In this document: positions 1 to 64,000 of the stretch, piece by piece
How positions within the stretch are numbered: position 1 is the stretch's first letter
How the letters are laid out: the number at the start of each line of letters is the position of its first letter
NCBI RefSeq assembly: GCF_001655615.1
Contig: NZ_CP011567.1
Location: 5,651,001-5,715,000 of the forward strand
Direction of reading: 5' to 3'
DNA length: 64,000 nucleotides
DNA from: Pseudomonas sp. GR 6-02
Lineage (GTDB): Bacteria > Pseudomonadota > Gammaproteobacteria > Pseudomonadales > Pseudomonadaceae
Translations under genes and position numbers: made by a program
Notes under the pieces: model-generated
Databases searched by the model: none
Seen by the model: the letters and a program-made list of their open reading frames with translations, nothing else
What the model was told of the DNA's origin: nothing

Positions 1-27
1 GTAGATTGGAGCTTCACGTTTGGTCAT
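1..27 (-). CDS. DUF1820 family protein, N-terminal fragment
   Basis: Only the first nine codons lie in the window (MTKREAPIY, read leftward from an ATG at 27-25); the rest runs off the left edge. The start MTKREAPIY matches what I remember of the conserved small DUF1820 protein encoded divergently from miaB in Pseudomonas. Its function is unknown. The assignment depends on gene order and nine residues, so it is a reasonable guess rather than a proof. The 130-bp gap to miaB must hold both divergent promoters. Confidence 0.5.
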
Positions 28-161
28 GGTGGGCGGGTAACACATCGGGGATAAAAATGAGGGCGCGAACTATAGCATAGCCACCGGACGCGCAGCGGTA
101 GGAACCTTGGGACATGTTCCCTATAATGCGCGGTTCTTTGAATCACGTGATGAATCTTTCC

Positions 162-1490
162 ATGGCCAAGAAGCTTTACATCGAAACCCACGGTTGCCAG
201 ATGAACGAGTACGACAGCTCGCGCATGGTCGATCTGTTGGGTGAACATCAGGCCCTGGAAGTCACCGCCCGCGCTGAAGACGCCGACGTGATCCTGCTCA
301 ATACCTGCTCGATCCGTGAACGCGCCCAGGACCGGGTGTATTCCCAGCTCGGCCGCTGGCGCGAACTGAAACTGGCCAATCCGGAAATGGTCATCGCCGT
401 CGGCGGTTGCGTGGCCAGCCAGGAAGGCGCGGCCATCCGTGATCGCGCTCCGTATGTCGACGTGGTGTTCGGCCCGCAGACCCTGCACCGTCTGCCGGAA
501 ATGATCGACGCCGCGCGCGCCACCAAACTGCCGCAAGTCGACGTCTCGTTCCCGGAAATCGAAAAATTCGACCACTTGCCCGAACCGCGCATCGATGGGC
601 CGAGCGCTTACGTGTCGGTCATGGAAGGCTGCAGCAAGTACTGCACCTTCTGCGTGGTGCCTTATACCCGCGGTGAAGAAGTCAGCCGGCCGTTCGACGA
701 TGTGATTGCCGAGATCATCCACCTGGCCGAAAACGGCGTGCGCGAAGTGACCCTGCTGGGGCAAAACGTCAACGGCTATCGCGGGACCACTCACGATGGT
801 CGTCTGGCCGACCTGGCGGAATTGATCCGGGTGGTCGCCGCCGTCGATGGCATCGACCGGATTCGCTACACCACTTCGCACCCGCTGGAGTTCTCCGACA
901 GCCTGATCCAGGCCCACGCCGACGTGCCGGAACTGGTGAAACACCTGCACTTGCCGGTGCAATCGGGCTCCGACCGAATCCTCGCGGCGATGAAGCGCAA
1001 CCACACCGCGCTGGAGTACAAGTCCAAACTGCGCAAACTGCGGGCCGCCGTGCCGGGGATCTGCATCAGTTCGGACTTTATCGTCGGCTTCCCGGGCGAG
1101 ACCGAAAAAGACTTCGAACAGACCATGAAGCTGATCGAAGACGTCGGTTTCGACTTCTCCTACTCTTTCGTCTACAGCCAGCGCCCGGGCACCCCGGCCG
1201 CCGACCTGGCCGACGAAACGCCGGAAGAACTGAAAAAAGAACGCCTGAATGCCCTGCAACATCGCCTGAACCAGCAAGGGTTCGAGATCAGCCGACAAAT
1301 GGTGGGCTCCATTCAGCGGATTCTGGTTACCGATTATTCGAAAAAAGACCCTGGCGAACTGCAGGGGCGCACCGAGAATAACCGTATCGTCAACTTCCGC
1401 TGCGACAATCCGACCCTGATCGGCCAGTTCGCCGACGTGCACATCGACGCCGCGCAACCGCACTCGCTGCGGGGCTCGTTGATCCAATAA
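162..1490 (+). CDS. miaB: tRNA-2-methylthio-N6-dimethylallyladenosine synthase
   Basis: Radical-SAM methylthiotransferase that converts i6A37 to ms2i6A37 in tRNAs reading UNN codons. The 442-residue protein has the N-terminal UPF0004 domain with cluster cysteines C12, C49 and C83, the radical-SAM CxxxCxxC motif at C157, C161 and C164, and a C-terminal TRAM domain (about 375-440). All six cysteines sit where they do in E. coli MiaB. An ATG at 114 would add 16 residues, but the conserved [15 protein letters not shown] start at 162 gives the usual family length. It stands alone upstream of the phoH operon, separated by a repeat pair. Confidence 0.97.
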
Positions 1491-1509
1491 CAGCAGGCCA
1501 TAGAGCCTT

Positions 1510-1641
1510 TGTGGCGAGGGAGCTTGCTCCCGCTCGGTTGCGAAGCAGCCGCAAACCAGACACCTCGATCATCCTGAAAGATTGAGGCTGGATGATTTGG
1601 GAGCGCTTCGCACTCCAGCGGGAGCAAGCTCCCTCGCCACA
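1510..1641. repeat. REP-like inverted pair (family A, copy 1)
   Basis: Two 25-base arms, 1510-1534 and 1617-1641, are perfect reverse complements and begin tgtggcgagggagcttgctc. Each arm also holds its own small palindrome (gggagcttgctccc). The same unit recurs at 11544, 37792 and 58587, each time between genes. The layout resembles the REP doublets (REPINs) of fluorescent pseudomonads. It fills most of the gap between miaB and phoH. Confidence 0.9.
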
Positions 1642-1737
1642 GTTATCCAGTGAGACTGCTTTAAGAGCTTTCGCACCCAGGCGACTGGCGTTATCCTTTA
1701 TTTCATCAATATTGCCCCAGGGCGGCTAAATACGACC

Positions 1738-2742
1738 TTGAACGCACCCATAGAACCACATCGTTTCATCCTCGAGCCTTTTGAAGCTCGCCGCTTCGCC
1801 AATTTGTGCGGGCAATTCGATGAGCATCTGCGCTTGATCGAACAGCGCCTGACCATCGAGATCCGCAACCGCGGAAACCAGTTCGAACTGATCGGCGAGC
1901 CCAAGCACACCACCTCCGCGGAAAACCTCCTGCGTCGCTTGTACCGGGAAACCAAGGGTACCGAGCTGTCGCCGGACATGGTTCACCTGTTCCTGCAGGA
2001 ATCGGCCGTCGAGGAACTGGACAACCACTCCCCCGCCGAACCGTCCGTCGCCTTGCGCACCAAAAAAGGCATGATTCGCCCTCGCGGCTTGAATCAACTG
2101 CGCTACGTGAAAGAAATCCTCGGTAACGACATCAATTTCGGCATCGGCCCGGCCGGTACCGGCAAGACCTATCTGGCTGTTGCCTGCGCGGTAGACGCAC
2201 TGGAACGCGAGCAGATTCGTCGCATTCTGTTGGTGCGTCCGGCGGTTGAAGCGGGTGAAAAACTCGGCTTCCTGCCCGGCGACCTGTCGCAAAAAATCGA
2301 CCCGTACCTGCGCCCGCTCTACGACGCGCTCTACGAAATGCTCGGCTTCGAATATGTCGCCAAGCTAATCGAGCGCCAGGTCATTGAAGTCGCGCCACTG
2401 GCCTACATGCGCGGCCGCACGCTGAACAACAGCTTCATCATCCTCGACGAAAGCCAGAACACCACCGTCGAACAAATGAAGATGTTCCTGACCCGGATCG
2501 GCTTTGGCTCCACGGCGGTCATCACCGGTGACATCACCCAGGTCGACCTGCCACGCGGCACCAAGTCCGGGCTGCATCATGTGATCGAAGTGCTCAAGGA
2601 CGTTCCGGGCATCAGCTTCACCCACTTCCAGCCCAAGGACGTGGTGCGCCATCCGCTGGTACAACGCATCGTCGAGGCGTACGAGCGCTTCGAAAATCGC
2701 GCTGCCGATGCCGCGCCAAAGGACACCCCGCACGATGCTTGA
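1738..2742 (+). CDS. ybeZ: PhoH-like ATPase (YbeZ)
   Basis: PhoH-family P-loop ATPase, 334 residues. Walker A is GPAGTGKT at residues 137-144; the Walker B-like segment is FIILDESQN. Homologues partner with the YbeY endoribonuclease in RNA and ribosome maturation. The conserved N-terminus [10 protein letters not shown] starts at a TTG codon at 1738; no in-frame ATG gives the family N-terminus, so a weak TTG start is likely. The stop overlaps the ybeY start by 8 bp, which points to translational coupling in a ybeZ-ybeY-corC-lnt operon. Confidence 0.95.
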
Positions 2743-3229
2743 GCTTGATCTGCAACTGGCCAGCGACGCACCTGCCCCGAGTGAAGCCGAGTTCCGGAAA
2801 TGGTGCGAACTGGCCCTGCGCCAGCGCACCGCCGACTCCGAGCTGACCATTCGTCTGGTCGACGAAGAAGAAGGCCGCGAACTGAATCACACCTGGCGGC
2901 AGAAGGATTACGCCACCAACGTGCTGTCATTTCCTGCCGATGTGCCGGACGAGTTGCTGGATATCCCGTTACTGGGCGATCTGGTGATTTGCGTGGCCGT
3001 GGTCGAGCGCGAAGCCGCCGAACAAGGCAAGGCACTCAACGCCCATTGGGCGCATCTGGTCATTCACGGCTGCTTGCATCTGCTTGGTTACGACCATATA
3101 GATGACGACGAAGCCGAAGAAATGGAAGCACTGGAACGAACGTTGCTTGCAGAACTGGGTCATCCGGACCCTTATGCGGACGACGAAACAGACACATCCC
3201 CTATCGTTACAACAAAGGATTCAGAGTAA
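2735..3229 (+). CDS. ybeY: endoribonuclease / rRNA maturation factor YbeY
   Basis: Single-strand-specific, metal-dependent endoribonuclease involved in 16S rRNA 3'-end maturation and 70S quality control. The UPF0054 zinc site is clear: [11 protein letters not shown] with ligands H111, H115 and H121. The length of 164 residues is normal. The ATG at 2735 is preferred over an in-frame codon at 2708 because MLELDLQ is the family start and it overlaps the end of ybeZ. corC starts 6 bp downstream. Confidence 0.96.
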
Positions 3230-3234
3230 TCGCT

Positions 3235-4074
3235 ATGAGCGAAGATCGATCGAGCAACGGGCAGAAGTCTTGGCTGGGTAAGCTCACCCAGGCTTTTGCC
3301 CACGAGCCGAAAAACCGCCAGGAGCTGCTGGAGCTGCTGCGCGATGCACACCAAAACAAGTTGCTGGACAGCGAAGCGCTGGCCATCGTCGAAGGCGCCA
3401 TCCAGGTTGCAGACCTGCAAGTACGGGACATCATGGTCCCGCGCTCGCAGATGATCAGCATCAAGGCGACCCAGACACCTCGCGAGTTCCTGCCTGCCGT
3501 GGTCGACTCGGCCCACTCCCGCTACCCGGTGATCGGCGAAAGCCATGATGACGTGATGGGCGTGTTGCTGGCCAAGGACTTGCTGCCGTTGATCCTCAAG
3601 GAGAACGGTGACAGCTTCAACATCAAGGACCTGCTGCGCCCGGCCACCTTCGTGCCCGAGTCCAAGCGCCTGAATGTGCTGCTGCGCGAATTCCGCGCCA
3701 ACCATAACCACATGGCCATCGTCATTGACGAATATGGCGGCGTGGCCGGTCTGGTGACCATCGAAGACGTGCTCGAACAGATCGTCGGTGACATCGAAGA
3801 CGAGCATGACGTCGAAGAAGACAGCTACATCAAGCCGCTGCCCAGCGGTGACTTCCTGATCAAGGCCCTGACGCCGATCGAGAACTTCAATGAGTTCTTT
3901 GACAGCGAATTCTCCGACGACGAATTCGACACCGTCGGCGGACTGGTGATGAGCGCGTTCGGGCACTTGCCAAAACGCAACGAAATCACCGAAATCGGCG
4001 CCTATCGCTTCCGCATCCTGAACGCCGACAGCCGTCGGATTCATTTGCTGCGTCTGACACCTATAGCTCGGTAA
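3235..4074 (+). CDS. corC: CorC/HlyC-type CBS-pair protein (YbeX)
   Basis: Cytoplasmic protein of 279 residues with two tandem CBS domains (roughly 65-190; core VRDIMVPRSQM and the EYGGVAGLVTIEDVLEQIVGDI stretch) and a C-terminal CorC_HlyC FAD/transporter-associated domain (about 205-279). The family is linked to Mg/Co efflux in Salmonella and, as YbeX, to ribosome metabolism with YbeY/YbeZ. The position directly between ybeY and lnt is the conserved arrangement. No membrane segments are present, so it is not a transporter by itself. Confidence 0.93.
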   Translation: MSEDRSSNGQKSWLGKLTQAFAHEPKNRQELLELLRDAHQNKLLDSEALAIVEGAIQVADLQVRDIMVPRSQMISIKATQTPREFLPAVVDSAHSRYPVIGESHDDVMGVLLAKDLLPLILKENGDSFNIKDLLRPATFVPESKRLNVLLREFRANHNHMAIVIDEYGGVAGLVTIEDVLEQIVGDIEDEHDVEEDSYIKPLPSGDFLIKALTPIENFNEFFDSEFSDDEFDTVGGLVMSAFGHLPKRNEITEIGAYRFRILNADSRRIHLLRLTPIAR

Positions 4075-4088
4075 CTCTAAGGATTGAA

Positions 4089-5612
4089 ATGCGCTGGATG
4101 ACCCGCCCCGGCTGGCCCGGTAACCTGCTGGCCGTGGCGGCCGGTGCACTCACCACCCTGGCCTTGGCGCCATTCGATATCTGGCCGCTGGCATTGCTGG
4201 CGGTCGGTTTCTTTTACGCCGGTTTGCGCGAACTGAGCCCCCGTCAGGCCCTGGGCCGTGGCTGGTGTTTCGGTTTCGGCCTGTTTGCCGGCGGAACCAG
4301 CTGGATCTACTACAGCATTCACAACTTCGGCGGCGCATCTGTACTGCTGGCCGGGTTCTTGATGCTGCTCTTCACCGCAGCGATTGCCTGGTTCTTCGCC
4401 TTGCCCGCCTGGATTTGGGCGCGCTGGCTGCGCCGTAACGAAGCGCCGCTGGCCGATGCCCTGGCGTTTGCGGCGCTGTGGGTGGGTCAGGAAGCCTTTC
4501 GCGGCTGGTTCCTCACCGGTTTCCCGTGGCTGTATTCCGGTTACAGCCAGCTCGACGGCCCATTGGCCGGGCTCGCGCCGGTCGGCGGGATGTGGCTGAT
4601 TTCCTTCGCGCTGGCCCTGACCGCCGCACTGGTCTATAACGCACCGCGCCTGATTCGCACCGCTCGCAAGGGCTTTATTGCCGCTGGCGTGTTGCTGCTG
4701 GCCGGCCCGTGGGTGATCGGCCTGGCGCTCAAGGAACACGCCTGGACCAGCCCTTCGGGTGCGCCGCTGAGCGTCGCGGCAATTCAGGGAAACATCGAAC
4801 AAAGCATGAAATGGGACCCGTCGCAGATCAACGCGCAGCTGGCGCTGTACCGCGACATGAGTTTCAGCTCCAAACCCGTCGACCTGCTGATCTGGCCGGA
4901 AACGGCGGTCCCGGTACTCAAGGAGTCCGTCGAGGGCTATCTGGACATGATGGGCAGCTTCGCTGCAGAGCGTAAGTCCGCGCTGATTACCGGTGTACCG
5001 ATTCGACAGGAAGTCCATCACGAAAAGCGCTACTTCAACGGCATTACCGTTGTCGGTGAAGGCGATGGCACTTACCTGAAGCAGAAACTGGTGCCATTCG
5101 GCGAATACGTTCCGTTGCAGGAAGTCTTGCGCGGCCTGATCGCGTTCTTCGACCTGCCGATGTCCGACTTTGCCCGTGGACCGGCCGATCAACCGCTGCT
5201 ACAGGCCAAGGGCTACCAGATTGCGCCGTACATCTGCTACGAAGTGGTCTACCCGGAATTCGCCGCAGGCCTCGCCGCCCGCAGCGATTTGCTGCTGACC
5301 ATCAGCAACGACACCTGGTTCGGCACCTCGATCGGCCCATTGCAACACTTGCAGATGGCGCAGATGCGCGCCCTTGAGGCCGGCCGCTGGATGATCCGCG
5401 CCACCAACAACGGCGTGACCGGCCTGATCAACCCGTTTGGTCAGATCACTGCCCGGATCCCGCAGTTCGAACGCGGTATTCTGTACGGCGAAGTAGTGCC
5501 AATGCATAACCTGACGCCGTATCTGCAATGGCGTTCGTGGCCGTTGATCATCATTTGCGTGCTGTTGTTTGGCTGGGCGTTGATGGCCAACCGGATGGCG
5601 AAGACCGTTTAA
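4089..5612 (+). CDS. lnt: apolipoprotein N-acyltransferase
   Basis: Inner-membrane enzyme that adds the third acyl chain to the N-terminal cysteine of lipoproteins before Lol sorting. It has 507 residues with about six N-terminal hydrophobic segments, a periplasmic nitrilase domain (about 220-470) and a C-terminal membrane helix. The catalytic triad can be placed at E271 (LIWPETAVP), K331 (KQKLVPFGEYVP) and C383 (APYICYEVVYPE). It is the last gene of the ybeZ operon and is followed by a strong hairpin. Several lipoproteins in this window (LptE, RlpA, the C13 protein) are presumed substrates. Confidence 0.97.
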   Translation: MRWMTRPGWPGNLLAVAAGALTTLALAPFDIWPLALLAVGFFYAGLRELSPRQALGRGWCFGFGLFAGGTSWIYYSIHNFGGASVLLAGFLMLLFTAAIAWFFALPAWIWARWLRRNEAPLADALAFAALWVGQEAFRGWFLTGFPWLYSGYSQLDGPLAGLAPVGGMWLISFALALTAALVYNAPRLIRTARKGFIAAGVLLLAGPWVIGLALKEHAWTSPSGAPLSVAAIQGNIEQSMKWDPSQINAQLALYRDMSFSSKPVDLLIWPETAVPVLKESVEGYLDMMGSFAAERKSALITGVPIRQEVHHEKRYFNGITVVGEGDGTYLKQKLVPFGEYVPLQEVLRGLIAFFDLPMSDFARGPADQPLLQAKGYQIAPYICYEVVYPEFAAGLAARSDLLLTISNDTWFGTSIGPLQHLQMAQMRALEAGRWMIRATNNGVTGLINPFGQITARIPQFERGILYGEVVPMHNLTPYLQWRSWPLIIICVLLFGWALMANRMAKTV

Positions 5613-5620
5613 CCCGGCAG

Positions 5621-5652
5621 GATCATTCCCATGCACTGGCGTGGGAATGATC
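5621..5652. terminator. bidirectional hairpin between lnt and the YdcF gene
   Basis: GATCATTCCCA (5621-5631) pairs perfectly with TGGGAATGATC (5642-5652) across a 10-base loop. It lies between two convergent genes and touches the stop of the minus-strand gene. The T-tract is poor on both sides, so termination efficiency is uncertain. Confidence 0.6.
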
Positions 5653-6430
5653 ACTCCTCAACAGGCTCGCCTCGATAGAACATCCAATACCCGACCTGCC
5701 CCACGAGCTCATTCATCAACTGCCCCGATTGCCAGATCGATTTGAATTCCGGCATCCAGCCACCCAGTGGCCGCGCATTGTCCACGCCTAAAAACCCCAC
5801 CGGCGCCGGCACCACCTCAAATCCGGCCTGCTCAAAGCTCCACACCGCCCGCGGCATATGCCACGCCTGAGTCACGACCACCACCCGTTTGATCCCCTGC
5901 GGCAACAATACCTGGGCGCTGAACTGCGCGTTTTCCCAGGTTGTGCGGCTGCGCCCTTCCTGCCAGCGTACCGTCACGCCAAAATCATCGAGCAACGAAT
6001 CTGCCATCAGCTGCGCTTCAGTCGGCGGTGTCCCGTAATGCAGGCCGCCGCTGGCCAGAATCGGCAAGCCGGAAGCCTTGGCCAGACGCGCGGCATAGCG
6101 CTCGCGCCCAAGACCTACGCCGGTGGGCTGGTCGACGCCCCAGGCCAGGTCGCCACGCTCACGCCCGGAACCCAGCACCACGATCGCGTCGGCGCGCTGG
6201 CCCAGGGTGGCCCATTCCTCGCGCACGAGCGGCGGCTCGCGCTCCAGAACCCTGGCAGTCCACTCCACCATGACTGGCAGGCTCATCAACCAGAAGCCGC
6301 CCACCCCCATAACGAAGCACGCTCCCGCCAGCCTCGGCCTTGAGCGGCGCCACCACCAGGCGAGTACCAGTAACAGCAAAAGAACGCCGGGCGGCAATAG
6401 AAGTTGTTTAATGAAATAACGAAAAGGCAT
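5651..6430 (-). CDS. YdcF/ElyC-type DUF218 envelope protein
   Basis: 259 residues. Two hydrophobic segments near the N-terminus (about 10-28 and 36-56) anchor a DUF218 domain. Family motifs visible are DAIVVLGSGRERGDLAWGVD, LPILASGGLHYG, EGRSRTTWENA and VVVTQAWHMPRA. DUF218 proteins such as ElyC and SanA affect envelope integrity and lipid II/undecaprenyl-phosphate economy; the exact activity is not settled. It is convergent to lnt. The family is certain, the role is inferred. Confidence 0.85.
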   Translation of the reverse strand: MPFRYFIKQLLLPPGVLLLLLVLAWWWRRSRPRLAGACFVMGVGGFWLMSLPVMVEWTARVLEREPPLVREEWATLGQRADAIVVLGSGRERGDLAWGVDQPTGVGLGRERYAARLAKASGLPILASGGLHYGTPPTEAQLMADSLLDDFGVTVRWQEGRSRTTWENAQFSAQVLLPQGIKRVVVVTQAWHMPRAVWSFEQAGFEVVPAPVGFLGVDNARPLGGWMPEFKSIWQSGQLMNELVGQVGYWMFYRGEPVEE

Positions 6431-6536
6431 CGGGCATCTCCATAGATGCCCGAAGCCTAAGTGGGTTAACGCAATGCGACAACAAATGCGGAAGGACTTT
6501 ATTTCAAAAAACCATATGCGATGGTTTCAAGTGTCC

Positions 6537-6857
6537 TTACTTGAACTGCAGAGACCGGACCTTTACCGCGCCTCCGCCGGGTGTCTTATCCTTGAGCCAG
6601 AGGATCTTGGCCGTACGTGGTGCCTCGAGTTGCTTCATTGCTGCTGACAAGCATCCGTGCGTTTCACGTTCACTACGGTCCAGATAGGCCTTGACCAGTT
6701 CAAACTCTGCGGGGGTCAAACCACGCAGTTCCAGCTCCAGGGGACGCTCGTCGCGAAGCCGTCCAGCGGTTTTGGCCGCGTCCAGGGCCATTGCGAGACG
6801 GTCGATCAGTCTTTCGTACAACTCCGGTTTTGTAGCTTTTTGCTGTGAATCAACCAT
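6537..6857 (-). CDS. conserved hypothetical protein, 106 aa
   Basis: Not recognised. A small, charged, probably cytoplasmic and helical protein with no signal peptide, membrane segment or cysteine cluster. The middle reads GLTPAEFELVKAYLDRSERE, and the C-terminus contains ILWLKDKTPGGG. A good ribosome-binding site (GAGGTG) precedes the ATG at 6857, and codon use matches its neighbours, which supports a real gene. It sits at the place of a small unknown gene upstream of leuS in other pseudomonads. Single transcription unit by position. Confidence 0.75.
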   Translation of the reverse strand: MVDSQQKATKPELYERLIDRLAMALDAAKTAGRLRDERPLELELRGLTPAEFELVKAYLDRSERETHGCLSAAMKQLEAPRTAKILWLKDKTPGGGAVKVRSLQFK

Positions 6858-9744
<2,887 letters not shown>

Positions 9745-9755
9745 AAATTGGATCG

Positions 9756-9777
9756 GGCGCCAGGTGAGCCTGGCGCC
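9756..9777 (+). other. GC-rich hairpin between leuS and lptE
   Basis: GGCGCCAGG (9756-9764) pairs with CCTGGCGCC (9769-9777) over a four-base loop. Only a short A-rich stretch and no clear T-tract follows, so it may be a processing or attenuation structure rather than a full terminator within the leuS-lptE-holA unit. Confidence 0.45.
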
Positions 9778-9834
9778 GAGTAAAACCTTTCGGGCCGCTT
9801 GACCGGCCCACATGGTTTCAAGGGGAGCAACAAG

Positions 9835-10440
9835 ATGATCAAACGCAATTTGCTGGTGATGGGCCTTGCAGTCCTGCTGAGCGCCTGCGGTTTCCACCTG
9901 CGTGGCACCGAAACCACCGAACTGGCGATCAAGGAACTCGACCTGAGTGCCCGCAATGCCTACGGCGAAACCGTGACACAATTGCGTCAGGTACTGGAAA
10001 GCAGCGGCGTCCGGGTCTACAGCGGCGCACCTTACAAACTGGTGCTGACCGATGAGCAGGAAAGCCAGCGCATCCTCAGCTATGCCGGTGCCGGCCGTAC
10101 TGGCGAGTACCAGGTGAACACCGTGCTCAATTACGACATCCGTGGTCAAGGTGGCCTGCCACTGCTGAGCGACAAGCTTGAAGTGCAGAAGGTGTTCATC
10201 CACGATGGCAACAACCTGGTAGGTTCCGACCAGGAAGCCAACGATGCCCGCCGCGAGACTCGTCGTGAACTGGTTCAACGCATGATGCTGCGTCTGCAAC
10301 AGCTCACTCCGACTCAGTTGGAGCAGCTGCAACAGACCGCCGACGCCCGGGCCAAGGCTGAAGCCGCCGCGCTGGAAGCAGCGCAGAAGGCTGAAGCGGA
10401 GACTCCGCGTCAGTCGCCTGTCGAACTGCCGCAGCAATAA
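9835..10440 (+). CDS. lptE: LPS-assembly lipoprotein LptE
   Basis: Outer-membrane lipoprotein that plugs the LptD barrel and helps insert lipopolysaccharide in the outer leaflet. The 201-residue product begins with a lipoprotein signal (lipobox LLSAC, C at residue 19) followed by the family sequence GFHLRGTE. The C-terminus is an Ala/Gln/Glu-rich low-complexity tail typical of Pseudomonas. The ATG at 9835 has a strong ribosome-binding site (AAGGGGAG); the alternative at 9799 would disrupt the signal peptide. Between leuS and holA as in other gamma-proteobacteria. Confidence 0.95.
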   Translation: MIKRNLLVMGLAVLLSACGFHLRGTETTELAIKELDLSARNAYGETVTQLRQVLESSGVRVYSGAPYKLVLTDEQESQRILSYAGAGRTGEYQVNTVLNYDIRGQGGLPLLSDKLEVQKVFIHDGNNLVGSDQEANDARRETRRELVQRMMLRLQQLTPTQLEQLQQTADARAKAEAAALEAAQKAEAETPRQSPVELPQQ

Positions 10441-10445
10441 GACTT

Positions 10446-10467
10446 ACGGGGCGCTCAGGCGCCCCGT
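10446..10467 (+). other. GC-rich hairpin between lptE and holA
   Basis: ACGGGGCGC (10446-10454) pairs with GCGCCCCGT (10459-10467). The hairpin sits 12 bp before the holA start, without a run of T. It may lower holA expression relative to lptE; that is inference. Confidence 0.45.
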
Positions 10468-10479
10468 TCGCCTCCTCTT

Positions 10480-11517
10480 ATGAAACTCGCCCCCGCCCAA
10501 CTCGGTAAACACCTGCAAGGCGCTCTTGCGCCGGTCTACATCATCAGTGGCGATGACCCACTGCTGTGCCAGGAAGCCGCCGACGCCATTCGCGCCGCTG
10601 CTCGCCAACAAGGTTTCGATGAACGCCAGGTCTTCGCCGCCGACGCCAGTTTCGACTGGGGTACGCTGCTGCAGGCTGGTGCAAGCATGTCGCTGTTCGC
10701 CGAAAAACGTCTTCTGGAACTGCGCCTGCCCTCCGGCAAACCTGGTGACAAAGGCGCCGCCGCGCTCATCGAGTACTGCTCGCGCCCGGCAGAAGACACG
10801 CTACTGCTGATCAGCCTGCCCAAGCTTGATGGCAGTGCGCAGAAAACCAAGTGGGGCAAGGCGCTGGTCGAAGGTCCGCAGACCCAGTTCGTGCAAATCT
10901 GGCCCGTGGACACCAACCAGTTGCCGAGCTGGATTCGTCAACGACTGTCCCAGGCCGGGCTTTCCGCCAGCCAGGACGCCGTCGAACTGATCGCCGCTCG
11001 GGTCGAAGGCAACTTGCTGGCTGCCGCCCAGGAAATCGAAAAGCTCAAGCTGATGGCCGAAGGTGGTCAGATCACCGTCGAAACCGTGCAAGCGGCGGTG
11101 GCCGACAGCGCGCGCTTCGACGTCTTCGGCTTGACCGACGCGATCCTCAACGGCGAAGCCGCTCATGCCCTGCGTATGCTCGAAGGACTGCGCGGCGAAG
11201 GCGTCGAACCGCCGGTGATTCTCTGGGCGCTTGCCCGTGAACTGCGCCTGCTGGCCAACCTGTCGCTGCAATACAGCCAGGGCGTGCCGCTGGACAAAGC
11301 CTTCAGCCAGGCCCGACCGCCGGTCTGGGACAAGCGCAAACCACTGATGAGCAAGGCACTGCAACGCTACTCGGCACAACGCTGGGCGCAATTGCTGCTT
11401 GAAGCACAGCGCATCGACGCGCAGATCAAAGGCCAGGCGGCGGGTTCACCCTGGATGAGTTTGAGCCGGTTGACGTTGTTGATGGCTGGGCAGAGATTGT
11501 CGTTGCCTGCCGAATAA
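10480..11517 (+). CDS. holA: DNA polymerase III delta subunit
   Basis: Clamp-loader wrench subunit that opens the beta sliding clamp. The 345-residue product matches the family length and carries the N-terminal signature VYIISGDDPLLCQEAADAIR, the LRLPSGKPGDKGA segment and the C-terminal collar domain (MLEGLRGEGVEPPVILWALARELR). The ATG at 10480 is the only sensible start. Third gene after leuS and lptE; a REP pair follows. Confidence 0.96.
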   Translation: MKLAPAQLGKHLQGALAPVYIISGDDPLLCQEAADAIRAAARQQGFDERQVFAADASFDWGTLLQAGASMSLFAEKRLLELRLPSGKPGDKGAAALIEYCSRPAEDTLLLISLPKLDGSAQKTKWGKALVEGPQTQFVQIWPVDTNQLPSWIRQRLSQAGLSASQDAVELIAARVEGNLLAAAQEIEKLKLMAEGGQITVETVQAAVADSARFDVFGLTDAILNGEAAHALRMLEGLRGEGVEPPVILWALARELRLLANLSLQYSQGVPLDKAFSQARPPVWDKRKPLMSKALQRYSAQRWAQLLLEAQRIDAQIKGQAAGSPWMSLSRLTLLMAGQRLSLPAE

Positions 11518-11543
11518 CCTGTTTTCCAGCCTGCACCAACCTC

Positions 11544-11640
11544 TGTGGCGAGGGAGCTTGCTCCCGCTGGGTTGCGAAGCGACCCCGAAACGGTTTTACG
11601 ACTGCTCCGCAGCCGAACGGGAGCAAGCTCCCTCGCCACA
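11544..11640. repeat. REP-like inverted pair (family A, copy 2)
   Basis: The left arm (11544-11568) is identical to the arm at 1510; the right arm (11617-11640) is its reverse complement with a change near the inner end. Located in the intergenic space after holA. Confidence 0.88.
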
Positions 11641-11735
11641 AGTCATCATTTCCTACATATCCCAGGGACTAGACAGAACCCCAACTTCGGCCGATGATTT
11701 GTCCCGCAAAATCCACTCACTTGCGAGAAATCATC

Positions 11736-11900
11736 ATGAGTAAAAAGCCATCCAAGCATGGCCCCAACAAGGCCAAATCCATCATCGCCCAGCCACTGTT
11801 CCGCAGCCGTCAGGAACGAGCCGGCAAGGGCAAAGGCAGCTACCGCCGCGAAGCCTTCCAGTCTAATAGCTGGGAGGCTTCTTACTTTCTGGCAGCCTGA
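11736..11900 (+). CDS. arfA: alternative ribosome-rescue factor ArfA
   Basis: Small basic protein (54 aa) that enters stalled nonstop ribosomes and recruits RF2, as a backup to tmRNA. The core matches E. coli ArfA: PLFRSRQE, then GKGKGSYRRE, then SNSWEAS. The E. coli protein is longer at the C-terminus, but its active form is the truncated one. The start at 11736 (MSKKPSKHGPNKAKS) is chosen over an in-frame codon at 11694. A strong hairpin inside the last 17 codons (11850-11881) suggests the mRNA is normally cut or terminated before the stop codon. Confidence 0.93.
   Translation: MSKKPSKHGPNKAKSIIAQPLFRSRQERAGKGKGSYRREAFQSNSWEASYFLAA
11850..11881 (+). promoter_or_regulatory. intragenic arfA mRNA hairpin (nonstop switch)
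   Basis: GAAGCCTTCCAG (11850-11861) pairs with CTGGGAGGCTTC (11870-11881): 12 base pairs with one G-U wobble and an eight-base loop. It lies inside the coding region, before the TGA at 11898-11900, and is followed by the pyrimidine-rich TTACTTTCT. In E. coli the arfA transcript carries such a hairpin that is cut by RNase III or ends transcription, which gives a nonstop mRNA subject to tmRNA tagging. The same logic is inferred here. Confidence 0.8.
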
Positions 11901-11962
11901 AAGGCAAGCCATCGCTCAACATGTTAAGGTCTGCACCTGATTCGTATCCTCTGGACCTGTGC

Positions 11963-13285
11963 ATGCCCCTTTGTCTTTCCCGTCGTTGGCACCTTCGCCA
12001 ATTGATAGCTGCCTCCAGCCTCGTTCTGCTTGTCGCCTGCGCGGAAAAACCCACCGCCGCCGACGCCCAGCCGCTTCAAACCCAAGCCGTTGCCACGGCC
12101 CCTGCGGTCGTTCCGCCGGTGGTTCCGACCGGTGAGGATCTCGACATCCAGCCCACCCAGACCTTTGCCGAATGGCAGGCGGGTTTTCGCAAAGACGCCC
12201 TCGCCGCCGGCATTCGCGCCGACCTGTTCGACCGTGCCTTTGCCAATGTCAGCTTGGACGCCAGCGTGATCCGTGCCGACCGCAGCCAGCCGGAATTTAC
12301 TCGTCCGGTGTGGGAATACCTCGATGGCGCGCTGTCGCCGCTGCGGGTACGCAAAGGTCAGGCACTGGTCAGCCAGTACGCCGATATCCTGCAAAGCATC
12401 GAGCAGCGCTATGGCGTCGACCGTCAGGCACTGGTCGCGGTGTGGGGCATGGAGAGTAACTTCGGTCAGTTCCAGGGTAACAAGTCTGTGATCAACTCCC
12501 TGGCAACCCTGGCCTATGAAGGTCGACGCCCAGGCTTTGCTCATGCGCAACTGATCGCTGCCCTGCAGATCCTGCAACAGGGTGATATTGAACCCGAGAA
12601 AATGCTCGGCTCCTGGGCGGGCGCCATGGGCCAGACCCAGTTCATCCCGACCACCTACAACACCCACGCCGTAGACTTCGACGGCGATGGCCGCCGTGAC
12701 ATCTGGAACAGCGCCGCTGATGCACTGGCCTCGACCGCGCACTACCTGCAAAGCTCCGGCTGGCAGAAAGGCCAGCCGTGGGGCTTCGAAGTCCAACTGC
12801 CGAGCAGCTTCAATTACGTCCTGGCCGATGGCGCGATTCGCAAAAGCGTCGCCGAGTGGCAGCAACTGGGGATCACCCTGCCCAATGGTGCCCAGGTTCC
12901 GGCCGGTTCCGAACACCTGTCGGCCGCCCTGCTCCTGCCGGCAGGCTATCGCGGCCCGGCATTCCTGATCTTCGATAACTTCCGAGCAATCCTCAAGTAC
13001 AACAACTCTTCGTCCTACGCCTTGGGCGTGAGCTTGTTGTCTGAGCGTTTCAATGGCGGTGGCCTGATCAACGGTCTATGGCCAAAAGATGACTTGCCGC
13101 TGAGCCGTACCGAGCGAATCGAGCTGCAAACCCTGCTGAGCGCCCGGAACTATGACGCCGGCACCCCCGACGGCATCATCGGCGCCAATACCCGTAAAGC
13201 AATCCGCAGCGCGCAGCAGTCGTTTGGCTGGCCGGCGGATGGGTACCCTACGCACAAGTTGCTCGAAGGTTTGCGTAACCGCTAA
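11963..13285 (+). CDS. lipoprotein lytic murein transglycosylase, MltB family with PG-binding domain
   Basis: Cleaves the MurNAc-GlcNAc bond of peptidoglycan to 1,6-anhydro products. The 440-residue protein has a lipobox (LLVAC, after RQLIAASSLV), a transglycosylase family 3 catalytic domain with the Glu in VWGMESNFGQFQG and the AGAMGQTQFIPTTY motif, and a C-terminal PG_binding_1 domain (LQTLLSARNYDAGTPDGIIG). The start at 11963 gives a proper lipoprotein signal; 11921 would add 14 residues ahead of it. By architecture and position it resembles P. aeruginosa SltB3. It is one of two family-3 enzymes in this window (see 18884-19894). Confidence 0.92.
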   Translation: MPLCLSRRWHLRQLIAASSLVLLVACAEKPTAADAQPLQTQAVATAPAVVPPVVPTGEDLDIQPTQTFAEWQAGFRKDALAAGIRADLFDRAFANVSLDASVIRADRSQPEFTRPVWEYLDGALSPLRVRKGQALVSQYADILQSIEQRYGVDRQALVAVWGMESNFGQFQGNKSVINSLATLAYEGRRPGFAHAQLIAALQILQQGDIEPEKMLGSWAGAMGQTQFIPTTYNTHAVDFDGDGRRDIWNSAADALASTAHYLQSSGWQKGQPWGFEVQLPSSFNYVLADGAIRKSVAEWQQLGITLPNGAQVPAGSEHLSAALLLPAGYRGPAFLIFDNFRAILKYNNSSSYALGVSLLSERFNGGGLINGLWPKDDLPLSRTERIELQTLLSARNYDAGTPDGIIGANTRKAIRSAQQSFGWPADGYPTHKLLEGLRNR

Positions 13286-13290
13286 AAGCA

Positions 13291-13364
13291 AAAGATCGCA
13301 GCCTTCGACAGCTCCTACAGGGTTTTGTGTACACCTGCAGGAACTGCCGAAGGCTGCGATCTTT
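13291..13364. terminator. bidirectional terminator within a 'gatcgcagccttcg' repeat
   Basis: AAAGATCGCAGCCTTCG (13291-13307) and CGAAGGCTGCGATCTTT (13348-13364) are perfect 17-bp reverse complements around a 40-base centre, followed by a run of T. It sits between convergent genes. The same repeat word occurs at 44229-44306, so this is a second intergenic repeat family doubling as a terminator. Confidence 0.8.
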
Positions 13365-13380
13365 TTTTTGCGATGTGTTG

Positions 13381-14328
13381 TTACTTGATCACCACATCCT
13401 GCTCCAACACCAACGTCTTGCTCCCCGCATCCAGCCTGACCAGTGCCCCCATCGGCAACGTCAGGTTCGGATCGCAATGCCCGCTGCGCCACCCCGCCAG
13501 CACGGGTATGCGCAACGACGCGAAGGTCTGCTTGAGCAAGCCCTCCAGCGCGATGGTGTCCACGCCCGCCACATCCCCCACCAGAACCCCGCGCAACTTG
13601 TGCAGCGTGCCGGCCAGACGCAAGTGGGTCAGCAGCCGATCAATGCGATAAAGCGGCTCGTTGATGTCTTCGATGAACAGGATGGCGCCCTCGGCGTCGA
13701 TCTCGTAAGGCGTGCCCATGGTCGCGGCGATCATCGACAGATTGCCCCCCAGCAAACGCCCGTGAGCAATGCCTGGCGAGACGGTCGCCAACGGATAGGC
13801 CACCGGGTGCGCCAGCACGCTGTCCGCCGTCACTTGCCCGCGCAACATGTTGAAAAACGAGGACTCGGTGGGTTTCTGCTTGTCACCCAGCAGGTCAGCA
13901 TTGAGCATCGGGCCGTGAAACGTCACGAAACCCGCATAACGGCTGATTGCCAGATGCAGTGCAGTGATATCGCTATAGCCGATGAACGGTTTGGCATTGT
14001 TGCGCAGTAACTCGAAATCGATCCGATCGAGCAAACGCGGCGTACCGTAACCGCCACGCAAACAGATGATGGCGTCGACCTCGCTGTCGGTAAATGCCGC
14101 GTGCAAGTCATTGAGCCGCACATCGTCGCTGCCGGCCAGGTAGCCGTCTTTCTCGTAAACGCCGGGGAACACTCGCAGCGAATAGCCGCGAGCGCGCATC
14201 CAGGCAATCGCTTTATCGGTGTCCAGGGCAGCGGGGCCGGCAGGCGCAATGACGCCGATCAGCCCTGCAGGCGGCAAGGCCGGAACAGGGACGTGAGGAC
14301 AAAGGGTGTGGGTCGGTCGAGCAGTCAT
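13381..14328 (-). CDS. ldcA: LD-carboxypeptidase (muramoyltetrapeptide carboxypeptidase)
   Basis: Serine peptidase of family S66 that trims the terminal D-Ala from muropeptide tetrapeptides during cell-wall recycling in the cytoplasm. The 315-residue product has GVIAPAGPAALD near the N-terminus, the nucleophile region AIICLRGGYGTPRLLDRID, and FIGYSDITALHLAI. No signal peptide is seen, as expected. Convergent with the lipoprotein transglycosylase gene, whose products feed the same recycling route, and followed by a shared bidirectional terminator. Confidence 0.94.
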   Translation of the reverse strand: MTARPTHTLCPHVPVPALPPAGLIGVIAPAGPAALDTDKAIAWMRARGYSLRVFPGVYEKDGYLAGSDDVRLNDLHAAFTDSEVDAIICLRGGYGTPRLLDRIDFELLRNNAKPFIGYSDITALHLAISRYAGFVTFHGPMLNADLLGDKQKPTESSFFNMLRGQVTADSVLAHPVAYPLATVSPGIAHGRLLGGNLSMIAATMGTPYEIDAEGAILFIEDINEPLYRIDRLLTHLRLAGTLHKLRGVLVGDVAGVDTIALEGLLKQTFASLRIPVLAGWRSGHCDPNLTLPMGALVRLDAGSKTLVLEQDVVIK

Positions 14329-14454
14329 CCATGATTCTCCCTGTGTGAATGCTTCAGCACACAGTAGTCAGGAACGGGAATAAACAAAAGAGGGTCAGTC
14401 GCACCACGGCTTGCAGGAAAAGCCTGCAGAGGATGTGGGCACCGCCAATGAAAA

Positions 14455-14481
14455 CGCCCGCAAGGACTAACCTTGCGGGCG
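14455..14481 (-). terminator. rho-independent terminator after lipA
   Basis: CGCCCGCAAGG (14455-14465) pairs perfectly with CCTTGCGGGCG (14471-14481) with a five-base loop. On the minus strand it is followed by TTTT (14454-14451), as expected for termination downstream of lipA. Confidence 0.85.
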
Positions 14482-14502
14482 TGCTCTTTTCTCAGCGCGG
14501 AA

Positions 14503-15525
14503 TCAGGACGACATCAATTCGGCCTTGACCAGCTTCGCCTGCTCGTCGGCGTGGTACGAGGAGCGTACCAGCGGGCCGGAAGCGACGTTCTTGAAGCCCA
14601 TCTTGTAACCTTCCTCGGCAAACCAGGCGAAGGTGTCCGGGTGCACGAAGCGCTGGACCGGCAAGTGGCTGCGGGACGGTTGCAGGTACTGGCCCAGGGT
14701 CAGCATGTCGATGTCGTGTTCGCGCATGCGTTTCATGACTTCGATGACTTCTTCGTCGGTTTCGCCCAGACCCAGCATCAGGCCGGACTTGGTCGGAATG
14801 TGCGGCATCATCTGCTTGAAGCGTTGCAGCAGGGTCAGCGACCACTGGTAATCCGACCCCGGACGCGCAGCCTTGTACAGGCGCGGCACGGTTTCCAGGT
14901 TGTGGTTGAACACATCTGGCGGCTCGGCGGCGGTGATTTCCAGTGCGACGTCCATGCGGCCACGGTAGTCCGGGACCAGGGTTTCGAGCTGTACGTTCGG
15001 CGACAGTTTGCGGATTTCGCGGATGCAGTCGGCAAAGTGCTGGGCACCACCGTCACGCAGGTCGTCACGGTCTACCGAGGTGATGACCACGTATTTCAGT
15101 TTCAGGTCGGCGATGGCAATGGCCAGGCTTTCCGGCTCGTTCACGTCCAGTGGCTTCGGACGACCATGGCCAACGTCGCAGAACGGGCAACGACGGGTGC
15201 AGATATCGCCCATGATCATGAAGGTCGCGGTGCCGCCGGAGAAGCACTCGCCCAGGTTCGGGCAGGATGCTTCTTCGCAAACGCTGTGCAGCTTGTGTTT
15301 GCGCAGCAAGGCCTTGATGCGGTCGACTTCCGGGGAAACCGGGATGCGCACGCGAATCCAGTCTGGTTTCTTCGGCAGTTCGGTGGTCGGGATGATCTTC
15401 ACCGGGATGCGTGCAACCTTCTCGGCGCCGCGCAGCTTGACGCCGGCTTCAACCTTGGCACGCGGGGCCGGACGCTCGGTGACATCGAGCGTCGGGATCA
15501 TGGTTTGCACTGCATCAGTAGTCAT
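14503..15525 (-). CDS. lipA: lipoyl synthase
   Basis: Radical-SAM enzyme that inserts two sulfurs into octanoyl groups on E2 and H proteins to make lipoate. The 340-residue protein has the LipA-specific auxiliary cluster [12 protein letters not shown] and the radical-SAM motif CTRRCPFC, both intact, and the C-terminal RSSYHADE with the essential serine. It starts 2 nt after the lipB stop, within a ybeD-lipB-lipA operon read leftward and ended by a strong terminator. Confidence 0.98.
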
Positions 15526-15526
15526 A

Positions 15527-16174
15527 TCAATCGATTCCGCCCGTTAGGGTCGTCTGCTCAGCATAGTCGAGGTGTTTGACGAGCTGCGCGCGCAGCCGGG
15601 CACTTACCTCGGCAAATTCAATCGGTCCTGCGTGATCGCGCAGCTGGGTCATCGCCAGCCCGGCATAGCCGCAGGGATTAATCCGTCGAAACGGTTCCAG
15701 GTTCATATCCACGTTCAGGGCCAGGCCATGAAAGGAACAACCGTGGCGGATCCGCAGACCCAAGGACGCGATTTTCGCGCCATCGACATAGACACCCGGT
15801 GCATCCGGCTTGGCGGATGCGGTCACGCCGTAACTGGCCAGCAACTCGATCAGGCACTGCTCCATGCGGCTGACCAGGTCACGCACGCCGAACCCCAGCT
15901 TGCGCACATCCAACAACAGGTAGGCCACCAACTGGCCCGGACCGTGGTAGGTCACCTGCCCACCGCGGTCGACCTGCACCACCGGAATATCGCCTGGCAG
16001 CAACAGGTGTTCAGCCTTGCCGGCCTGGCCCTGGGTGAACACCGGAGGGTGCTCGACCAGCCAGATCTCGTCGGCGGCATCGCTGCCGCGTTCGTTGGTG
16101 AAGCGTTGCATGGCATGCCAGACCGGCTCGTAAGCCATCTGGCCAAGTTCGCGAAAGCCCAGCGTGCCAGGCAT
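15527..16174 (-). CDS. lipB: octanoyl-[ACP]:protein octanoyltransferase
   Basis: Transfers octanoyl from ACP to lipoyl domains, the step before LipA. The 215-residue protein shows [20 protein letters not shown], the lysine motif [19 protein letters not shown] and the nucleophile cysteine in RINPCGYAG. The ATG at 16174 overlaps the ybeD stop by one base (TGATG); a GTG three bases upstream is also in frame. The order ybeD-lipB-lipA is conserved. Confidence 0.96.
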
Positions 16175-16449
16175 CACAGCACCATGTGCACGAAGCCGGT
16201 AGCCCGCAGTTCGCTGTTGATGTTGTACAGCTGGTCCTGGTCGGTGGCGACGATGTGCAACTGAATCGTGGTGTACTTGCCGTTGGTGCTTTGGCGCTCA
16301 TCAACGCGGTCATGGTTGATCGTCGCGTGTTTCTTGACGATCTCGATGATCTTGTCTTTGTTGCCCACACCCGTATCGCTGATCACCTTAACCGGGTAAT
16401 CAACGTTGGGGAATTCGATCTTAGGCGCCTTTACTTCGGTATCGGTCAT
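16174..16449 (-). CDS. ybeD: DUF493 family protein YbeD
   Basis: Small ferredoxin-fold protein of 91 residues ([51 protein letters not shown]) widely encoded next to lipB. Proposed to modulate lipoate metabolism or act as an allosteric/ACT-like regulator; the exact role is unknown. The ATG at 16449 ([10 protein letters not shown]) is preferred over a 16-residue upstream extension. First gene of the ybeD-lipB-lipA unit. Confidence 0.92.
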
Positions 16450-16489
16450 GGCGTAACGGCCTCGTAAGCGTAAGCCGTGGCGACAGCAA

Positions 16490-16516
16490 GGCCCCACGCC
16501 GGATCAGCGTGGGGCC
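16490..16516 (-). terminator. terminator hairpin after the PBP5 gene
   Basis: GGCCCCACGC (16490-16499) pairs perfectly with GCGTGGGGCC (16507-16516), loop seven bases, 17 bp beyond the stop of the upstream minus-strand gene. The T-tract is weak on the minus strand (CTTGCTGTC). Confidence 0.7.
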
Positions 16517-16532
16517 ATGCAGGTGCACACTA

Positions 16533-17690
16533 TCAGTTGAACAAGCCGTAGAAGAATAGACGGATGCTATCCCACATGCGGCGGAAGATACCACCCTCGT
16601 CGACTGCGTCCAGAGCGATCAGGTCGGCGCTGTGCACCACTTTGTCGTCCAGTTTCACTTCGACTTTACCGATCACGTCGCCCTTGGCGATGGGTGCAAC
16701 CAGTTGCGGGTTCATGGTCATGCTGGCAGCAAGCTTCTTCAGCTGGCCTTTTGGCAAGGTCATGGTCAGGTCTTCAGCCAGGCCGGCCTTGACTTGATTG
16801 GTGGTGCCTTTCCAGACAGGTGCCTGAGCCAGCTCGGCGCCTTTCTGATAGAAGGTCTGGGTTTCGAAGAAGCGGAAACCGTAAGTCAGCAGCTTCTGGG
16901 TTTCGGCAGCACGAGCCACTTCGCTGTTGGTGCCGAACACCACGGCGATCAGGCGCATGCCGTCACGTACGGCCGAAGACACCATGCAGTAGCCGGCTTC
17001 GTCAGTGTGACCGGTTTTCAGACCGTCGACAGTCTTGTCGCGCCACAGCAGCAGGTTGCGGTTAGGCTGCTTGATACCGTTCCAGAAGAACTCTTTCTGC
17101 GAGTAGATCGCGTAGTGAGCCGGGTCTTCGTGGATGATCGCGCGAGCCAGCACGGCCATGTCGTGAGCCGACGAGTAGTGCTCCGGGTTCGGCAGACCGG
17201 TCGGGTTCATGAAGTGGGTGTTGGTCATGCCCAGATCAGCAACGGTTTTGTTCATCAGGTCGGCGAATGCGTCTTCGCTGCCGGCGATGTGCTCGGAGAG
17301 CGCAACACTGGCGTCGTTGCCCGATTGAATGATGATGCCGTGCAGCAGGTCGCTGACGGTAACTTGCGAGCCGACCTTGATGAACATCCGCGAACCACCG
17401 GTACGCCAGGCGTTCTCGCTGACGGTCACCGGATCGTTTTCGCCGATCTGGCCACGACGGATTTCCAGGGTCGCGATGTACGCGGTCATCAGCTTGGTCA
17501 GGCTGGCCGGCGGCAGACGCTGGTCACCGTTGTTCTCTACCAGCACGTTGCCGCTGCTGGCGTCCATGAGTACGTAGGCTTTGGCGGCCAATTGCGGTGG
17601 CGACGGCATCATCTCGACCGCGAAAGCCGCGGGTGAGAGAAGCAGCGGGACTAGCAGGCACAGGCGTTTGGCAAAGGTGGTGATGTTCAT
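16533..17690 (-). CDS. dacA: D-alanyl-D-alanine carboxypeptidase, PBP5/6 type
   Basis: Periplasmic, membrane-tethered carboxypeptidase that removes the terminal D-Ala from pentapeptides. The 385-residue product has a signal peptide (cleavage near AAFA), the three active-site motifs SLTK (in PPASLTKLMTAY), SGN (QSGNDASVAL) and KTG (DGLKTGHTDEAGYC), and a C-terminal amphipathic anchor (MWDSIRLFFYGLFN). P. aeruginosa names its orthologue dacC. Located between rlpA and ybeD in a wall-synthesis block. Confidence 0.96.
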   Translation of the reverse strand: MNITTFAKRLCLLVPLLLSPAAFAVEMMPSPPQLAAKAYVLMDASSGNVLVENNGDQRLPPASLTKLMTAYIATLEIRRGQIGENDPVTVSENAWRTGGSRMFIKVGSQVTVSDLLHGIIIQSGNDASVALSEHIAGSEDAFADLMNKTVADLGMTNTHFMNPTGLPNPEHYSSAHDMAVLARAIIHEDPAHYAIYSQKEFFWNGIKQPNRNLLLWRDKTVDGLKTGHTDEAGYCMVSSAVRDGMRLIAVVFGTNSEVARAAETQKLLTYGFRFFETQTFYQKGAELAQAPVWKGTTNQVKAGLAEDLTMTLPKGQLKKLAASMTMNPQLVAPIAKGDVIGKVEVKLDDKVVHSADLIALDAVDEGGIFRRMWDSIRLFFYGLFN

Positions 17691-17873
17691 CCGTCTCTCG
17701 AAATCGCTAATGGAAACTGCCCTAGGGCAAAACTAATCAGACAACTTTTCAAAAAGCTGTCACGTGTTCAGTTGCTCACTCTGTAACCCTTGCCGGGCTT
17801 TTGTTCTTCAACGAGCCAACAACCCGGTTCGCCCCCCAAAACTGCAAGCGAACCGTCAATCAAGTACTACGTG

Positions 17874-18869
17874 TTACTCGGCGCTGACCAGGCTCGGTGA
17901 ACCGAGATTGGCCAGCCGCACGCTGTTCTGCACCTGCTGGATTTCACCCGCAGAGCCGATCGGCCCCATGCGCACCCGATGCAGTGTCTGCTGGTTACGC
18001 ACGATCGAGCTGATGAACACCGGAGCGCTCACCATCCCGCTGAGCTTCGATCTCAGGAGCTCTGCAGCGTCCGGGTTGGCGAACGCGCCCACCTGCAGAT
18101 ACTGGCCAGAGGCTGGTACAGAAGCGTTTTTTTTTGCATCGATCTGCACGGGCACAACGGCTGCGGCGTGTTGCTGCGGCGGTGGCGTCCATTGCTCGAC
18201 GGTGCCAGTGGAAGCGGTCATGGTCGGCGCGGCATTTTGCGCCACTTGCGGCTCGTTGAGCATCAACGGCGCCGGACGACCTCTCTGCGCCCACCATTCC
18301 TGCGGGTCGATGCCTTCGACCTTGACCCGCGCCGTGCCGATTTCAGCGTAGCCAAGCTTCTTGGCGGCCGCGTAGGACAAGTCGATGATCCGGTCTGAAT
18401 AGAACGGCCCACGGTCATTGACCCGCAGAATCACCGTCTTGTTGTTGTCCAGGTTGGTCACCCGAACGTAACTTGGCAGTGGCAAGGTCTTGTGGGCGGC
18501 GCTCATGCCATACAGGTCATACACCTCGCCGTTGGCGGTGTTCTGGCCGTGGAACTTGGTGCCATACCAGGACGCCGTGCCCGACGCGACGTAGGTCTTG
18601 GATTCCTGCAGCGGGAAGTAGGTCTTGCCCAGCACGGTGTACGGGTTGGCTTTATAAGGACCGCTGTGCAGGGTCGGCGTGGCATCCGGGATGCGCGATA
18701 CGTCGACGTCCCACCAGGGTGCGCCATCCTTGTGCGCCCGGTTGATGTCCAGGCCGGGGGCCGAACGAACGGCGGTGGAAGACTTCTGAGTCGGTGAGCG
18801 GCTGGTCGAACAACTGGCGACCAGCACCGCCAACGCGGCGAATGCCATGAGCTTCAGGGGTTTATTCAT
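17874..18869 (-). CDS. rlpA: septal-ring lytic transglycosylase RlpA
   Basis: Outer-membrane lipoprotein that cleaves denuded glycans lacking stem peptides at the septum (shown for P. aeruginosa RlpA). The 331-residue product has a lipobox (VLVASC), a double-psi beta-barrel with GTASWYGTKFHGQNTANGE and VRVNDRGPF, and a C-terminal SPOR domain (QYLQVGAFANPDAAELLRSKL) for septum binding. The start at 18869 gives a clean signal; a codon at 18884 would overlap the mltB stop. Downstream of mltB in the same operon. Confidence 0.95.
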   Translation of the reverse strand: MNKPLKLMAFAALAVLVASCSTSRSPTQKSSTAVRSAPGLDINRAHKDGAPWWDVDVSRIPDATPTLHSGPYKANPYTVLGKTYFPLQESKTYVASGTASWYGTKFHGQNTANGEVYDLYGMSAAHKTLPLPSYVRVTNLDNNKTVILRVNDRGPFYSDRIIDLSYAAAKKLGYAEIGTARVKVEGIDPQEWWAQRGRPAPLMLNEPQVAQNAAPTMTASTGTVEQWTPPPQQHAAAVVPVQIDAKKNASVPASGQYLQVGAFANPDAAELLRSKLSGMVSAPVFISSIVRNQQTLHRVRMGPIGSAGEIQQVQNSVRLANLGSPSLVSAE

Positions 18870-18883
18870 AGGCAATGCCCGCA

Positions 18884-19894
18884 TTACTTGACGCCCCGTG
18901 CTTGGACCAGCTGTTCAGACAGTTGATGTACGGCCATGGCGTACATCACGCTGCGGTTATAACGCGTGATCGCGTAAAAATTCGTCAGGCCCATCCAGTA
19001 TTCAGGGCCATTGTCACCTTCCAGGCGGAAAGCCGTGACCGGCATATCATCGCGCAGCGCATCATGACTCGACCAGCCCAGCGCCCGCAACTCCCCGACG
19101 GTTTTCGTCGGTTCGATGCCGTCGGTCAGCCCCTCGTCCACCTGATCGCCGCGCACATCGGCACGGCTGACCACAGGTTCGCCGGCGACCCAGCCGTGTT
19201 GCTTGAAATAACTGGCGACGCTGCCGATGGCATCATCGGGGTTGTTCCAGATATTAATGTGGCCGTCACCGTCGAAATCCACCGCATAGGCGCGAAAGCT
19301 GCTCGGCATGAATTGCGGCAAGCCCATGGCTCCGGCATAGGAGCCTTTGAGGGTCAACGGGTCGACCTGCTCTTCACGGGCCAGCAGCAGGAATTCACGC
19401 AACTCCTTGCGAAAGAAATCAGCACGGGGAGGATAGTCGAAACCCAGGGTCGACAAGGCGTCGATCACCCGATAATTGCCAGTATTGCGACCAAAAAAGG
19501 TTTCGACGCCGATGATCGAGACGATCACCTGCGCCGGCACACCGTATTCCTGCTCGGCGCGAGCCAGCACCGCCTCGTGCTGACGCCAGAAGTCCACGCC
19601 ACGGGCGATGCGCGCGTCGGTGATGAACATCGGGCGATATTCTTTCCACTGCTTGACGCGTTCGGCGGGTTTGGAGATCGCGTCCAGAATCGACTGTTTG
19701 CGCTCGGCTTCGCGGAACACGCCCATCAGCTGTTCACCGGCAAAGCCGTAGTCACGGGTCATGTCACCAACGAACTCGGCCACCTGGGGTGAGCCTTCGT
19801 AATCGCCGGCCAATGCTTCCTGCACGGAACCAAGGATGCTCACCAGGCCGACCCACGGTGCGTATCGAGTCGCCCAGCCACGCATTACTTGCAT
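18884..19894 (-). CDS. mltB: lytic murein transglycosylase B, soluble (SltB1-like)
   Basis: Family-3 lytic transglycosylase. The 336-residue product has a signal peptide cleaved near EALA-GDY and no lipobox, so it is probably soluble in the periplasm as P. aeruginosa SltB1. The catalytic region IIGVETFFGRNTGNY contains the Glu, followed by GSYAGAMGLPQFMPSSF. The ATG at 19894 has a good ribosome-binding site (AAGGTGAAG); an upstream codon at 19930 would overlap rodA. Part of the mrdA-rodA-mltB-rlpA chain. Confidence 0.93.
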   Translation of the reverse strand: MQVMRGWATRYAPWVGLVSILGSVQEALAGDYEGSPQVAEFVGDMTRDYGFAGEQLMGVFREAERKQSILDAISKPAERVKQWKEYRPMFITDARIARGVDFWRQHEAVLARAEQEYGVPAQVIVSIIGVETFFGRNTGNYRVIDALSTLGFDYPPRADFFRKELREFLLLAREEQVDPLTLKGSYAGAMGLPQFMPSSFRAYAVDFDGDGHINIWNNPDDAIGSVASYFKQHGWVAGEPVVSRADVRGDQVDEGLTDGIEPTKTVGELRALGWSSHDALRDDMPVTAFRLEGDNGPEYWMGLTNFYAITRYNRSVMYAMAVHQLSEQLVQARGVK

Positions 19895-19911
19895 TGAAAT
19901 CTTCACCTTAT

Positions 19912-21057
19912 TCAAACCTGCGCGATCCACTTGCGATGGGTATGGATCGACATCAAAACCCCAAACGCTGACAGTAGCGTCACCAGCGAAGTTCCTCCGT
20001 AGCTAATGAACGGCAACGGCACCCCCACCACCGGCAACAGGCCACTGACCATACCGATGTTGACGAAAACATAAACAAAAAACGTCATGGTCAGGCTGCC
20101 CGCGAGCAATTTGCCAAACAATGTCTGGGCCTGGGCGGTAATCACCAGCCCGCGACCGATCAACAGCAGGTAAATCAGCAACAGCGCGCAGATACCGACC
20201 AGGCCGAACTCTTCGCCCAGGACCGCAATAATGAAGTCGGTGTGGCTTTCTGGCAGGAAGTCCAGGTGCGACTGGGTACCGAGTAACCAGCCCTTGCCAA
20301 ACACGCCACCGGAACCGATGGCCGCTTTCGACTGAATGATGTTCCAGCCCGTGCCCAGCGGATCGCTCTCGGGGTCGAGGAAGGTCAGGATTCGCTGCTT
20401 TTGATAGTCGTGCATGATGAAGAACCACATCGCCACGGCCACCGGCACGGCGGCGGCGATCACGCTGAGGATCCAGCGCCAGCGCAGGCCACCCATGAAC
20501 AGCACGAATGCGCCACCGGCGAGGATCAGCAACGAAGTGCCGAGGTCGGGTTGACGCACGATCAGAATGAACGGGACACCGATCAGCACCAGACTGATCC
20601 CCACGTGCTTGAGCTGGGGTGGCAAGGAGCGCTTGGCCAAATACCAGGCGATGGTCGCCGGCATCAGGATCTTCATGAATTCCGAGGGCTGGAAGCGGAT
20701 CACCCCGGGGATATTGATCCAGCGGGTGGCCCCCATGGCGTTATGGCCCATGACGTCCACCACCACCAGCAAGATCACGCCGACCACATAGCCGAGCGGC
20801 ACCCAGCGGGCCATGAAGCGCGGTTCGAACTGGGCGATGACGATCATCGATATCAGGCCGATGCCGAAGGAAGTGGCTTGCTTGGCCAGCAGATCCCAGC
20901 TCTTGCCGCTGGCCGAATACAGCACGAACAGGCTGCCGGCGGCGAGGGTCAGCAGCAGGATCAGCAGCGGGCCGTCGATGTGCAGGCGTTGCAACAGCGT
21001 CGCACGGCGACGCATCACATCCTCGCTGGAGAGCATGCGATCGAAATTATTCTTCAC
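19912..21057 (-). CDS. rodA: rod-shape peptidoglycan glycosyltransferase RodA
   Basis: SEDS-family membrane glycosyltransferase that polymerises lipid II for lateral wall growth with PBP2. About ten transmembrane segments; family motifs GATRWINIPGVIRFQPSEFMK, RQPDLGTSLLIL and the C-terminal SYGGTSLVTLLSAFGVLMSI. The start is uncertain: the GTG at 21057 overlaps the mrdA stop (GTGAAGAATAA) and gives 381 residues; an ATG at 21036 is the alternative. Coupled directly to mrdA. Confidence 0.94.
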   Translation of the reverse strand: MKNNFDRMLSSEDVMRRRATLLQRLHIDGPLLILLLTLAAGSLFVLYSASGKSWDLLAKQATSFGIGLISMIVIAQFEPRFMARWVPLGYVVGVILLVVVDVMGHNAMGATRWINIPGVIRFQPSEFMKILMPATIAWYLAKRSLPPQLKHVGISLVLIGVPFILIVRQPDLGTSLLILAGGAFVLFMGGLRWRWILSVIAAAVPVAVAMWFFIMHDYQKQRILTFLDPESDPLGTGWNIIQSKAAIGSGGVFGKGWLLGTQSHLDFLPESHTDFIIAVLGEEFGLVGICALLLIYLLLIGRGLVITAQAQTLFGKLLAGSLTMTFFVYVFVNIGMVSGLLPVVGVPLPFISYGGTSLVTLLSAFGVLMSIHTHRKWIAQV

Positions 21058-22942
21058 GGGCCGTAGCCTCCGCACTGATAGGGCTGGCGTATTCGGCTTT
21101 CAGTCGTCCGTCCTGGTCGAGGAGCCAGGCGTCCATCACTTGACGCACCACCGGCGCGGCGACGCCGGAGCCGGACTCGCCGTTCTCGACCATCACCGAC
21201 ACCACGATTTGCGGGTTGTCGGCCGGCGCGAAGCCGACGAACAAGGCGTGGTCGCGGTGGCGCTCCTGCACCTTGGAGCGGTCGTACTTCTCGCCCTGCT
21301 TGATCGCAACCACCTGGGCCGTACCACTTTTGCCGGCGATCCGGTATTGCGCGCCGATCGATGCCTTGCGCGCCGTACCCCGGGCACCGTGCATTACCTG
21401 CTGCATGCCGTGATTGACCTTGGTCCAGTCCGACGGGTCGCGCAGGATAATGTCCGGCATCGGATGTTCATCCTTCGGCTTCTCGCCCTCGATGGTCTTG
21501 GCCAGGTGCGGACGATTCCAGACACCCTTGTTGGCCACCAGTGCCGTGGCCTGCGCCAGTTGCAACGGAGTGGACTGCATGTAGCCCTGACCGATCCCCA
21601 GAATCAGCGTCTCGCCCGGGAACCAGGCCTGACGACGGGTCACGCGCTTCCATTCCCGTGTCGGCATCAGCCCCGGCGACTCTTCGAACATATCCAGGGA
21701 GACCTTCTGGCCAATGCCGAATTTGCTCAGGTAGGACGACAACCGATCAATCCCCAGCTTGTGCGCCAGGTCATAGAAGTAAGTGTCGTTGGAACGCATG
21801 ATCGCCGTGTCGAGATCGACGAAGCCGTCACCGGTACGGTTCCAGTTGCGGTACTTGTGATCGTAGTTGGGCAGCATGTAGTAACCCGGGTCGAACACCC
21901 GGGTCGACGCCGTGACCACGCCCGCATCCAGGCCGGCAATCGCCACCGCTGGCTTGATGGTCGAACCGGGCGGGTATAGACCGCGCAGCACGCGGTTGAA
22001 CAGTGGCCGGTCGATGGAGTCACGCAGCTCGGAGTAGGCCTTGAAACTGATGCCGGTGACGAACAGGTTCGGATCGAAACTCGGCTGGCTGACCATCGCC
22101 AGCACCTCACCGGTTTTCGGGTCCAGCGCTACCACCGCACCACGGCGACCGCCAAGCGCGGCTTCGGCAGCTTCCTGCAATTTGATGTCCAGGCTCAGAA
22201 CGATGTCCTTGCCGGAAATCGGTTCGGTACGTTTGAGTACCCGCAGCACGCGGCCACGGGCGTTGGTCTCGACTTCTTCGTAACCGACCTGACCGTGCAA
22301 TTCGGGCTCGTAGAAGCGCTCGATGCCGGTTTTGCCAATTTGATGGGTGCCGCTGTAACTCACCGGGTCCAGAGACTTGAGCTCTTTCTCGTTGATCCGC
22401 CCCATATATCCCACCGAGTGCGCAAAGTGCGCGCCCTGCGGATAGTGACGAACCAGCTGCGCGACCACTTCCACACCGGGTAGACGGAACTGGTTCACCG
22501 CGATGCGGGCGATCTGCTCTTCGGTCAACTCGAACAGGATCGGCACCGGCTCGAACGGCCGACGCCCCTGACGCATACGCTTCTCGAAGATCACCCGGTC
22601 CTCGGGCGTCAGCTCCAGCACTTCGACGATCACGTCGAGCACTTGCTGCCAGTCGCCGGAGCGTTCGCGGGTCATGCTCAGGCTGAAGCTGGGCCGGTTG
22701 TCGGCCACCACCACGCCATTGCGGTCGTAGATCAGCCCGCGAGTCGGCGGAATCGGCTGCACATGGACGCGGTTGTTTTCCGACAGGGTCGAGTGGTACT
22801 CGTACTGGATCACCTGAAGGAAATACAGCCGCGCGATCAGCACGCCGATCAGCGTCACCACCGCAATAGCCCCGAACACGACGCGACTACGCACCAGACG
22901 GGCGTCTTTTTCGTGGTCCTTGATGCGGATCGGCTGGGACAT
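21047..22942 (-). CDS. mrdA: penicillin-binding protein 2 (peptidoglycan transpeptidase)
   Basis: Class B PBP that cross-links the wall during elongation. The 631-residue protein has one N-terminal membrane segment (VVFGAIAVVTLIGVLIARLYFL), a pedestal domain, and the transpeptidase domain with STIK (PPGSTIKPAVAI), SND (MRSNDTYFYDL) and KSGT (GKSGTAQVVAI). The start MSQPIRIKDHEKDARL at 22942 is conserved; the open frame continues 22 codons upstream without support. Begins 11 bp after rlmH. Confidence 0.96.
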   Translation of the reverse strand: MSQPIRIKDHEKDARLVRSRVVFGAIAVVTLIGVLIARLYFLQVIQYEYHSTLSENNRVHVQPIPPTRGLIYDRNGVVVADNRPSFSLSMTRERSGDWQQVLDVIVEVLELTPEDRVIFEKRMRQGRRPFEPVPILFELTEEQIARIAVNQFRLPGVEVVAQLVRHYPQGAHFAHSVGYMGRINEKELKSLDPVSYSGTHQIGKTGIERFYEPELHGQVGYEEVETNARGRVLRVLKRTEPISGKDIVLSLDIKLQEAAEAALGGRRGAVVALDPKTGEVLAMVSQPSFDPNLFVTGISFKAYSELRDSIDRPLFNRVLRGLYPPGSTIKPAVAIAGLDAGVVTASTRVFDPGYYMLPNYDHKYRNWNRTGDGFVDLDTAIMRSNDTYFYDLAHKLGIDRLSSYLSKFGIGQKVSLDMFEESPGLMPTREWKRVTRRQAWFPGETLILGIGQGYMQSTPLQLAQATALVANKGVWNRPHLAKTIEGEKPKDEHPMPDIILRDPSDWTKVNHGMQQVMHGARGTARKASIGAQYRIAGKSGTAQVVAIKQGEKYDRSKVQERHRDHALFVGFAPADNPQIVVSVMVENGESGSGVAAPVVRQVMDAWLLDQDGRLKAEYASPISAEATAREE

Positions 22943-22952
22943 GAGGGCAGAA

Positions 22953-23420
22953 CTACTTGTGGTAAGGGTGGCCGGACAGCACTGTCCAGGCACGATACAG
23001 CTGTTCACCGATCAGAATCCGCACCAACGGGTGCGGCAACGTCAACGGCGACAACGACCAGCGTTGATCCGCCCGGGCACAGACTTCCGGCGCCAGCCCC
23101 TCGGGGCCGCCGACCATGAAATTCACCGTGCGCGAGTCCAGCCGCCAGCGATCGAGTTCGACCGCCAGTTGCTCGGTGCTCCAGGGCTTGCCGTGGACTT
23201 CGAGGGTGACAACGCGCTCGTTCGGCCCGACCTTGGCCAGCATGGCTTCGCCTTCCTGACGGATAAAGCGTGCCACGTCGGCGTTCTTGCCGCGGGTGTT
23301 GAGCGGAATTTCCACCAGTTCCAGCGCCAGCTCGGAAGGAAGACGCTTGGCATATTCATGCCAGCCTTCTTCCACCCACTTGGGCATGCGTGAACCGACG
23401 GCGATCAGTCGCAGTCGCAC
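22953..23420 (-). CDS. rlmH: 23S rRNA (pseudouridine1915-N3)-methyltransferase
   Basis: SPOUT-class methyltransferase acting on helix 69 of 23S rRNA in 70S ribosomes. It has 155 residues with the start [15 protein letters not shown], the SAM-binding knot region [15 protein letters not shown] and the C-terminal [33 protein letters not shown]. It follows rsfS by 9 bp, the standard arrangement. Confidence 0.97.
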
Positions 23421-23429
23421 AGCGTTCCC

Positions 23430-23924
23430 TTATTGCTGGTCTTTGTTGAGCTTGGTGAAATGCTCATGGGTGTTCTCAGGGCTGTGGTGTGCAGCGCTGG
23501 CAGAACGGCTTTGCTCGGCGCCGGCCCACAGGCGTTCCAGGTCATAGAACTGGCGCGCCGAGGCAGTCATCATGTGCACGATGACGTCGTCCATATCCAG
23601 CAGAACCCAGTCGCTGTCGCCCTTGCCTTCTTCACCCAGCGGCTTGACGCCTTGGGCTTTGACGGCTTCGCGGACCTTGTCCAGCATCGCGCCGATCTGG
23701 CGGTTGGACGTACCGGTGGCGATGATCATGTAGTCAGTGATGCTCTGCTTTTCACGAACGTCGATCACCTGGATGTCCTGGGCCTTGACGTCTTCCAGGG
23801 CTGCTACGGCAACCTTGACCAGCTCTTCGCCGGCCAGTGGCGCGCCAGTTGGTGCTTCTACTGGCAGCGGTGCGCTCTTGAATGTGCCCTTGCGCTTTAC
23901 TTTGTTTACGTCTTTGTCAGTCAT
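23430..23924 (-). CDS. rsfS: ribosomal silencing factor RsfS
   Basis: Binds ribosomal protein uL14 and blocks subunit joining under starvation. The core DUF143 domain (AALEDVKAQDIQVIDVREKQSITDYMIIATGTSNRQIGAM to YDLERLW) covers about residues 40-140. The N-terminus (MTDKDVNKVKRKGTFKSAPLPVEA) and the C-terminal Ser/His-rich tail are extensions beyond the E. coli protein. An upstream in-frame start at 23966 is possible but MTDKDVNK has the better context. Between nadD and rlmH as usual. Confidence 0.94.
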   Translation of the reverse strand: MTDKDVNKVKRKGTFKSAPLPVEAPTGAPLAGEELVKVAVAALEDVKAQDIQVIDVREKQSITDYMIIATGTSNRQIGAMLDKVREAVKAQGVKPLGEEGKGDSDWVLLDMDDVIVHMMTASARQFYDLERLWAGAEQSRSASAAHHSPENTHEHFTKLNKDQQ

Positions 23925-23996
23925 ATAAAACTCGTTTTGCTCGTATGTTCGGGCGCTTCGATACACGCATTCACGTGCCTTGAAGCGCGCCCTTTT

Positions 23997-24686
23997 TCAG
24001 TTCGACGCACGGTAAAGTCCGTGCGCATCGATGTAGGCCAGGACCGCGTCGGGCACCAGGAAACGTACCGACTTACCGCTGGCCAGCAGTTGACGGATCT
24101 GGGTGGCGGATACCGCGAGCGGTGTCTGCCAGACGAATGCAATCTGTCCGCTCGGCCCTTTGAGGGCCAGCGGGTCGCTCACCGAACGTGCTGCCAGCAG
24201 GTTGCGCAAGGCATCCGGCGGTTCGCTGTCGGCATCCGGGCGTTGCAGCACCAGGATGTGGCAATGCTGGAGCAACTCTTCCCAGCGGTGCCAAGTGGGC
24301 AGGCCGCAAAAAGCGTCCCAGCCCAAAAGTAGAAAAACCTGGTCTGAAGCGGCAAGTTCGGCGCGCATCAGTTCCAGGGTGTCGATGGTGTAGGACGGCT
24401 TGTCCCGCTGCAATTCGCGGGCATCCACCACCAACGGTGCCACACCGGCCACCGCGCACTTGACCATCGCCAGACGGTCCTTCGCCGATACCTGCGGCTT
24501 GTCCCGATGGGGCGGCCTGGCACTGGGCGTCAGACGCAACTCATCGAGGGCCAGCGATTCGGCGACTTCCAGCGCACCGCGCAAATGGCCGATGTGCACC
24601 GGGTCGAAGGTCCCGCCCAGTACGCCAATGCGTCGAGGCCGAGGCTCGCTGGCGGTCACTGGGGCTGACGGGTCGAGGTCGCCCAA
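23997..24686 (-). CDS. nadD: nicotinate-nucleotide adenylyltransferase
   Basis: Makes deamido-NAD from NaMN and ATP. The nucleotidyltransferase signature is [16 protein letters not shown]; the ISATxxR-type motif appears as [15 protein letters not shown] near the C-terminus. There is no ATG near the correct N-terminus. A TTG at 24686, 1 nt after the proA stop and preceded by AGGAG, gives 229 residues and is my choice; a GTG at 24659 is the alternative. Downstream of proA, upstream of rsfS. Confidence 0.92.
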
Positions 24687-24687
24687 G

Positions 24688-25959
24688 TCAGAGCGACTCC
24701 TGGCCGCGCAGCTGACCGTCACCGACCACGATGTACTTCTCGCAGGTCAGACCTTCGAGGCCCACCGGGCCGCGGGCGTGCAGCTTATCAGTAGAAATGC
24801 CAATCTCGGCACCCAATCCGTATTCGAAGCCATCGGCGAAGCAGGTCGGGGTGTTGATCATCACCGAGGACGAATCGACTTCAGCCACGAAACGCCGGGT
24901 GTCAGCCAGGTTTTCGCTGACGATCGAGTCGGTGTGATGGGAGCCGTACTGGTTGATGTGCTCGATAGCCTGGTCCAGCCCGTCGACCACGCGGATCGAG
25001 AGGATCGGCGCCAGGTATTCGGTAGTCCAGTCTTCTTCAGTGGCCGCGACGGCCTCGATGATCGCCCGGGTGCGCTCACAACCGCGCAGCTCGACGCCTT
25101 TTTCGCGGAATTGGGCAGCCATCGCCGGCAGAAACTCTTTGGCAACTGCCTGATCGACCAACAGGGTTTCCATCGCGCCGCAGATGCCGTAACGGTAAGT
25201 CTTGGCGTTGAATGCGATGCGCTGGGCTTTCGGCAGATCGGCGTGGGCACTGACGTAGACGTGACAGATGCCGTCCAGGTGCTTGATGACGGGCACGCGG
25301 GCATCGCGGCTGACCCGTTCGATCAGGCCACGGCCGCCGCGAGGCACGATGACGTCGACGTATTCGGGCATGGTGATCAGCGCGCCGACGGCGGCACGGT
25401 CGGTGGTTTCGACCACTTGCACCACCGCGGCCGGCAGATCGGCCTCGGCCAGGCCGCGCTGGATGCAGGCGGCAATGGCGCGGTTGGAGTGAATCGCTTC
25501 GGAGCCGCCACGCAGGATGGTCGCGTTGCCGGACTTCAGGCACAGGCTGGCAGCATCGATGGTCACGTTAGGCCGGGATTCGTAGATGATCCCGATCACG
25601 CCCAACGGCACGCGCATCTTGCCGACCTGAATGCCCGACGGCCGGTAACTCATGTCGCGGATCGCGCCGACCGGGTCCGGCAAGGCCGCGACCTGACGCA
25701 AACCGACGATCATGCCGTCGATGCGCGCCGGGGTCAGCGCCAGGCGTTCCAGCAGGGCCGGCTCAAGACCATTGGTGCGGCCAGCGGCCAAATCCAGTTC
25801 ATTGGCTGCGGTCAGCTCGGCGCGCGCAGCATCCAGCGCATTGGCGGCCGCCTGCAAGGCGCGGTTTTTCTGCGCGGTGCTGGCACGGCCGATCACGCGG
25901 GAAGCTTCGCGGGCGGCGCGACCCAAACGGGTCATGTAGTCAAGAACGGACTCAGTCAT
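24688..25959 (-). CDS. proA: gamma-glutamyl phosphate reductase
   Basis: NADPH-dependent second step of proline synthesis, aldehyde-dehydrogenase superfamily. The 423-residue protein has the catalytic cysteine in [43 protein letters not shown] and the [12 protein letters not shown] loop. The ATG at 25959 ([20 protein letters not shown]) is the family start; the frame extends 33 codons upstream as non-coding sequence. First gene of the proA-nadD-rsfS-rlmH group. Confidence 0.97.
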
Positions 25960-26081
25960 GGTCTGCTGTGGTCTTGGTAAAGAGGAAAGCGGCAGATTAT
26001 AGCTGTCGCGTCTCGGGACTAACAGCGGTGACGGGCGGATGGTCGAAATGGAAGGCAATTTGCCGACGTTCAGCCGTGACC

Positions 26082-26349
26082 AGGGGGCGCTCTCAATGAG
26101 TTTCCCCGCCGCGTTGTCGCCTTAATGCGGGCCAGGCAAGGCGCAGGCCGCTGGGAATGGTTGTTCCCTTTCCAAGGCCTGCAACGCAGCCTGGCCCGCT
26201 TTAAGGCACAACCCGAAGGGCCGGGCCTGCTGTTGTGCAGGGCTGCGTTGCTCGAAGCTTATTTGGAATGACCAAACCACGCTTCTCGCGCCTTGCCCTG
26301 CACAACAGCAGACCCGGCGCGGCGGGGAAACTCATTGAGAGCGCCCCCT
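26082..26349. repeat. 268-bp nested inverted-repeat element with 32-bp perfect terminal arms
   Basis: The terminal arms 26082-26113 and 26318-26349 are perfect 32-bp reverse complements (outer end AGGGGGCGCTCTCAATGAG). Inside are two further dyads: 26119-26137 with 26189-26207 (19 bp, one mismatch; GCCTTAATGCGGGCCAGGC) and 26221-26243 with 26295-26317 (23 bp, one mismatch; CCGGGCCTGCTGTTGTGCAG). A three-way-junction fold is possible. A competing long-range pairing is 26134-26143 with 26288-26297. No open frame of note and no clear target duplication. It fills most of the 442-bp proA-mpg gap. Confidence 0.9.
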
Positions 26350-26401
26350 TAGCATATTGTTATCATCACGACTCAATCAGCCCTGATAAACGCTGTTCAT
26401 C

Positions 26402-27100
26402 ATGACTAACCTGACTGTTCGTGCGTCCGAAACGCGCCCGCCCAAGGCTCTGCCGGATGCATTTTTCGACCGCGACGCCCAAACGCTGGCCCGGGATCTG
26501 CTGGGCAAAATCATCCGCCACCGGGTCGACGACCTGTGGCTCAGCGCCCGGATTATCGAGACCGAAGCCTATTACTGCGAAGAAAAGGGTAGCCACGCCT
26601 CCCTGGGCTACACAGAAAAGCGTAAGGCTTTGTTTCTGGATGGCGGCCACATCTATATGTATTACGCCCGCGGCGGCGATTCCCTGAACTTCAGTGCCCA
26701 AGGTCCGGGCAATGCGGTGCTGATCAAATCCGCCTATCCATGGGTCGATGAACTGAGCGGGCCAGCCAGCCTGGCGCAGATGCTGCTGAACAATCCCGAC
26801 GCCCAGGGCCGCCCTCGCCCCTCGCAAAAGCTGTGCGCCGGGCAGACGTTGCTGTGCAAGGCGCTGGGGCTGAAGGTGCCGGTCTGGGACGCCAAGCGTT
26901 TTGACCATGAAGTGCTGCTGGTGGAAGACATCGGGCCTGCGCCCGGCCATATCATCCAGACCACACGCCTGGGCATCCCCCAGGGGCGCGACGAACATTT
27001 AATGTACCGTTTCGTCGATGCGGCTTACGCGCCGTACTGCACTCGCAATCCGATGCGTCGGGGTCAGGTCGAAGGGCGCGATTATTTTTTGCTGACTTGA
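26402..27100 (+). CDS. mpg: DNA-3-methyladenine glycosylase, AAG/MPG type
   Basis: Base-excision repair glycosylase of the mammalian AAG fold that removes alkylated and deaminated purines. The 232-residue protein shows DPARDLLGKII-like ARDLLGKIIRH, the catalytic ARIIETEAYYCEEKGSHAS with the Glu, MYYARGGDSLNFSAQGPGNAVLIK and the C-terminal RFVDAAYAPYCTRN. Position follows the proA/nadD block as in P. aeruginosa. It stands alone with the nested repeat immediately upstream. Confidence 0.93.
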   Translation: MTNLTVRASETRPPKALPDAFFDRDAQTLARDLLGKIIRHRVDDLWLSARIIETEAYYCEEKGSHASLGYTEKRKALFLDGGHIYMYYARGGDSLNFSAQGPGNAVLIKSAYPWVDELSGPASLAQMLLNNPDAQGRPRPSQKLCAGQTLLCKALGLKVPVWDAKRFDHEVLLVEDIGPAPGHIIQTTRLGIPQGRDEHLMYRFVDAAYAPYCTRNPMRRGQVEGRDYFLLT

Positions 27101-27200
27101 AACGTGCCCGGGCAAACGGGAATCCCAGTGGGAGCGGTCGTTCAGCATTTGGGAGATTCGTCCCTTTGGGGCCAAGTGAACATTCGATGGAGTTGTTTTT

Positions 27201-28517
27201 ATGGGCCCATGGCTCGATAGCGTGATCGGTTGGCTGACGGTCAATCCGCAGTGGCTGGCCATGGCAGTGTTCGTAGTGGCGTGTGTGGAGTGCCTGGCGA
27301 TTGCCGGGCTGATCGTACCCGGTACGGTGTTGTTGTTTGCCGCGGCAGTACTGGCCGGCAGTGGCGCACTGTCGCTGGGTGAAACATTGCTGCTGGGTTT
27401 CCTCGGCGGCGTGCTGGGCGACATCGTTTCGTATTTCCTGGGACGACATTTCCACCAGAACATCCGGCGCCTGCCGGGGTTGCGCCATCATCCGGAATGG
27501 ATCGCCGGGGCCGAAGCGTATTTTCAGCGTTATGGCATTGCCAGCCTGTTAGTCGGACGCTTTATCGGCCCGTTGCGGCCAATGCTGCCGATGGTCGCAG
27601 GTATGTTCGACATGCCCTTCCCCCGCTTCGCCGCCGTCAGCCTGTTGGCCGCCGCAGGCTGGAGCGTTGCCTATCTGCTGCCCGGCTGGGCCACCGGCGC
27701 GGCGATTCGCTTGCCATTGCCCGAAGGGTTCTGGCCCGAGGCCGGGATCGTTGCCGGCAGCATCGCCGTCATGGCGGGTTTGAGCATTACCAGCAGCATG
27801 CGCCGCCATCGCAAGGCGACGATGCTGATCACCGGCATGAGTTTTCTAATTCTGGCGGGACTGTTCATCGGCTATCCGCACCTGACCGCCCTCGACCAAG
27901 GGTTGATGACCCTGGTGCAGGAACACCGCAGCCCGATGCTCGATGAAGTAGCCGTGGTGTTCACGCTGATTGGCGAGTTCCGCAACATGTTTATGATCAG
28001 CGCCCTGTTGACGGCCCTGCTGTTGCTGACGCGACAATGGCGGCACGCGATCTTCGCCGGCAGCACGTTGCTTTTCACCGCGCTGGGCAACACGGCAACC
28101 AAGCACTTTTTCGCCCGCATTCGCCCGGAAGTGCTGAGCGATCCACTGACCAGCTACAGCATGCCCAGCGGCCACGCCTCGGGCTCGTTCGCGCTGTTTC
28201 TGACGCTCGCGGTGCTGGCTGGCCGCGGACAACCGCCGCGAATGCGCCTGACCTGGTTGTTGCTGGGTTGTTTGCCGGCGCTGGCGATTGCCCTGTCGCG
28301 GGTTTACCTGGGGGCGCACTGGCCTACCGATGTACTGGCCGGCGCGATGCTGGCGGCATGCGTGTGTGCGGCGAGCCTGTGGCTGACGCAACGCCAGGTG
28401 CCGCTCAACGCCATGCCACCCAAGGTCTGGTGGCTGGTGTTGCCGTCGTTGCTGGCGTTGTTCGGCTTCTTTGTGTTGCGGCATTTGCCGCAAGCTTTGT
28501 TGCGGTATGCATATTGA
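27201..28517 (+). CDS. DedA - PAP2 phosphatase fusion membrane protein
   Basis: The 438-residue protein joins two membrane modules. Residues about 1-200 form a DedA/VTT domain (VPGTVLLFAAAVLAGSG, LGDIVSYFLGRHF, VGRFIGPLRPMLPMVAGMFDM). Residues about 205-438 form a PAP2 phosphatase with the three motifs KHFFARIRP, PSGHAS and SRVYLGAHWPTDV. PAP2 enzymes hydrolyse lipid pyrophosphates such as undecaprenyl-PP; some DedA proteins flip undecaprenyl-P. Coupling of dephosphorylation to recycling of the carrier is inferred. The fusion is known in Pseudomonas genomes but the substrate is not proven. Confidence 0.92.
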   Translation: MGPWLDSVIGWLTVNPQWLAMAVFVVACVECLAIAGLIVPGTVLLFAAAVLAGSGALSLGETLLLGFLGGVLGDIVSYFLGRHFHQNIRRLPGLRHHPEWIAGAEAYFQRYGIASLLVGRFIGPLRPMLPMVAGMFDMPFPRFAAVSLLAAAGWSVAYLLPGWATGAAIRLPLPEGFWPEAGIVAGSIAVMAGLSITSSMRRHRKATMLITGMSFLILAGLFIGYPHLTALDQGLMTLVQEHRSPMLDEVAVVFTLIGEFRNMFMISALLTALLLLTRQWRHAIFAGSTLLFTALGNTATKHFFARIRPEVLSDPLTSYSMPSGHASGSFALFLTLAVLAGRGQPPRMRLTWLLLGCLPALAIALSRVYLGAHWPTDVLAGAMLAACVCAASLWLTQRQVPLNAMPPKVWWLVLPSLLALFGFFVLRHLPQALLRYAY

Positions 28518-28522
28518 GGATT

Positions 28523-28557
28523 GAAAGATCGCACCTGTAGCGGCTGCGATCTTTCAG
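28523..28557. terminator. bidirectional hairpin terminator
   Basis: TGAAAGATCGCA (28523-28534) pairs perfectly with TGCGATCTTTCA (28546-28557), loop 11 bases. It lies between the convergent DedA-PAP2 and Lon-domain genes and shares the gatcgca/tgcgatc word with the repeats at 13291 and 44229. Confidence 0.75.
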
Positions 28558-28563
28558 TGGACA

Positions 28564-29160
28564 TCAGGCAAACAACTCACCTTGCAGTTCATCCAGCAAC
28601 GCCTGAATCGCATCCAGCCGTTGCTGCGGATCATCGAGTTGCAGCAAGTCGATCTTGTCCACCTCGGAAAACGGCAACAGATACGCCAACTGATTGGCCA
28701 GCGACTGTTGCCCCGTCGCTTCGGTGCCCATGCTCAGTGCTTCGACCATCGGGTGTTCCGCCAAGGCCTTGAGCAGCGCGACCAGGTCGGCATCTTCATC
28801 CTGTAGCGGTTGCTCAGGTTCATCTTTGAGCCACTCGACTTCGGCGACGATCAACTGGTCGCGCTGCACCTCGGTGCGCACCACGTGAAAACGCCGCCCG
28901 CCCTTTACCCGAATGCCCAGCAGGCCGTTGTCCTGCTGATGGAAATCGGTGATCAGCGCCTCGCACCCCACCCGCGCGTAGCCTTCAGGAGCGATGCCGA
29001 CTTCTTCGCCCTCGAGAATGCACACCACGCCGAAGCCGCTGCCCTGTTTCATGCAACGGCCGATCATGTCCAGGTAGCGTGCTTCGAAAATCTGCAAGTC
29101 GAGGATGCAGTCCGGAAACAGCACCGTGTTCAGCGGAAAAAGCGGCAGACTCATAGACAT
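28564..29160 (-). CDS. Lon N-terminal (LON substrate-binding) domain protein
   Basis: A 198-residue protein with only the LON N-terminal domain (LPLFPLNTVLFPDCILDLQIFEARYLDMI, GFGVVCILEGEEVG, GCEALITDFHQQDNGLLGI), without ATPase or protease domain. Stand-alone LON-N proteins (YcaC/PUA-like group) have no settled role; a peptide or adaptor function is guessed. It starts 4 bp after the LrgB gene stop and is read leftward with lrgAB, so probably one transcript. Confidence 0.9.
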   Translation of the reverse strand: MSMSLPLFPLNTVLFPDCILDLQIFEARYLDMIGRCMKQGSGFGVVCILEGEEVGIAPEGYARVGCEALITDFHQQDNGLLGIRVKGGRRFHVVRTEVQRDQLIVAEVEWLKDEPEQPLQDEDADLVALLKALAEHPMVEALSMGTEATGQQSLANQLAYLLPFSEVDKIDLLQLDDPQQRLDAIQALLDELQGELFA

Positions 29161-29164
29161 TTCC

Positions 29165-29881
29165 TTACACCACCATCGACACCGCCAACGGCAGGAACAC
29201 CGCCGTGGCCACGCCCATCAGACTCATCGCCAGCGCCGCGAAGGCGCCGCACTCCTCACTTTCCTGCATGGCCACCGCCGTGCCGACCGCATGGGCGGTC
29301 ATGCCCAGAGCCATACCGCGGGCCTCCGGGCTGTGGACACCGAGACGAGTCAAAAGACTCGGCCCGAAGATCGCTCCGATCACCCCGGTAATCAACACGA
29401 ACACCGCCGCCAGCGCCGCGACGCCACCAATCTGCTCCGCCACCAGCATGGCAATCGGCGAGGTAACCGACTTGGGGGCCATGGTCATCAGGATCATGTG
29501 TTCGGCGCCGAACCACCAACCCAGCAGCACCCCCATGCCCGTGGCGACCACGCCACCTATCACCAGAGTAGTAAATATCGGCCAGAACAACTGTCGAATC
29601 CGCCGCAGGTTGAGGTACAGCGGCACCGCCAGCGCAACGGTGGCCGGCCCGAGCAAGATACTGAGGATCTCGGTGCTCTTGCGGTACTCAACGTAGCTCA
29701 GGCCGCAACTGACCAGCACGCCGATGACCAACAGCATGGAGACCAGCACCGGTTGCAGAAAAATCCAGCGGGTTTTCTCGAACGCCGCCAGCACCAATTG
29801 ATACGCGCCCAGCGTAATGCCGATGCCGAACAGCGGATGATGAATCACCGACGCCCAGGCGCCGTGCCAATCGAACATCAT
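29165..29881 (-). CDS. lrgB: LrgB/CidB-family membrane protein
   Basis: A 238-residue polytopic protein with seven to eight hydrophobic segments and the LrgB family sequence (LLGPATVALAVPLYLN, LAPKSVTSPIAML as MAPKSVTSPIAMLVAEQIGG, GVHSPEARGMALGMTAHAVGTA). LrgAB/CidAB pairs were described as holin/antiholin-like and, more recently, as transporters of small metabolites such as pyruvate; the substrate here is unknown. Overlaps the upstream lrgA by 4 bp. Confidence 0.92.
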   Translation of the reverse strand: MMFDWHGAWASVIHHPLFGIGITLGAYQLVLAAFEKTRWIFLQPVLVSMLLVIGVLVSCGLSYVEYRKSTEILSILLGPATVALAVPLYLNLRRIRQLFWPIFTTLVIGGVVATGMGVLLGWWFGAEHMILMTMAPKSVTSPIAMLVAEQIGGVAALAAVFVLITGVIGAIFGPSLLTRLGVHSPEARGMALGMTAHAVGTAVAMQESEECGAFAALAMSLMGVATAVFLPLAVSMVV

Positions 29882-30240
29882 TGGCTGTCCTCGGAATGGG
29901 CGTGACGCTTGACCAGGCGCTGCATCAGCACCCCGGCGAAGGCCATCGACAGCACCAACGACAACACCAGCGCACCGGTGATCGCCCAGAAATCCGCGGC
30001 AATGTCAGTGGCGTAGACCATCACGCCCACGGCCGGCGGCACCAGCAGCAACGGCAAATAACGCAGCAGGCTGCTGGCCGCAAGGTTCAGCGGTTCGCCG
30101 ACTTGACCGCGGCTGATCAGATACCCCAGTAGCAACAGCAGGCCAATGATCGGCCCCGGCAGCACCGGCAAAAACAGATGATTGAGGGCTGTGCCGAGCA
30201 ATTGAAACAGCACCAGCCAGGTCAGGCCACGTAACAACAT
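29878..30240 (-). CDS. lrgA: CidA/LrgA-family membrane protein
   Basis: A 120-residue membrane protein with four hydrophobic segments; family landmarks are LPGPIIGLLLLLGYL and LLFVPPAVG-like LLLVPPAVGVMVY. Its stop overlaps the lrgB start by 4 bp, so the pair is translationally coupled. Function as for LrgB: export or uptake of a small molecule, or control of autolysis. Confidence 0.92.
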   Translation of the reverse strand: MLLRGLTWLVLFQLLGTALNHLFLPVLPGPIIGLLLLLGYLISRGQVGEPLNLAASSLLRYLPLLLVPPAVGVMVYATDIAADFWAITGALVLSLVLSMAFAGVLMQRLVKRHAHSEDSQ

Positions 30241-30428
30241 CCATCCTCTCCCGCGCTCTCCCCCACCAAGAAGGGGCCCGACATTATAAGCACGCTATGA
30301 GTCGGCATTCGCCAAAAGCATGGTCAGTTGACCGGAGCAATTTGTCATGTTGATCTAAAGTGGTTCGCAGGGAGGTCAAGCCCCCCACTCGAAAAACTAT
30401 AAATCCGATGAACCCAAGGAGAGTCTCA

Positions 30429-30884
30429 ATGCCCTATGTTCCAGTTGCAGAGCTCAAAGATTATGTCGGCAAGGAACTCGGATGTTCCCAATGGCTCACC
30501 ATCGACCAGGAACGCATCAACCTGTTCGCAGAAGCCACAGGCGATTATCAGTTCATCCATGTCGACCCGGTCAAAGCCGCGCAAACGCCTTTTGGCAGCA
30601 CCATCGCCCATGGTTTCCTGTCGTTGTCGCTGATCCCCAAACTGATGGAAGACATCCTCATCCTGCCCGAAGGCGCGAAGATGGTGGTCAACTATGGCCT
30701 GGACAGCGTGCGTTTCATCCAGCCTGTGAAGGTTAATTCCAGGGTTCGACTCAAGGTCGACATGAACGACGTCACCGAGAAGAAACCCGGCCAATGGCTG
30801 CTCAAGGCCACCGCTACGCTTGAAATCGAAGGATCGGACAAACCGGCCTATATCGCCGAGCCATTGTCCCTCTGCTTCGTCTGA
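30429..30884 (+). CDS. MaoC-family (R)-enoyl-CoA hydratase-like protein
   Basis: A 151-residue single hot-dog domain. The MaoC catalytic motif FAEATGDYQFIHVDPVKA (D and H) and the following FGSTIAHGFLSLSL are intact. Such enzymes hydrate trans-2-enoyl-CoA to (R)-3-hydroxyacyl-CoA; NodN-like members have broader roles. The ATG at 30429 has a strong ribosome-binding site (AAGGAGA); the frame continues 23 codons upstream but that part is not typical. Monocistronic by position, divergent from lrgA. Confidence 0.9.
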   Translation: MPYVPVAELKDYVGKELGCSQWLTIDQERINLFAEATGDYQFIHVDPVKAAQTPFGSTIAHGFLSLSLIPKLMEDILILPEGAKMVVNYGLDSVRFIQPVKVNSRVRLKVDMNDVTEKKPGQWLLKATATLEIEGSDKPAYIAEPLSLCFV

Positions 30885-30999
30885 CACATGCCTGATTGCG
30901 AAGCAGCTCATGCTGTTTCGCGCTGTGTCTGTGCCGTGTCTCTATAAATGCGACACATAGCTGCGGCATACTCCGTCGCCTAATTGCCCGGATCCCGCT

Positions 31000-32715
31000 A
31001 TGCGCTCACTTGCACTCCTTGCCCTGACCCTGATGCTCACCGCTTGCGGCGATGGCGAATCGCTGTTGCCCCCCGACGCCCGCCTGCCGGATGGCGGACG
31101 CTATCGTGGTGATCTGGTCAACGGCCTGCTGCAAGGCGAGGGTCGCATCGATTACCCGAACGGCAGCTGGTATGCCGGTCACTTCGACAAAGGCCAATGG
31201 CATGGCCAGGGCGAATGGCACGGCAGCAACGGCGAGGTCTATCGCGGGCAGTTCCAGCAGGGGCTGTTCGACGGCCAGGGCACGCTGACCACCACCGGCA
31301 GCAGCTACACCGGCGGTTTCAAGGCCGGTCGACGGGACGGTGAAGGCACCCTCAAAGAAAACGCCATGACCTATCGCGGCGAATTCAAGGCCGACCAATA
31401 TTCAGGGCTCGGTCGTCTGGAACTCGAAGACGGCAGCCAGTACCAGGGTCAGTTCGCCCACGGCAAACCCAACGGCGAAGGCCAGCGCAGCGATGCCAGC
31501 GGCAATCAGTTCACCGGGCACTTCGTCGATGGCCAACTGGAAGGCAACGGTACTTTCAACAGCGCCGATGGCGATATCTACGTCGGTGGGTTCAAGAACA
31601 ATCAATTGCATGGCAAGGGCCGCTACGAAAACGCCGATGGCGATGTCTGGATCGGTCAGTTCAAGGAAGGCGTGCTGAACGGCAAGGGCGAGTTGATCGG
31701 CGCCGATGGCAGTCATTACATCGGTCAGTTCAGCGACTGGCGTTTTACCGGTCAGGGCCGCTTGAACCTGGCCGATGGCAGTTTCTATATCGGTCAGTTC
31801 GACGGCGACAACTATCAGGGCAAAGGCACGTTGGTGCTGACCGATGGCACAGTGCTGAGCGGCACCTGGATCAACAGCCAGCGCGTGCGCGACGCCGACG
31901 GCAAGCTGCTGCCCGACACCCTGGAACTCGGCTTGCTGGCCCAGGGCCGCTTGCTCGACGAAGCACTGGCCAACGTGCCGGCCTCGACTCCGGCGGTCGA
32001 ACTGTACACCTTGACCCTGGGCGGTGACGGCAAGCAGAGCGTGTTCCTGCGCGAATCCGACTACGTCGCCAACATGCTCGCCAGCCGTTTCGGCGCTTTC
32101 GGCCAGATTCGCCTGGTCAACCATCGCGACCACCTCGGCGACCGGCCGATGGCCACCCGGGAAAACCTGCGCCGCGCCGCCCAGACCCTGGCCGAGCGCA
32201 GTGGTCCGGAGGACTTGCTGTTCATTTACCTGACCAGCCATGGCTCCAGTGAACACGAGCTGGTACTCGACCAGCCACGCATGGAGCTGGCCGACCTGCC
32301 GGCCGACGAACTCGCCGCCGTCCTCGCGCCCCTGAAGAAGCGCGACAAGATTATCGTGATTTCGTCCTGTTATTCCGGCGGCTTCATCCCTGCCCTCAAG
32401 GATGAACACACCCTGATCATGACCGCCTCGCGCGCCGACCGGGTGTCCTTCGGGTGCTCGGAAGAAGCCAACTTCACCTATTTCGGCGACGCACTGTTCG
32501 CCCAGGCGCTGAACCAGACCGACGATCTGGAGCAAGCCTTCAAACGGGCCAGCGCCACCGTGGCCGAGCGTGAGCTGGCCGACAGCTTCGAAGCCTCCGA
32601 ACCACAGATCTGGGCGCCGAAAGCCGTGCTTGCCCATTGGCAATTGTTACGCAAGCAGCAGGCACGAAAGGCATTGCAAAGTGTCTCTATCAGCAAGGAT
32701 GAAAAGAGCAACTAA
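31000..32715 (+). CDS. MORN-repeat C13-family cysteine peptidase lipoprotein
   Basis: A 571-residue lipoprotein (lipobox LTAC, C at residue 16). Residues about 28-290 hold some twelve MORN-type repeats of about 23 residues with the Y-x-G-x-F core (for example VYRGQFQQGLFDGQG). Residues about 335-550 form a peptidase C13 (legumain-like, caspase-fold) domain; the catalytic dyad is H414 (LTSHGSSEHE) and C457 (SSCYSGGF). Substrates are unknown. Both domain assignments are clear from motifs; lipid anchoring places the enzyme in the periplasm or at the outer membrane. Confidence 0.93.
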   Translation: MRSLALLALTLMLTACGDGESLLPPDARLPDGGRYRGDLVNGLLQGEGRIDYPNGSWYAGHFDKGQWHGQGEWHGSNGEVYRGQFQQGLFDGQGTLTTTGSSYTGGFKAGRRDGEGTLKENAMTYRGEFKADQYSGLGRLELEDGSQYQGQFAHGKPNGEGQRSDASGNQFTGHFVDGQLEGNGTFNSADGDIYVGGFKNNQLHGKGRYENADGDVWIGQFKEGVLNGKGELIGADGSHYIGQFSDWRFTGQGRLNLADGSFYIGQFDGDNYQGKGTLVLTDGTVLSGTWINSQRVRDADGKLLPDTLELGLLAQGRLLDEALANVPASTPAVELYTLTLGGDGKQSVFLRESDYVANMLASRFGAFGQIRLVNHRDHLGDRPMATRENLRRAAQTLAERSGPEDLLFIYLTSHGSSEHELVLDQPRMELADLPADELAAVLAPLKKRDKIIVISSCYSGGFIPALKDEHTLIMTASRADRVSFGCSEEANFTYFGDALFAQALNQTDDLEQAFKRASATVAERELADSFEASEPQIWAPKAVLAHWQLLRKQQARKALQSVSISKDEKSN

Positions 32716-32742
32716 GCTGAACAGTATCAAGGGGGAATAACT

Positions 32743-33384
32743 ATGTACTTGACGCCTCAGCATGTATTGCTTGCCGGAGCTACCGGGTTAACCGGTGAAC
32801 ATTTGCTTGACCGTCTGCTCAACGAGCCAACGATCGCACGCGTATTGGCCCCCTCACGCCGGCCACTGGCCGAACATCCTCACCTGGAAAACCCGGTCGG
32901 TGACCCGACTGTGTTTCTGCCGCAATTGAACGGTCGCGTCGACGTCGCCTACTGCTGCCTTGGCACCACGATCAAGCAAGCCGGCTCCGAGGAAGCGTTT
33001 CGCGCGGTGGACCTGGACATGGTCGTGGCCTTCGCCAAACGTGCCCGGGAAATGGGCGCACGGCACCTGATCGTGATCAGTGCCTTGGGGGCCGACCGCA
33101 GATCGCCGATTTTCTATAACCGGGTTAAAGGTGAGATGGAACACGCATTGCGCGCGCAGAATTGGCCGCAGCTGACCATCTGCCGGCCTTCGCTGTTGCT
33201 CGGCGATCGCGCCGAGCCGCGACTGGCCGAACGGGTTGCCGGTCCGTTGTCGAAATTGATTCCGGGCAAATACCACGGCATCGAAGCCTGCCAACTGGCC
33301 CGCGCCATGTGGCGCCTGGCGCTGGAAGAACAGGATGGCGTACGGATTGTCGAGTCGGATGAATTGCGCAAGTTAGGCAAGTAA
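32743..33384 (+). CDS. NAD(P)-binding oxidoreductase, atypical SDR
   Basis: A 213-residue Rossmann-fold protein with the nucleotide-binding [18 protein letters not shown] at residues about 7-24 and [26 protein letters not shown], which contains the Tyr-xxx-Lys (YNRVK). It resembles the HTATIP2/NAD(P)H-binding group of atypical short-chain dehydrogenases. No substrate can be deduced. It starts 27 bp after the C13 gene and may be co-transcribed with it. Confidence 0.87.
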
Positions 33385-33403
33385 TCCAGCAGCGCCCGCG
33401 AAT

Positions 33404-33420
33404 AGAGCGCGAAGCGCTCT
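33404..33420. terminator. short hairpin between convergent genes
   Basis: AGAGCGC (33404-33410) pairs with GCGCTCT (33414-33420) over a three-base loop, directly before the stop of the minus-strand YceK gene. Plausible bidirectional terminator for that gene and the oxidoreductase. Confidence 0.5.
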
Positions 33421-33421
33421 T

Positions 33422-33709
33422 CTATAATCCGCCGGTCGCCTGAAACCCAACACCTAAAACCGTCAACAACGACAACGGCAACAGCAGTGTGTCGAGCAAA
33501 GCACTGGCCGGCAGATCAACACCGGGATAACTCGGCGCTTCTGCGCCAAATCTGTCCATGGCGCAGCACCCGCCGTTCATTGCATACAAATCCAGACGCG
33601 TCCCCGAATACACCACCGGTGCCCCGGGTTTGGCGGCATCGAGGGTGCGCGCCGTGGCGCAGCCCGCCAGTTGCACCGCCAGCAGAATGATCAGCAGCCT
33701 ATTCATCAC
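33422..33709 (-). CDS. YceK/YidQ-family lipoprotein
   Basis: A 95-residue lipoprotein: signal [14 protein letters not shown] with lipobox LAGC, then the DUF1375 segments [15 protein letters not shown] and [18 protein letters not shown]. Function unknown. It overlaps the ubiX stop by 11 bp (a second ATG three bases in reduces this to 8), so it is read with mpl and ubiX. The mpl-ubiX-yceK order is as in P. aeruginosa. Confidence 0.87.
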
Positions 33710-34331
33710 TGCTCAAATGGTGCTCGCCCCAACGCGGTAGCATGTCTTGCGGAATGTTCAGCAGATTGAGAATTCGCGCCACGACGAAGTCGATCAAGTC
33801 ATCAATGGTTTGCGGCTGATGATAGAAGCCTGGCGATGCCGGCAGAATCGTCACACCCATGTTCGACAGCTTGAGCATATTTTCCAGATGAATGCTCGAA
33901 TACGGCGCCTCGCGCGGTACCAGAATCAGCTGGCGGCGCTCCTTCAACGTCACGTCGGCCGCCCGCTCGATCAAGTTGTTGCAGGCCCCGGTCGCGATCG
34001 CCGACAAGGTCCCGGTGGAACACGGCACCACCACCATCGCCGCTGGCGAGCCGGAGCCCGAAGCCACCGGCGACATCCAGTCTTCCTTGCCGTACACCCG
34101 AATCTGCCCGGCGGCGGCACCGGTGTATTCAGTGAGGAAGGCTTGCATCATCTGCGGCTTGGAGGGCAGCGAGACATCGGTCTCGGTGGCCATCACCAGT
34201 TGCGCGGCCTTGGAAATCAGGAAGTGCACCTCGCGGTCTTCACGCACCAGGCAGTCGAGCAGGCGCAAGCCGTACTGGGCGCCCGAAGCGCCGGTCATCG
34301 CCAGCGTGATGCGTTCCGGACCATTGTTCAT
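33699..34331 (-). CDS. ubiX: flavin prenyltransferase UbiX
   Basis: Makes prenylated FMN, the cofactor of UbiD-type decarboxylases in ubiquinone synthesis. The 210-residue protein has [19 protein letters not shown] at the N-terminus, [34 protein letters not shown] and [19 protein letters not shown], all diagnostic. The ATG at 34331 overlaps the mpl stop (ATGA); the long frame upstream is out-of-frame mpl sequence. UbiD is not in this window. Confidence 0.96.
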
Positions 34332-35677
34332 TGCAGCGCCTCGGCCAGTTTGCCGTGCAGGCCACCGAAGCCGCCGTTGCTCATGATTACCACGTGAGTG
34401 CCGGGTTGGGCCTGGCTCTTCACGCGCTCGATGATGCCTTCCAGCGAATCGCTGACAATCGACGGCACGGTGCACAACGCCGCCGTGGCGCCCAGGTCCC
34501 AACCGAGGTTGGCCGGCGAATACCAGATCACCTGATCGGCATCGACCACGCTTTCCGGCAAGCCATCGCGGTGAGCACCGAGCTTCATGGAGTTGGAGCG
34601 CGGCTCGATGATCGCGATCAGCGGCGCATCGCCGATGCGCTTGCGCAAACCGTCGAGGGTGGTGGCGATGGCAGTCGGGTGGTGGGCGAAGTCGTCGTAA
34701 ATGGTGATGCCACGGACTTCCGCAACTTTTTCCATCCGGCGCTTCACGCTTTTGAACGCGCTCAGTGCCGCAATGCCCATCGACGGCACGACGCCGACGT
34801 GACGCGCGGCGGCCAAGGTGGCCAAGGCGTTGGCGACGTTGTGCTGACCGGTCATGTCCCACTCGACCACGCCTTGAGCCACGCCTTCGAACATCACTTC
34901 GAACTTCGAGCCATCTTCACTGAGCAGTTTGACCTGCCATTGACCGCCGGCGCCGGTGGTTTGCACCGGAGTCCAGCAGCCCATCTCGATCACGCGCTGC
35001 AAGGCCGGCTCGGTGGTCGGATGGATCACCAGGCCTTCGCTCGAAATGGTCCGCACCAAATGGTGGAACTGTCGCTCGATGGCCGCCAGATCAGGGAAGA
35101 TGTCCGCGTGATCGAACTCCAGATTGTTCAGGATCGCCGTGCGCGGGCGGTAGTGAACGAACTTGGAGCGCTTGTCGAAGAATGCGCTGTCGTATTCGTC
35201 GGCTTCAATCACGAAGAACGGCGTATCGCCCAGACGCGCCGACACCGAGAAATTCTGCGGCACGCCGCCGATCAGGAAACCCGGGCTCATGCCGGCGTGT
35301 TCCAGGACCCAGGCGAGCATGCTGCTGGTAGTGGTTTTGCCATGCGTGCCGGCAACCGCCAGCACCCAGCGGCCTTGCAGCACGTGATCGGCCAGCCATT
35401 GCGGGCCGGAGACGTACGGCAGGCCTTTGTTCAACACGTACTCGACCGCCGGGTTGCCGCGGGACATGGCATTGCCGATCACCACCAGGTCCGGGGCCGG
35501 ATCGAGCTGCGCCGGGTCGTAACCTTGCGTCAACTCAATGCCCTGGGCTTGCAGCTGAGTGCTCATCGGCGGATAGACGTTGGCATCGGAGCCGGTCACA
35601 TGATGGCCTAGCTCTTTGGCCAGAACCGCCATCGAACCCATGAAAGTGCCGCAAATACCAAGAATATGAATGTGCAT
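34328..35677 (-). CDS. mpl: UDP-N-acetylmuramate:tripeptide ligase
   Basis: Mur-ligase-family enzyme that joins the recycled tripeptide L-Ala-gamma-D-Glu-meso-DAP to UDP-MurNAc. The 449-residue protein starts [15 protein letters not shown], has the P-loop [17 protein letters not shown] and the Mur motif [15 protein letters not shown]. It uses peptides freed by recycling enzymes such as LdcA, also encoded in this window. The start at 35677 is preferred over 35731. Overlaps ubiX by 4 bp. Confidence 0.97.
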
Positions 35678-35776
35678 AGTCGACCTCGTAAAACATGGCC
35701 GCAGGTTAGCGTAGGGAGGGGAAAATCGCACTCTTTAGCTGAACGTGACACAACCGCCTGGCTGATCGAGCGCATT

Positions 35777-35815
35777 TTTTTGTGGCTGAGGGAGCAAGCC
35801 CCCTCGCCACAAAAA
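35777..35815 (-). terminator. REP-derived hairpin after eatR
   Basis: TTTTTGTGGC (35777-35786) pairs with GCCACAAAAA (35806-35815) around a GAGGG/CCCTC inner stem. It is a shortened relative of the tgtggcgagggag repeat and lies 4 bp past the eatR stop, with T-runs in both directions, so it probably acts as a terminator. Confidence 0.7.
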
Positions 35816-35818
35816 CGG

Positions 35819-37732
35819 CTATCGGGCGATGCCGTGTTTGCGCAGCTTCCGGTAGAGGGTATTGCGGCTCACGCCCAACTGTTCGGCGGTGTGGGTCATG
35901 TGCCAGCGCTGCTGTTCCAGTGCGTTGAGCAACGCCAACCGCTCGGCATCGTCCAGCGGATACTCGGACGGCGCTTCAATCGTCGCCACCGTCACCGGCC
36001 GGACCTGACGAATCATCGCCGGCAAATCTTCCAGCCCGATCCGACCGCCGTCACACAACGCCGCCAGGGTCCGCAGCACATTGCGCAACTGCCGCACGTT
36101 CCCCGGCCAGGCAAAATCCAGCAAGGCCTGCCGCGCCGCTGCATCAATCAATACCGTCTCCCCGCCCGCCTCTTCGGCCAACAGAAAGTCGAGCAGCTGT
36201 GATTTATCCGTGCGCTCGCGCAACGCTGGCAATGCGACTTCCAGCCCATTGAGCCGGTAATACAAATCCTCGCGGAAACTGCCGTCCTGCACCCTTTCGA
36301 GCAGGTTACGGTGAGTGGCGCTGATGATCCGCACATTGACCGATTCCGGCTCGCCGCCAATCGGCACCACCTGACGGTCTTCCAGCACCCTTAATAGCCG
36401 GGTCTGCATGCTCAGCGGCATGTCACCGATTTCATCCAGGAATAAAGTTCCGCCATCGGCCTGCTGCAACTTGCCACGCATGCCCTCCTTGCGGGCACCG
36501 GTGAAGCTGCCGCCGCGATAGCCGAACAACTCGCTTTCGATCAGGCTTTCGGGGATCGCCGCGCAATTGAGGGCGACGAACGATTTTTCCGCCCGTTGAC
36601 TGGCCTGATGCACGGCCTTGGCGAAAGCCTCCTTGCCTGAGCCGGTTTCGCCGTTGATCAGCAACGGCACGTCCCGTTCGAACACCCGCAAGGCCTTGCG
36701 GAAGTCTTCCTGCAACGCGGCATCGCCCAGGCAAATACCCGACAGCCGTGGACGCTCGGCCACTGCCGGGCTTTGCACCACCGGTGCAGGAATGCTGCGC
36801 GGCTGCCCACGCAATACAGCAAACAGCCGCCGCCCGTCGCGGGTGCGCAACGGCCAACTGGCGCTGGCATTGGCGCTCGCGCGGCCGAGCAACTCATTCA
36901 GCGAGCAGTCGAAAAACGCCTCCACCGGCTGGCCCAACAGGCCGCCACGAATATGCCCCAGCAAATTCAGCGCACTCTGATTGACCGCACAGATCCGCCC
37001 TTCCCCATCAAACGCCAGCAGCCCTTCGCTGAACAGCCCGACGGATTCGGCCTGCAAGTGAAAACGCAGTAGCCATTGATTGTCGAAGTAACGCAGGAAA
37101 TAACAGCTCTCGATCATCTTCGCCGACAGATTGACCAGGGCCATGGTGTGAAACTGGCTCTGCCGCGAAACCTCATGACGCGCCGAAGACACGTCAAGCA
37201 CCGCCAACAGTTCACCATGAGGGTCGAACACCGGGCTTGCCGAGCAGGTCAGGCCGGTGTGGCGGCCACGAAAGTGTTCGTCCTGGTGAATGGTCAGGGA
37301 CTGGCGCTCCACCAGGCAGGTGCCGATGCCGTTGGTACCTTCGCAGGCTTCGCTCCAGTCGGCGCCAAGCCAAAGGCCTGCGCGTTCGAAAATCTTCCGT
37401 TCGGCGGGCGCGGTGACGCAGTTGAGGATCACCCCGCGAGCGTCGGTCAGCAACACTGCGTGGCCGGCGCCGGAGAGTTGCTGGTGGAGGCTGGTCATTT
37501 CGTTGCCGGCGATCTGCAGCACTTGCTGCAAACGTTCGCGGCTTTCCAGGAGACGGCCATGCTCCAGCACCGTCGGCGCCATGGTCAGGGCCGGGTCGAG
37601 GTGATAGTCCTCAAGGCAACGCAGCCAGGAGCGGGCAATAGACGGATCGCTGCCGGGACCGTGCAGGTGGGACTTACCCTGGGTCACGGTCAACACTTGC
37701 TGGGCATGGCGACTCAAATGGTTGTCGTGCAT
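35819..37732 (-). CDS. eatR: sigma-54 enhancer-binding activator of ethanolamine catabolism
   Basis: A 637-residue bacterial enhancer-binding protein, AcoR-like. Order: N-terminal GAF-type sensor (about 60-190; [20 protein letters not shown]), PAS-like region (about 215-310), AAA+ domain with Walker [13 protein letters not shown] and Walker [14 protein letters not shown], and a C-terminal Fis helix-turn-helix ([21 protein letters not shown]). The sigma-54 contact loop reads GSFTGA rather than GAFTGA, a common variant. Divergent from exaC and its -24/-12 promoter; in P. aeruginosa the orthologue (PA4021) activates ethanolamine use with RpoN. Confidence 0.92.
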
Positions 37733-37791
37733 TTCTTATTATTCTCCCAGAGGGCTGTGCTGAACCCTCTTTAAGGGGCTGGCACATACCT

Positions 37792-37903
37792 TGTGGCGAG
37801 GGAGCTTGCTCCCGCTCGAGTGCGAAGCGCTCGCCAAAAATCATGACCGGCAGACATTTCTGGACTGCTTCGCAGCCAAGCGGGAGCAAGCTCCCTCGCC
37901 ACA
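37792..37903. repeat. REP-like inverted pair (family A, copy 3)
   Basis: Arms 37792-37816 and 37879-37903 are perfect 25-bp reverse complements apart from flanks, the same unit as at 1510. It lies in the 452-bp eatR-exaC gap, between the eatR start and the predicted activator site. Confidence 0.9.
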
Positions 37904-37998
37904 GAGGATTACCTGTGGGCCATTTGAGGCCCAGCATCCTCCAGCCATCGACGCATTGCAATGCTGACAAGACCCATCGGTCACAGGCTGTGCCACAA

Positions 37999-38029
37999 GC
38001 GGTACAAAGTGTCACACGGGTTGTACCGC
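37999..38029. promoter_or_regulatory. candidate EatR upstream activating site
   Basis: GCGGTACAA (37999-38007) and TTGTACCGC (38021-38029) form a perfect 9-bp inverted repeat with 13-bp spacing. Direct variants of TGTsACA lie within and beside it (gtgccaca 37990, gtgtcaca 38009, cgtcaca 38033). It is about 75-105 bp upstream of the -24 element, the normal distance for an enhancer-binding protein. Binding by EatR is inferred. Confidence 0.65.
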
Positions 38030-38102
38030 AAGCGTCACAAGCACCGCCCAGCCGTCCGACAAAAAATACACAAGCCCTTGATTTAACTGACTTGCGAGGC
38101 GG

Positions 38103-38118
38103 TGGCCCAACCTTTGCT
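38103..38118 (+). promoter_or_regulatory. sigma-54 (-24/-12) promoter of exaC
   Basis: TGGCCCAACCTTTGCT fits the sigma-54 consensus TGGCACG-N4-TTGCW: GG and GC are exactly 10 bp apart. Initiation would be about 12 bp downstream of the GC, leaving a leader of about 55 nt before the exaC ATG. The divergent EBP gene supports it. Confidence 0.8.
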
Positions 38119-38184
38119 CTACGCTTGTTACCGCGCTCTGGCGCGTCCTCCCTTATAAGCACAAAAGCCAAGGAGAAACCCATC

Positions 38185-39705
38185 ATGCGTTACGCTCACC
38201 CCGGTACTGAAGGCGCTATCGTTTCGTTCAAGAGCAAATACGGTAACTACATCGGCGGCGAGTTCGTCGCGCCTGTCAAAGGTCAGTACTTCACCAATAC
38301 TTCGCCGGTCAACGGCCAACCGATTGCCGAATTCCCGCGCTCCACTGCCGAAGACATCGAAAAAGCCCTGGACGCCGCCCATGCCGCCGCCGATGCCTGG
38401 GGCGCCACGTCCGCCCAGGCACGCTCGCTGGTGCTGCTGAAAATCGCCGATCGCATCGAACAGAACCTGGAACTGCTGGCGATCACCGAATCCTGGGACA
38501 ACGGCAAGGCCGTGCGTGAAACCCTCAACGCCGACATCCCGCTGGCCGCCGACCATTTCCGCTATTTCGCCGGTTGCATTCGCGCCCAGGAAGGCAGCGC
38601 CGCCGAGATCGACGGCAATACCGTGGCCTATCACATCCATGAACCGCTGGGCGTGGTCGGGCAGATCATCCCGTGGAACTTCCCGATTCTGATGGCCGCC
38701 TGGAAACTCGCTCCGGCCCTGGCCGCCGGTAACTGCATTGTCCTCAAACCTGCCGAGCAAACCCCGCTGGGCATTACTGTGCTGATGGAGCTGATCGGCG
38801 ACCTGCTGCCACCTGGCGTGCTCAACGTGGTGCAAGGCTTCGGCAAAGAAGCCGGTGAAGCCCTGGCCACCAGCAAACGCATCGCCAAGATCGCCTTCAC
38901 CGGTTCGACTCCAGTCGGCTCGCACATCATGAAATGCGCCGCCGAAAACATCATTCCATCCACCGTGGAGCTGGGAGGCAAGTCGCCGAATATCTTCTTC
39001 GAAGACGTCATGCAGGCCGAACCGTCCTTCATCGAGAAAGCCGCTGAAGGTCTGGTGCTGGCATTCTTCAACCAGGGCGAAGTTTGCACCTGCCCGTCCC
39101 GCGCCCTGGTACAGGAGTCGATCTACGACGAGTTCATGGAAGTTGTCATGAAAAAAGTCCTGCAGATCAAGCGTGGCGACCCGCTGGACACCGACACCAT
39201 GGTCGGCGCCCAGGCGTCCGAGCAGCAATTCGACAAAATCCTTTCGTACCTGGACATCGCCAAGGGCGAAGGCGCCGAGCTGCTGACCGGTGGCAAGGTG
39301 GAAAAACTCGAGGGCAGCCTGGCGACCGGGTATTACATCCAGCCGACCCTGCTCAAGGGCACCAACAAAATGCGCGTGTTCCAGGAAGAAATCTTTGGCC
39401 CGGTGGTGAGCATCACCACCTTCAAGGACGAAGCCGAGGCCCTGGCCATCGCCAACGACACCGAGTTCGGCCTGGGTGCCGGCCTCTGGACCCGCGACAT
39501 CAACCGCGCCTACCGCGTGGGCCGCGCCATCAAGGCCGGTCGCGTGTGGACCAACTGCTACCACCTGTACCCGGCACATGCCGCGTTCGGTGGTTACAAA
39601 AAGTCCGGCGTCGGCCGTGAAACCCACAAAATGATGCTCGATCACTATCAGCAGACCAAAAACCTGCTGGTGAGCTACGACATCAACCCGTTGGGCTTCT
39701 TCTAA
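38185..39705 (+). CDS. exaC: NAD-dependent acetaldehyde/aldehyde dehydrogenase
   Basis: Oxidises the acetaldehyde released by ethanolamine ammonia-lyase to acetate. The 506-residue protein has the ALDH motifs [20 protein letters not shown], the general-base VELGGKSPN and the catalytic cysteine in [12 protein letters not shown], and the C-terminal [24 protein letters not shown] of the ExaC/AcoD group. The ATG at 38185 ([10 protein letters not shown]) follows AAGGAGA; the open frame extends far upstream across the promoter. First gene under sigma-54 control. Confidence 0.95.
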
Positions 39706-39713
39706 AAACCGGG

Positions 39714-39741
39714 GGGCGATACAGGTATTTCTGTATCGCCC
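39714..39741 (+). terminator. hairpin after exaC
   Basis: GGGCGATACAG (39714-39724) pairs perfectly with CTGTATCGCCC (39731-39741), loop six bases. It would reduce read-through from exaC into eat; no strong T-run follows. Confidence 0.65.
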
Positions 39742-39750
39742 TTCAGAAGG

Positions 39751-39774
39751 CCATCGCGGGCAAGCCCGCGATGG
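39751..39774. repeat. short REP palindrome (family C)
   Basis: CCATCGCGGGCAAGCCCGCGATGG is a near-perfect palindrome: CCATCGCGGG and CCCGCGATGG with a CAAG centre, a word common between genes of pseudomonads. A single copy of this type was seen in the window. Confidence 0.75.
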
Positions 39775-39886
39775 TGCCCTTAAACGCCTCCTTCATCGCT
39801 CTGCCGGTCTGGCATTGGCTTTGCATTCCCGCTCTACACACTGAATGCCATACCCGAAAGTCCAACAAATCAAACAATAAAAAAGA

Positions 39887-39940
39887 CAGAGAGGACTTAT
39901 GACTTCTACTACGCAGAGAGGACCTATGACTTCTACTACA
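39887..39940 (+). repeat. tandem duplication of the eat ribosome-binding site and start codon
   Basis: Two adjacent 27-bp units, 39887-39913 and 39914-39940, match at 25 of 27 positions. Each holds AGAGAGGAC, an ATG (39899 and 39926) and the codons for TSTT. Because 27 is divisible by 3, both ATGs are in the same frame and either could start eat. Confidence 0.9.
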
Positions 39941-41296
39941 CAGCTCAAACCCACACTCGGCACCCTGCATCTATGGGGCATTGCCGTCGGCCTGGTGATT
40001 TCCGGCGAGTATTTCGGCTGGAGTTATGGCTGGGGCACCGCAGGTACCCTGGGTTTTCTCGTCACCGCATTGATGGTGGCGACGATGTACACCTGCTTCA
40101 TTTTCAGTTTCACCGAATTGACCACCGCCATTCCCCACGCTGGCGGGCCGTTTGCCTACAGCCGCCGAGCCTTCGGCGAGCGAGGCGGACTGATCGCCGG
40201 CATCGCCACCCTGATCGAATTCGTCTTTGCGCCACCGGCAATTGCCATGGCCATCGGCGCCTACCTCAATGTGCAATACCCGGAACTGGACCCGAAGATC
40301 GCCGCTGTTGGCGCCTATTTCGTGTTCATGACCCTGAATATCCTCGGCGTGAGCATCGCGGCCACCTTCGAACTGGTGGTCACTGTGCTTGCCGTCGCCG
40401 AATTGCTGGTGTTCATGGGTGTGGTCGCGCCAGGCTTCAGCTTCAGTAACTTCGTGCTCAACGGCTGGTCGGGCGCCAACGAATTCAGCATGGCCTCGAT
40501 TCCCGGCATCTTTGCGGCCATCCCGTTCGCGATCTGGTTTTTCCTCGCCATTGAAGGCGCAGCCATGGCCGCCGAAGAAGCCAAGGACCCGAAACGCACG
40601 ATTCCCAAGGCTTACGTCAGCGGCATTCTGACCCTGGTGTTCCTCGCCATCGGCGTGATGGTCATGGCCGGCGGTGTCGGCGACTGGCGCCAACTGTCGA
40701 ACATCAACGACCCGCTGCCTCAGGCGATGAAAGCCGTGGTCGGCAACAACTCGAGCTGGATGCACATGTTGGTGTGGATCGGTCTGTTTGGCCTGGTGGC
40801 GAGCTTCCACGGGATCATTCTGGGTTATTCGCGGCAGTTCTTCGCCCTGGCTCGCGCCGGTTACCTGCCGGCTTCCCTGGCCAAACTGTCGCGCTTCCAG
40901 ACCCCGCACCGGGCGATCCTGGCGGGCGGCGTGATCGGCATCGCGGCGATCTACAGCGACGGCCTGGTCAACCTGCAAGGCATGACGCTGACGGCTGCAA
41001 TGATCACCATGTCGGTATTCGGCGCCATCGTGATGTACATCATCAGTATGCTGAGCCTGTTCAAACTGCGTAAAACCGAACCCAACCTGGAGCGCACCTT
41101 CCGCGCGCCGGGCTACCCGATCGTACCGGGGATCGCGCTGTTTCTGGCGGTGGTGTGCCTGGTGGCGATGGCCTGGTTCAACGCGCTGATCGGCTGTGTG
41201 TTCCTCGGTTTCATGGTGGCCGGTTACCTGTATTTCCAACTGACCGCCAAGCAACGCGCCGATGCGCCGGCAGATGCGATGCTCGAAGGCGTCTGA
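39926..41296 (+). CDS. eat: ethanolamine permease
   Basis: APC-superfamily transporter with about twelve membrane segments and 456 residues from the second ATG. The family start LWGIAVGLVISGEYFGWSYGW and AIEGAAMAAEEAKDPKRTIPKAY are typical of Eat/EutP-type ethanolamine permeases. An in-frame ATG at 39899, with its own ribosome-binding site created by a 27-bp duplication, would add nine residues (MTSTTQRGP). Between exaC and eutBC, it supplies the substrate for EutBC. Confidence 0.95.
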   Translation: MTSTTQLKPTLGTLHLWGIAVGLVISGEYFGWSYGWGTAGTLGFLVTALMVATMYTCFIFSFTELTTAIPHAGGPFAYSRRAFGERGGLIAGIATLIEFVFAPPAIAMAIGAYLNVQYPELDPKIAAVGAYFVFMTLNILGVSIAATFELVVTVLAVAELLVFMGVVAPGFSFSNFVLNGWSGANEFSMASIPGIFAAIPFAIWFFLAIEGAAMAAEEAKDPKRTIPKAYVSGILTLVFLAIGVMVMAGGVGDWRQLSNINDPLPQAMKAVVGNNSSWMHMLVWIGLFGLVASFHGIILGYSRQFFALARAGYLPASLAKLSRFQTPHRAILAGGVIGIAAIYSDGLVNLQGMTLTAAMITMSVFGAIVMYIISMLSLFKLRKTEPNLERTFRAPGYPIVPGIALFLAVVCLVAMAWFNALIGCVFLGFMVAGYLYFQLTAKQRADAPADAMLEGV

Positions 41297-41304
41297 AATG
41301 CACC

Positions 41305-41328
41305 GGCGCCGGGCTGATTCCCGGCGCC
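41305..41328 (+). other. GC-rich hairpin between eat and eutB
   Basis: GGCGCCGGG (41305-41313) pairs with CCCGGCGCC (41320-41328), loop six bases, 8 bp past the eat stop. No T-run follows. It could protect the upstream message or partly attenuate eutBC; the 119-bp gap otherwise holds only the eutB ribosome-binding site. Confidence 0.5.
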
Positions 41329-41415
41329 CGCCCTATTGAAGTGCACCAGAACCCGCTCCCACAGGGGTTTAGTGGTGCATTTGAGATATTTATTGAATCA
41401 GGAGGACACCGTCCC

Positions 41416-42810
41416 ATGGCCGTATTTGCCCATACCGTCGGCGCCCAAACCTACCGCTTCGACAGCCTCAAGGAGGTCATGGCCAAAGCCAGCCCGGCGC
41501 GCTCCGGGGACTTTCTGGCCGGCGTTGCCGCCCTCAACGATGGCGAGCGGGTGGCCGCGCAGATGGCCCTGGCCGACACCCCGCTGGCCCACTTCCTGGA
41601 GGAAGTGCTGATTCCTTACGAGGCCGATGAGGTCACCCGACTGATCATCGACACTCACGACAAACAGGCTTTTAAAGCGGTCAGCCACCTCACCGTCGGC
41701 GGTTTCCGCGACTGGCTGCTCAGCGAAGCCGCCGATGAACAAAGCCTGCGCGCCCTCGCCCCCGGCCTGACCCCGGAAATGGTCGCCGCCGTGTCGAAGA
41801 TCATGCGCGTGCAGGATCTGGTGCTGGTGGCGCAGAAAATCCGCGTGGTCACCAAGTTCCGCGGCACCCTGGGCCTGCGCGGCCGGCTCTCGACACGCCT
41901 GCAACCCAATCACCCCACCGACGAACCGGCCGGCATCGCCGCCAGCATTCTCGACGGCCTGCTGTACGGCAACGGCGACGCGATGATCGGCATCAACCCG
42001 GCCACCGACAGCATCGCTTCGATCTGCGCCATTCTGGAAATGCTCGACGCGATCATCCAGCGCTACGACATTCCGACACAGGCCTGCGTGCTGACCCACG
42101 TCACCACCTCCATCGAGGCGGTCAATCGCGGGGTTCCGCTGGACCTGGTGTTCCAGTCAATTGCCGGCACCGAAGCGGCCAACGCCAGTTTCGGCATCAA
42201 CCTCAACGTTTTACAGGAAGGCTACGACGCGGGCTTGAGCCTGAATCGCGGCACATTGGGCCAAAACCTGATGTATTTCGAGACCGGCCAAGGCAGTGCC
42301 TTGTCGGCCAACGCCCACCACGGCATCGATCAACAGACCTGTGAAACCCGCGCGTACGCCGTGGCACGGCATTTCAAACCGTTTCTGGTGAACACCGTCG
42401 TAGGCTTCATCGGCCCGGAATACCTCTATAACGGTAAACAGATCATCCGCGCCGGGCTCGAAGACCACTTCTGCGGCAAGCTGCTGGGCGTACCCATGGG
42501 CTGCGATATCTGTTACACCAACCATGCCGAAGCCGACCAGGACGACATGGACACTCTGCTGACCTTGCTGGGTGTGGCCGGGATCAACTTCATCATGGGC
42601 ATCCCCGGCTCCGATGACATCATGCTCAATTACCAGACCACCTCGTTCCACGACGCCCTCTACGCCCGGCAAACCCTGGGCCTGAAACCAGCGCCGGAGT
42701 TTGAACAGTGGCTGGCGAACATGGGCATCTTCACCCAGGCGGACGGCAAAATTCACTTCGGCAACAGCCTGCCACCGGCGTTCCGCCAGGCATTGGCGCA
42801 ACTGGGATGA
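41416..42810 (+). CDS. eutB: ethanolamine ammonia-lyase large subunit
   Basis: Adenosylcobalamin-dependent lyase subunit that converts ethanolamine to acetaldehyde and ammonia. The 464-residue protein has the EutB TIM-barrel sequences [47 protein letters not shown] and [16 protein letters not shown]. The ATG at 41416 is preceded by AGGAGGA. It overlaps eutC by 4 bp. The genome must supply B12; a BtuF-like protein is encoded at 62.0 kb. No eut microcompartment genes are present. Confidence 0.97.
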
Positions 42811-43643
42811 GTGTTTATATGTATGAACCACCTGTCGATCCGCAGAACCCATTGCTGGAACTGCGCCGCCTGACCCCGGCACGCATTGCCCTCGGCCGTA
42901 CCGGCACCAGCATGCCGACCCGCGCGCAGCTGGATTTCCAGTACGCCCATGCCCAGGCCCGGGATGCGGTGCACCTGCCTTTCGATCACTCGGCGCTCAG
43001 TTCGCAACTGACCGAGCGTGGGCGTGAGAGTTTGCTGCTGCACAGTGCCGCCACGGATCGGAACAGCTATTTGCAGCGCCCCGATTTGGGGCGCAAGTTG
43101 AGTGATGAGTCAGCGCAGACTCTGCGTGATTACTCGCGAGCCCATCCAGGCGGGGTGGATCTGGCTGTTGTGGTGGCCGATGGTCTCTCGGCACTGGCCG
43201 TTCATCGCCACACCTTGCCGTTTCTGGCACGCATGGAAGAACAGACAGCTATCGAAGGCTGGTCCCTGTCGCCGGTGATTCTGGTGGAACAAGGCCGGGT
43301 TGCGGTGGCTGACGAGATTGGCGAGCTGCTGGGCGCAAAAATGGTGGTCATTCTGATCGGGGAACGCCCTGGATTAAGCTCTCCAGACAGCCTGGGGCTG
43401 TATTTCACCTATAATCCCAAGGTCGGACTGACGGATGCCTACCGCAACTGCATCTCGAATGTCCGGCTCGAAGGCTTGAGTTACGGCATGGCGGCACACC
43501 GTTTGCTGTATTTGATGCGCGAAGCCTGTCGGCGGCAGTTATCGGGGGTCAGTCTGAAGGACGAAGCCCAGGTTCAGACGCTGGAGTCGGACACAGGAGC
43601 AGGTTTGAAAGGTAATTTCCTACTCAGTCCGTCGGATGCCTGA
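42807..43643 (+). CDS. eutC: ethanolamine ammonia-lyase small subunit
   Basis: Small subunit, 278 residues, that helps bind the cobalamin cofactor. Diagnostic stretches: [72 protein letters not shown] and [15 protein letters not shown]. The start ATG at 42807 overlaps the eutB stop (ATGA); a second ATG at 42819 is possible. Last gene of the catabolic group. Confidence 0.96.
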
Positions 43644-43756
43644 ACCGTTTCCGCATTGCGTTTCTATTCCGGTTTAAGGCAGGATCGATGCACGGCCGCC
43701 AAGGGTTTCCTGTCGCCGTCACCATGTAAGACAGCCACTTGAAGACGAGACCTACC

Positions 43757-44218
43757 ATGCGGATTATTCAAGCGACCCTCGAACACCTGGACCTGCTGAC
43801 CCCGTTGTTCGTCAAATATCGCGAGTTTTACGGTTCCCTGCCGTATCCGGACTCGTCCCGAGCGTTCCTCGAAAAGCGCCTGCGGCGCAAAGAGTCGGTG
43901 ATCTACCTGGCCCTGGCCGATGACGACAACAACAAACTGTTGGGTTTCTGTCAGTTGTACCCGAGCTTCTCGTCTCTTTCGCTCAAACGCGTGTGGATCC
44001 TCAACGACATCTACGTCGCCGAAGACGCCCGACGCCAGTTAGTGGCCGACAACCTGATCCGCACCGCGAAGAAAATGGCCAAGGAAACCAATGCCGTGCG
44101 CATGCGCGTTTCCACCAGCAGCAACAACGAAGTCGCGCAGAAAACCTACGAATCCATCGGGTTCAGGGAAGACACCGAGTTCAAGAATTACGTATTGCCG
44201 ATCAGTGACGAACTTTAA
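43757..44218 (+). CDS. GNAT-family N-acetyltransferase
   Basis: A 153-residue acetyl-CoA-dependent acyltransferase fold: IYLALADDDNNKLLGFCQLYP, the acetyl-CoA loop VAEDARRQLVADNLIRTAKKMAKE in motif A, and YESIGFREDTEFKNYVLPI near the end. The substrate is not evident. It follows eutC in P. aeruginosa as well, yet with a 113-bp gap here, so functional linkage to ethanolamine is unproven. The ATG at 43757 is used rather than a codon at 43739. Confidence 0.9.
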   Translation: MRIIQATLEHLDLLTPLFVKYREFYGSLPYPDSSRAFLEKRLRRKESVIYLALADDDNNKLLGFCQLYPSFSSLSLKRVWILNDIYVAEDARRQLVADNLIRTAKKMAKETNAVRMRVSTSSNNEVAQKTYESIGFREDTEFKNYVLPISDEL

Positions 44219-44228
44219 GCTCACCAAG

Positions 44229-44306
44229 AAGATCGCAGCCTTCGGCAGCGCCTGCATCGACCGAGGCAACCTCGAAGCTGTAGGTGCTACCGAAGGCTGC
44301 GACCTT
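44229..44306. repeat. intergenic repeat of the 'gatcgcagccttcg' family
   Basis: AAGATCGCAGCCTTCGG (44229-44245) and CCGAAGGCTGCGACCTT (44290-44306) are inverted with one mismatch (G-U in RNA). Same family as 13291-13364. It lies 11 bp past the GNAT stop and may also end that transcript (TTTT follows). Confidence 0.8.
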
Positions 44307-44376
44307 TTCCGACAAACCCTGAAACACATCGACATTCCTCGCTACAAACTCGACGCGTTTTTCACTTTTCACCCCG

Positions 44377-44382
44377 TATAAT
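44377..44382 (+). promoter_or_regulatory. -10 element upstream of the DedA gene
   Basis: A perfect TATAAT lies 105 bp before the dedA ATG in a locally AT-rich stretch. The expected -35 position carries no good TTGACA match, so only the -10 is convincing. It would produce a leader of about 95 nt. Confidence 0.5.
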
Positions 44383-44486
44383 GCCCACACCTCACGGCTC
44401 GTAAGAAAAATCACACCCCGCTGTAGTCTTACGCGAAGCTATCCGCACAGGCCTGCTGAGTCGGGCCATCACCACAGGTGCTTTCC

Positions 44487-45143
44487 ATGGATTTCAACCC
44501 GATCGACGTTATTCTGCATCTCGATGTTTACCTCGAGATGCTGGTGAACAACTACGGAGCATGGATCTACGCCATCCTGTTCATGGTGATCTTCTGCGAA
44601 ACCGGACTGGTGGTGATGCCGTTCCTGCCGGGCGATTCCCTGTTGTTCATCGCAGGCGCCGTGGCGGCCGGTGGCGGCATGGATCCGGTACTGCTGGGCG
44701 GCCTGCTGATGCTGGCGGCGATCCTCGGCGACAGCACCAACTACGTAATCGGCCGCACCGTCGGCGAACGGCTGTTCAGTAACCCGAACTCGAAAATCTT
44801 CCGCCGCGATTACCTGCAACAAACCCACGATTTCTACGACAAACACGGCGGCAAAACCGTGACCCTGGCGCGCTTCATGCCAATCATCCGTACCTTTGCC
44901 CCGTTCGTCGCCGGCGTTGGCAAAATGCCTTACCCGCGTTTCTTTGCCTTCAGCATTTTCGGCACCATCCTCTGGGTGGGTGGCCTGGTAACCCTCGGTT
45001 ACTTCTTCGGCAACGTACCGTTCATCAAGAAAAACCTGTCGCTGCTGGTGGTGGGTATCATCCTGGTGTCGCTGCTACCGATGATCATTGGCGTGATCCG
45101 CAGCCGTCTCGCTAATGCCGCGTCCAAAGCCGAACCCCGCTGA
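44487..45143 (+). CDS. DedA-family membrane protein
   Basis: A 218-residue polytopic VTT/SNARE-associated-domain protein: ETGLVVMPFLPGDSLLFIAGAVAAGG, GDSTNYVIGRTVGERLF, ARFMPIIRTFAPFVAGVGKMPYPRFFAFSIFG. The arginines in the ARFxPxxRTFAPFVAG motif, needed in E. coli DedA proteins, are present. Likely a lipid (undecaprenyl-phosphate or phospholipid) flippase; the substrate is inferred. It is separate from the fused DedA-PAP2 at 27.2 kb. mtfA begins 7 bp after its stop. Confidence 0.92.
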   Translation: MDFNPIDVILHLDVYLEMLVNNYGAWIYAILFMVIFCETGLVVMPFLPGDSLLFIAGAVAAGGGMDPVLLGGLLMLAAILGDSTNYVIGRTVGERLFSNPNSKIFRRDYLQQTHDFYDKHGGKTVTLARFMPIIRTFAPFVAGVGKMPYPRFFAFSIFGTILWVGGLVTLGYFFGNVPFIKKNLSLLVVGIILVSLLPMIIGVIRSRLANAASKAEPR

Positions 45144-45149
45144 CTGACG

Positions 45150-45962
45150 ATGTGGTCCCTTAGCGCCTGGCGACGCCGGCGCACCCTGGCCAGGCATCCG
45201 ATTGCCGACGACATGTGGCAACGGGTGCGCCATCACCTGAGCTTCCTCGATGGCATCAGCGCGGCCGAAGACCAGTGGCTGCGCGAAGCCAGCGTGCTGT
45301 TCCTGCAAGACAAACACCTGACCGCCCTGCCCGGCGTCGAACTCCACCAGGAGCAGCGCCTGCTGCTCGCCGCCCAGGCCCAATTACCGCTCATGCATTT
45401 GGGTGATCTGAACTGGTATCAGGGCTTTCACGAAGTCATCCTCTACCCCGACGACTTCCTCAGCCCCCAGCGCCATCGCGATGCCAGCGGCGTCGAACAC
45501 GAATGGGATGGTGAACACAGCGGCGAAGCCTGGCAGCAAGGCCCGATCATCCTCGCCTGGCCCGGCGTGATGGCCAGCGGTGGCTGGGAAGGCTACAACC
45601 TGGTGATCCACGAACTCGCACACAAGCTCGACATGCTCAACGGCAACGCCAATGGCCTGCCACCGCTGCACGCCGACATGCGCGTCAGCGACTGGGCCAA
45701 GGTCATGCAGGAAGCCTATGACGACCTCGACCGGCAACTGGAGCGCAACCCGGACGCTGAAACCGCCATCGACCCGTACGCCGCGGAAAACCCCGCCGAG
45801 TTCTTCGCGGTCACCAGCGAATACTTCTTCAGCGCCCCGGATTTGCTGCACGAGGCTTATCCACAGGTCTACGAGCAGTTGAGGCTGTTTTACCGACAGG
45901 ATCCCTTGGCAAGGCTTAGGCAACTTCAGGCCAATGATCCGGTCTATCAGGCTCACGACTAA
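45150..45962 (+). CDS. mtfA: zinc-dependent peptidase, MtfA family
   Basis: A 270-residue metallopeptidase with the zinc motif HELAH (H154, E155, H158; in NLVIHELAHKLDM) and the third-ligand region PAEFFAVTSEYFFSAP containing the Glu. E. coli MtfA binds the repressor Mlc and affects the glucose PTS; whether that holds in Pseudomonas is unknown. Cytoplasmic, no signal peptide. Co-transcribed with the upstream DedA gene by its 7-bp spacing. Confidence 0.92.
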   Translation: MWSLSAWRRRRTLARHPIADDMWQRVRHHLSFLDGISAAEDQWLREASVLFLQDKHLTALPGVELHQEQRLLLAAQAQLPLMHLGDLNWYQGFHEVILYPDDFLSPQRHRDASGVEHEWDGEHSGEAWQQGPIILAWPGVMASGGWEGYNLVIHELAHKLDMLNGNANGLPPLHADMRVSDWAKVMQEAYDDLDRQLERNPDAETAIDPYAAENPAEFFAVTSEYFFSAPDLLHEAYPQVYEQLRLFYRQDPLARLRQLQANDPVYQAHD

Positions 45963-46007
45963 GGTCTACACGACCTCTGGCACATAGCAACGGTGGCGGA
46001 ATATGCC

Positions 46008-46013
46008 TATAAT
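46008..46013 (+). promoter_or_regulatory. -10 element of the ppa promoter
   Basis: TATAAT lies 62 bp upstream of the ppa start within GCCTATAATCGCC. No good -35 was found 16-18 bp upstream; an extended -10 is not present either. Confidence 0.5.
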
Positions 46014-46075
46014 CGCCGCCACTTTTTGGTCAATCCGGCCAAGTGTTTTTGGTCAACTAACGGGGGCACCGCCCA

Positions 46076-46603
46076 ATGAGCTACAGCAAGATTCCGGCTG
46101 GCAAAGACCTGCCGAACGACATCTACGTCGCGATCGAGATCCCGGCCAACCACGCGCCGATCAAATACGAAATCGACAAAGACAGCGACTGCCTGTTCGT
46201 TGACCGTTTCATGGCCACCCCAATGTTCTACCCGGCCAACTACGGTTACATCCCGAACACCCTGGCTGACGACGGTGATCCCCTCGACGTGCTGGTCGTG
46301 ACTCCTTACCCGGTTGCTCCAGGTTCGGTGATCCGCGCGCGTCCAGTCGGCATCCTGAACATGACCGACGACGGCGGCGGCGATGCTAAAGTCATCGCAG
46401 TCCCACACGACAAGCTGTCCCAGCTGTACGTGGACGTGAAGGAATACACCGACCTGCCAGCCCTGCTGATCCAGCAGATCGAGCACTTCTTCGCGAACTA
46501 CAAAGACCTCGAAAAAGGCAAATGGGTGAAAATCGAAGGCTGGGACGGCGCAGACGCCGCCCGCGCCGCGATCACCAAGTCGGTCGCTGCCTACAAAGGC
46601 TGA
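46076..46603 (+). CDS. ppa: inorganic pyrophosphatase
   Basis: Soluble family I pyrophosphatase, 175 residues, essential for driving biosynthesis. Active-site sequences: [31 protein letters not shown], the signature DGDPLDVLV with three Asp residues and the basic [11 protein letters not shown]. Monocistronic, ended by a good terminator. Confidence 0.98.
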
Positions 46604-46643
46604 GAAGCAACGGTTAGTTTCTAGCCTCACGCTTCAAGAAAAA

Positions 46644-46666
46644 CCCCGGTTGATCCGGGGTTTTTT
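46644..46666 (+). terminator. rho-independent terminator of ppa
   Basis: CCCCGG (46644-46649) pairs with CCGGGG (46655-46660), flanked by an A-run before and six T residues after (46661-46666). Classical form, 41 bp past the ppa stop. Confidence 0.92.
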
Positions 46667-46761
46667 GTGCCTGCCTGGAACGCTTTTAACAATGAGTTTT
46701 GAGCATTTCGGCTTGGGTGTTTGCCTGTTTATTTTTTACGAAAAGCGTCTTACATCCGGTC

Positions 46762-46784
46762 TTAAATTTCCCTCGAAATTTGAA
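46762..46784. promoter_or_regulatory. candidate operator of the S24-type regulator
   Basis: TTAAATTTCCCTCGAAATTTGAA is close to a dyad (TTaAAATTTC-like halves) and lies 48-70 bp upstream of the regulator start in an AT-rich patch. Autoregulation is typical of such repressors. The match is imperfect and the call is speculative. Confidence 0.3.
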
Positions 46785-46831
46785 CGGGTCGTTTATTCAA
46801 ACCCCCATCCTGCGCCCGTAGACTCGTGTTT

Positions 46832-47578
46832 ATGAAAAAGAACACTAGCGGCCCACGGTTCAGAGCGCTCCTCGAAGCAGCCAACATCACAACGACAGGA
46901 TTTGCCGCTTTCTTCGACACGGAAGCGCAAAATATCCATAACTGGTACACCCGTGGTGTGCCCGCTTATCGCATGGAGGAAGTCTCCCGACTTCTGTCTG
47001 TCAACAGTGACTGGCTGAAAACCGGCGAAGGCCCTAAAGAGTCCTCACGCCTGCGTGTGCTCGACGAGTCCGGCAACACCTTCGACGCCCAAGCCATCCG
47101 GGGCATCTACACGGTGATCGAACCCATCGACGTCGAACTGCCCTTCTTCAAAGAGACCGCCACCGCCCCAGGCTCCAATAAAACCCACGTCGTCGAGGAC
47201 AAAGGTCAGTCCATCCGCCTACCCCACAGCCACCTCGACTCCCTGGAAATCAAACATGCCAATGCCATCTGCACCCATATGATCGGCAACAGCATGGCCG
47301 AAAAGATTGAAGACGGTTCTACCCTCGCCATTGATCGCGGGCTTACGCAGATTATCGATGGCGAGATCTATGCGATCGAGCATGACGGGATGTTGCGAAT
47401 CAAATACCTGCACCGGATGCCGGGGAATGCATTGCGGCTGCGCAGCCACAACAGGGCTGAGTATCCGGATGAGATCTTCAACGCCGAGCAGATCGACAAG
47501 CAGAACATCAGGGTATTGGGATGGGTGTTCTGGTGGTCGACGCTCAACAAACGCAGACCGTCCGTACCGTTCCTGTAA
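46832..47578 (+). CDS. CI/LexA-like S24 transcriptional repressor, orphan
   Basis: A 248-residue regulator: N-terminal helix-turn-helix (about 10-65; ITTTGFAAFFDTEAQNIHNWYTRGVP) and C-terminal S24 peptidase-like domain with the Ser in MIGNSMAEKIEDGS and the Lys in GMLRIKYLHRM. Both catalytic residues are present, but the linker has no Ala-Gly or Cys-Gly dipeptide of the usual self-cleavage site. No integrase, structural or lysis genes are nearby. It may be a domesticated phage-type regulator. The start is the ATG at 46832; one at 46826 is also in frame. Confidence 0.87.
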   Translation: MKKNTSGPRFRALLEAANITTTGFAAFFDTEAQNIHNWYTRGVPAYRMEEVSRLLSVNSDWLKTGEGPKESSRLRVLDESGNTFDAQAIRGIYTVIEPIDVELPFFKETATAPGSNKTHVVEDKGQSIRLPHSHLDSLEIKHANAICTHMIGNSMAEKIEDGSTLAIDRGLTQIIDGEIYAIEHDGMLRIKYLHRMPGNALRLRSHNRAEYPDEIFNAEQIDKQNIRVLGWVFWWSTLNKRRPSVPFL

Positions 47579-47590
47579 ATACGAAGCCCT

Positions 47591-47614
47591 GTAGCAGCCT
47601 TCGGCAGCTGCTAC
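47591..47614. repeat. short palindrome after the S24 gene
   Basis: GTAGCAGC (47591-47598) pairs with GCTGCTAC (47607-47614), a fragment of the gtagcagctg repeat found whole at 47928-48080. No T-run, so termination is doubtful. Confidence 0.55.
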
Positions 47615-47684
47615 GCCTCAGCGCAATCGCTCTATCCCGCACACCAAGCTGGGAATTCCTCAAAAAAATCAGTATGCTGCGCCC

Positions 47685-47858
47685 CACATTTGCGCATCGA
47701 CCCTTTCCAAGGCTCAGATCGCACCGACAAGGCAGATCACTTTCTCGCCAAGTCCCACAGCCGGACGCAAGATCCGGGTGTACGTTTTGAAGGCTGGCGC
47801 GGTTTACCAAAAATAAACCAAGCCAGTCCCCGAGAAGCCGGCCACAAGCCGGCTTTTT
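47685..47858 (+). ncRNA. candidate small RNA
   Basis: A 174-nt segment with no open frame of note ends at a canonical terminator (47835-47858). A second hairpin precedes it: GGCTGGC-gc-GGTTTA (47792-47806) with TAAACC-aa-GCCAGTC (47814-47828). A possible promoter (CTGGGA, 18 bp, TATGCT at 47673-47678) lies just upstream. A free-standing terminator 257 bp from the preceding stop suggests an independent transcript. I do not recognise it as a known Pseudomonas sRNA. The 5' end is a guess. Confidence 0.4.
47835..47858 (+). terminator. rho-independent terminator of the candidate sRNA
   Basis: AAGCCGGC (47835-47842) pairs with GCCGGCTT (47848-47855), loop CACAA, with TTTTT at 47854-47858. No annotated gene ends close upstream. 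Confidence 0.8.
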
Positions 47859-47927
47859 AATGCCCGGAATAATCCTGCGCCCTCCCCCGAACCAACCTCA
47901 GCCCCCTCATCAAGCACCGCACTCCTT

Positions 47928-48080
47928 GTAGCAGCTGGCGAAGCCTGCGTCCGGCTGCGAAGCAGTCGTAAAATCAGGCAACCGGTTCTTTCAGGAAGAC
48001 CGTGTACAGCGGATATGCGAGGACTTCGGTCGAGCGCGACCCCGGCTCGAACGCAGCCTCGCAGGCTCGGCAGCTGCTAC
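47928..48080. repeat. inverted-repeat element of the 'gtagcagctg' family
   Basis: GTAGCAGCTG (47928-47937) and CAGCTGCTAC (48071-48080) bound a 153-bp segment whose inner flanks (GCGAAGCCTGCG, CGCAGCCTCGC) are also roughly complementary. This resembles the larger intergenic repeats of P. fluorescens. It lies between the candidate sRNA and the last mag gene. Confidence 0.7.
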
Positions 48081-48121
48081 GGATTGGATAAAGGTCTCAG
48101 CACTGCCGAGACGATCTCCCC

Positions 48122-48928
48122 TCACGGATAACTAAACCCCTTAACCAACGTCAACTCCCCCACCGCCCGCATCGGCACCAGGAACGTTTCCATCTTTTCA
48201 TCTGGCGTCCCCTCCTCCGTAATCACTGTCACTTGCGCGGTGGTCAGCGGCTGAACCGCATCCTCCTGACCTTCGTCATCACTGCGATACCCGCCACCGT
48301 AGTAGTTCACATACACCAGGTATTGCCCCTTGATCGGCGCGGGCATGGCGAAGATTTCCGGGCCGTAGCCGGTGGTCACGTCCACATCCAGCGCCGCACC
48401 ATTGGGCGCGACACGGTCGCCGTACCAGATGTGTGCGCCATCGGGGGTGATGAGGTGCAGGTCCAGGTCCGTGCCGTCGCTGTCCCAGGCAAGCAGCACG
48501 CGCAATTTGGCTGGGGTGGCGCCGCCGTTGGCGTTGAGGAACTGCGTGCGGTGGCGTTGTTGGCCATCGGGGCTGCGGACTTCAACGCTGTTGCTGCCTT
48601 TGGGGAATGAGAACGGGCGGTCGAAGTGACCGGCGGGGTCGATCTTCAGTGGCATGCTGACGCCGTTGACGATCAGCTTGCCGGGTTCATTGCTCTTGGG
48701 GGTGGATTGGATCTGGCCGGTAATGCGCGCGGTGTTGGCCTGGCCCACCGGGGTGTTGACCGACGACGCCGGGTAATTGACCGTCTGACGAAAGCTTTCA
48801 CCTTCGCCTTCAGGGGCGCCGGTACGCCAGCCGCCAATGGGCGTATCAAGTTTGACGGCGGCAAATGTCGCTGGCAGTACGCAAAAAGCGCAAAGCAACA
48901 GCAAGACCTGTGGATAACGGAGTTTCAT
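48122..48928 (-). CDS. magF: DUF2135 secreted protein, MagF/YfaP-like
   Basis: A 268-residue periplasmic protein: signal peptide (LLLLCAFCVLPATFA), then a domain with GSNSVEVRSPDG and the DUF2135 core WDSDGTDLDLHLITPDGAHIWYGD followed by GQYLVYVNYYGGG. The Asp-rich DxDLHxxTPDG motif suggests metal binding (inference). It is clearly paralogous to the product of the first operon gene (57529-58320) over about 170 residues. Last gene of the mag operon; begins 3 bp after the magE stop. No function is established. Confidence 0.87.
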   Translation of the reverse strand: MKLRYPQVLLLLCAFCVLPATFAAVKLDTPIGGWRTGAPEGEGESFRQTVNYPASSVNTPVGQANTARITGQIQSTPKSNEPGKLIVNGVSMPLKIDPAGHFDRPFSFPKGSNSVEVRSPDGQQRHRTQFLNANGGATPAKLRVLLAWDSDGTDLDLHLITPDGAHIWYGDRVAPNGAALDVDVTTGYGPEIFAMPAPIKGQYLVYVNYYGGGYRSDDEGQEDAVQPLTTAQVTVITEEGTPDEKMETFLVPMRAVGELTLVKGFSYP

Positions 48929-48931
48929 GGC

Positions 48932-50551
48932 CTATTCCAGCAAGAGGTGACGGGCGAGCCCTTCGATGTAGGTTTCATCCTGGCCGTTAGGGTGTGCTTC
49001 GAAGGCCAGGTGCAGGTATTCGTGGGTCAGATCGAGGCGGTCTTGCAACGACAGCACGCCGCGTACGTAGATGCGCTGGCGTTCGCGGTCGACAAACGGA
49101 CGACCAAAGGCCAGGCGGCAGACCGCAAAGGTGCTGACTTCGTTGTAGCCGACTTCGCTTTCGAGTCGTTGGCGCCAGCCGCGGCGCTGGTTTTGCAGCC
49201 AGTCTTGCGCGGCGGGCAGCGCTTCGCAGGAGGCGACCGGGTTGTCCCAGCGACTGAGGCTGGCGCGCGGGTAGGCATGCAGCAGGATGGCGTCGTAGCG
49301 TTGGCCGGCATTGGCTTGTTCGACGGCTTGCTGCCAGGAGAGTTTGTCCGGCCCCGGTTGGTCGGAGTGATAGGTGACGTTGCTGCCTGCGAGAACCAGA
49401 TCGCTGGTCCACGAGGCGATTTTGCGCGACTCAGTGGCGGCCGGACGTGGCGCGACGCGCTGTCGACTGCTGCTGTCATCGATGCTCAGACAGTCGCCGT
49501 TGCGAGTGGCATTTTGCAGCAGGTAGGTGCGGATCGCGACGGCCAGGGCTTTGGCCGCTTCGACGGGTTCAGGCCTGGCTTCGCGCTGCAGGACGCGGGC
49601 GACGTATTCTTCACGATCGAGGCGGGCGATGAGTTTGTCTTTGAGCAAGAACAACTCGCCGTCGCTGTGGATATCGAGTTGATTGCCGTTGGCGAACTCG
49701 ACGCGGTAGTCGCCTTGCAAAGGGCCGGGCGCTATAACGCGATCCCCCGACAACACGCGTTTCAGTGGATAACGCGCGAACAGACCGACCTCAACACACT
49801 TCCCTGCCTCGGCTGGCCACGACGAGGGCAGCACCGTCGCCAGCGCCTGACCATAATGGCGCAACACCATTTGGCTGGTGCCGCGCCCACCGGCCCAGAT
49901 CGGCGTGCCGTCTACCGTCCAGCCCGCGAATCCGCCTTGGCGCGACGAAGGATCCTGATCCCCCAGCCAGCTCCAGGTTTTCACCCGCAACCGACCACCG
50001 AGTTCACCCACGACATTGCCATCCGCGGCATTGAGCACCACATCGAGCAACACCCTTCGCGCCTGATCCTGCGCCGGCATCACGGCCAACACCTTCAACA
50101 ACTCCGCCACCGAAACCCGGGTCTGCGGTTGCAACGACGGCAAATCCAGCAACCATTTCGGCGCTTGTCTGGCCTGCCAATACTCGCGCCACTGTGCGCC
50201 GGCAATGCCCAGGCGCGCAGGCTCAAAGTACAAGCCGCAGGACTTCACCAACGCCTGATCACGCCCGATCGTGCCGCCCGCCGTGCAGCAATAAACTTCT
50301 TCCTTCGATTGCCCGCGACATTCATAAGCGGGCTCGCGCGCGCCGGTGTCCACCAGCCAGCCGTAGACAAACAGCTTCCACAAGCTGCCCAGCGGCGTCT
50401 GCAAGTCATCAGGCAATGGCTCACGCGAGATCACCTGAGTCTGGCTCAACGCAAGCAATTCACCCTTGAAGCCCAGGCGCAACGGCTCGTCCTGCGCTGT
50501 CGCCAGCGCAGGAATCAAACACAGCAGTAACCAGACCAGAGGCCGGGTCAT
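48932..50551 (-). CDS. magE: DUF2300 secreted protein, MagE/YfaQ-like
   Basis: A 539-residue protein with a signal peptide (ALATA-QDE). Residues about 50-230 resemble a decayed transpeptidase/beta-lactamase fold: S56-L-W-K59 in TPLGSLWKLFVY (SxxK), S104-C-G106 in LVKSCGLYF (SxN, Asn lost) and K191-T-W193 followed by GGFAGWTVDG (KTG, Gly lost). Residues about 313-345 (LDREEYVARVLQREARPEPVEAAKALAVAIRTYLL, here in part) resemble the SpoIID core. Pfam-type name DUF2300. The start is 1 bp after the magD stop. These similarities are read by eye. Confidence 0.85.
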   Translation of the reverse strand: MTRPLVWLLLCLIPALATAQDEPLRLGFKGELLALSQTQVISREPLPDDLQTPLGSLWKLFVYGWLVDTGAREPAYECRGQSKEEVYCCTAGGTIGRDQALVKSCGLYFEPARLGIAGAQWREYWQARQAPKWLLDLPSLQPQTRVSVAELLKVLAVMPAQDQARRVLLDVVLNAADGNVVGELGGRLRVKTWSWLGDQDPSSRQGGFAGWTVDGTPIWAGGRGTSQMVLRHYGQALATVLPSSWPAEAGKCVEVGLFARYPLKRVLSGDRVIAPGPLQGDYRVEFANGNQLDIHSDGELFLLKDKLIARLDREEYVARVLQREARPEPVEAAKALAVAIRTYLLQNATRNGDCLSIDDSSSRQRVAPRPAATESRKIASWTSDLVLAGSNVTYHSDQPGPDKLSWQQAVEQANAGQRYDAILLHAYPRASLSRWDNPVASCEALPAAQDWLQNQRRGWRQRLESEVGYNEVSTFAVCRLAFGRPFVDRERQRIYVRGVLSLQDRLDLTHEYLHLAFEAHPNGQDETYIEGLARHLLLE

Positions 50552-50552
50552 G

Positions 50553-53500
50553 TCAATTGACCGTGACCTGGCCAAGCGCCTGCTTCTGTTCCTGAGCCTG
50601 GTGCTGTGGCGCGTAGACCTGCGTGAAGCGCACCGGCGGCAGGTTGAACTGGCCTTTTTGCGAGAAGCGCACCAGATGACGCAGGCGCAACTCACCGCTC
50701 AGCGCATCCACTGGCACCGCATAGGCCATTTGCCCCGGCTCGAAACGGGCCTTCTCCAGCGAGGTCGGCTCGGTGCCGGCCTTGCCCATCAGCTTGATGC
50801 CCCACGTGGTGCGCTCGACGTCCGCACCCGGTGGCAGCGGCACTTCGAGCATGCCGTAGCGCAGCGGTTTCGCGGCTTTGCTGGTGATGATCACTTCGTC
50901 CAGGTACAGGCTGTCGCTGGACAACGGCTTGGTGCCGACCGCTTCGAGTTTGAATTCGAACGCTTCATCACCCGGCACCAGACGCGACAGGCGACGGGTG
51001 ATGGTCACAGCCATCGGATCGATTGCCGGTTGTTTGGTCTGGAAGCTCAACATGGCGCGTAGCGGGCGCTCTTGCGTCCCGGTCAGCGACAATGCCGCCG
51101 GCACTGGCGAAGAGCCCTGCCACGTCCAATACATCTCACCGGTATCACTGTAACGTTTCTTCCAGCCCTCACCCGGTGCCAGTGCGATGGTCGGAGAGGC
51201 CTGCTCGATGCTGCGTTGCAACCAGGTCAGCGCCAACGCGCGTTCCAGGGTCGATTGCTGTGGCAACAGGCGTTGCAACAACGCTTGTGCATGAGCCTGA
51301 TCGAAAGTCTGCAGCGACAGGTTCAGGGCTTCGACAAACGGTTGAGCGCTGGCGGCCACTTGCTGTTGCGCAGCATCCACTTGACGGCTGAATGCCGGCG
51401 GCAGATTGACCTTGGCCTGACGCGCCAAAGACGCGGTCAACACCCGAGCACTGGCCAGCCCCAAGGCCGAATCCGGATCGTTCATGACCAGGCTCTCTGC
51501 GCCATCGTCCATCACGCTCGCGGCATTGCCTTCGCCGGCTTTCACCAGGTCGTCGATCAAACCGCTGAGCAGCGTGTTCACCGGCAATTGCATCTGTTTG
51601 GCAAACGACAGAATCAACGCCCGCTGCAACAGTGGTGTGTTCTGCGCCTGTTTCGCGTACACCTCCAACACCCGCTGCCAGTGCTCCGGCGGCAGGCTCA
51701 GTTCCAGCACTTTGCTGGCGTGCCAGTCGGCGTAATAGGCGTAAGCGGTGAGGAATGCATCCGGCTCGCCGTCAAAGCCCCACCAAGTGAAGCACGCCGA
51801 CGGCCCGGCCATTTGCACCAGACGCAGGCGGCTGTTCTGCATGATCAAACGCAAGCGATCACGGATCTGTGGGTTCGACGACAGCGTTGGATAGGCGATG
51901 CTCAGCGGCAGCAGACGGCTAGCGGTTTGTTCGACGCCGCCATACGGATAGCTCAGCAGATCGTCGAGGGCCGAACGGAACACCGCTTGCGGGCTGTCAT
52001 CCAGACGCAGGCGAATATCCGTGGCGTCCGCCGGCAAGGTCAACGGCGTGTCGCCGCTGACCGCGTCCAGGCTTTGGCTCTGGGTCACCTGCCAGCCTTC
52101 GCCAGTCGCGGTCAGGCGTACGGCTAATGCATCAGCGGTTTTGCCATCCTGCACCAGCTCGGCGGTCCAATCGCCATTGGCCAATGTGAATGCCGGCAAT
52201 GGGACGTAGTTGACGCCGTTGTTCAGTGTGACCGGCACACGTTGCTCGGCACCGGCGTAATGAATCACCAGCTCAGCCTTGACCGGTTTCTCGGCCTGAC
52301 TGAAAGCGAATACGCCAAGATCCGGTTTGTCGCCGTTACGGAATTTGGTCGGGCCGCTCCACTTCAGGTACAGCGGTTTTTCCGAGCGCACGAATTGCTT
52401 CTTCTGCCCGACCTGACCGTCATCGGCGATGGCGCGGGCGGTGATGCGCCAGCGGGTCAAGGAGTCCGGCATCTTGAAGGTGAAGCGGGTCTTGCCGTTG
52501 GCGTCGGTGATCAATTCCGGCTGCCACGCGGCGGTGTCGACGTCTTCACGACGCGGCCGCTCCAGCACTTTCACCCCACGCTCGCTGCGGTTGGCTTTGC
52601 CCGGCGCACCCGGGCTGCCCGGCAGTGCCACGTCGTAGCTGATGAACGACAAACTGGCGCTGGTGCGCACGTTGTTGCGGCGCGGGTGGTAGAAGAACTG
52701 GTCGATGGTCGGCGCCACTTCCGGTTGCAGCGCGTAGATCATTTCGTCGACCACGCTGACCGTCAGGTGCGCCGGAATCGGCTTGCCGGCGAACTGGGTG
52801 GTGAGGTCCACGGACACGGTATCGCCGGGTTGATACGCCTCTTTGTCGGTAGTGATCGCCACATCGATCTGTGGCGCGACCACCTTGATACCGGCGTTCT
52901 GGAAGCTGTACTGACCGCCCTTGGTGTAGAGCACGGAGAACGTCAGGTTCGGCGCGAAGTTGTCCTTCACCGCGATGCGCGCGCGGTATTGGGTGTCGCT
53001 GAGTTTTTCCATCTTCAGCCAGTCGGCGCCCTTGGACAGCAACGCCGTGGCCTCGACCTTGTCGCGCTCGAGCGACAACAACGCATCGCTGACCGGCTCG
53101 GGGAAGGTGATCAACGCGAGGGCTTCGTCACCAGCCTTGTACTCGGGTTGGTCGAGGACGATTTCCACGGTGCCGGGCACGGCTTTGACGCCATCACCCG
53201 TGACCGAATGACCGGTCGCACCAAGCACGCGGCCATGATCATCCTTCAGCGTCAGGTTGTAAGTACCCGGACGGTCGAAGGCCAGGCTGAAGCCTTTGTC
53301 CTTGGCGGCGAGTTTTCCTTCACCAGTGGTCTGATCTTCGAGTCGCACCCAGCTGTAGCTGCTCGGGTTGACCGCTTTGCTCTGCTCGCTGCCACCTTCA
53401 TTGGCGTAGCTGAAGGCAACCTTGTCGCCCACCGCGCTGAACCGTTGCGGCGCGCTCAGGCGGAAACTGGCGGCACCACGGTCGATGAGGATTTCCTTGG

Positions 53501-55127
53501 TGGTCTTGACCCGGTACGCCGCGCCATCACTGGCGAACACGGTGAGCATGTAGCGGCTCGGTTTCTCGGCGGCGGGCAGGTCAAGCGTCGCGTTGCCCTT
53601 GGCGTCGGTGGTCAGTTCGGCGCTGGTCAGCTCCACCGGGAATTGCCCCAGGTATTGCAGTTCGTTATCGACCATCGACAACTGCTGGGCGCGCAGGCTC
53701 AGGCTCACCTTGGCGTCGGCCACCGGTTTACCGTCCGGGTACAACAACACCAGGCTGCCTTTGACCGGCTCGCCGGTACGGTAATCCTGCTTGGCCAGGT
53801 TCAGGGAGATCTCGAAGTGCGGCTTGATGTACTCAGCCACGCGGAAGGCGCTGCTGTAGGCCTGATCCTTGTAGCTGAAACGCAGCTCATAACCGCCCGC
53901 CACCGCATTGTCCGGCAACTGGAAACGGCCCTGGGTGCCGGCCTTGGAATCGAGCTTCAACGCCAACGACTGCAGCGCAGTACCGGTGGCATCGAGCACC
54001 GTCACATTGACATCGGCAGCGGTCGGCGCCACGGAATCCCGGGCATTCTTGAACTCGCGACCAACGATTTTCAACGACACCCAATCACCCGGCCGGTACA
54101 GCGGTCGATCGGTAAACGCATAGAGTTTGGTGTCGTAGATTTCGCTGTCGTAATAGAAGTTCTCGGAGACGAACACCCCGCCCTCTTCGTCCTCGCCGAT
54201 CACGAACGAGCGCTCCGGGCTGACGTGTTTCAAGCGCAGCAAACCATCGGCATCGGTCGCGCCACTGCTCATCACGCCCAAGCCATCGGTCCACAGCACA
54301 TTAACCTTGGGCACCGAACTGCCCTCGTGTTTGCGCGCGGCCCACACCAGCAATTCATCACCGGCAATCTTGCTCACGGCCACGGTGTTGGAGACGAACA
54401 CCATGGTGGTCGCGCGGTACTTGCCGATCAGCGCTTCCACCAGATACAGGCCCGGTTTCAGGTTGCCCAACGGGATGTACACGTTGCCCGGCGAGACGCT
54501 GACGAACTCACTGGAAGAACCAACCAGTTTCACGCCTTCAGGCGGCTGGATCGGTTTGGCTTGCCATAGCGGATAACGGAATTGGCTGACCACCGGCAGG
54601 CCCGGAATCAAAGCAAATTGTGGCTGGGCGTCGTAGGGCGTTGGCGCGGCGATGGCGGTACCCATCTTCAGTTCCGGCACTTCCTCGGTGACTTGTTTAC
54701 GCGACTCGTAGGAAAACGCCCGCTGCATCACCCGACGGGATTTGCGGTACCAGTTGTCCCACAGGTACGCGAGGGTGTTCGACAGGCCTTCGCCCTTGAA
54801 CTGGCCGTCGCTGACCACACGGTGCAAGTTCTTCTGGCGCTTGAGGAAATCCAGCGGCTTGTCGATGCGATACACCCGAATGTCCGCACCGCCGTAAGGC
54901 TCCATGCGGAACCGGCGATAGTCACGACCCGGCGCTTCGAGGCGTACCACCGCTTGTTCGTCGCTGGCGAAACTGCTGTCGGCCAACAGGAAAAAGCTTT
55001 CACCGGCTACCGGCGTATAGCCGCTCGGCTCGACGGTGTCTTCGGCGTTGACTGCCGACAGCGGCAGAACCAACGCAAGCAAAAGAGGCAGTTTTGAGCA
55101 AATGCGCAGCATGCGGGCACCGATCAT
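50553..55127 (-). CDS. magD: bacterial alpha-2-macroglobulin, MagD/YfaS type
   Basis: A 1524-residue periplasmic protein with signal peptide ([14 protein letters not shown]). It follows the YfaS plan: MG domains with [24 protein letters not shown], the A2M region ([32 protein letters not shown], quoted in part) and a thioester-like domain. At the thioester position the sequence is YGGVEQ with V1065 in place of Cys, so no thioester can form; P. aeruginosa MagD is likewise without one. It probably traps proteases by its bait region. The start ATG overlaps magC by 4 bp. Confidence 0.93.
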
Positions 55128-55762
55128 TGGGAGAGAAAGTTCAGTCGATAGACGCCGATGAAGTTGGGGTTGGCTGCGTCGGGTATCCATCGGGTGTCCT
55201 TCCATGTCATGAGTTGCTGCAGGCTTGCGGAGCGCATGCCGTTGTCGGTGGGGGTGGTGGTGCCGGTGTGATAGGCGATGAAGCGGCCCATCCAGATCAT
55301 CAGGTGCTGGTCATCGCCCTGATCGAAAAACATCAGGTCGCCGGGCCGGGCCTGGGCCAGGTCGCGGCCGACCAGATGACTGTTGAACTGAATCAGTTTG
55401 ATCGCGTTGACGTAGGGCCCGACCTTGCCGCCGCCCTGCTGCCATTGCTGGGCGAGGCCGCGTTGGGCGTCACTCAGTTGCAACTCCGGCGGCAGGTAGC
55501 GGTTGGACAGGCCATTGCTGCGCAGCCATTTGTCGTCATGGACTTTCAGCGCTTCGTTGGCGGCAAACCGCACCAGCCCGGCGCAGTCCTGCTGATACCA
55601 GCGCGGGCTCGGGCCTTGGGTCAATTGTTCCTGGGCGATGCGCACGAACCAGGCACGGAATACCTGGGATTGCTGCGGGTCGAGCGCGGCGGCTTCGCTG
55701 GCGAATGTGCGGGTCCCCAGCAGCAACGCCAGCAAGCCGAGGCCTCGGATGAGTGCGGTCAC
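55124..55762 (-). CDS. magC: DUF1175 protein, MagC/YfaT-like, NlpC/P60-like fold
   Basis: A 212-residue secreted protein (signal [21 protein letters not shown]). It shows the NlpC/P60 layout: C60 in [23 protein letters not shown] at 139-146, H153 in QHLMIWMGR and H165 in YHTG. Such papain-like enzymes cut peptidoglycan peptides or amides. Catalytic activity is not shown for this family. The start is the GTG at 55762, overlapping the magB stop (GTGA); an upstream start at 55795 would spoil the signal peptide. Confidence 0.85.
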
Positions 55763-57480
55763 AGGGCTTTCCACTCCAGCGGCAGCCATTGCCAATGGCC
55801 GTCGGGCTCGCTGCCTTTGGGCAAGGTCAGGGCGTATTTGCCGTAGCCGCCAAGGGTGCGCAGTTTCGGGATCAGGTAGGTTTGCGCGGCGTTGTAGAAC
55901 ACCGGTTCCATGTCCTGCGGCAGGCTGTCGAGGGTTTCCTGCTGCATCAGTTGCGCCATGGAGTCGGGGCCGAAATAGATCGGCATCAGCAGGTCTTTCG
56001 GCAGCACGTCAGCCAGCGGCGGGAAGCGTTTGTCGAGGGTGCCCAGCGCTTTGTCGACGAGTTTGTCGTCGAGGGAGAACAGCAGCGTCGAACCGTGGCG
56101 CGCCAGACTGACGCGCATGAAGGCTTTGCCGGTGATCGCGTCCGGCTGCTCGGCATCCTTGGCCTTATAGGGGCCGAAGTTGGAGCTGACCTGGCGCTGC
56201 CACTGGTGGGTTTTACCGTCCTGTTTCTCGACCACCGGGAATGCGTGCTCGGCAACATTGCCTTCGTAGGCACCGACCATCGAGCCGAACAGGTTGCCCA
56301 AGTCACCGTCGAGTTTGGCACTGTCATCGTCATTCAGGCTGGCCACCAGCAGCGGCGTGTACAGCCGCGAATCGGCGTACCAGCACAGGCCGGCGGCACC
56401 GGCCATATGTTCGGTCAGGGCCTGGGCCACGGACTCTTCGGCGCCAAGTTTCACCAGCAGCGGTTTCTGTTGTTCGGCGGCCAACGGCAAGGCCACGCAA
56501 GCGCTGGCGCCCATCGGCATGGCTTGCCAGATCGGTTTGAAGTCGAAGTCCGGCTGCTTGTCCAGTTCGTCCATGGCGAGGAAGCTGTGCCAGCCCTTGT
56601 CATCCATGTCGAAACGCAGGCCGGCAAAGTTCGGGATGAAGCGCTGATAACCCATGGCCAACACGCTGGAGTTGACCGAGAGGCGTTGTTTTACCTCGGG
56701 CGCACGCGGCGGCAGGCCGAAGGCTTCGGGGAACAGTTTGTCGCCGTTGAGCAAGGCGGCAATCGCCTTGGTCGAAACGCCGCCGGTTTCCTCCAAAGCC
56801 CCGTTATCCGGGTCGTAGAGTTTGGCCGGATTGGACAGCACCACCAATTTGTCGCCATGGGAAGCAAACACCAACGACTTGCTGGCGTTGTAGTTGAGCT
56901 GATAGAGGGTGACGGCGTCGGCACCGACTTTCACTTCGCCGAGCTTGCTCAGTTGCGAATCATCCAGCGCCACTTTCGCCAAAGGCTCCAGCACCTTGGC
57001 CAGTCCGCCGCGATCCATCACCAACAGGAAATCCTTGAGACGCCCATCCGCCCCACGCCACAGCGCCACATCCGCCGGTTGGTCGAAGAGCTGCTCGATC
57101 AGGCTGTCCTGCAGCTTCAGGTCATGCTCGTAAATAATCCGCCGCAGACTGCCAATCAAACCGAGACGGTCGGCGTGAGCTTCGTAATAGAAGACGAAAT
57201 CTTCGGTCAGGGTTTCCTTGAGGAACGGCACGGCCAGCAAATCCTTGGGCAGCTGACTCAAGGAATGGGTTTCGAGCAGACCGTCCGGCCGGCTCATGCC
57301 CAGTTTGTCACTGGCCAATTGCGCAGGCGGGGCCTTGGGTTTGTGCAGGAACCAGCCCAATCCGCCCGCCACGCCGGCCACCAGGCATAGCCCGATCACC
57401 AGCGCTGGCCAGCGGCGAGGAGGTTTGGCAGCGGGTGCGGCGGCCGGGGAAGCTGCTGGTGGAATCGTGTTATCACTCAT
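55759..57480 (-). CDS. magB: DUF2138 membrane-anchored protein, MagB/YfaA-like
   Basis: A 573-residue protein with a short Pro/Ala-rich cytoplasmic N-terminus, one membrane segment ([21 protein letters not shown], about 25-46) and a large periplasmic domain with DUF2138 sequence ([40 protein letters not shown], in part). Function unknown; in P. aeruginosa the mag products form an envelope complex with MagD. Several in-frame starts exist (GTG 57498, ATG 57492, ATG 57480); the last is used. Between magA and magC. Confidence 0.86.
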
Positions 57481-57528
57481 GTTCACGCTCATTTTCACAA
57501 GGCTGAATTCAACCGTGGTGCGGGATGT

Positions 57529-58320
57529 TTAATAGTTGAAAGTCTTGACCAGCAGCAGGTCGCCGATCGCCCGCAAGGGCACGATGAACGTCTCGCGTTT
57601 TTCGTCGACGGTGTTTTCATTGAGCACCAGATTGATTTGCGAGGTGATCACCTCGTTCTGGTTGCTGTTCTCATCGAAGTTATAGCCGCCACTGCCGTAG
57701 TTGCCCCAATAGTTCACGTAAACCAGATAGGTGCCGTGCATCGGCGCAGTCATGGTGAACATTTCAGGGCCAGGGCCATCGACCCCGTCCGGGTCCAGCC
57801 CACCGCCGTTGCTCATCGCCGGACTGGCCCAGAACGCGTGCTGGCCGTCGGGGGTAATGATGTGCAGGTCGAGTTCGGCCTTGGGATCGTCCCAGCCCAG
57901 CACCACGCGAATCCGCGCCGGGGTGCGCAGGTTATTGGCTTCATAGAATTGAACGCGCTTGAGCGACTTGCCCTCGGAACTGCGCACTTCGACGCTGTTG
58001 GAACCGGCGCCGAACGCATACGGGCGGGCAAAACGCCCTTGATCGTCGGTGTACAGATTCAGGGGATTGCCGTTGACCGCCAGGCTGTGGGGCGGACGGA
58101 GCGTGCCGAGGGCCTTGAGCTGGCCTTCGATCATTGTGCGATTGCGCTGCACGCCCCGGTCGATGGGCGGTGTGGGATAGGCGACGCGAGGGTTTTCACT
58201 GCGGTCCAGCAAGCCGTGATAGCGCCAACCACCCACCGGTTCCGATAGCTCGGCCGTGGGCTCGGCCCGCGCCACTTGAGCGCAGACCAGCGTAATCAGC
58301 AGTGAAAGAACCCAACGCAT
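57529..58320 (-). CDS. magA: DUF2135 secreted protein, MagA/YfaP-like
   Basis: A 263-residue periplasmic protein: signal peptide (LSLLITLVCAQVARA), then GSNSVEVRSSEGKSLKRVQFYEANN and the core WDDPKAELDLHIITPDGQHAFW, GTYLVYVNYWGNYGSGG and RETFIVPLRAIGDLLLVKTF. First gene of the operon and paralogue of magF, with which it shares order and spacing of all these motifs. The ATG at 58320 (MRWVLSLL) is preferred over 58341. Role unknown. Confidence 0.88.
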   Translation of the reverse strand: MRWVLSLLITLVCAQVARAEPTAELSEPVGGWRYHGLLDRSENPRVAYPTPPIDRGVQRNRTMIEGQLKALGTLRPPHSLAVNGNPLNLYTDDQGRFARPYAFGAGSNSVEVRSSEGKSLKRVQFYEANNLRTPARIRVVLGWDDPKAELDLHIITPDGQHAFWASPAMSNGGGLDPDGVDGPGPEMFTMTAPMHGTYLVYVNYWGNYGSGGYNFDENSNQNEVITSQINLVLNENTVDEKRETFIVPLRAIGDLLLVKTFNY

Positions 58321-58586
58321 GTGACGCCTCCTGCCATGCATAACGAAACCTGGCGCCTGATCCTCGGCGCGTTACAGATCAAAAAAACTGCGTTTCGTCA
58401 GAAGACCCTGAATATAGGGTCGTTGAAGGCGCGAAGATTAGCCATTCGGCAGTTTTTTAACAATCAGATACATCTATATTTGCGGTGAGAATCACGGTGT
58501 TTGTTGGGCGTGAGCCGAATAGCGATCTTATTCGGCTCATAAAGTGAGCCGAATAATCCACACAACCTATATAGACGACATACATC
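58321..58586. promoter_or_regulatory. mag operon upstream region
   Basis: This stretch must hold the magA promoter. It is more AT-rich than its surroundings (58430-58500 includes ttttttaacaatcagatacatctatatt). No single hexamer pair is convincing on the minus strand and no known operator was recognised. No gene is seen in it. Confidence 0.4.
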
Positions 58587-58718
58587 TGTGGCGAGGGAGC
58601 TTGCTCCCGCTGGGTAGCGTAGCGGCCCCAAAACCATACATCGCGTTTATTCAGGCCTACCGCGTCCAGAGGCTCGCGACTGCTGCGCAGCCGAACGGGA
58701 GCAAGCTCCCTCGCCCCA
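58587..58718. repeat. REP-like inverted pair (family A, copy 4)
   Basis: Left arm 58587-58611 is identical to the arm at 1510; right arm 58695-58718 is its reverse complement with two changes (tcgccccaag). It separates the mag operon from xseB. Confidence 0.87.
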
Positions 58719-58828
58719 AGGTGTGTTGTCACCCCGGAACTGCTGCTCCAAATGGCCCAGCTCATTTGCCCATACCCCCCATGTCTGCTAGTGTCGCGCC
58801 GGTTTAACGTCAACCGGAAATAGCCGCC

Positions 58829-59071
58829 ATGGCCCGCAAAAAAGCTGCACTGGATTTCGAACAATCCCTCGCTGACCTGCAAACGCTGGTGGAGCGTCTG
58901 GAGAACGGCGAATTGTCGCTGGAAGACTCGCTGACCGCTTTCGAGCAGGGCATCGGGCTGACCCGTGATTGCCAGGCGGCGCTGGCCCAGGCCGAGCAGA
59001 AGGTTCAAGTGCTGCTCGAGCGTGATGGCGAGTTGGCCGAGGAACCCTTCGACGCGGATCAGCCAGAATGA
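58829..59071 (+). CDS. xseB: exodeoxyribonuclease VII small subunit
   Basis: An 80-residue helical protein that binds XseA to form exonuclease VII. The family sequence [33 protein letters not shown] (in part) and [11 protein letters not shown] are present. It overlaps the ispA start by 4 bp (ATGA). xseB-ispA-dxs is the common order; xseA is elsewhere. Confidence 0.96.
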
Positions 59072-59955
59072 TTGCAGCGTATTCGGCAGCCAGCCAGGCC
59101 CGCGTCAATGCAGCACTGGAAACCCTGTTCAACCCGCCGAGCCCTGAGCTCGCCCGCCTCTATGAAGCCATGCGCTACAGCGTGATGAATGGCGGCAAGC
59201 GTGTACGTCCGCTGCTGGCCTACGCCGCGTGTGAAGCGCTGGGCGGCAAGGCCGAGCAAGCCAACGGCGCAGCCTGCGCGGTTGAGCTGATCCATGCCTA
59301 TTCGCTGGTGCACGACGATTTGCCGGCCATGGACGATGACGACCTGCGTCGTGGCCAGCCGACCACCCACAAGAAATTCGACGAAGCCTGCGCGATTCTC
59401 GCCGGCGACGGTTTGCAGAGCCTGGCCTTCAGCGCCCTGCTCGACCCACGCCTGAGCTCGTCGGATACCGAAACCCGGCTGCAGATGGTCAGCGCCCTGG
59501 CGCTGGCGGCAGGCCCGGCGGGCATGGTCGGCGGGCAAGCCATCGATCTTGGCTCGGTGGGACTGAAGCTCGATCAAAAAGCCCTTGAATACATGCATCG
59601 GCACAAGACCGGCGCGTTGATCGAAGTCAGCGTCAAACTCGGTGCCCTGGCCAGTGGCCGTGCCGAGAAGGACGAACTGAAGTCGCTGCAAAGTTATGCA
59701 CAGGCCATCGGCCTGGCATTTCAGGTCCAGGACGACATTCTCGACGTCGAAAGTGACACCGCCACCCTAGGTAAACGCCAGGGCGCCGACATCGCCCGGG
59801 ACAAGCCGACCTACCCGGCGCTGCTCGGTCTCGACGTGGCCAAGGCCTACGCTCTGGAACTGCGCGACCAGGCCCTGCACGCGCTGCGACCGTTTGACGC
59901 GGCAGCCGAGCCCTTGCGCGATCTGGCCCGGTACATCGTTGACCGCCGCAACTGA
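59068..59955 (+). CDS. ispA: farnesyl diphosphate synthase
   Basis: Condenses IPP with DMAPP/GPP to farnesyl-PP, precursor of undecaprenyl-PP and ubiquinone. The 295-residue protein has the first Asp-rich motif in [15 protein letters not shown], the second in [15 protein letters not shown], and [19 protein letters not shown]. It overlaps xseB by 4 bp and lies 91 bp before dxs, which starts the same isoprenoid pathway. Confidence 0.97.
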
Positions 59956-60046
59956 CGGCGTATCCGCCAAAAAAGACCAACGCGTGGGCAGGGGGCGATG
60001 CATCAGGTAAACTGCCGCATCTTTTATACCTATAACGATTCGCCTG

Positions 60047-61945
60047 ATGCCCACGACGTTTCATGAGATTCCCCGTAAGCGCCCGACCACGCCCCTGCTC
60101 GACCGTGCCAACACGCCGGACGGCCTGCGCCGGTTAGGCGAAGCCGAGCTGGAAACCCTGGCTGATGAGTTGCGCCTGGAATTGCTCTACACGGTCGGCC
60201 AGACCGGTGGGCATTTCGGTGCCGGCCTGGGCGTGATCGAGCTGACCATCGCGTTGCACTACGTTTTCGACACCCCGGACGACCGGCTGGTGTGGGACGT
60301 GGGTCATCAGGCCTATCCGCACAAAATCCTCACCGGCCGTCGCGCGCGCATGAGCACCCTGCGCCAGAAGGATGGCATCGCCGCCTTCCCGCGTCGTTCC
60401 GAGAGCGAGTACGACACCTTTGGCGTCGGCCACTCCAGCACCTCGATCAGCGCAGCGCTGGGCATGGCGATTGCCGCCCGCCTGCAACACAGTGATCGCA
60501 AGGCGATCGCGGTGATCGGCGACGGCGCACTGACCGCCGGCATGGCCTTCGAGGCGCTGAACCACGCGCCGGAAGTGGACGCCAACATGCTGGTGATCCT
60601 CAACGACAACGACATGTCGATCTCGCGCAACGTCGGCGGGTTGTCGAACTATCTGGCGAAAATCCTTTCCAGCCGCACTTACGCGAGCATGCGCGAAGGC
60701 AGCAAAAAGGTCCTGTCGCGCCTGCCCGGCGCCTGGGAAATCGCCCGTCGCACGGAAGAATATGCCAAAGGCATGCTGGTCCCAGGCACGCTGTTCGAAG
60801 AGCTGGGCTGGAACTACATCGGCCCGATCGATGGCCACGACCTGCCGACCCTGATCGCCACCCTGCGCAACATGCGCGATCTGAAAGGCCCGCAATTCCT
60901 GCACGTGGTCACCAAGAAAGGCAAAGGCTTCGCCCCGGCGGAAGTCGACCCGATCGGTTACCACGCCATTACCAAACTCGAACCGCTGGACGCTCCGGCC
61001 GCCGCGCCGAAAAAAGCCAGCGGGCCGAAATATTCCGGTGTGTTTGGTGAGTGGCTGTGCGACATGGCGGCGGCCGATCCGCGTCTGGTCGGGATCACCC
61101 CGGCGATGAAGGAAGGCTCCGATCTGGTGGCCTTCAGTGAACGCTTCCCGACGCGCTATTTCGACGTGGCGATTGCCGAGCAACACGCCGTGACCCTGGC
61201 AGCCGGCATGGCCTGTGAAGGCGCCAAACCGGTGGTGGCGATCTATTCGACCTTCCTGCAACGCGGTTACGACCAGCTGATTCATGACGTCGCGGTACAA
61301 AACCTCGACGTACTGTTCGCCATCGACCGCGCCGGCCTGGTGGGCGAAGACGGCCCGACGCACGCAGGCAGCTTCGACCTGTCGTTCCTGCGTTGCATCC
61401 CCGGCATGCTGGTAATGACCCCGAGCGACGAAAACGAACTGCGCAAAATGCTCAGCACCGGCCACCTGTACAACGGCCCGGCGGCGGTGCGTTACCCGCG
61501 TGGCACCGGCCCGAATGCACCGATCGCGAAAGACCTCGAACCGATTGAAATCGGCAAGGGCGTGGTTCGTCGCCAGGGCAGCACAGTCGCCCTGCTGGTG
61601 TTCGGCGTGCAACTGGCCGAGGCACTGAAAGTCGCCGAGAAGCTGGATGCGACGGTCGTCGACATGCGTTTCGTCAAACCGCTCGACGAAGCACTGGTTC
61701 GCGAAATCGCCGGCAGTCACCAATTGCTGGTGACCGTCGAAGAGAACGCGATCATGGGCGGCGCCGGTGGCGCGGTCAGCGAGTTCCTCGCCCGCGAGAA
61801 CATCCTCAAGTCGGTGCTGCACCTGGGCTTGCCAGACATCTATGTCGAACACGCCAAGCCTGCGCAAATGCTCGCCGAATGCGGGCTGGATGAAGCCGGG
61901 ATCGAAGAGGCGGTGCGTCAGCGCCTGCAATTGCTGAATATCTGA
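60047..61945 (+). CDS. dxs: 1-deoxy-D-xylulose-5-phosphate synthase
   Basis: Thiamine-diphosphate enzyme making DXP from pyruvate and glyceraldehyde-3-P, the entry to the MEP pathway. The 632-residue protein has [16 protein letters not shown], the ThDP-binding [17 protein letters not shown] with NDNDMSIS, and [16 protein letters not shown] in the transketolase pyrimidine domain. Probably co-transcribed with xseB-ispA, though TATAAC at 60031 could be part of a separate promoter. A hairpin follows. Confidence 0.98.
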
Positions 61946-61972
61946 TCCTCTGGCTACATGCAAAACCCTGCG

Positions 61973-61994
61973 GCGAGGGAGCTTGCTCCCTCGC
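61973..61994. terminator. REP-derived hairpin between dxs and the BtuF-like gene
   Basis: GCGAGGGAGC (61973-61982) and GCTCCCTCGC (61985-61994) pair perfectly over TT. It is one arm of the family A repeat, present alone between convergent genes, and probably terminates both. Confidence 0.65.
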
Positions 61995-62000
61995 CACAGG

Positions 62001-62801
62001 TTAAAGATCGGGTGCGATCAACTGACAGAGCTTGGCCGTCGCTTCGATCATCTGCCCACTCGGTCGTTCCAGGCCTTTATCCGTCACCAACAGCAATTGC
62101 CCCTGCGCCACCGCCGTCACCTGGGGCCAGGCCTTCCACGCCTCGAGCTGCGCCTGATCGCTGGCCAGAATCACCTCGGGGTTGCGCTGCAACACCGCCT
62201 CCACACTGACCTGCGGTGCAGGCTGTGGCAGATCGGCAAACACATTGCTTGCCCCGCAAACCTGTAGCGCATCGCTGATGATCTGCCCACCGCCCACGGT
62301 GTACAGCGGCCGATCCCAGACTTGATAAAACACCCGCAGCGGCTCGTCCCTTCGATAGCGCTGGCGCAGGGAGTCGAGTCGCTGACGCAGTTTTTTGGCC
62401 AATGCAACGCCCCGCTCCGCTCGCCCGAATTGCGTGGCTATCGCTTCGATCTGCACAGTGAGTTGTTCGAGGTTATGAGGTTCGGCGACGTAGGTGGGGA
62501 TGCTCAGCCGCTTGAGCTGTTCACGTTGAGCCGGCCCCACACTGCCCGGCCAGAGCAGCAGTAAATCAGGTTTGAGGCTGAGCAACCGTTCGATGTCCAA
62601 CTGACCGTAGCGGCCCACCGAAGGAATATCTTTGAGCTCGGCCGGACGCTCACCGGCATCCAGCACACCGACCAGCAGGTCAGCCGAATTCAGTTCAATC
62701 ACGATTTCGGAAAGCGACGGTGCCAGGCTGACAACCCGCTCGGCCGCAGCTGCCGGACCACCGATGGCCAGCAACAGGACTGCCAGCCAGACGCAGCGCA
62801 T
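62001..62801 (-). CDS. BtuF-like cobalamin/siderophore-binding periplasmic protein
   Basis: A 266-residue periplasmic binding protein, signal peptide VLLLAIGGPAAAA, then the class III SBP fold: VVSLAPSLSEIVIELNSADLLVGV, VGRYGQLDIERLLSLKPDLLLLW. Such proteins deliver vitamin B12 to BtuCD. No BtuC or BtuD gene adjoins it, so specificity is inferred; ethanolamine ammonia-lyase (41.4 kb) needs the vitamin. Its ATG overlaps the stop of the next upstream gene by one base, so it is read with ribA. Confidence 0.87.
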   Translation of the reverse strand: MRCVWLAVLLLAIGGPAAAAERVVSLAPSLSEIVIELNSADLLVGVLDAGERPAELKDIPSVGRYGQLDIERLLSLKPDLLLLWPGSVGPAQREQLKRLSIPTYVAEPHNLEQLTVQIEAIATQFGRAERGVALAKKLRQRLDSLRQRYRRDEPLRVFYQVWDRPLYTVGGGQIISDALQVCGASNVFADLPQPAPQVSVEAVLQRNPEVILASDQAQLEAWKAWPQVTAVAQGQLLLVTDKGLERPSGQMIEATAKLCQLIAPDL

Positions 62802-63220
62802 CAGCCGAGTTGACGCGGGATACGGTAGAGGTAGAACAGCACCACCGTCGACAACGCCAGCAGCATCAGCGGCACGGCTTCCAGACCAACGAAGACTGCC
62901 AGTGCGCCGATCCAGGCGGGCAGGCCAGCGACCAGAAACGCAGCACGGCGTTTCGCGGCCAGGGCGATCCAGGCGGCGGGTTCTTCAGGGGTATCGAGGG
63001 CTTTTTGGGTCGCGATCAGCGCATGTTTGTAACCGCCAAAGAACTTCAGGCTGACAAACATCGACGCCACACCGGCAATGAAAAACGGCATGGCCAGCAC
63101 CGGCAGAATCGCCTCGCTTTGGCCGAATAAGCCATTGACCACGAACAGCGGCAGCAAGGCCAACGCCAGATATTGCCACCAGTTGACGGCCAGTCGTCGC
63201 CGTACCTGACCGCGGGTCAC
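62801..63220 (-). CDS. small membrane protein of unknown function
   Basis: Not recognised beyond a membrane protein of 139 residues. Four hydrophobic segments ([78 protein letters not shown]) are separated by a positively charged loop. Overlaps ribA by 4 bp and the BtuF-like gene by 1 bp, so all three are translationally coupled. The same small gene lies between ribA and the binding-protein gene in P. aeruginosa. Confidence 0.8.
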
Positions 63221-63834
63221 GCCCTGTCAGCCTCGCCCTGGTGCTCGTTGCCCATCATGTGGTCGAGCTTGCTGGCCTTGGTCGCCAGGTAGAGTTTGTT
63301 ATGCGGGTTGTGCCCGGTATGCAACGGCACGCGCTCGGCCACCACAATGCCCATGTCGGTCAAGGCTTTGACCTTGCGTGGGTTGTTGGTCATCAGACGC
63401 AGGGACTTCACGCCCAGGTGCTCCAGCATTGGCAGGCACATGGCGTAGTCGCGCTGATCGGCGGCGAAACCCAGACGCTCGTTGGCTTCAACGGTGTCAG
63501 CACCGCCGTCCTGCAATTCATAAGCGCGGATCTTGTTCAGCAGGCCAATGCCACGGCCTTCCTGACGCAAGTAGAGCAATACGCCACGGCCTTCACGGGC
63601 GATCGCCTGCAACGCCGCCTCGAGTTGCGAACCGCAGTCGCAACGCTGGCTGAACAAGGCATCGCCGGTCAGGCATTCGGAGTGCAACCGGCCGAGTACC
63701 GGTGCACCGTCGGCGATCTCACCCAGACTCAACACCACGTGCTCGCGCCCGTTCTCTTCATCGAGAAAGCCGTGCATGGTGAATTGCGCAAAAGGCGTTG
63801 GCAGCTTGGAAGCGGCGACAAAAACGACAGGCAC
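63217..63834 (-). CDS. ribA: GTP cyclohydrolase II
   Basis: First step of riboflavin synthesis from GTP. The 205-residue protein has [25 protein letters not shown] with the three zinc cysteines, [37 protein letters not shown] (in part) and [17 protein letters not shown]. It is a stand-alone RibA, not a RibAB fusion. Leads the three-gene minus-strand operon. No FMN riboswitch was seen upstream. Confidence 0.97.
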
Positions 63835-64000
63835 CGGTGTGCTCCTGATCTATAAGTACTGAAGATTCGCAGAGGCGGCATTGTAACAGCACGTTCCTAC
63901 AGACGCTTAGGCTGAATTATCGGCCATAACGATCAAAAAGTTTGATATCTGCCCCGCGCCCGCATTGAACGTTTTCATTTCGAGCCGAACGGATAGGGCT
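63835..64000. other. right-edge intergenic region
   Basis: 166 bp upstream of ribA holding its promoter. No start codon with a convincing ribosome-binding site, no FMN-riboswitch sequence, and no repeat was recognised. The next gene must begin beyond the window. Confidence 0.5.

Follow-up and report, generated by a model that had tools for sequence, protein, structure and literature searches.

A Pseudomonas MITE with probable IS5-family ends and a conserved two-module core, inserted between proA and mpg

The usual definition of a bacterial MITE rests on its ends and treats the core as unimportant; a REPIN is a REP hairpin with a RAYT-type tag at its ends. REPINs and the REP-RAYT system resemble the element reported here in forming a geneless inverted hairpin pair, but they differ from it in sequence, size and ends. 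Insertion sequences (ISs) of the IS5 family (NF033580 type; ISPa67-like, Marinobacter and P. veronii) have the same outer ~16 end bases, with CTAG/TA at the ends; they carry their own transposase gene and no detectable hairpin core, whereas the arms of the MITE pair over 26-32 bp. MITEPsy1 of P. syringae is likewise a small IS5-like MITE in Pseudomonas, with CTAG or YTAA as its target, but the passages available from its description give a 100-nt, ISPsy2-related element with an 18-nt TIR and a 4-nt duplication, and describe no two-module core (PMC3189936). MITEAba12 of Acinetobacter likewise shares its TIRs, but not its interior, with an IS; it is 113 bp long with a 16-bp TIR and a 9-bp duplication, and a multi-hairpin chassis goes unmentioned in the available text (PMC6382973). 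TIMEs resemble our element in size (~262 bp), in their long TIRs, in having conserved stretches within the core and similar predicted folds, and in occurring in Pseudomonas; what sets them apart, by description rather than by sequence, are 38-bp ends of the Tn3 family and 5-6 bp duplications, according to the passages seen (PMC4133298). The R6, R26 and R200 repeats of P. fluorescens are also intergenic, from the same genus and 177-352 bp long, R6 having 34-bp inverted repeats, in a comparison based on the published description (PMC2718517). Stem-loop families such as Pae-1, a double hairpin, and Ppu-1 are likewise intergenic structured repeats of Pseudomonas, distinguished from the element by their described sizes (84 and 617, respectively) in the excerpts at hand (PMC2267715).

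The element occupies positions 26082-26349 of the window, the 64,000-nucleotide stretch of DNA that was analysed, and lies between the divergent genes proA and mpg. It is 268 bp long, and its 32-bp perfect arms enclose two near-perfect dyads.

24688-25959, minus strand: proA (glutamate-5-semialdehyde dehydrogenase), divergent neighbour
26080-26081, no strand: left insertion flank, CC followed by the arm's A; empty sites in relatives read ATTAAG here
26082-26113, plus strand: left terminal inverted repeat and outer stem P1, class AGGGGGCGYTCTCAAT, from the inverted-repeat check, class members and IS ends of the same class
26114-26212, plus strand: module 1 (HP1, stem P2), a 19-bp dyad with one mismatch (26119-26137/26189-26207) and an inner hairpin, from fold, repeats and covariation
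26135-26144, plus strand: box 1 of module 1, GGCAAGGCGC, at an internal loop that is partly unpaired
26155-26168, plus strand: tip of module 1, GAATGGTTGTTCCC (family form GGTNNTTCC)
26181-26190, plus strand: box 3 of module 1, GCAACGCAGC
26208-26227, no strand: centre, ACAACCCGAAGGGCCGGGCC, the most conserved segment and the axis of the inverted modules
26213-26317, minus strand: module 2 (HP2, stem P3), a 23-bp dyad with one mismatch (26221-26243/26295-26317), inverted homologue of module 1
26242-26251, 26261-26277 and 26288-26297: box 3', tip and box 1' of module 2
26318-26349, minus strand: right terminal inverted repeat and outer stem P1, matching the left arm perfectly by the inverted-repeat check
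26350-26352, no strand: right flank, TAG after the arm's final T, remnant of a TA/TTAA target
26402-27100, plus strand: mpg (DNA-3-methyladenine glycosylase), divergent neighbour, starting 52 bp past the element

The arms are complementary at 32 of 32 positions, and the inverted-repeat check bore out both these arms and the two one-mismatch dyads described in the initial annotation. A long-range pairing of 26134-26143 with 26288-26297 had also been proposed; the pairing is present, but its left coordinates were one base off, and it joins 26135-26144 to 26288-26297 (GCGCCTTGCC). This cross-pairing between the dyads occurs because each hairpin is the inverted homologue of the other. The element has no transposase gene, as had been recognized from the outset, and the longest ORF wholly within its 268 bp is 52 aa. 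Folded as single-stranded RNA it reaches -204.3 kcal/mol, against -113.0 +/- 5.0 kcal/mol for 200 dinucleotide shuffles (z -18.2), none of which was as low. The view that it belongs to none of the short repeat families of the window also stood: all other perfect 20-bp inverted repeats within 320 bp in the window lie at four places (1510-1641, 11544-11640, 37792-37903 and 58590-58715), separate from the element, and are inverted pairs of a different family, GTGGCGAGGGAGCTTGCTCCCGC, with spans of 97-132 bp. We take these pairs to be REPIN-like.

All 12 relatives that are readable at the proA-mpg spacer have one ATTAAG in place of the element; 15 loci were read for the empty site, 12 of which cover the spacer and three of which (L328, L331 and L332) do not. 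Among the matches listed for the 144 relatives searched, one match spans flanks and element together, and it comes from the own genome only. By comparison, the empty sites in relatives show that the element was inserted into this spacer. The initial annotation saw no clear target duplication, which is correct for the window copy, whose flanks (CA/TT) are not a clean duplication, but does not extend to the family: TA...TA brackets 88 of 156 distinct flank pairs, with 68 pairs of other kinds, in a count limited to copies with GGG/CCC ends, which excluded 15, and at empty sites the sequence is ATTAAG. Some copies (L017, L028) lie within terminator-like palindromes of the host, L028 between GCGGACAGC...GCTGTCCGCTTTTTTTT; such palindromes may therefore be favored or tolerated targets.

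The own genome, a single contig of 6.5 Mb, has the family at six places, including partial copies and two cousins. A second full copy (G000 39585-39852) is 96% identical and in opposite orientation; a copy with an internal deletion measures 166 bp (2111360-2111525), and a 60-bp copy consists of arms only (5863828-5863887). The cousins, at 348469 (L005) and 1629315 (L004) of G000:C1, have different arms, of the classes AGGGCGTGCTCACC and AGGGTCTGTTGACG, respectively. Relatives of the element were found in at least 13 of 38 related genomes and, with a divergent copy as query, in at least 66 of 149 genomes of the genus; since only the best 20 candidates per genome (38 relatives) or the best five (149 genus genomes) were scored, these counts are lower bounds. 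Among the matches listed, which sample the taxa and are named by record title, cores occur in Pseudomonas, Stutzerimonas, Azotobacter, Halomonas, Chromohalobacter, Salinicola, Alcanivorax, Serratia and Kosakonia and in several gamma- and betaproteobacterial MAGs; the arm classes among them are many. The enterobacterial copies from Serratia (L178, L185) and Kosakonia (L183, L209) have AGGCTGTGTCCC- or AGGTTGTATCCC-like ends, and a Kosakonia copy used as query gave no match in E. coli. Two queries likewise gave no match in 50,697 phage records. A single copy lacking compensatory change, which had been put forward as the observation that would speak against a mobile or functional element, is not what was found: copies are many, and their stems covary.

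Of 183 near-full copies, 151 measure 266-270 bp; the set was chosen as near-full, with ends extended by the family model, and omits matches that fall short of model position 30 or 240, matches ending less than 60 bases from the end of a locus, exact duplicates and any sequence containing N. The modules run in the order GGCAAGGCGC - GGTNNTTCC - AACGCNGC, then its reverse complement, around CAACCCGAAGGGCCGGG. Because modules 1 and 2 are inverted homologues, the family model scores the listed copies nearly equally on either strand, and each strand bears one sense and one antisense module. In a covariation alignment (A1) of 38 of 164 copies (<80% identity) together with the window copy, compensatory change was seen at 85 of 91 predicted pairs, compared with a shuffle mean of 55.3 and with 52-63 when the structure was slid along the alignment. 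Paired cells amounted to 93.3%, whereas shuffling gave 69.8% and sliding no more than 43.0%, and the covariation score was 0.599, against 0.167 shuffled and at most 0.111 slid, with none of 500 shuffles reaching it; the structure was derived from the same sequences, which makes the slid control lenient, and related copies are not independent, but the gap is still large. These data indicate very clearly that the paired architecture, as predicted, is conserved. Apparently orthologous copies at one locus (L019, L029, L030, L070 and L117) carry matched changes, and another set of copies (L018, L130 and L131) carries unmatched ones. Mean conservation in 106 copies of <93% identity was 0.81-0.92 for the boxes, tips and centre versus 0.72-0.77 for the stems and arms, and the boxes stay partly unpaired in the family alignment, a pattern that speaks for selection on some of the core at least and suggests that a protein may read the boxes.

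The arms behave differently from the core. Among copy pairs with core identity above 84%, arm identity falls below 55% in 230 of 1575 (173 copies, not thinned), while an arm fits the partner in its own copy at 0.962 of outer pairs, versus 0.625 for the partner in another copy; the own-arm fit is at least 0.9 in 152 of the 173 copies. These comparisons show that arms are exchanged in matched sets around a core that is retained. This is the reverse of the usual MITE pattern: constancy lies in the core and variation in the ends. The chassis is not described in the literature searched, which comprised titles, abstracts and passages, with subscription papers, ISfinder and supplements outside its scope. 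An IS5-family MITE is thus a known kind of element; the combination of a deeply conserved core with interchangeable ends is new as far as the searches go. If the core has an activity, it would show how a non-autonomous element outlives transposases and changes its helper.

Candidate helpers were identified through their ends. A search of five genomes for paired ends recovered, in G012 and G077, an 857-bp IS with AGGGTCTGTTGCCGTTTC ends, the common sister class of arms; it carries an IS5-family transposase 94% identical to the one named ISPa67 on a Raoultella plasmid, and the same arm class forms the ends of the ISPa67-like ISs L136, L157 and L158. At E 1e-30 the ISPa67-like transposase was found in 13 of 249 genus genomes, so the MITE is much commoner than this helper in the samples. 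For the arm class of the window, a search of plasmids for the arm end gave a match of 20 of 21 bases (E 3, weak alone) that falls exactly at the end of a Marinobacter plasmid IS (L293 3001-3835). This IS is 835 bp long, with two ORFs, the left end CTAGGGGGCGTTCTCAAT and a right end that has three mismatches to the left-end pattern. Its nearest plasmid relative, from P. veronii (L342 934-1772), is 839 bp long, has the ends CTAGGGGGCGTTCTCATT / CTAGGGGGTGTTCTCATT and two ORFs, and encodes a transposase ORF 83.6% identical to that of Marinobacter. Over 16 bases the window arm differs from the Marinobacter ends at one and four positions and from the P. veronii ends at two and three, and the element therefore shares its terminal inverted repeats with autonomous elements. 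A third arm class, TAGGGCCTGTTAAC (up to ...ACTA), forms the ends of ISs on three plasmids (L339-L341). L136, L137 and both Marinobacter ORFs exceed the cut-off of NF033580 (IS5 family); the assignment of the P. veronii IS to IS5 is by similarity and that of L339-L341 by annotation only. ISPa67-like L136 has one ORF where the Marinobacter and P. veronii ISs have two. The IS427 group of the IS5 family, in the passages seen, is given a TA duplication and a two-ORF transposase (PMC4133298).

A transposase more than 80% identical to the Marinobacter type was found in only two of the 249 genus genomes. In G241 the same end lies beside a 96% identical transposase at a contig end; no matching end was found in G141 (L303, 82% identical transposase) or at L304. 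The own genome yielded no IS whose ends match. The core gave no match better than E 0.31 in or beside ISs (26 loci and seven more), which lends no support to the element having arisen from these ISs by simple internal deletion. In G126, eight elements of 51-52 bp consist of the two arms, and further derivatives of 51-202 bp occur in G012, G131 and G160. Their junctions differ, which points to several separate deletions of the core, and the derivatives suggest, without proving it, that ends alone may suffice for transposition.

Of the mobile element, structured RNA and protein target that the initial annotation had put forward, the MITE is best supported, being tied to IS5-family ISs by its matching ends, and the element most likely borrows an IS5-type transposase. 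We consider it very probable, as a whole, that the element is an IS5-superfamily MITE served by a helper in trans, with an older chassis, exchanged ends and pairing at the level of DNA. The IS5-family transposase of an IS with CTAGGGGGCGTTCTCA-type ends, supplied in trans, would have recognized the outer part of both arms and, to judge from the matching ends, inserted the element at a TTAA/TA site in the proA-mpg spacer; the host presumably has since lost the helper IS, or never had it. Inside the ends, the chassis of two hairpin modules, inverted homologues around a CCCGAAGGG centre, is older and wider in distribution than any single set of ends, and the two ends are swapped jointly for those of other IS5-family transposases. 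Template switching from arm to arm, selection on a hairpin or cruciform in the DNA, or the two in combination would keep arms and stems matched. A more specific 'hermit-crab' reading, in which the two-module, DNA-folding core is itself the unit of inheritance, is selected as single-stranded or cruciform DNA read by a protein and persists because it repeatedly takes on whatever matched IS5-family ends are available across gamma- and betaproteobacteria, is tentative and on balance doubtful.

Very strong covariation, a very stable fold and an intergenic position would all be expected of a structured RNA (a leader, sRNA or attenuator) that happens to spread and whose RNA fold is selected. Selection at the RNA level should give an excess of G.U over A.C, yet none was seen in 90 copies flanked by genes in tandem: their outer stems, oriented by the transcribed strand that a simple ORF caller (the second of two used) assigned and counted without a positive control, contain 6005 Watson-Crick cells, 126 G.U, 129 A.C and 187 other combinations, with no wobble preference (p 0.90). 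With either strand presenting one sense and one antisense module, and an Rfam search returning three matches up to E 1, each far below its gathering score, we regard the RNA reading as improbable; the pairing instead looks, with due caution, to be kept at the level of DNA. Here the model strand, as distinct from the transcribed strand, gave 103 G.T and 71 A.C in the outer stem of 106 copies, and 174 G.T and 172 A.C over all three stems together. The near-equality of the 126 and 129 mismatches on the transcribed strand is also what would be seen if the pairing had no function, and the element were an ordinary MITE in whose large palindromes replication template switching re-matches the arms. 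Template switching can create and maintain stems, according to the portion of the source available (PMC8794818), and CA...TG flank pairs number 8 of 156 against ~1.4 expected if both sides had decayed independently, although at least two of the eight (L021 and L050) look orthologous. Such a reading is quite possible, but it sits less easily with the higher conservation of boxes, tips and centre, with boxes that stay partly unpaired, where free re-matching should erase such mismatches, and with the narrow range of lengths, albeit among near-full copies with model-extended ends. Template switching is a confounder for RNA covariation, and a DNA family such as this would pass a naive RNA covariation test; its many natural variants lend themselves to testing whether compensatory palindrome changes reflect selection or template switching.

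Conserved boxes that recur in inverted order in both modules would also fit a core that is bound by a host or nucleoid protein and merely distributed by mobility. Derivatives of 51-82 bp without both hairpin modules are, however, scattered in G126, G012, G131 and G160, so hosts tolerate loss of the modules, and we think this explanation unlikely. A REPIN or other RAYT-mobilized palindrome, which would account for an intergenic, geneless, inverted hairpin pair with internal loops, is scarcely credible given the TAGGG/CCCTA ends, the TA flanks, the match to the ends of IS5-family ISs and the different sequence of the window's REPIN-like repeats. Membership of the REPINs was rejected on the TAGGG...CCCTA ends, and that of the TIMEs (Tn3-derived MITEs) on the IS5-type ends and TA flanks.

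Two further signals were considered and set aside. A within-module strand asymmetry of 48 versus 23 in 39 sequences fell to 97 versus 75 (p 0.11) with 106 less redundant copies and was dropped. For gene orientation, a first, crude ORF caller placed 36 of 168 copies in convergent gaps, without bias, whereas the second gave a deficit of convergent gaps (16 of 159 versus 41 of 207, p 0.013); as the two callers disagree, nothing is drawn from orientation.

Some copies depart from the common form. Subfamilies of ~281-283 bp are represented by L149-L151 (G126), L240, L277 and L288, and the three G126 copies contain an additional arm of ~16 nt within module 1. An IMG/VR contig filed as viral (3300022695_000189) carries two copies, L291 and L292, with other arms (GGCTCATATCTTATGCC).
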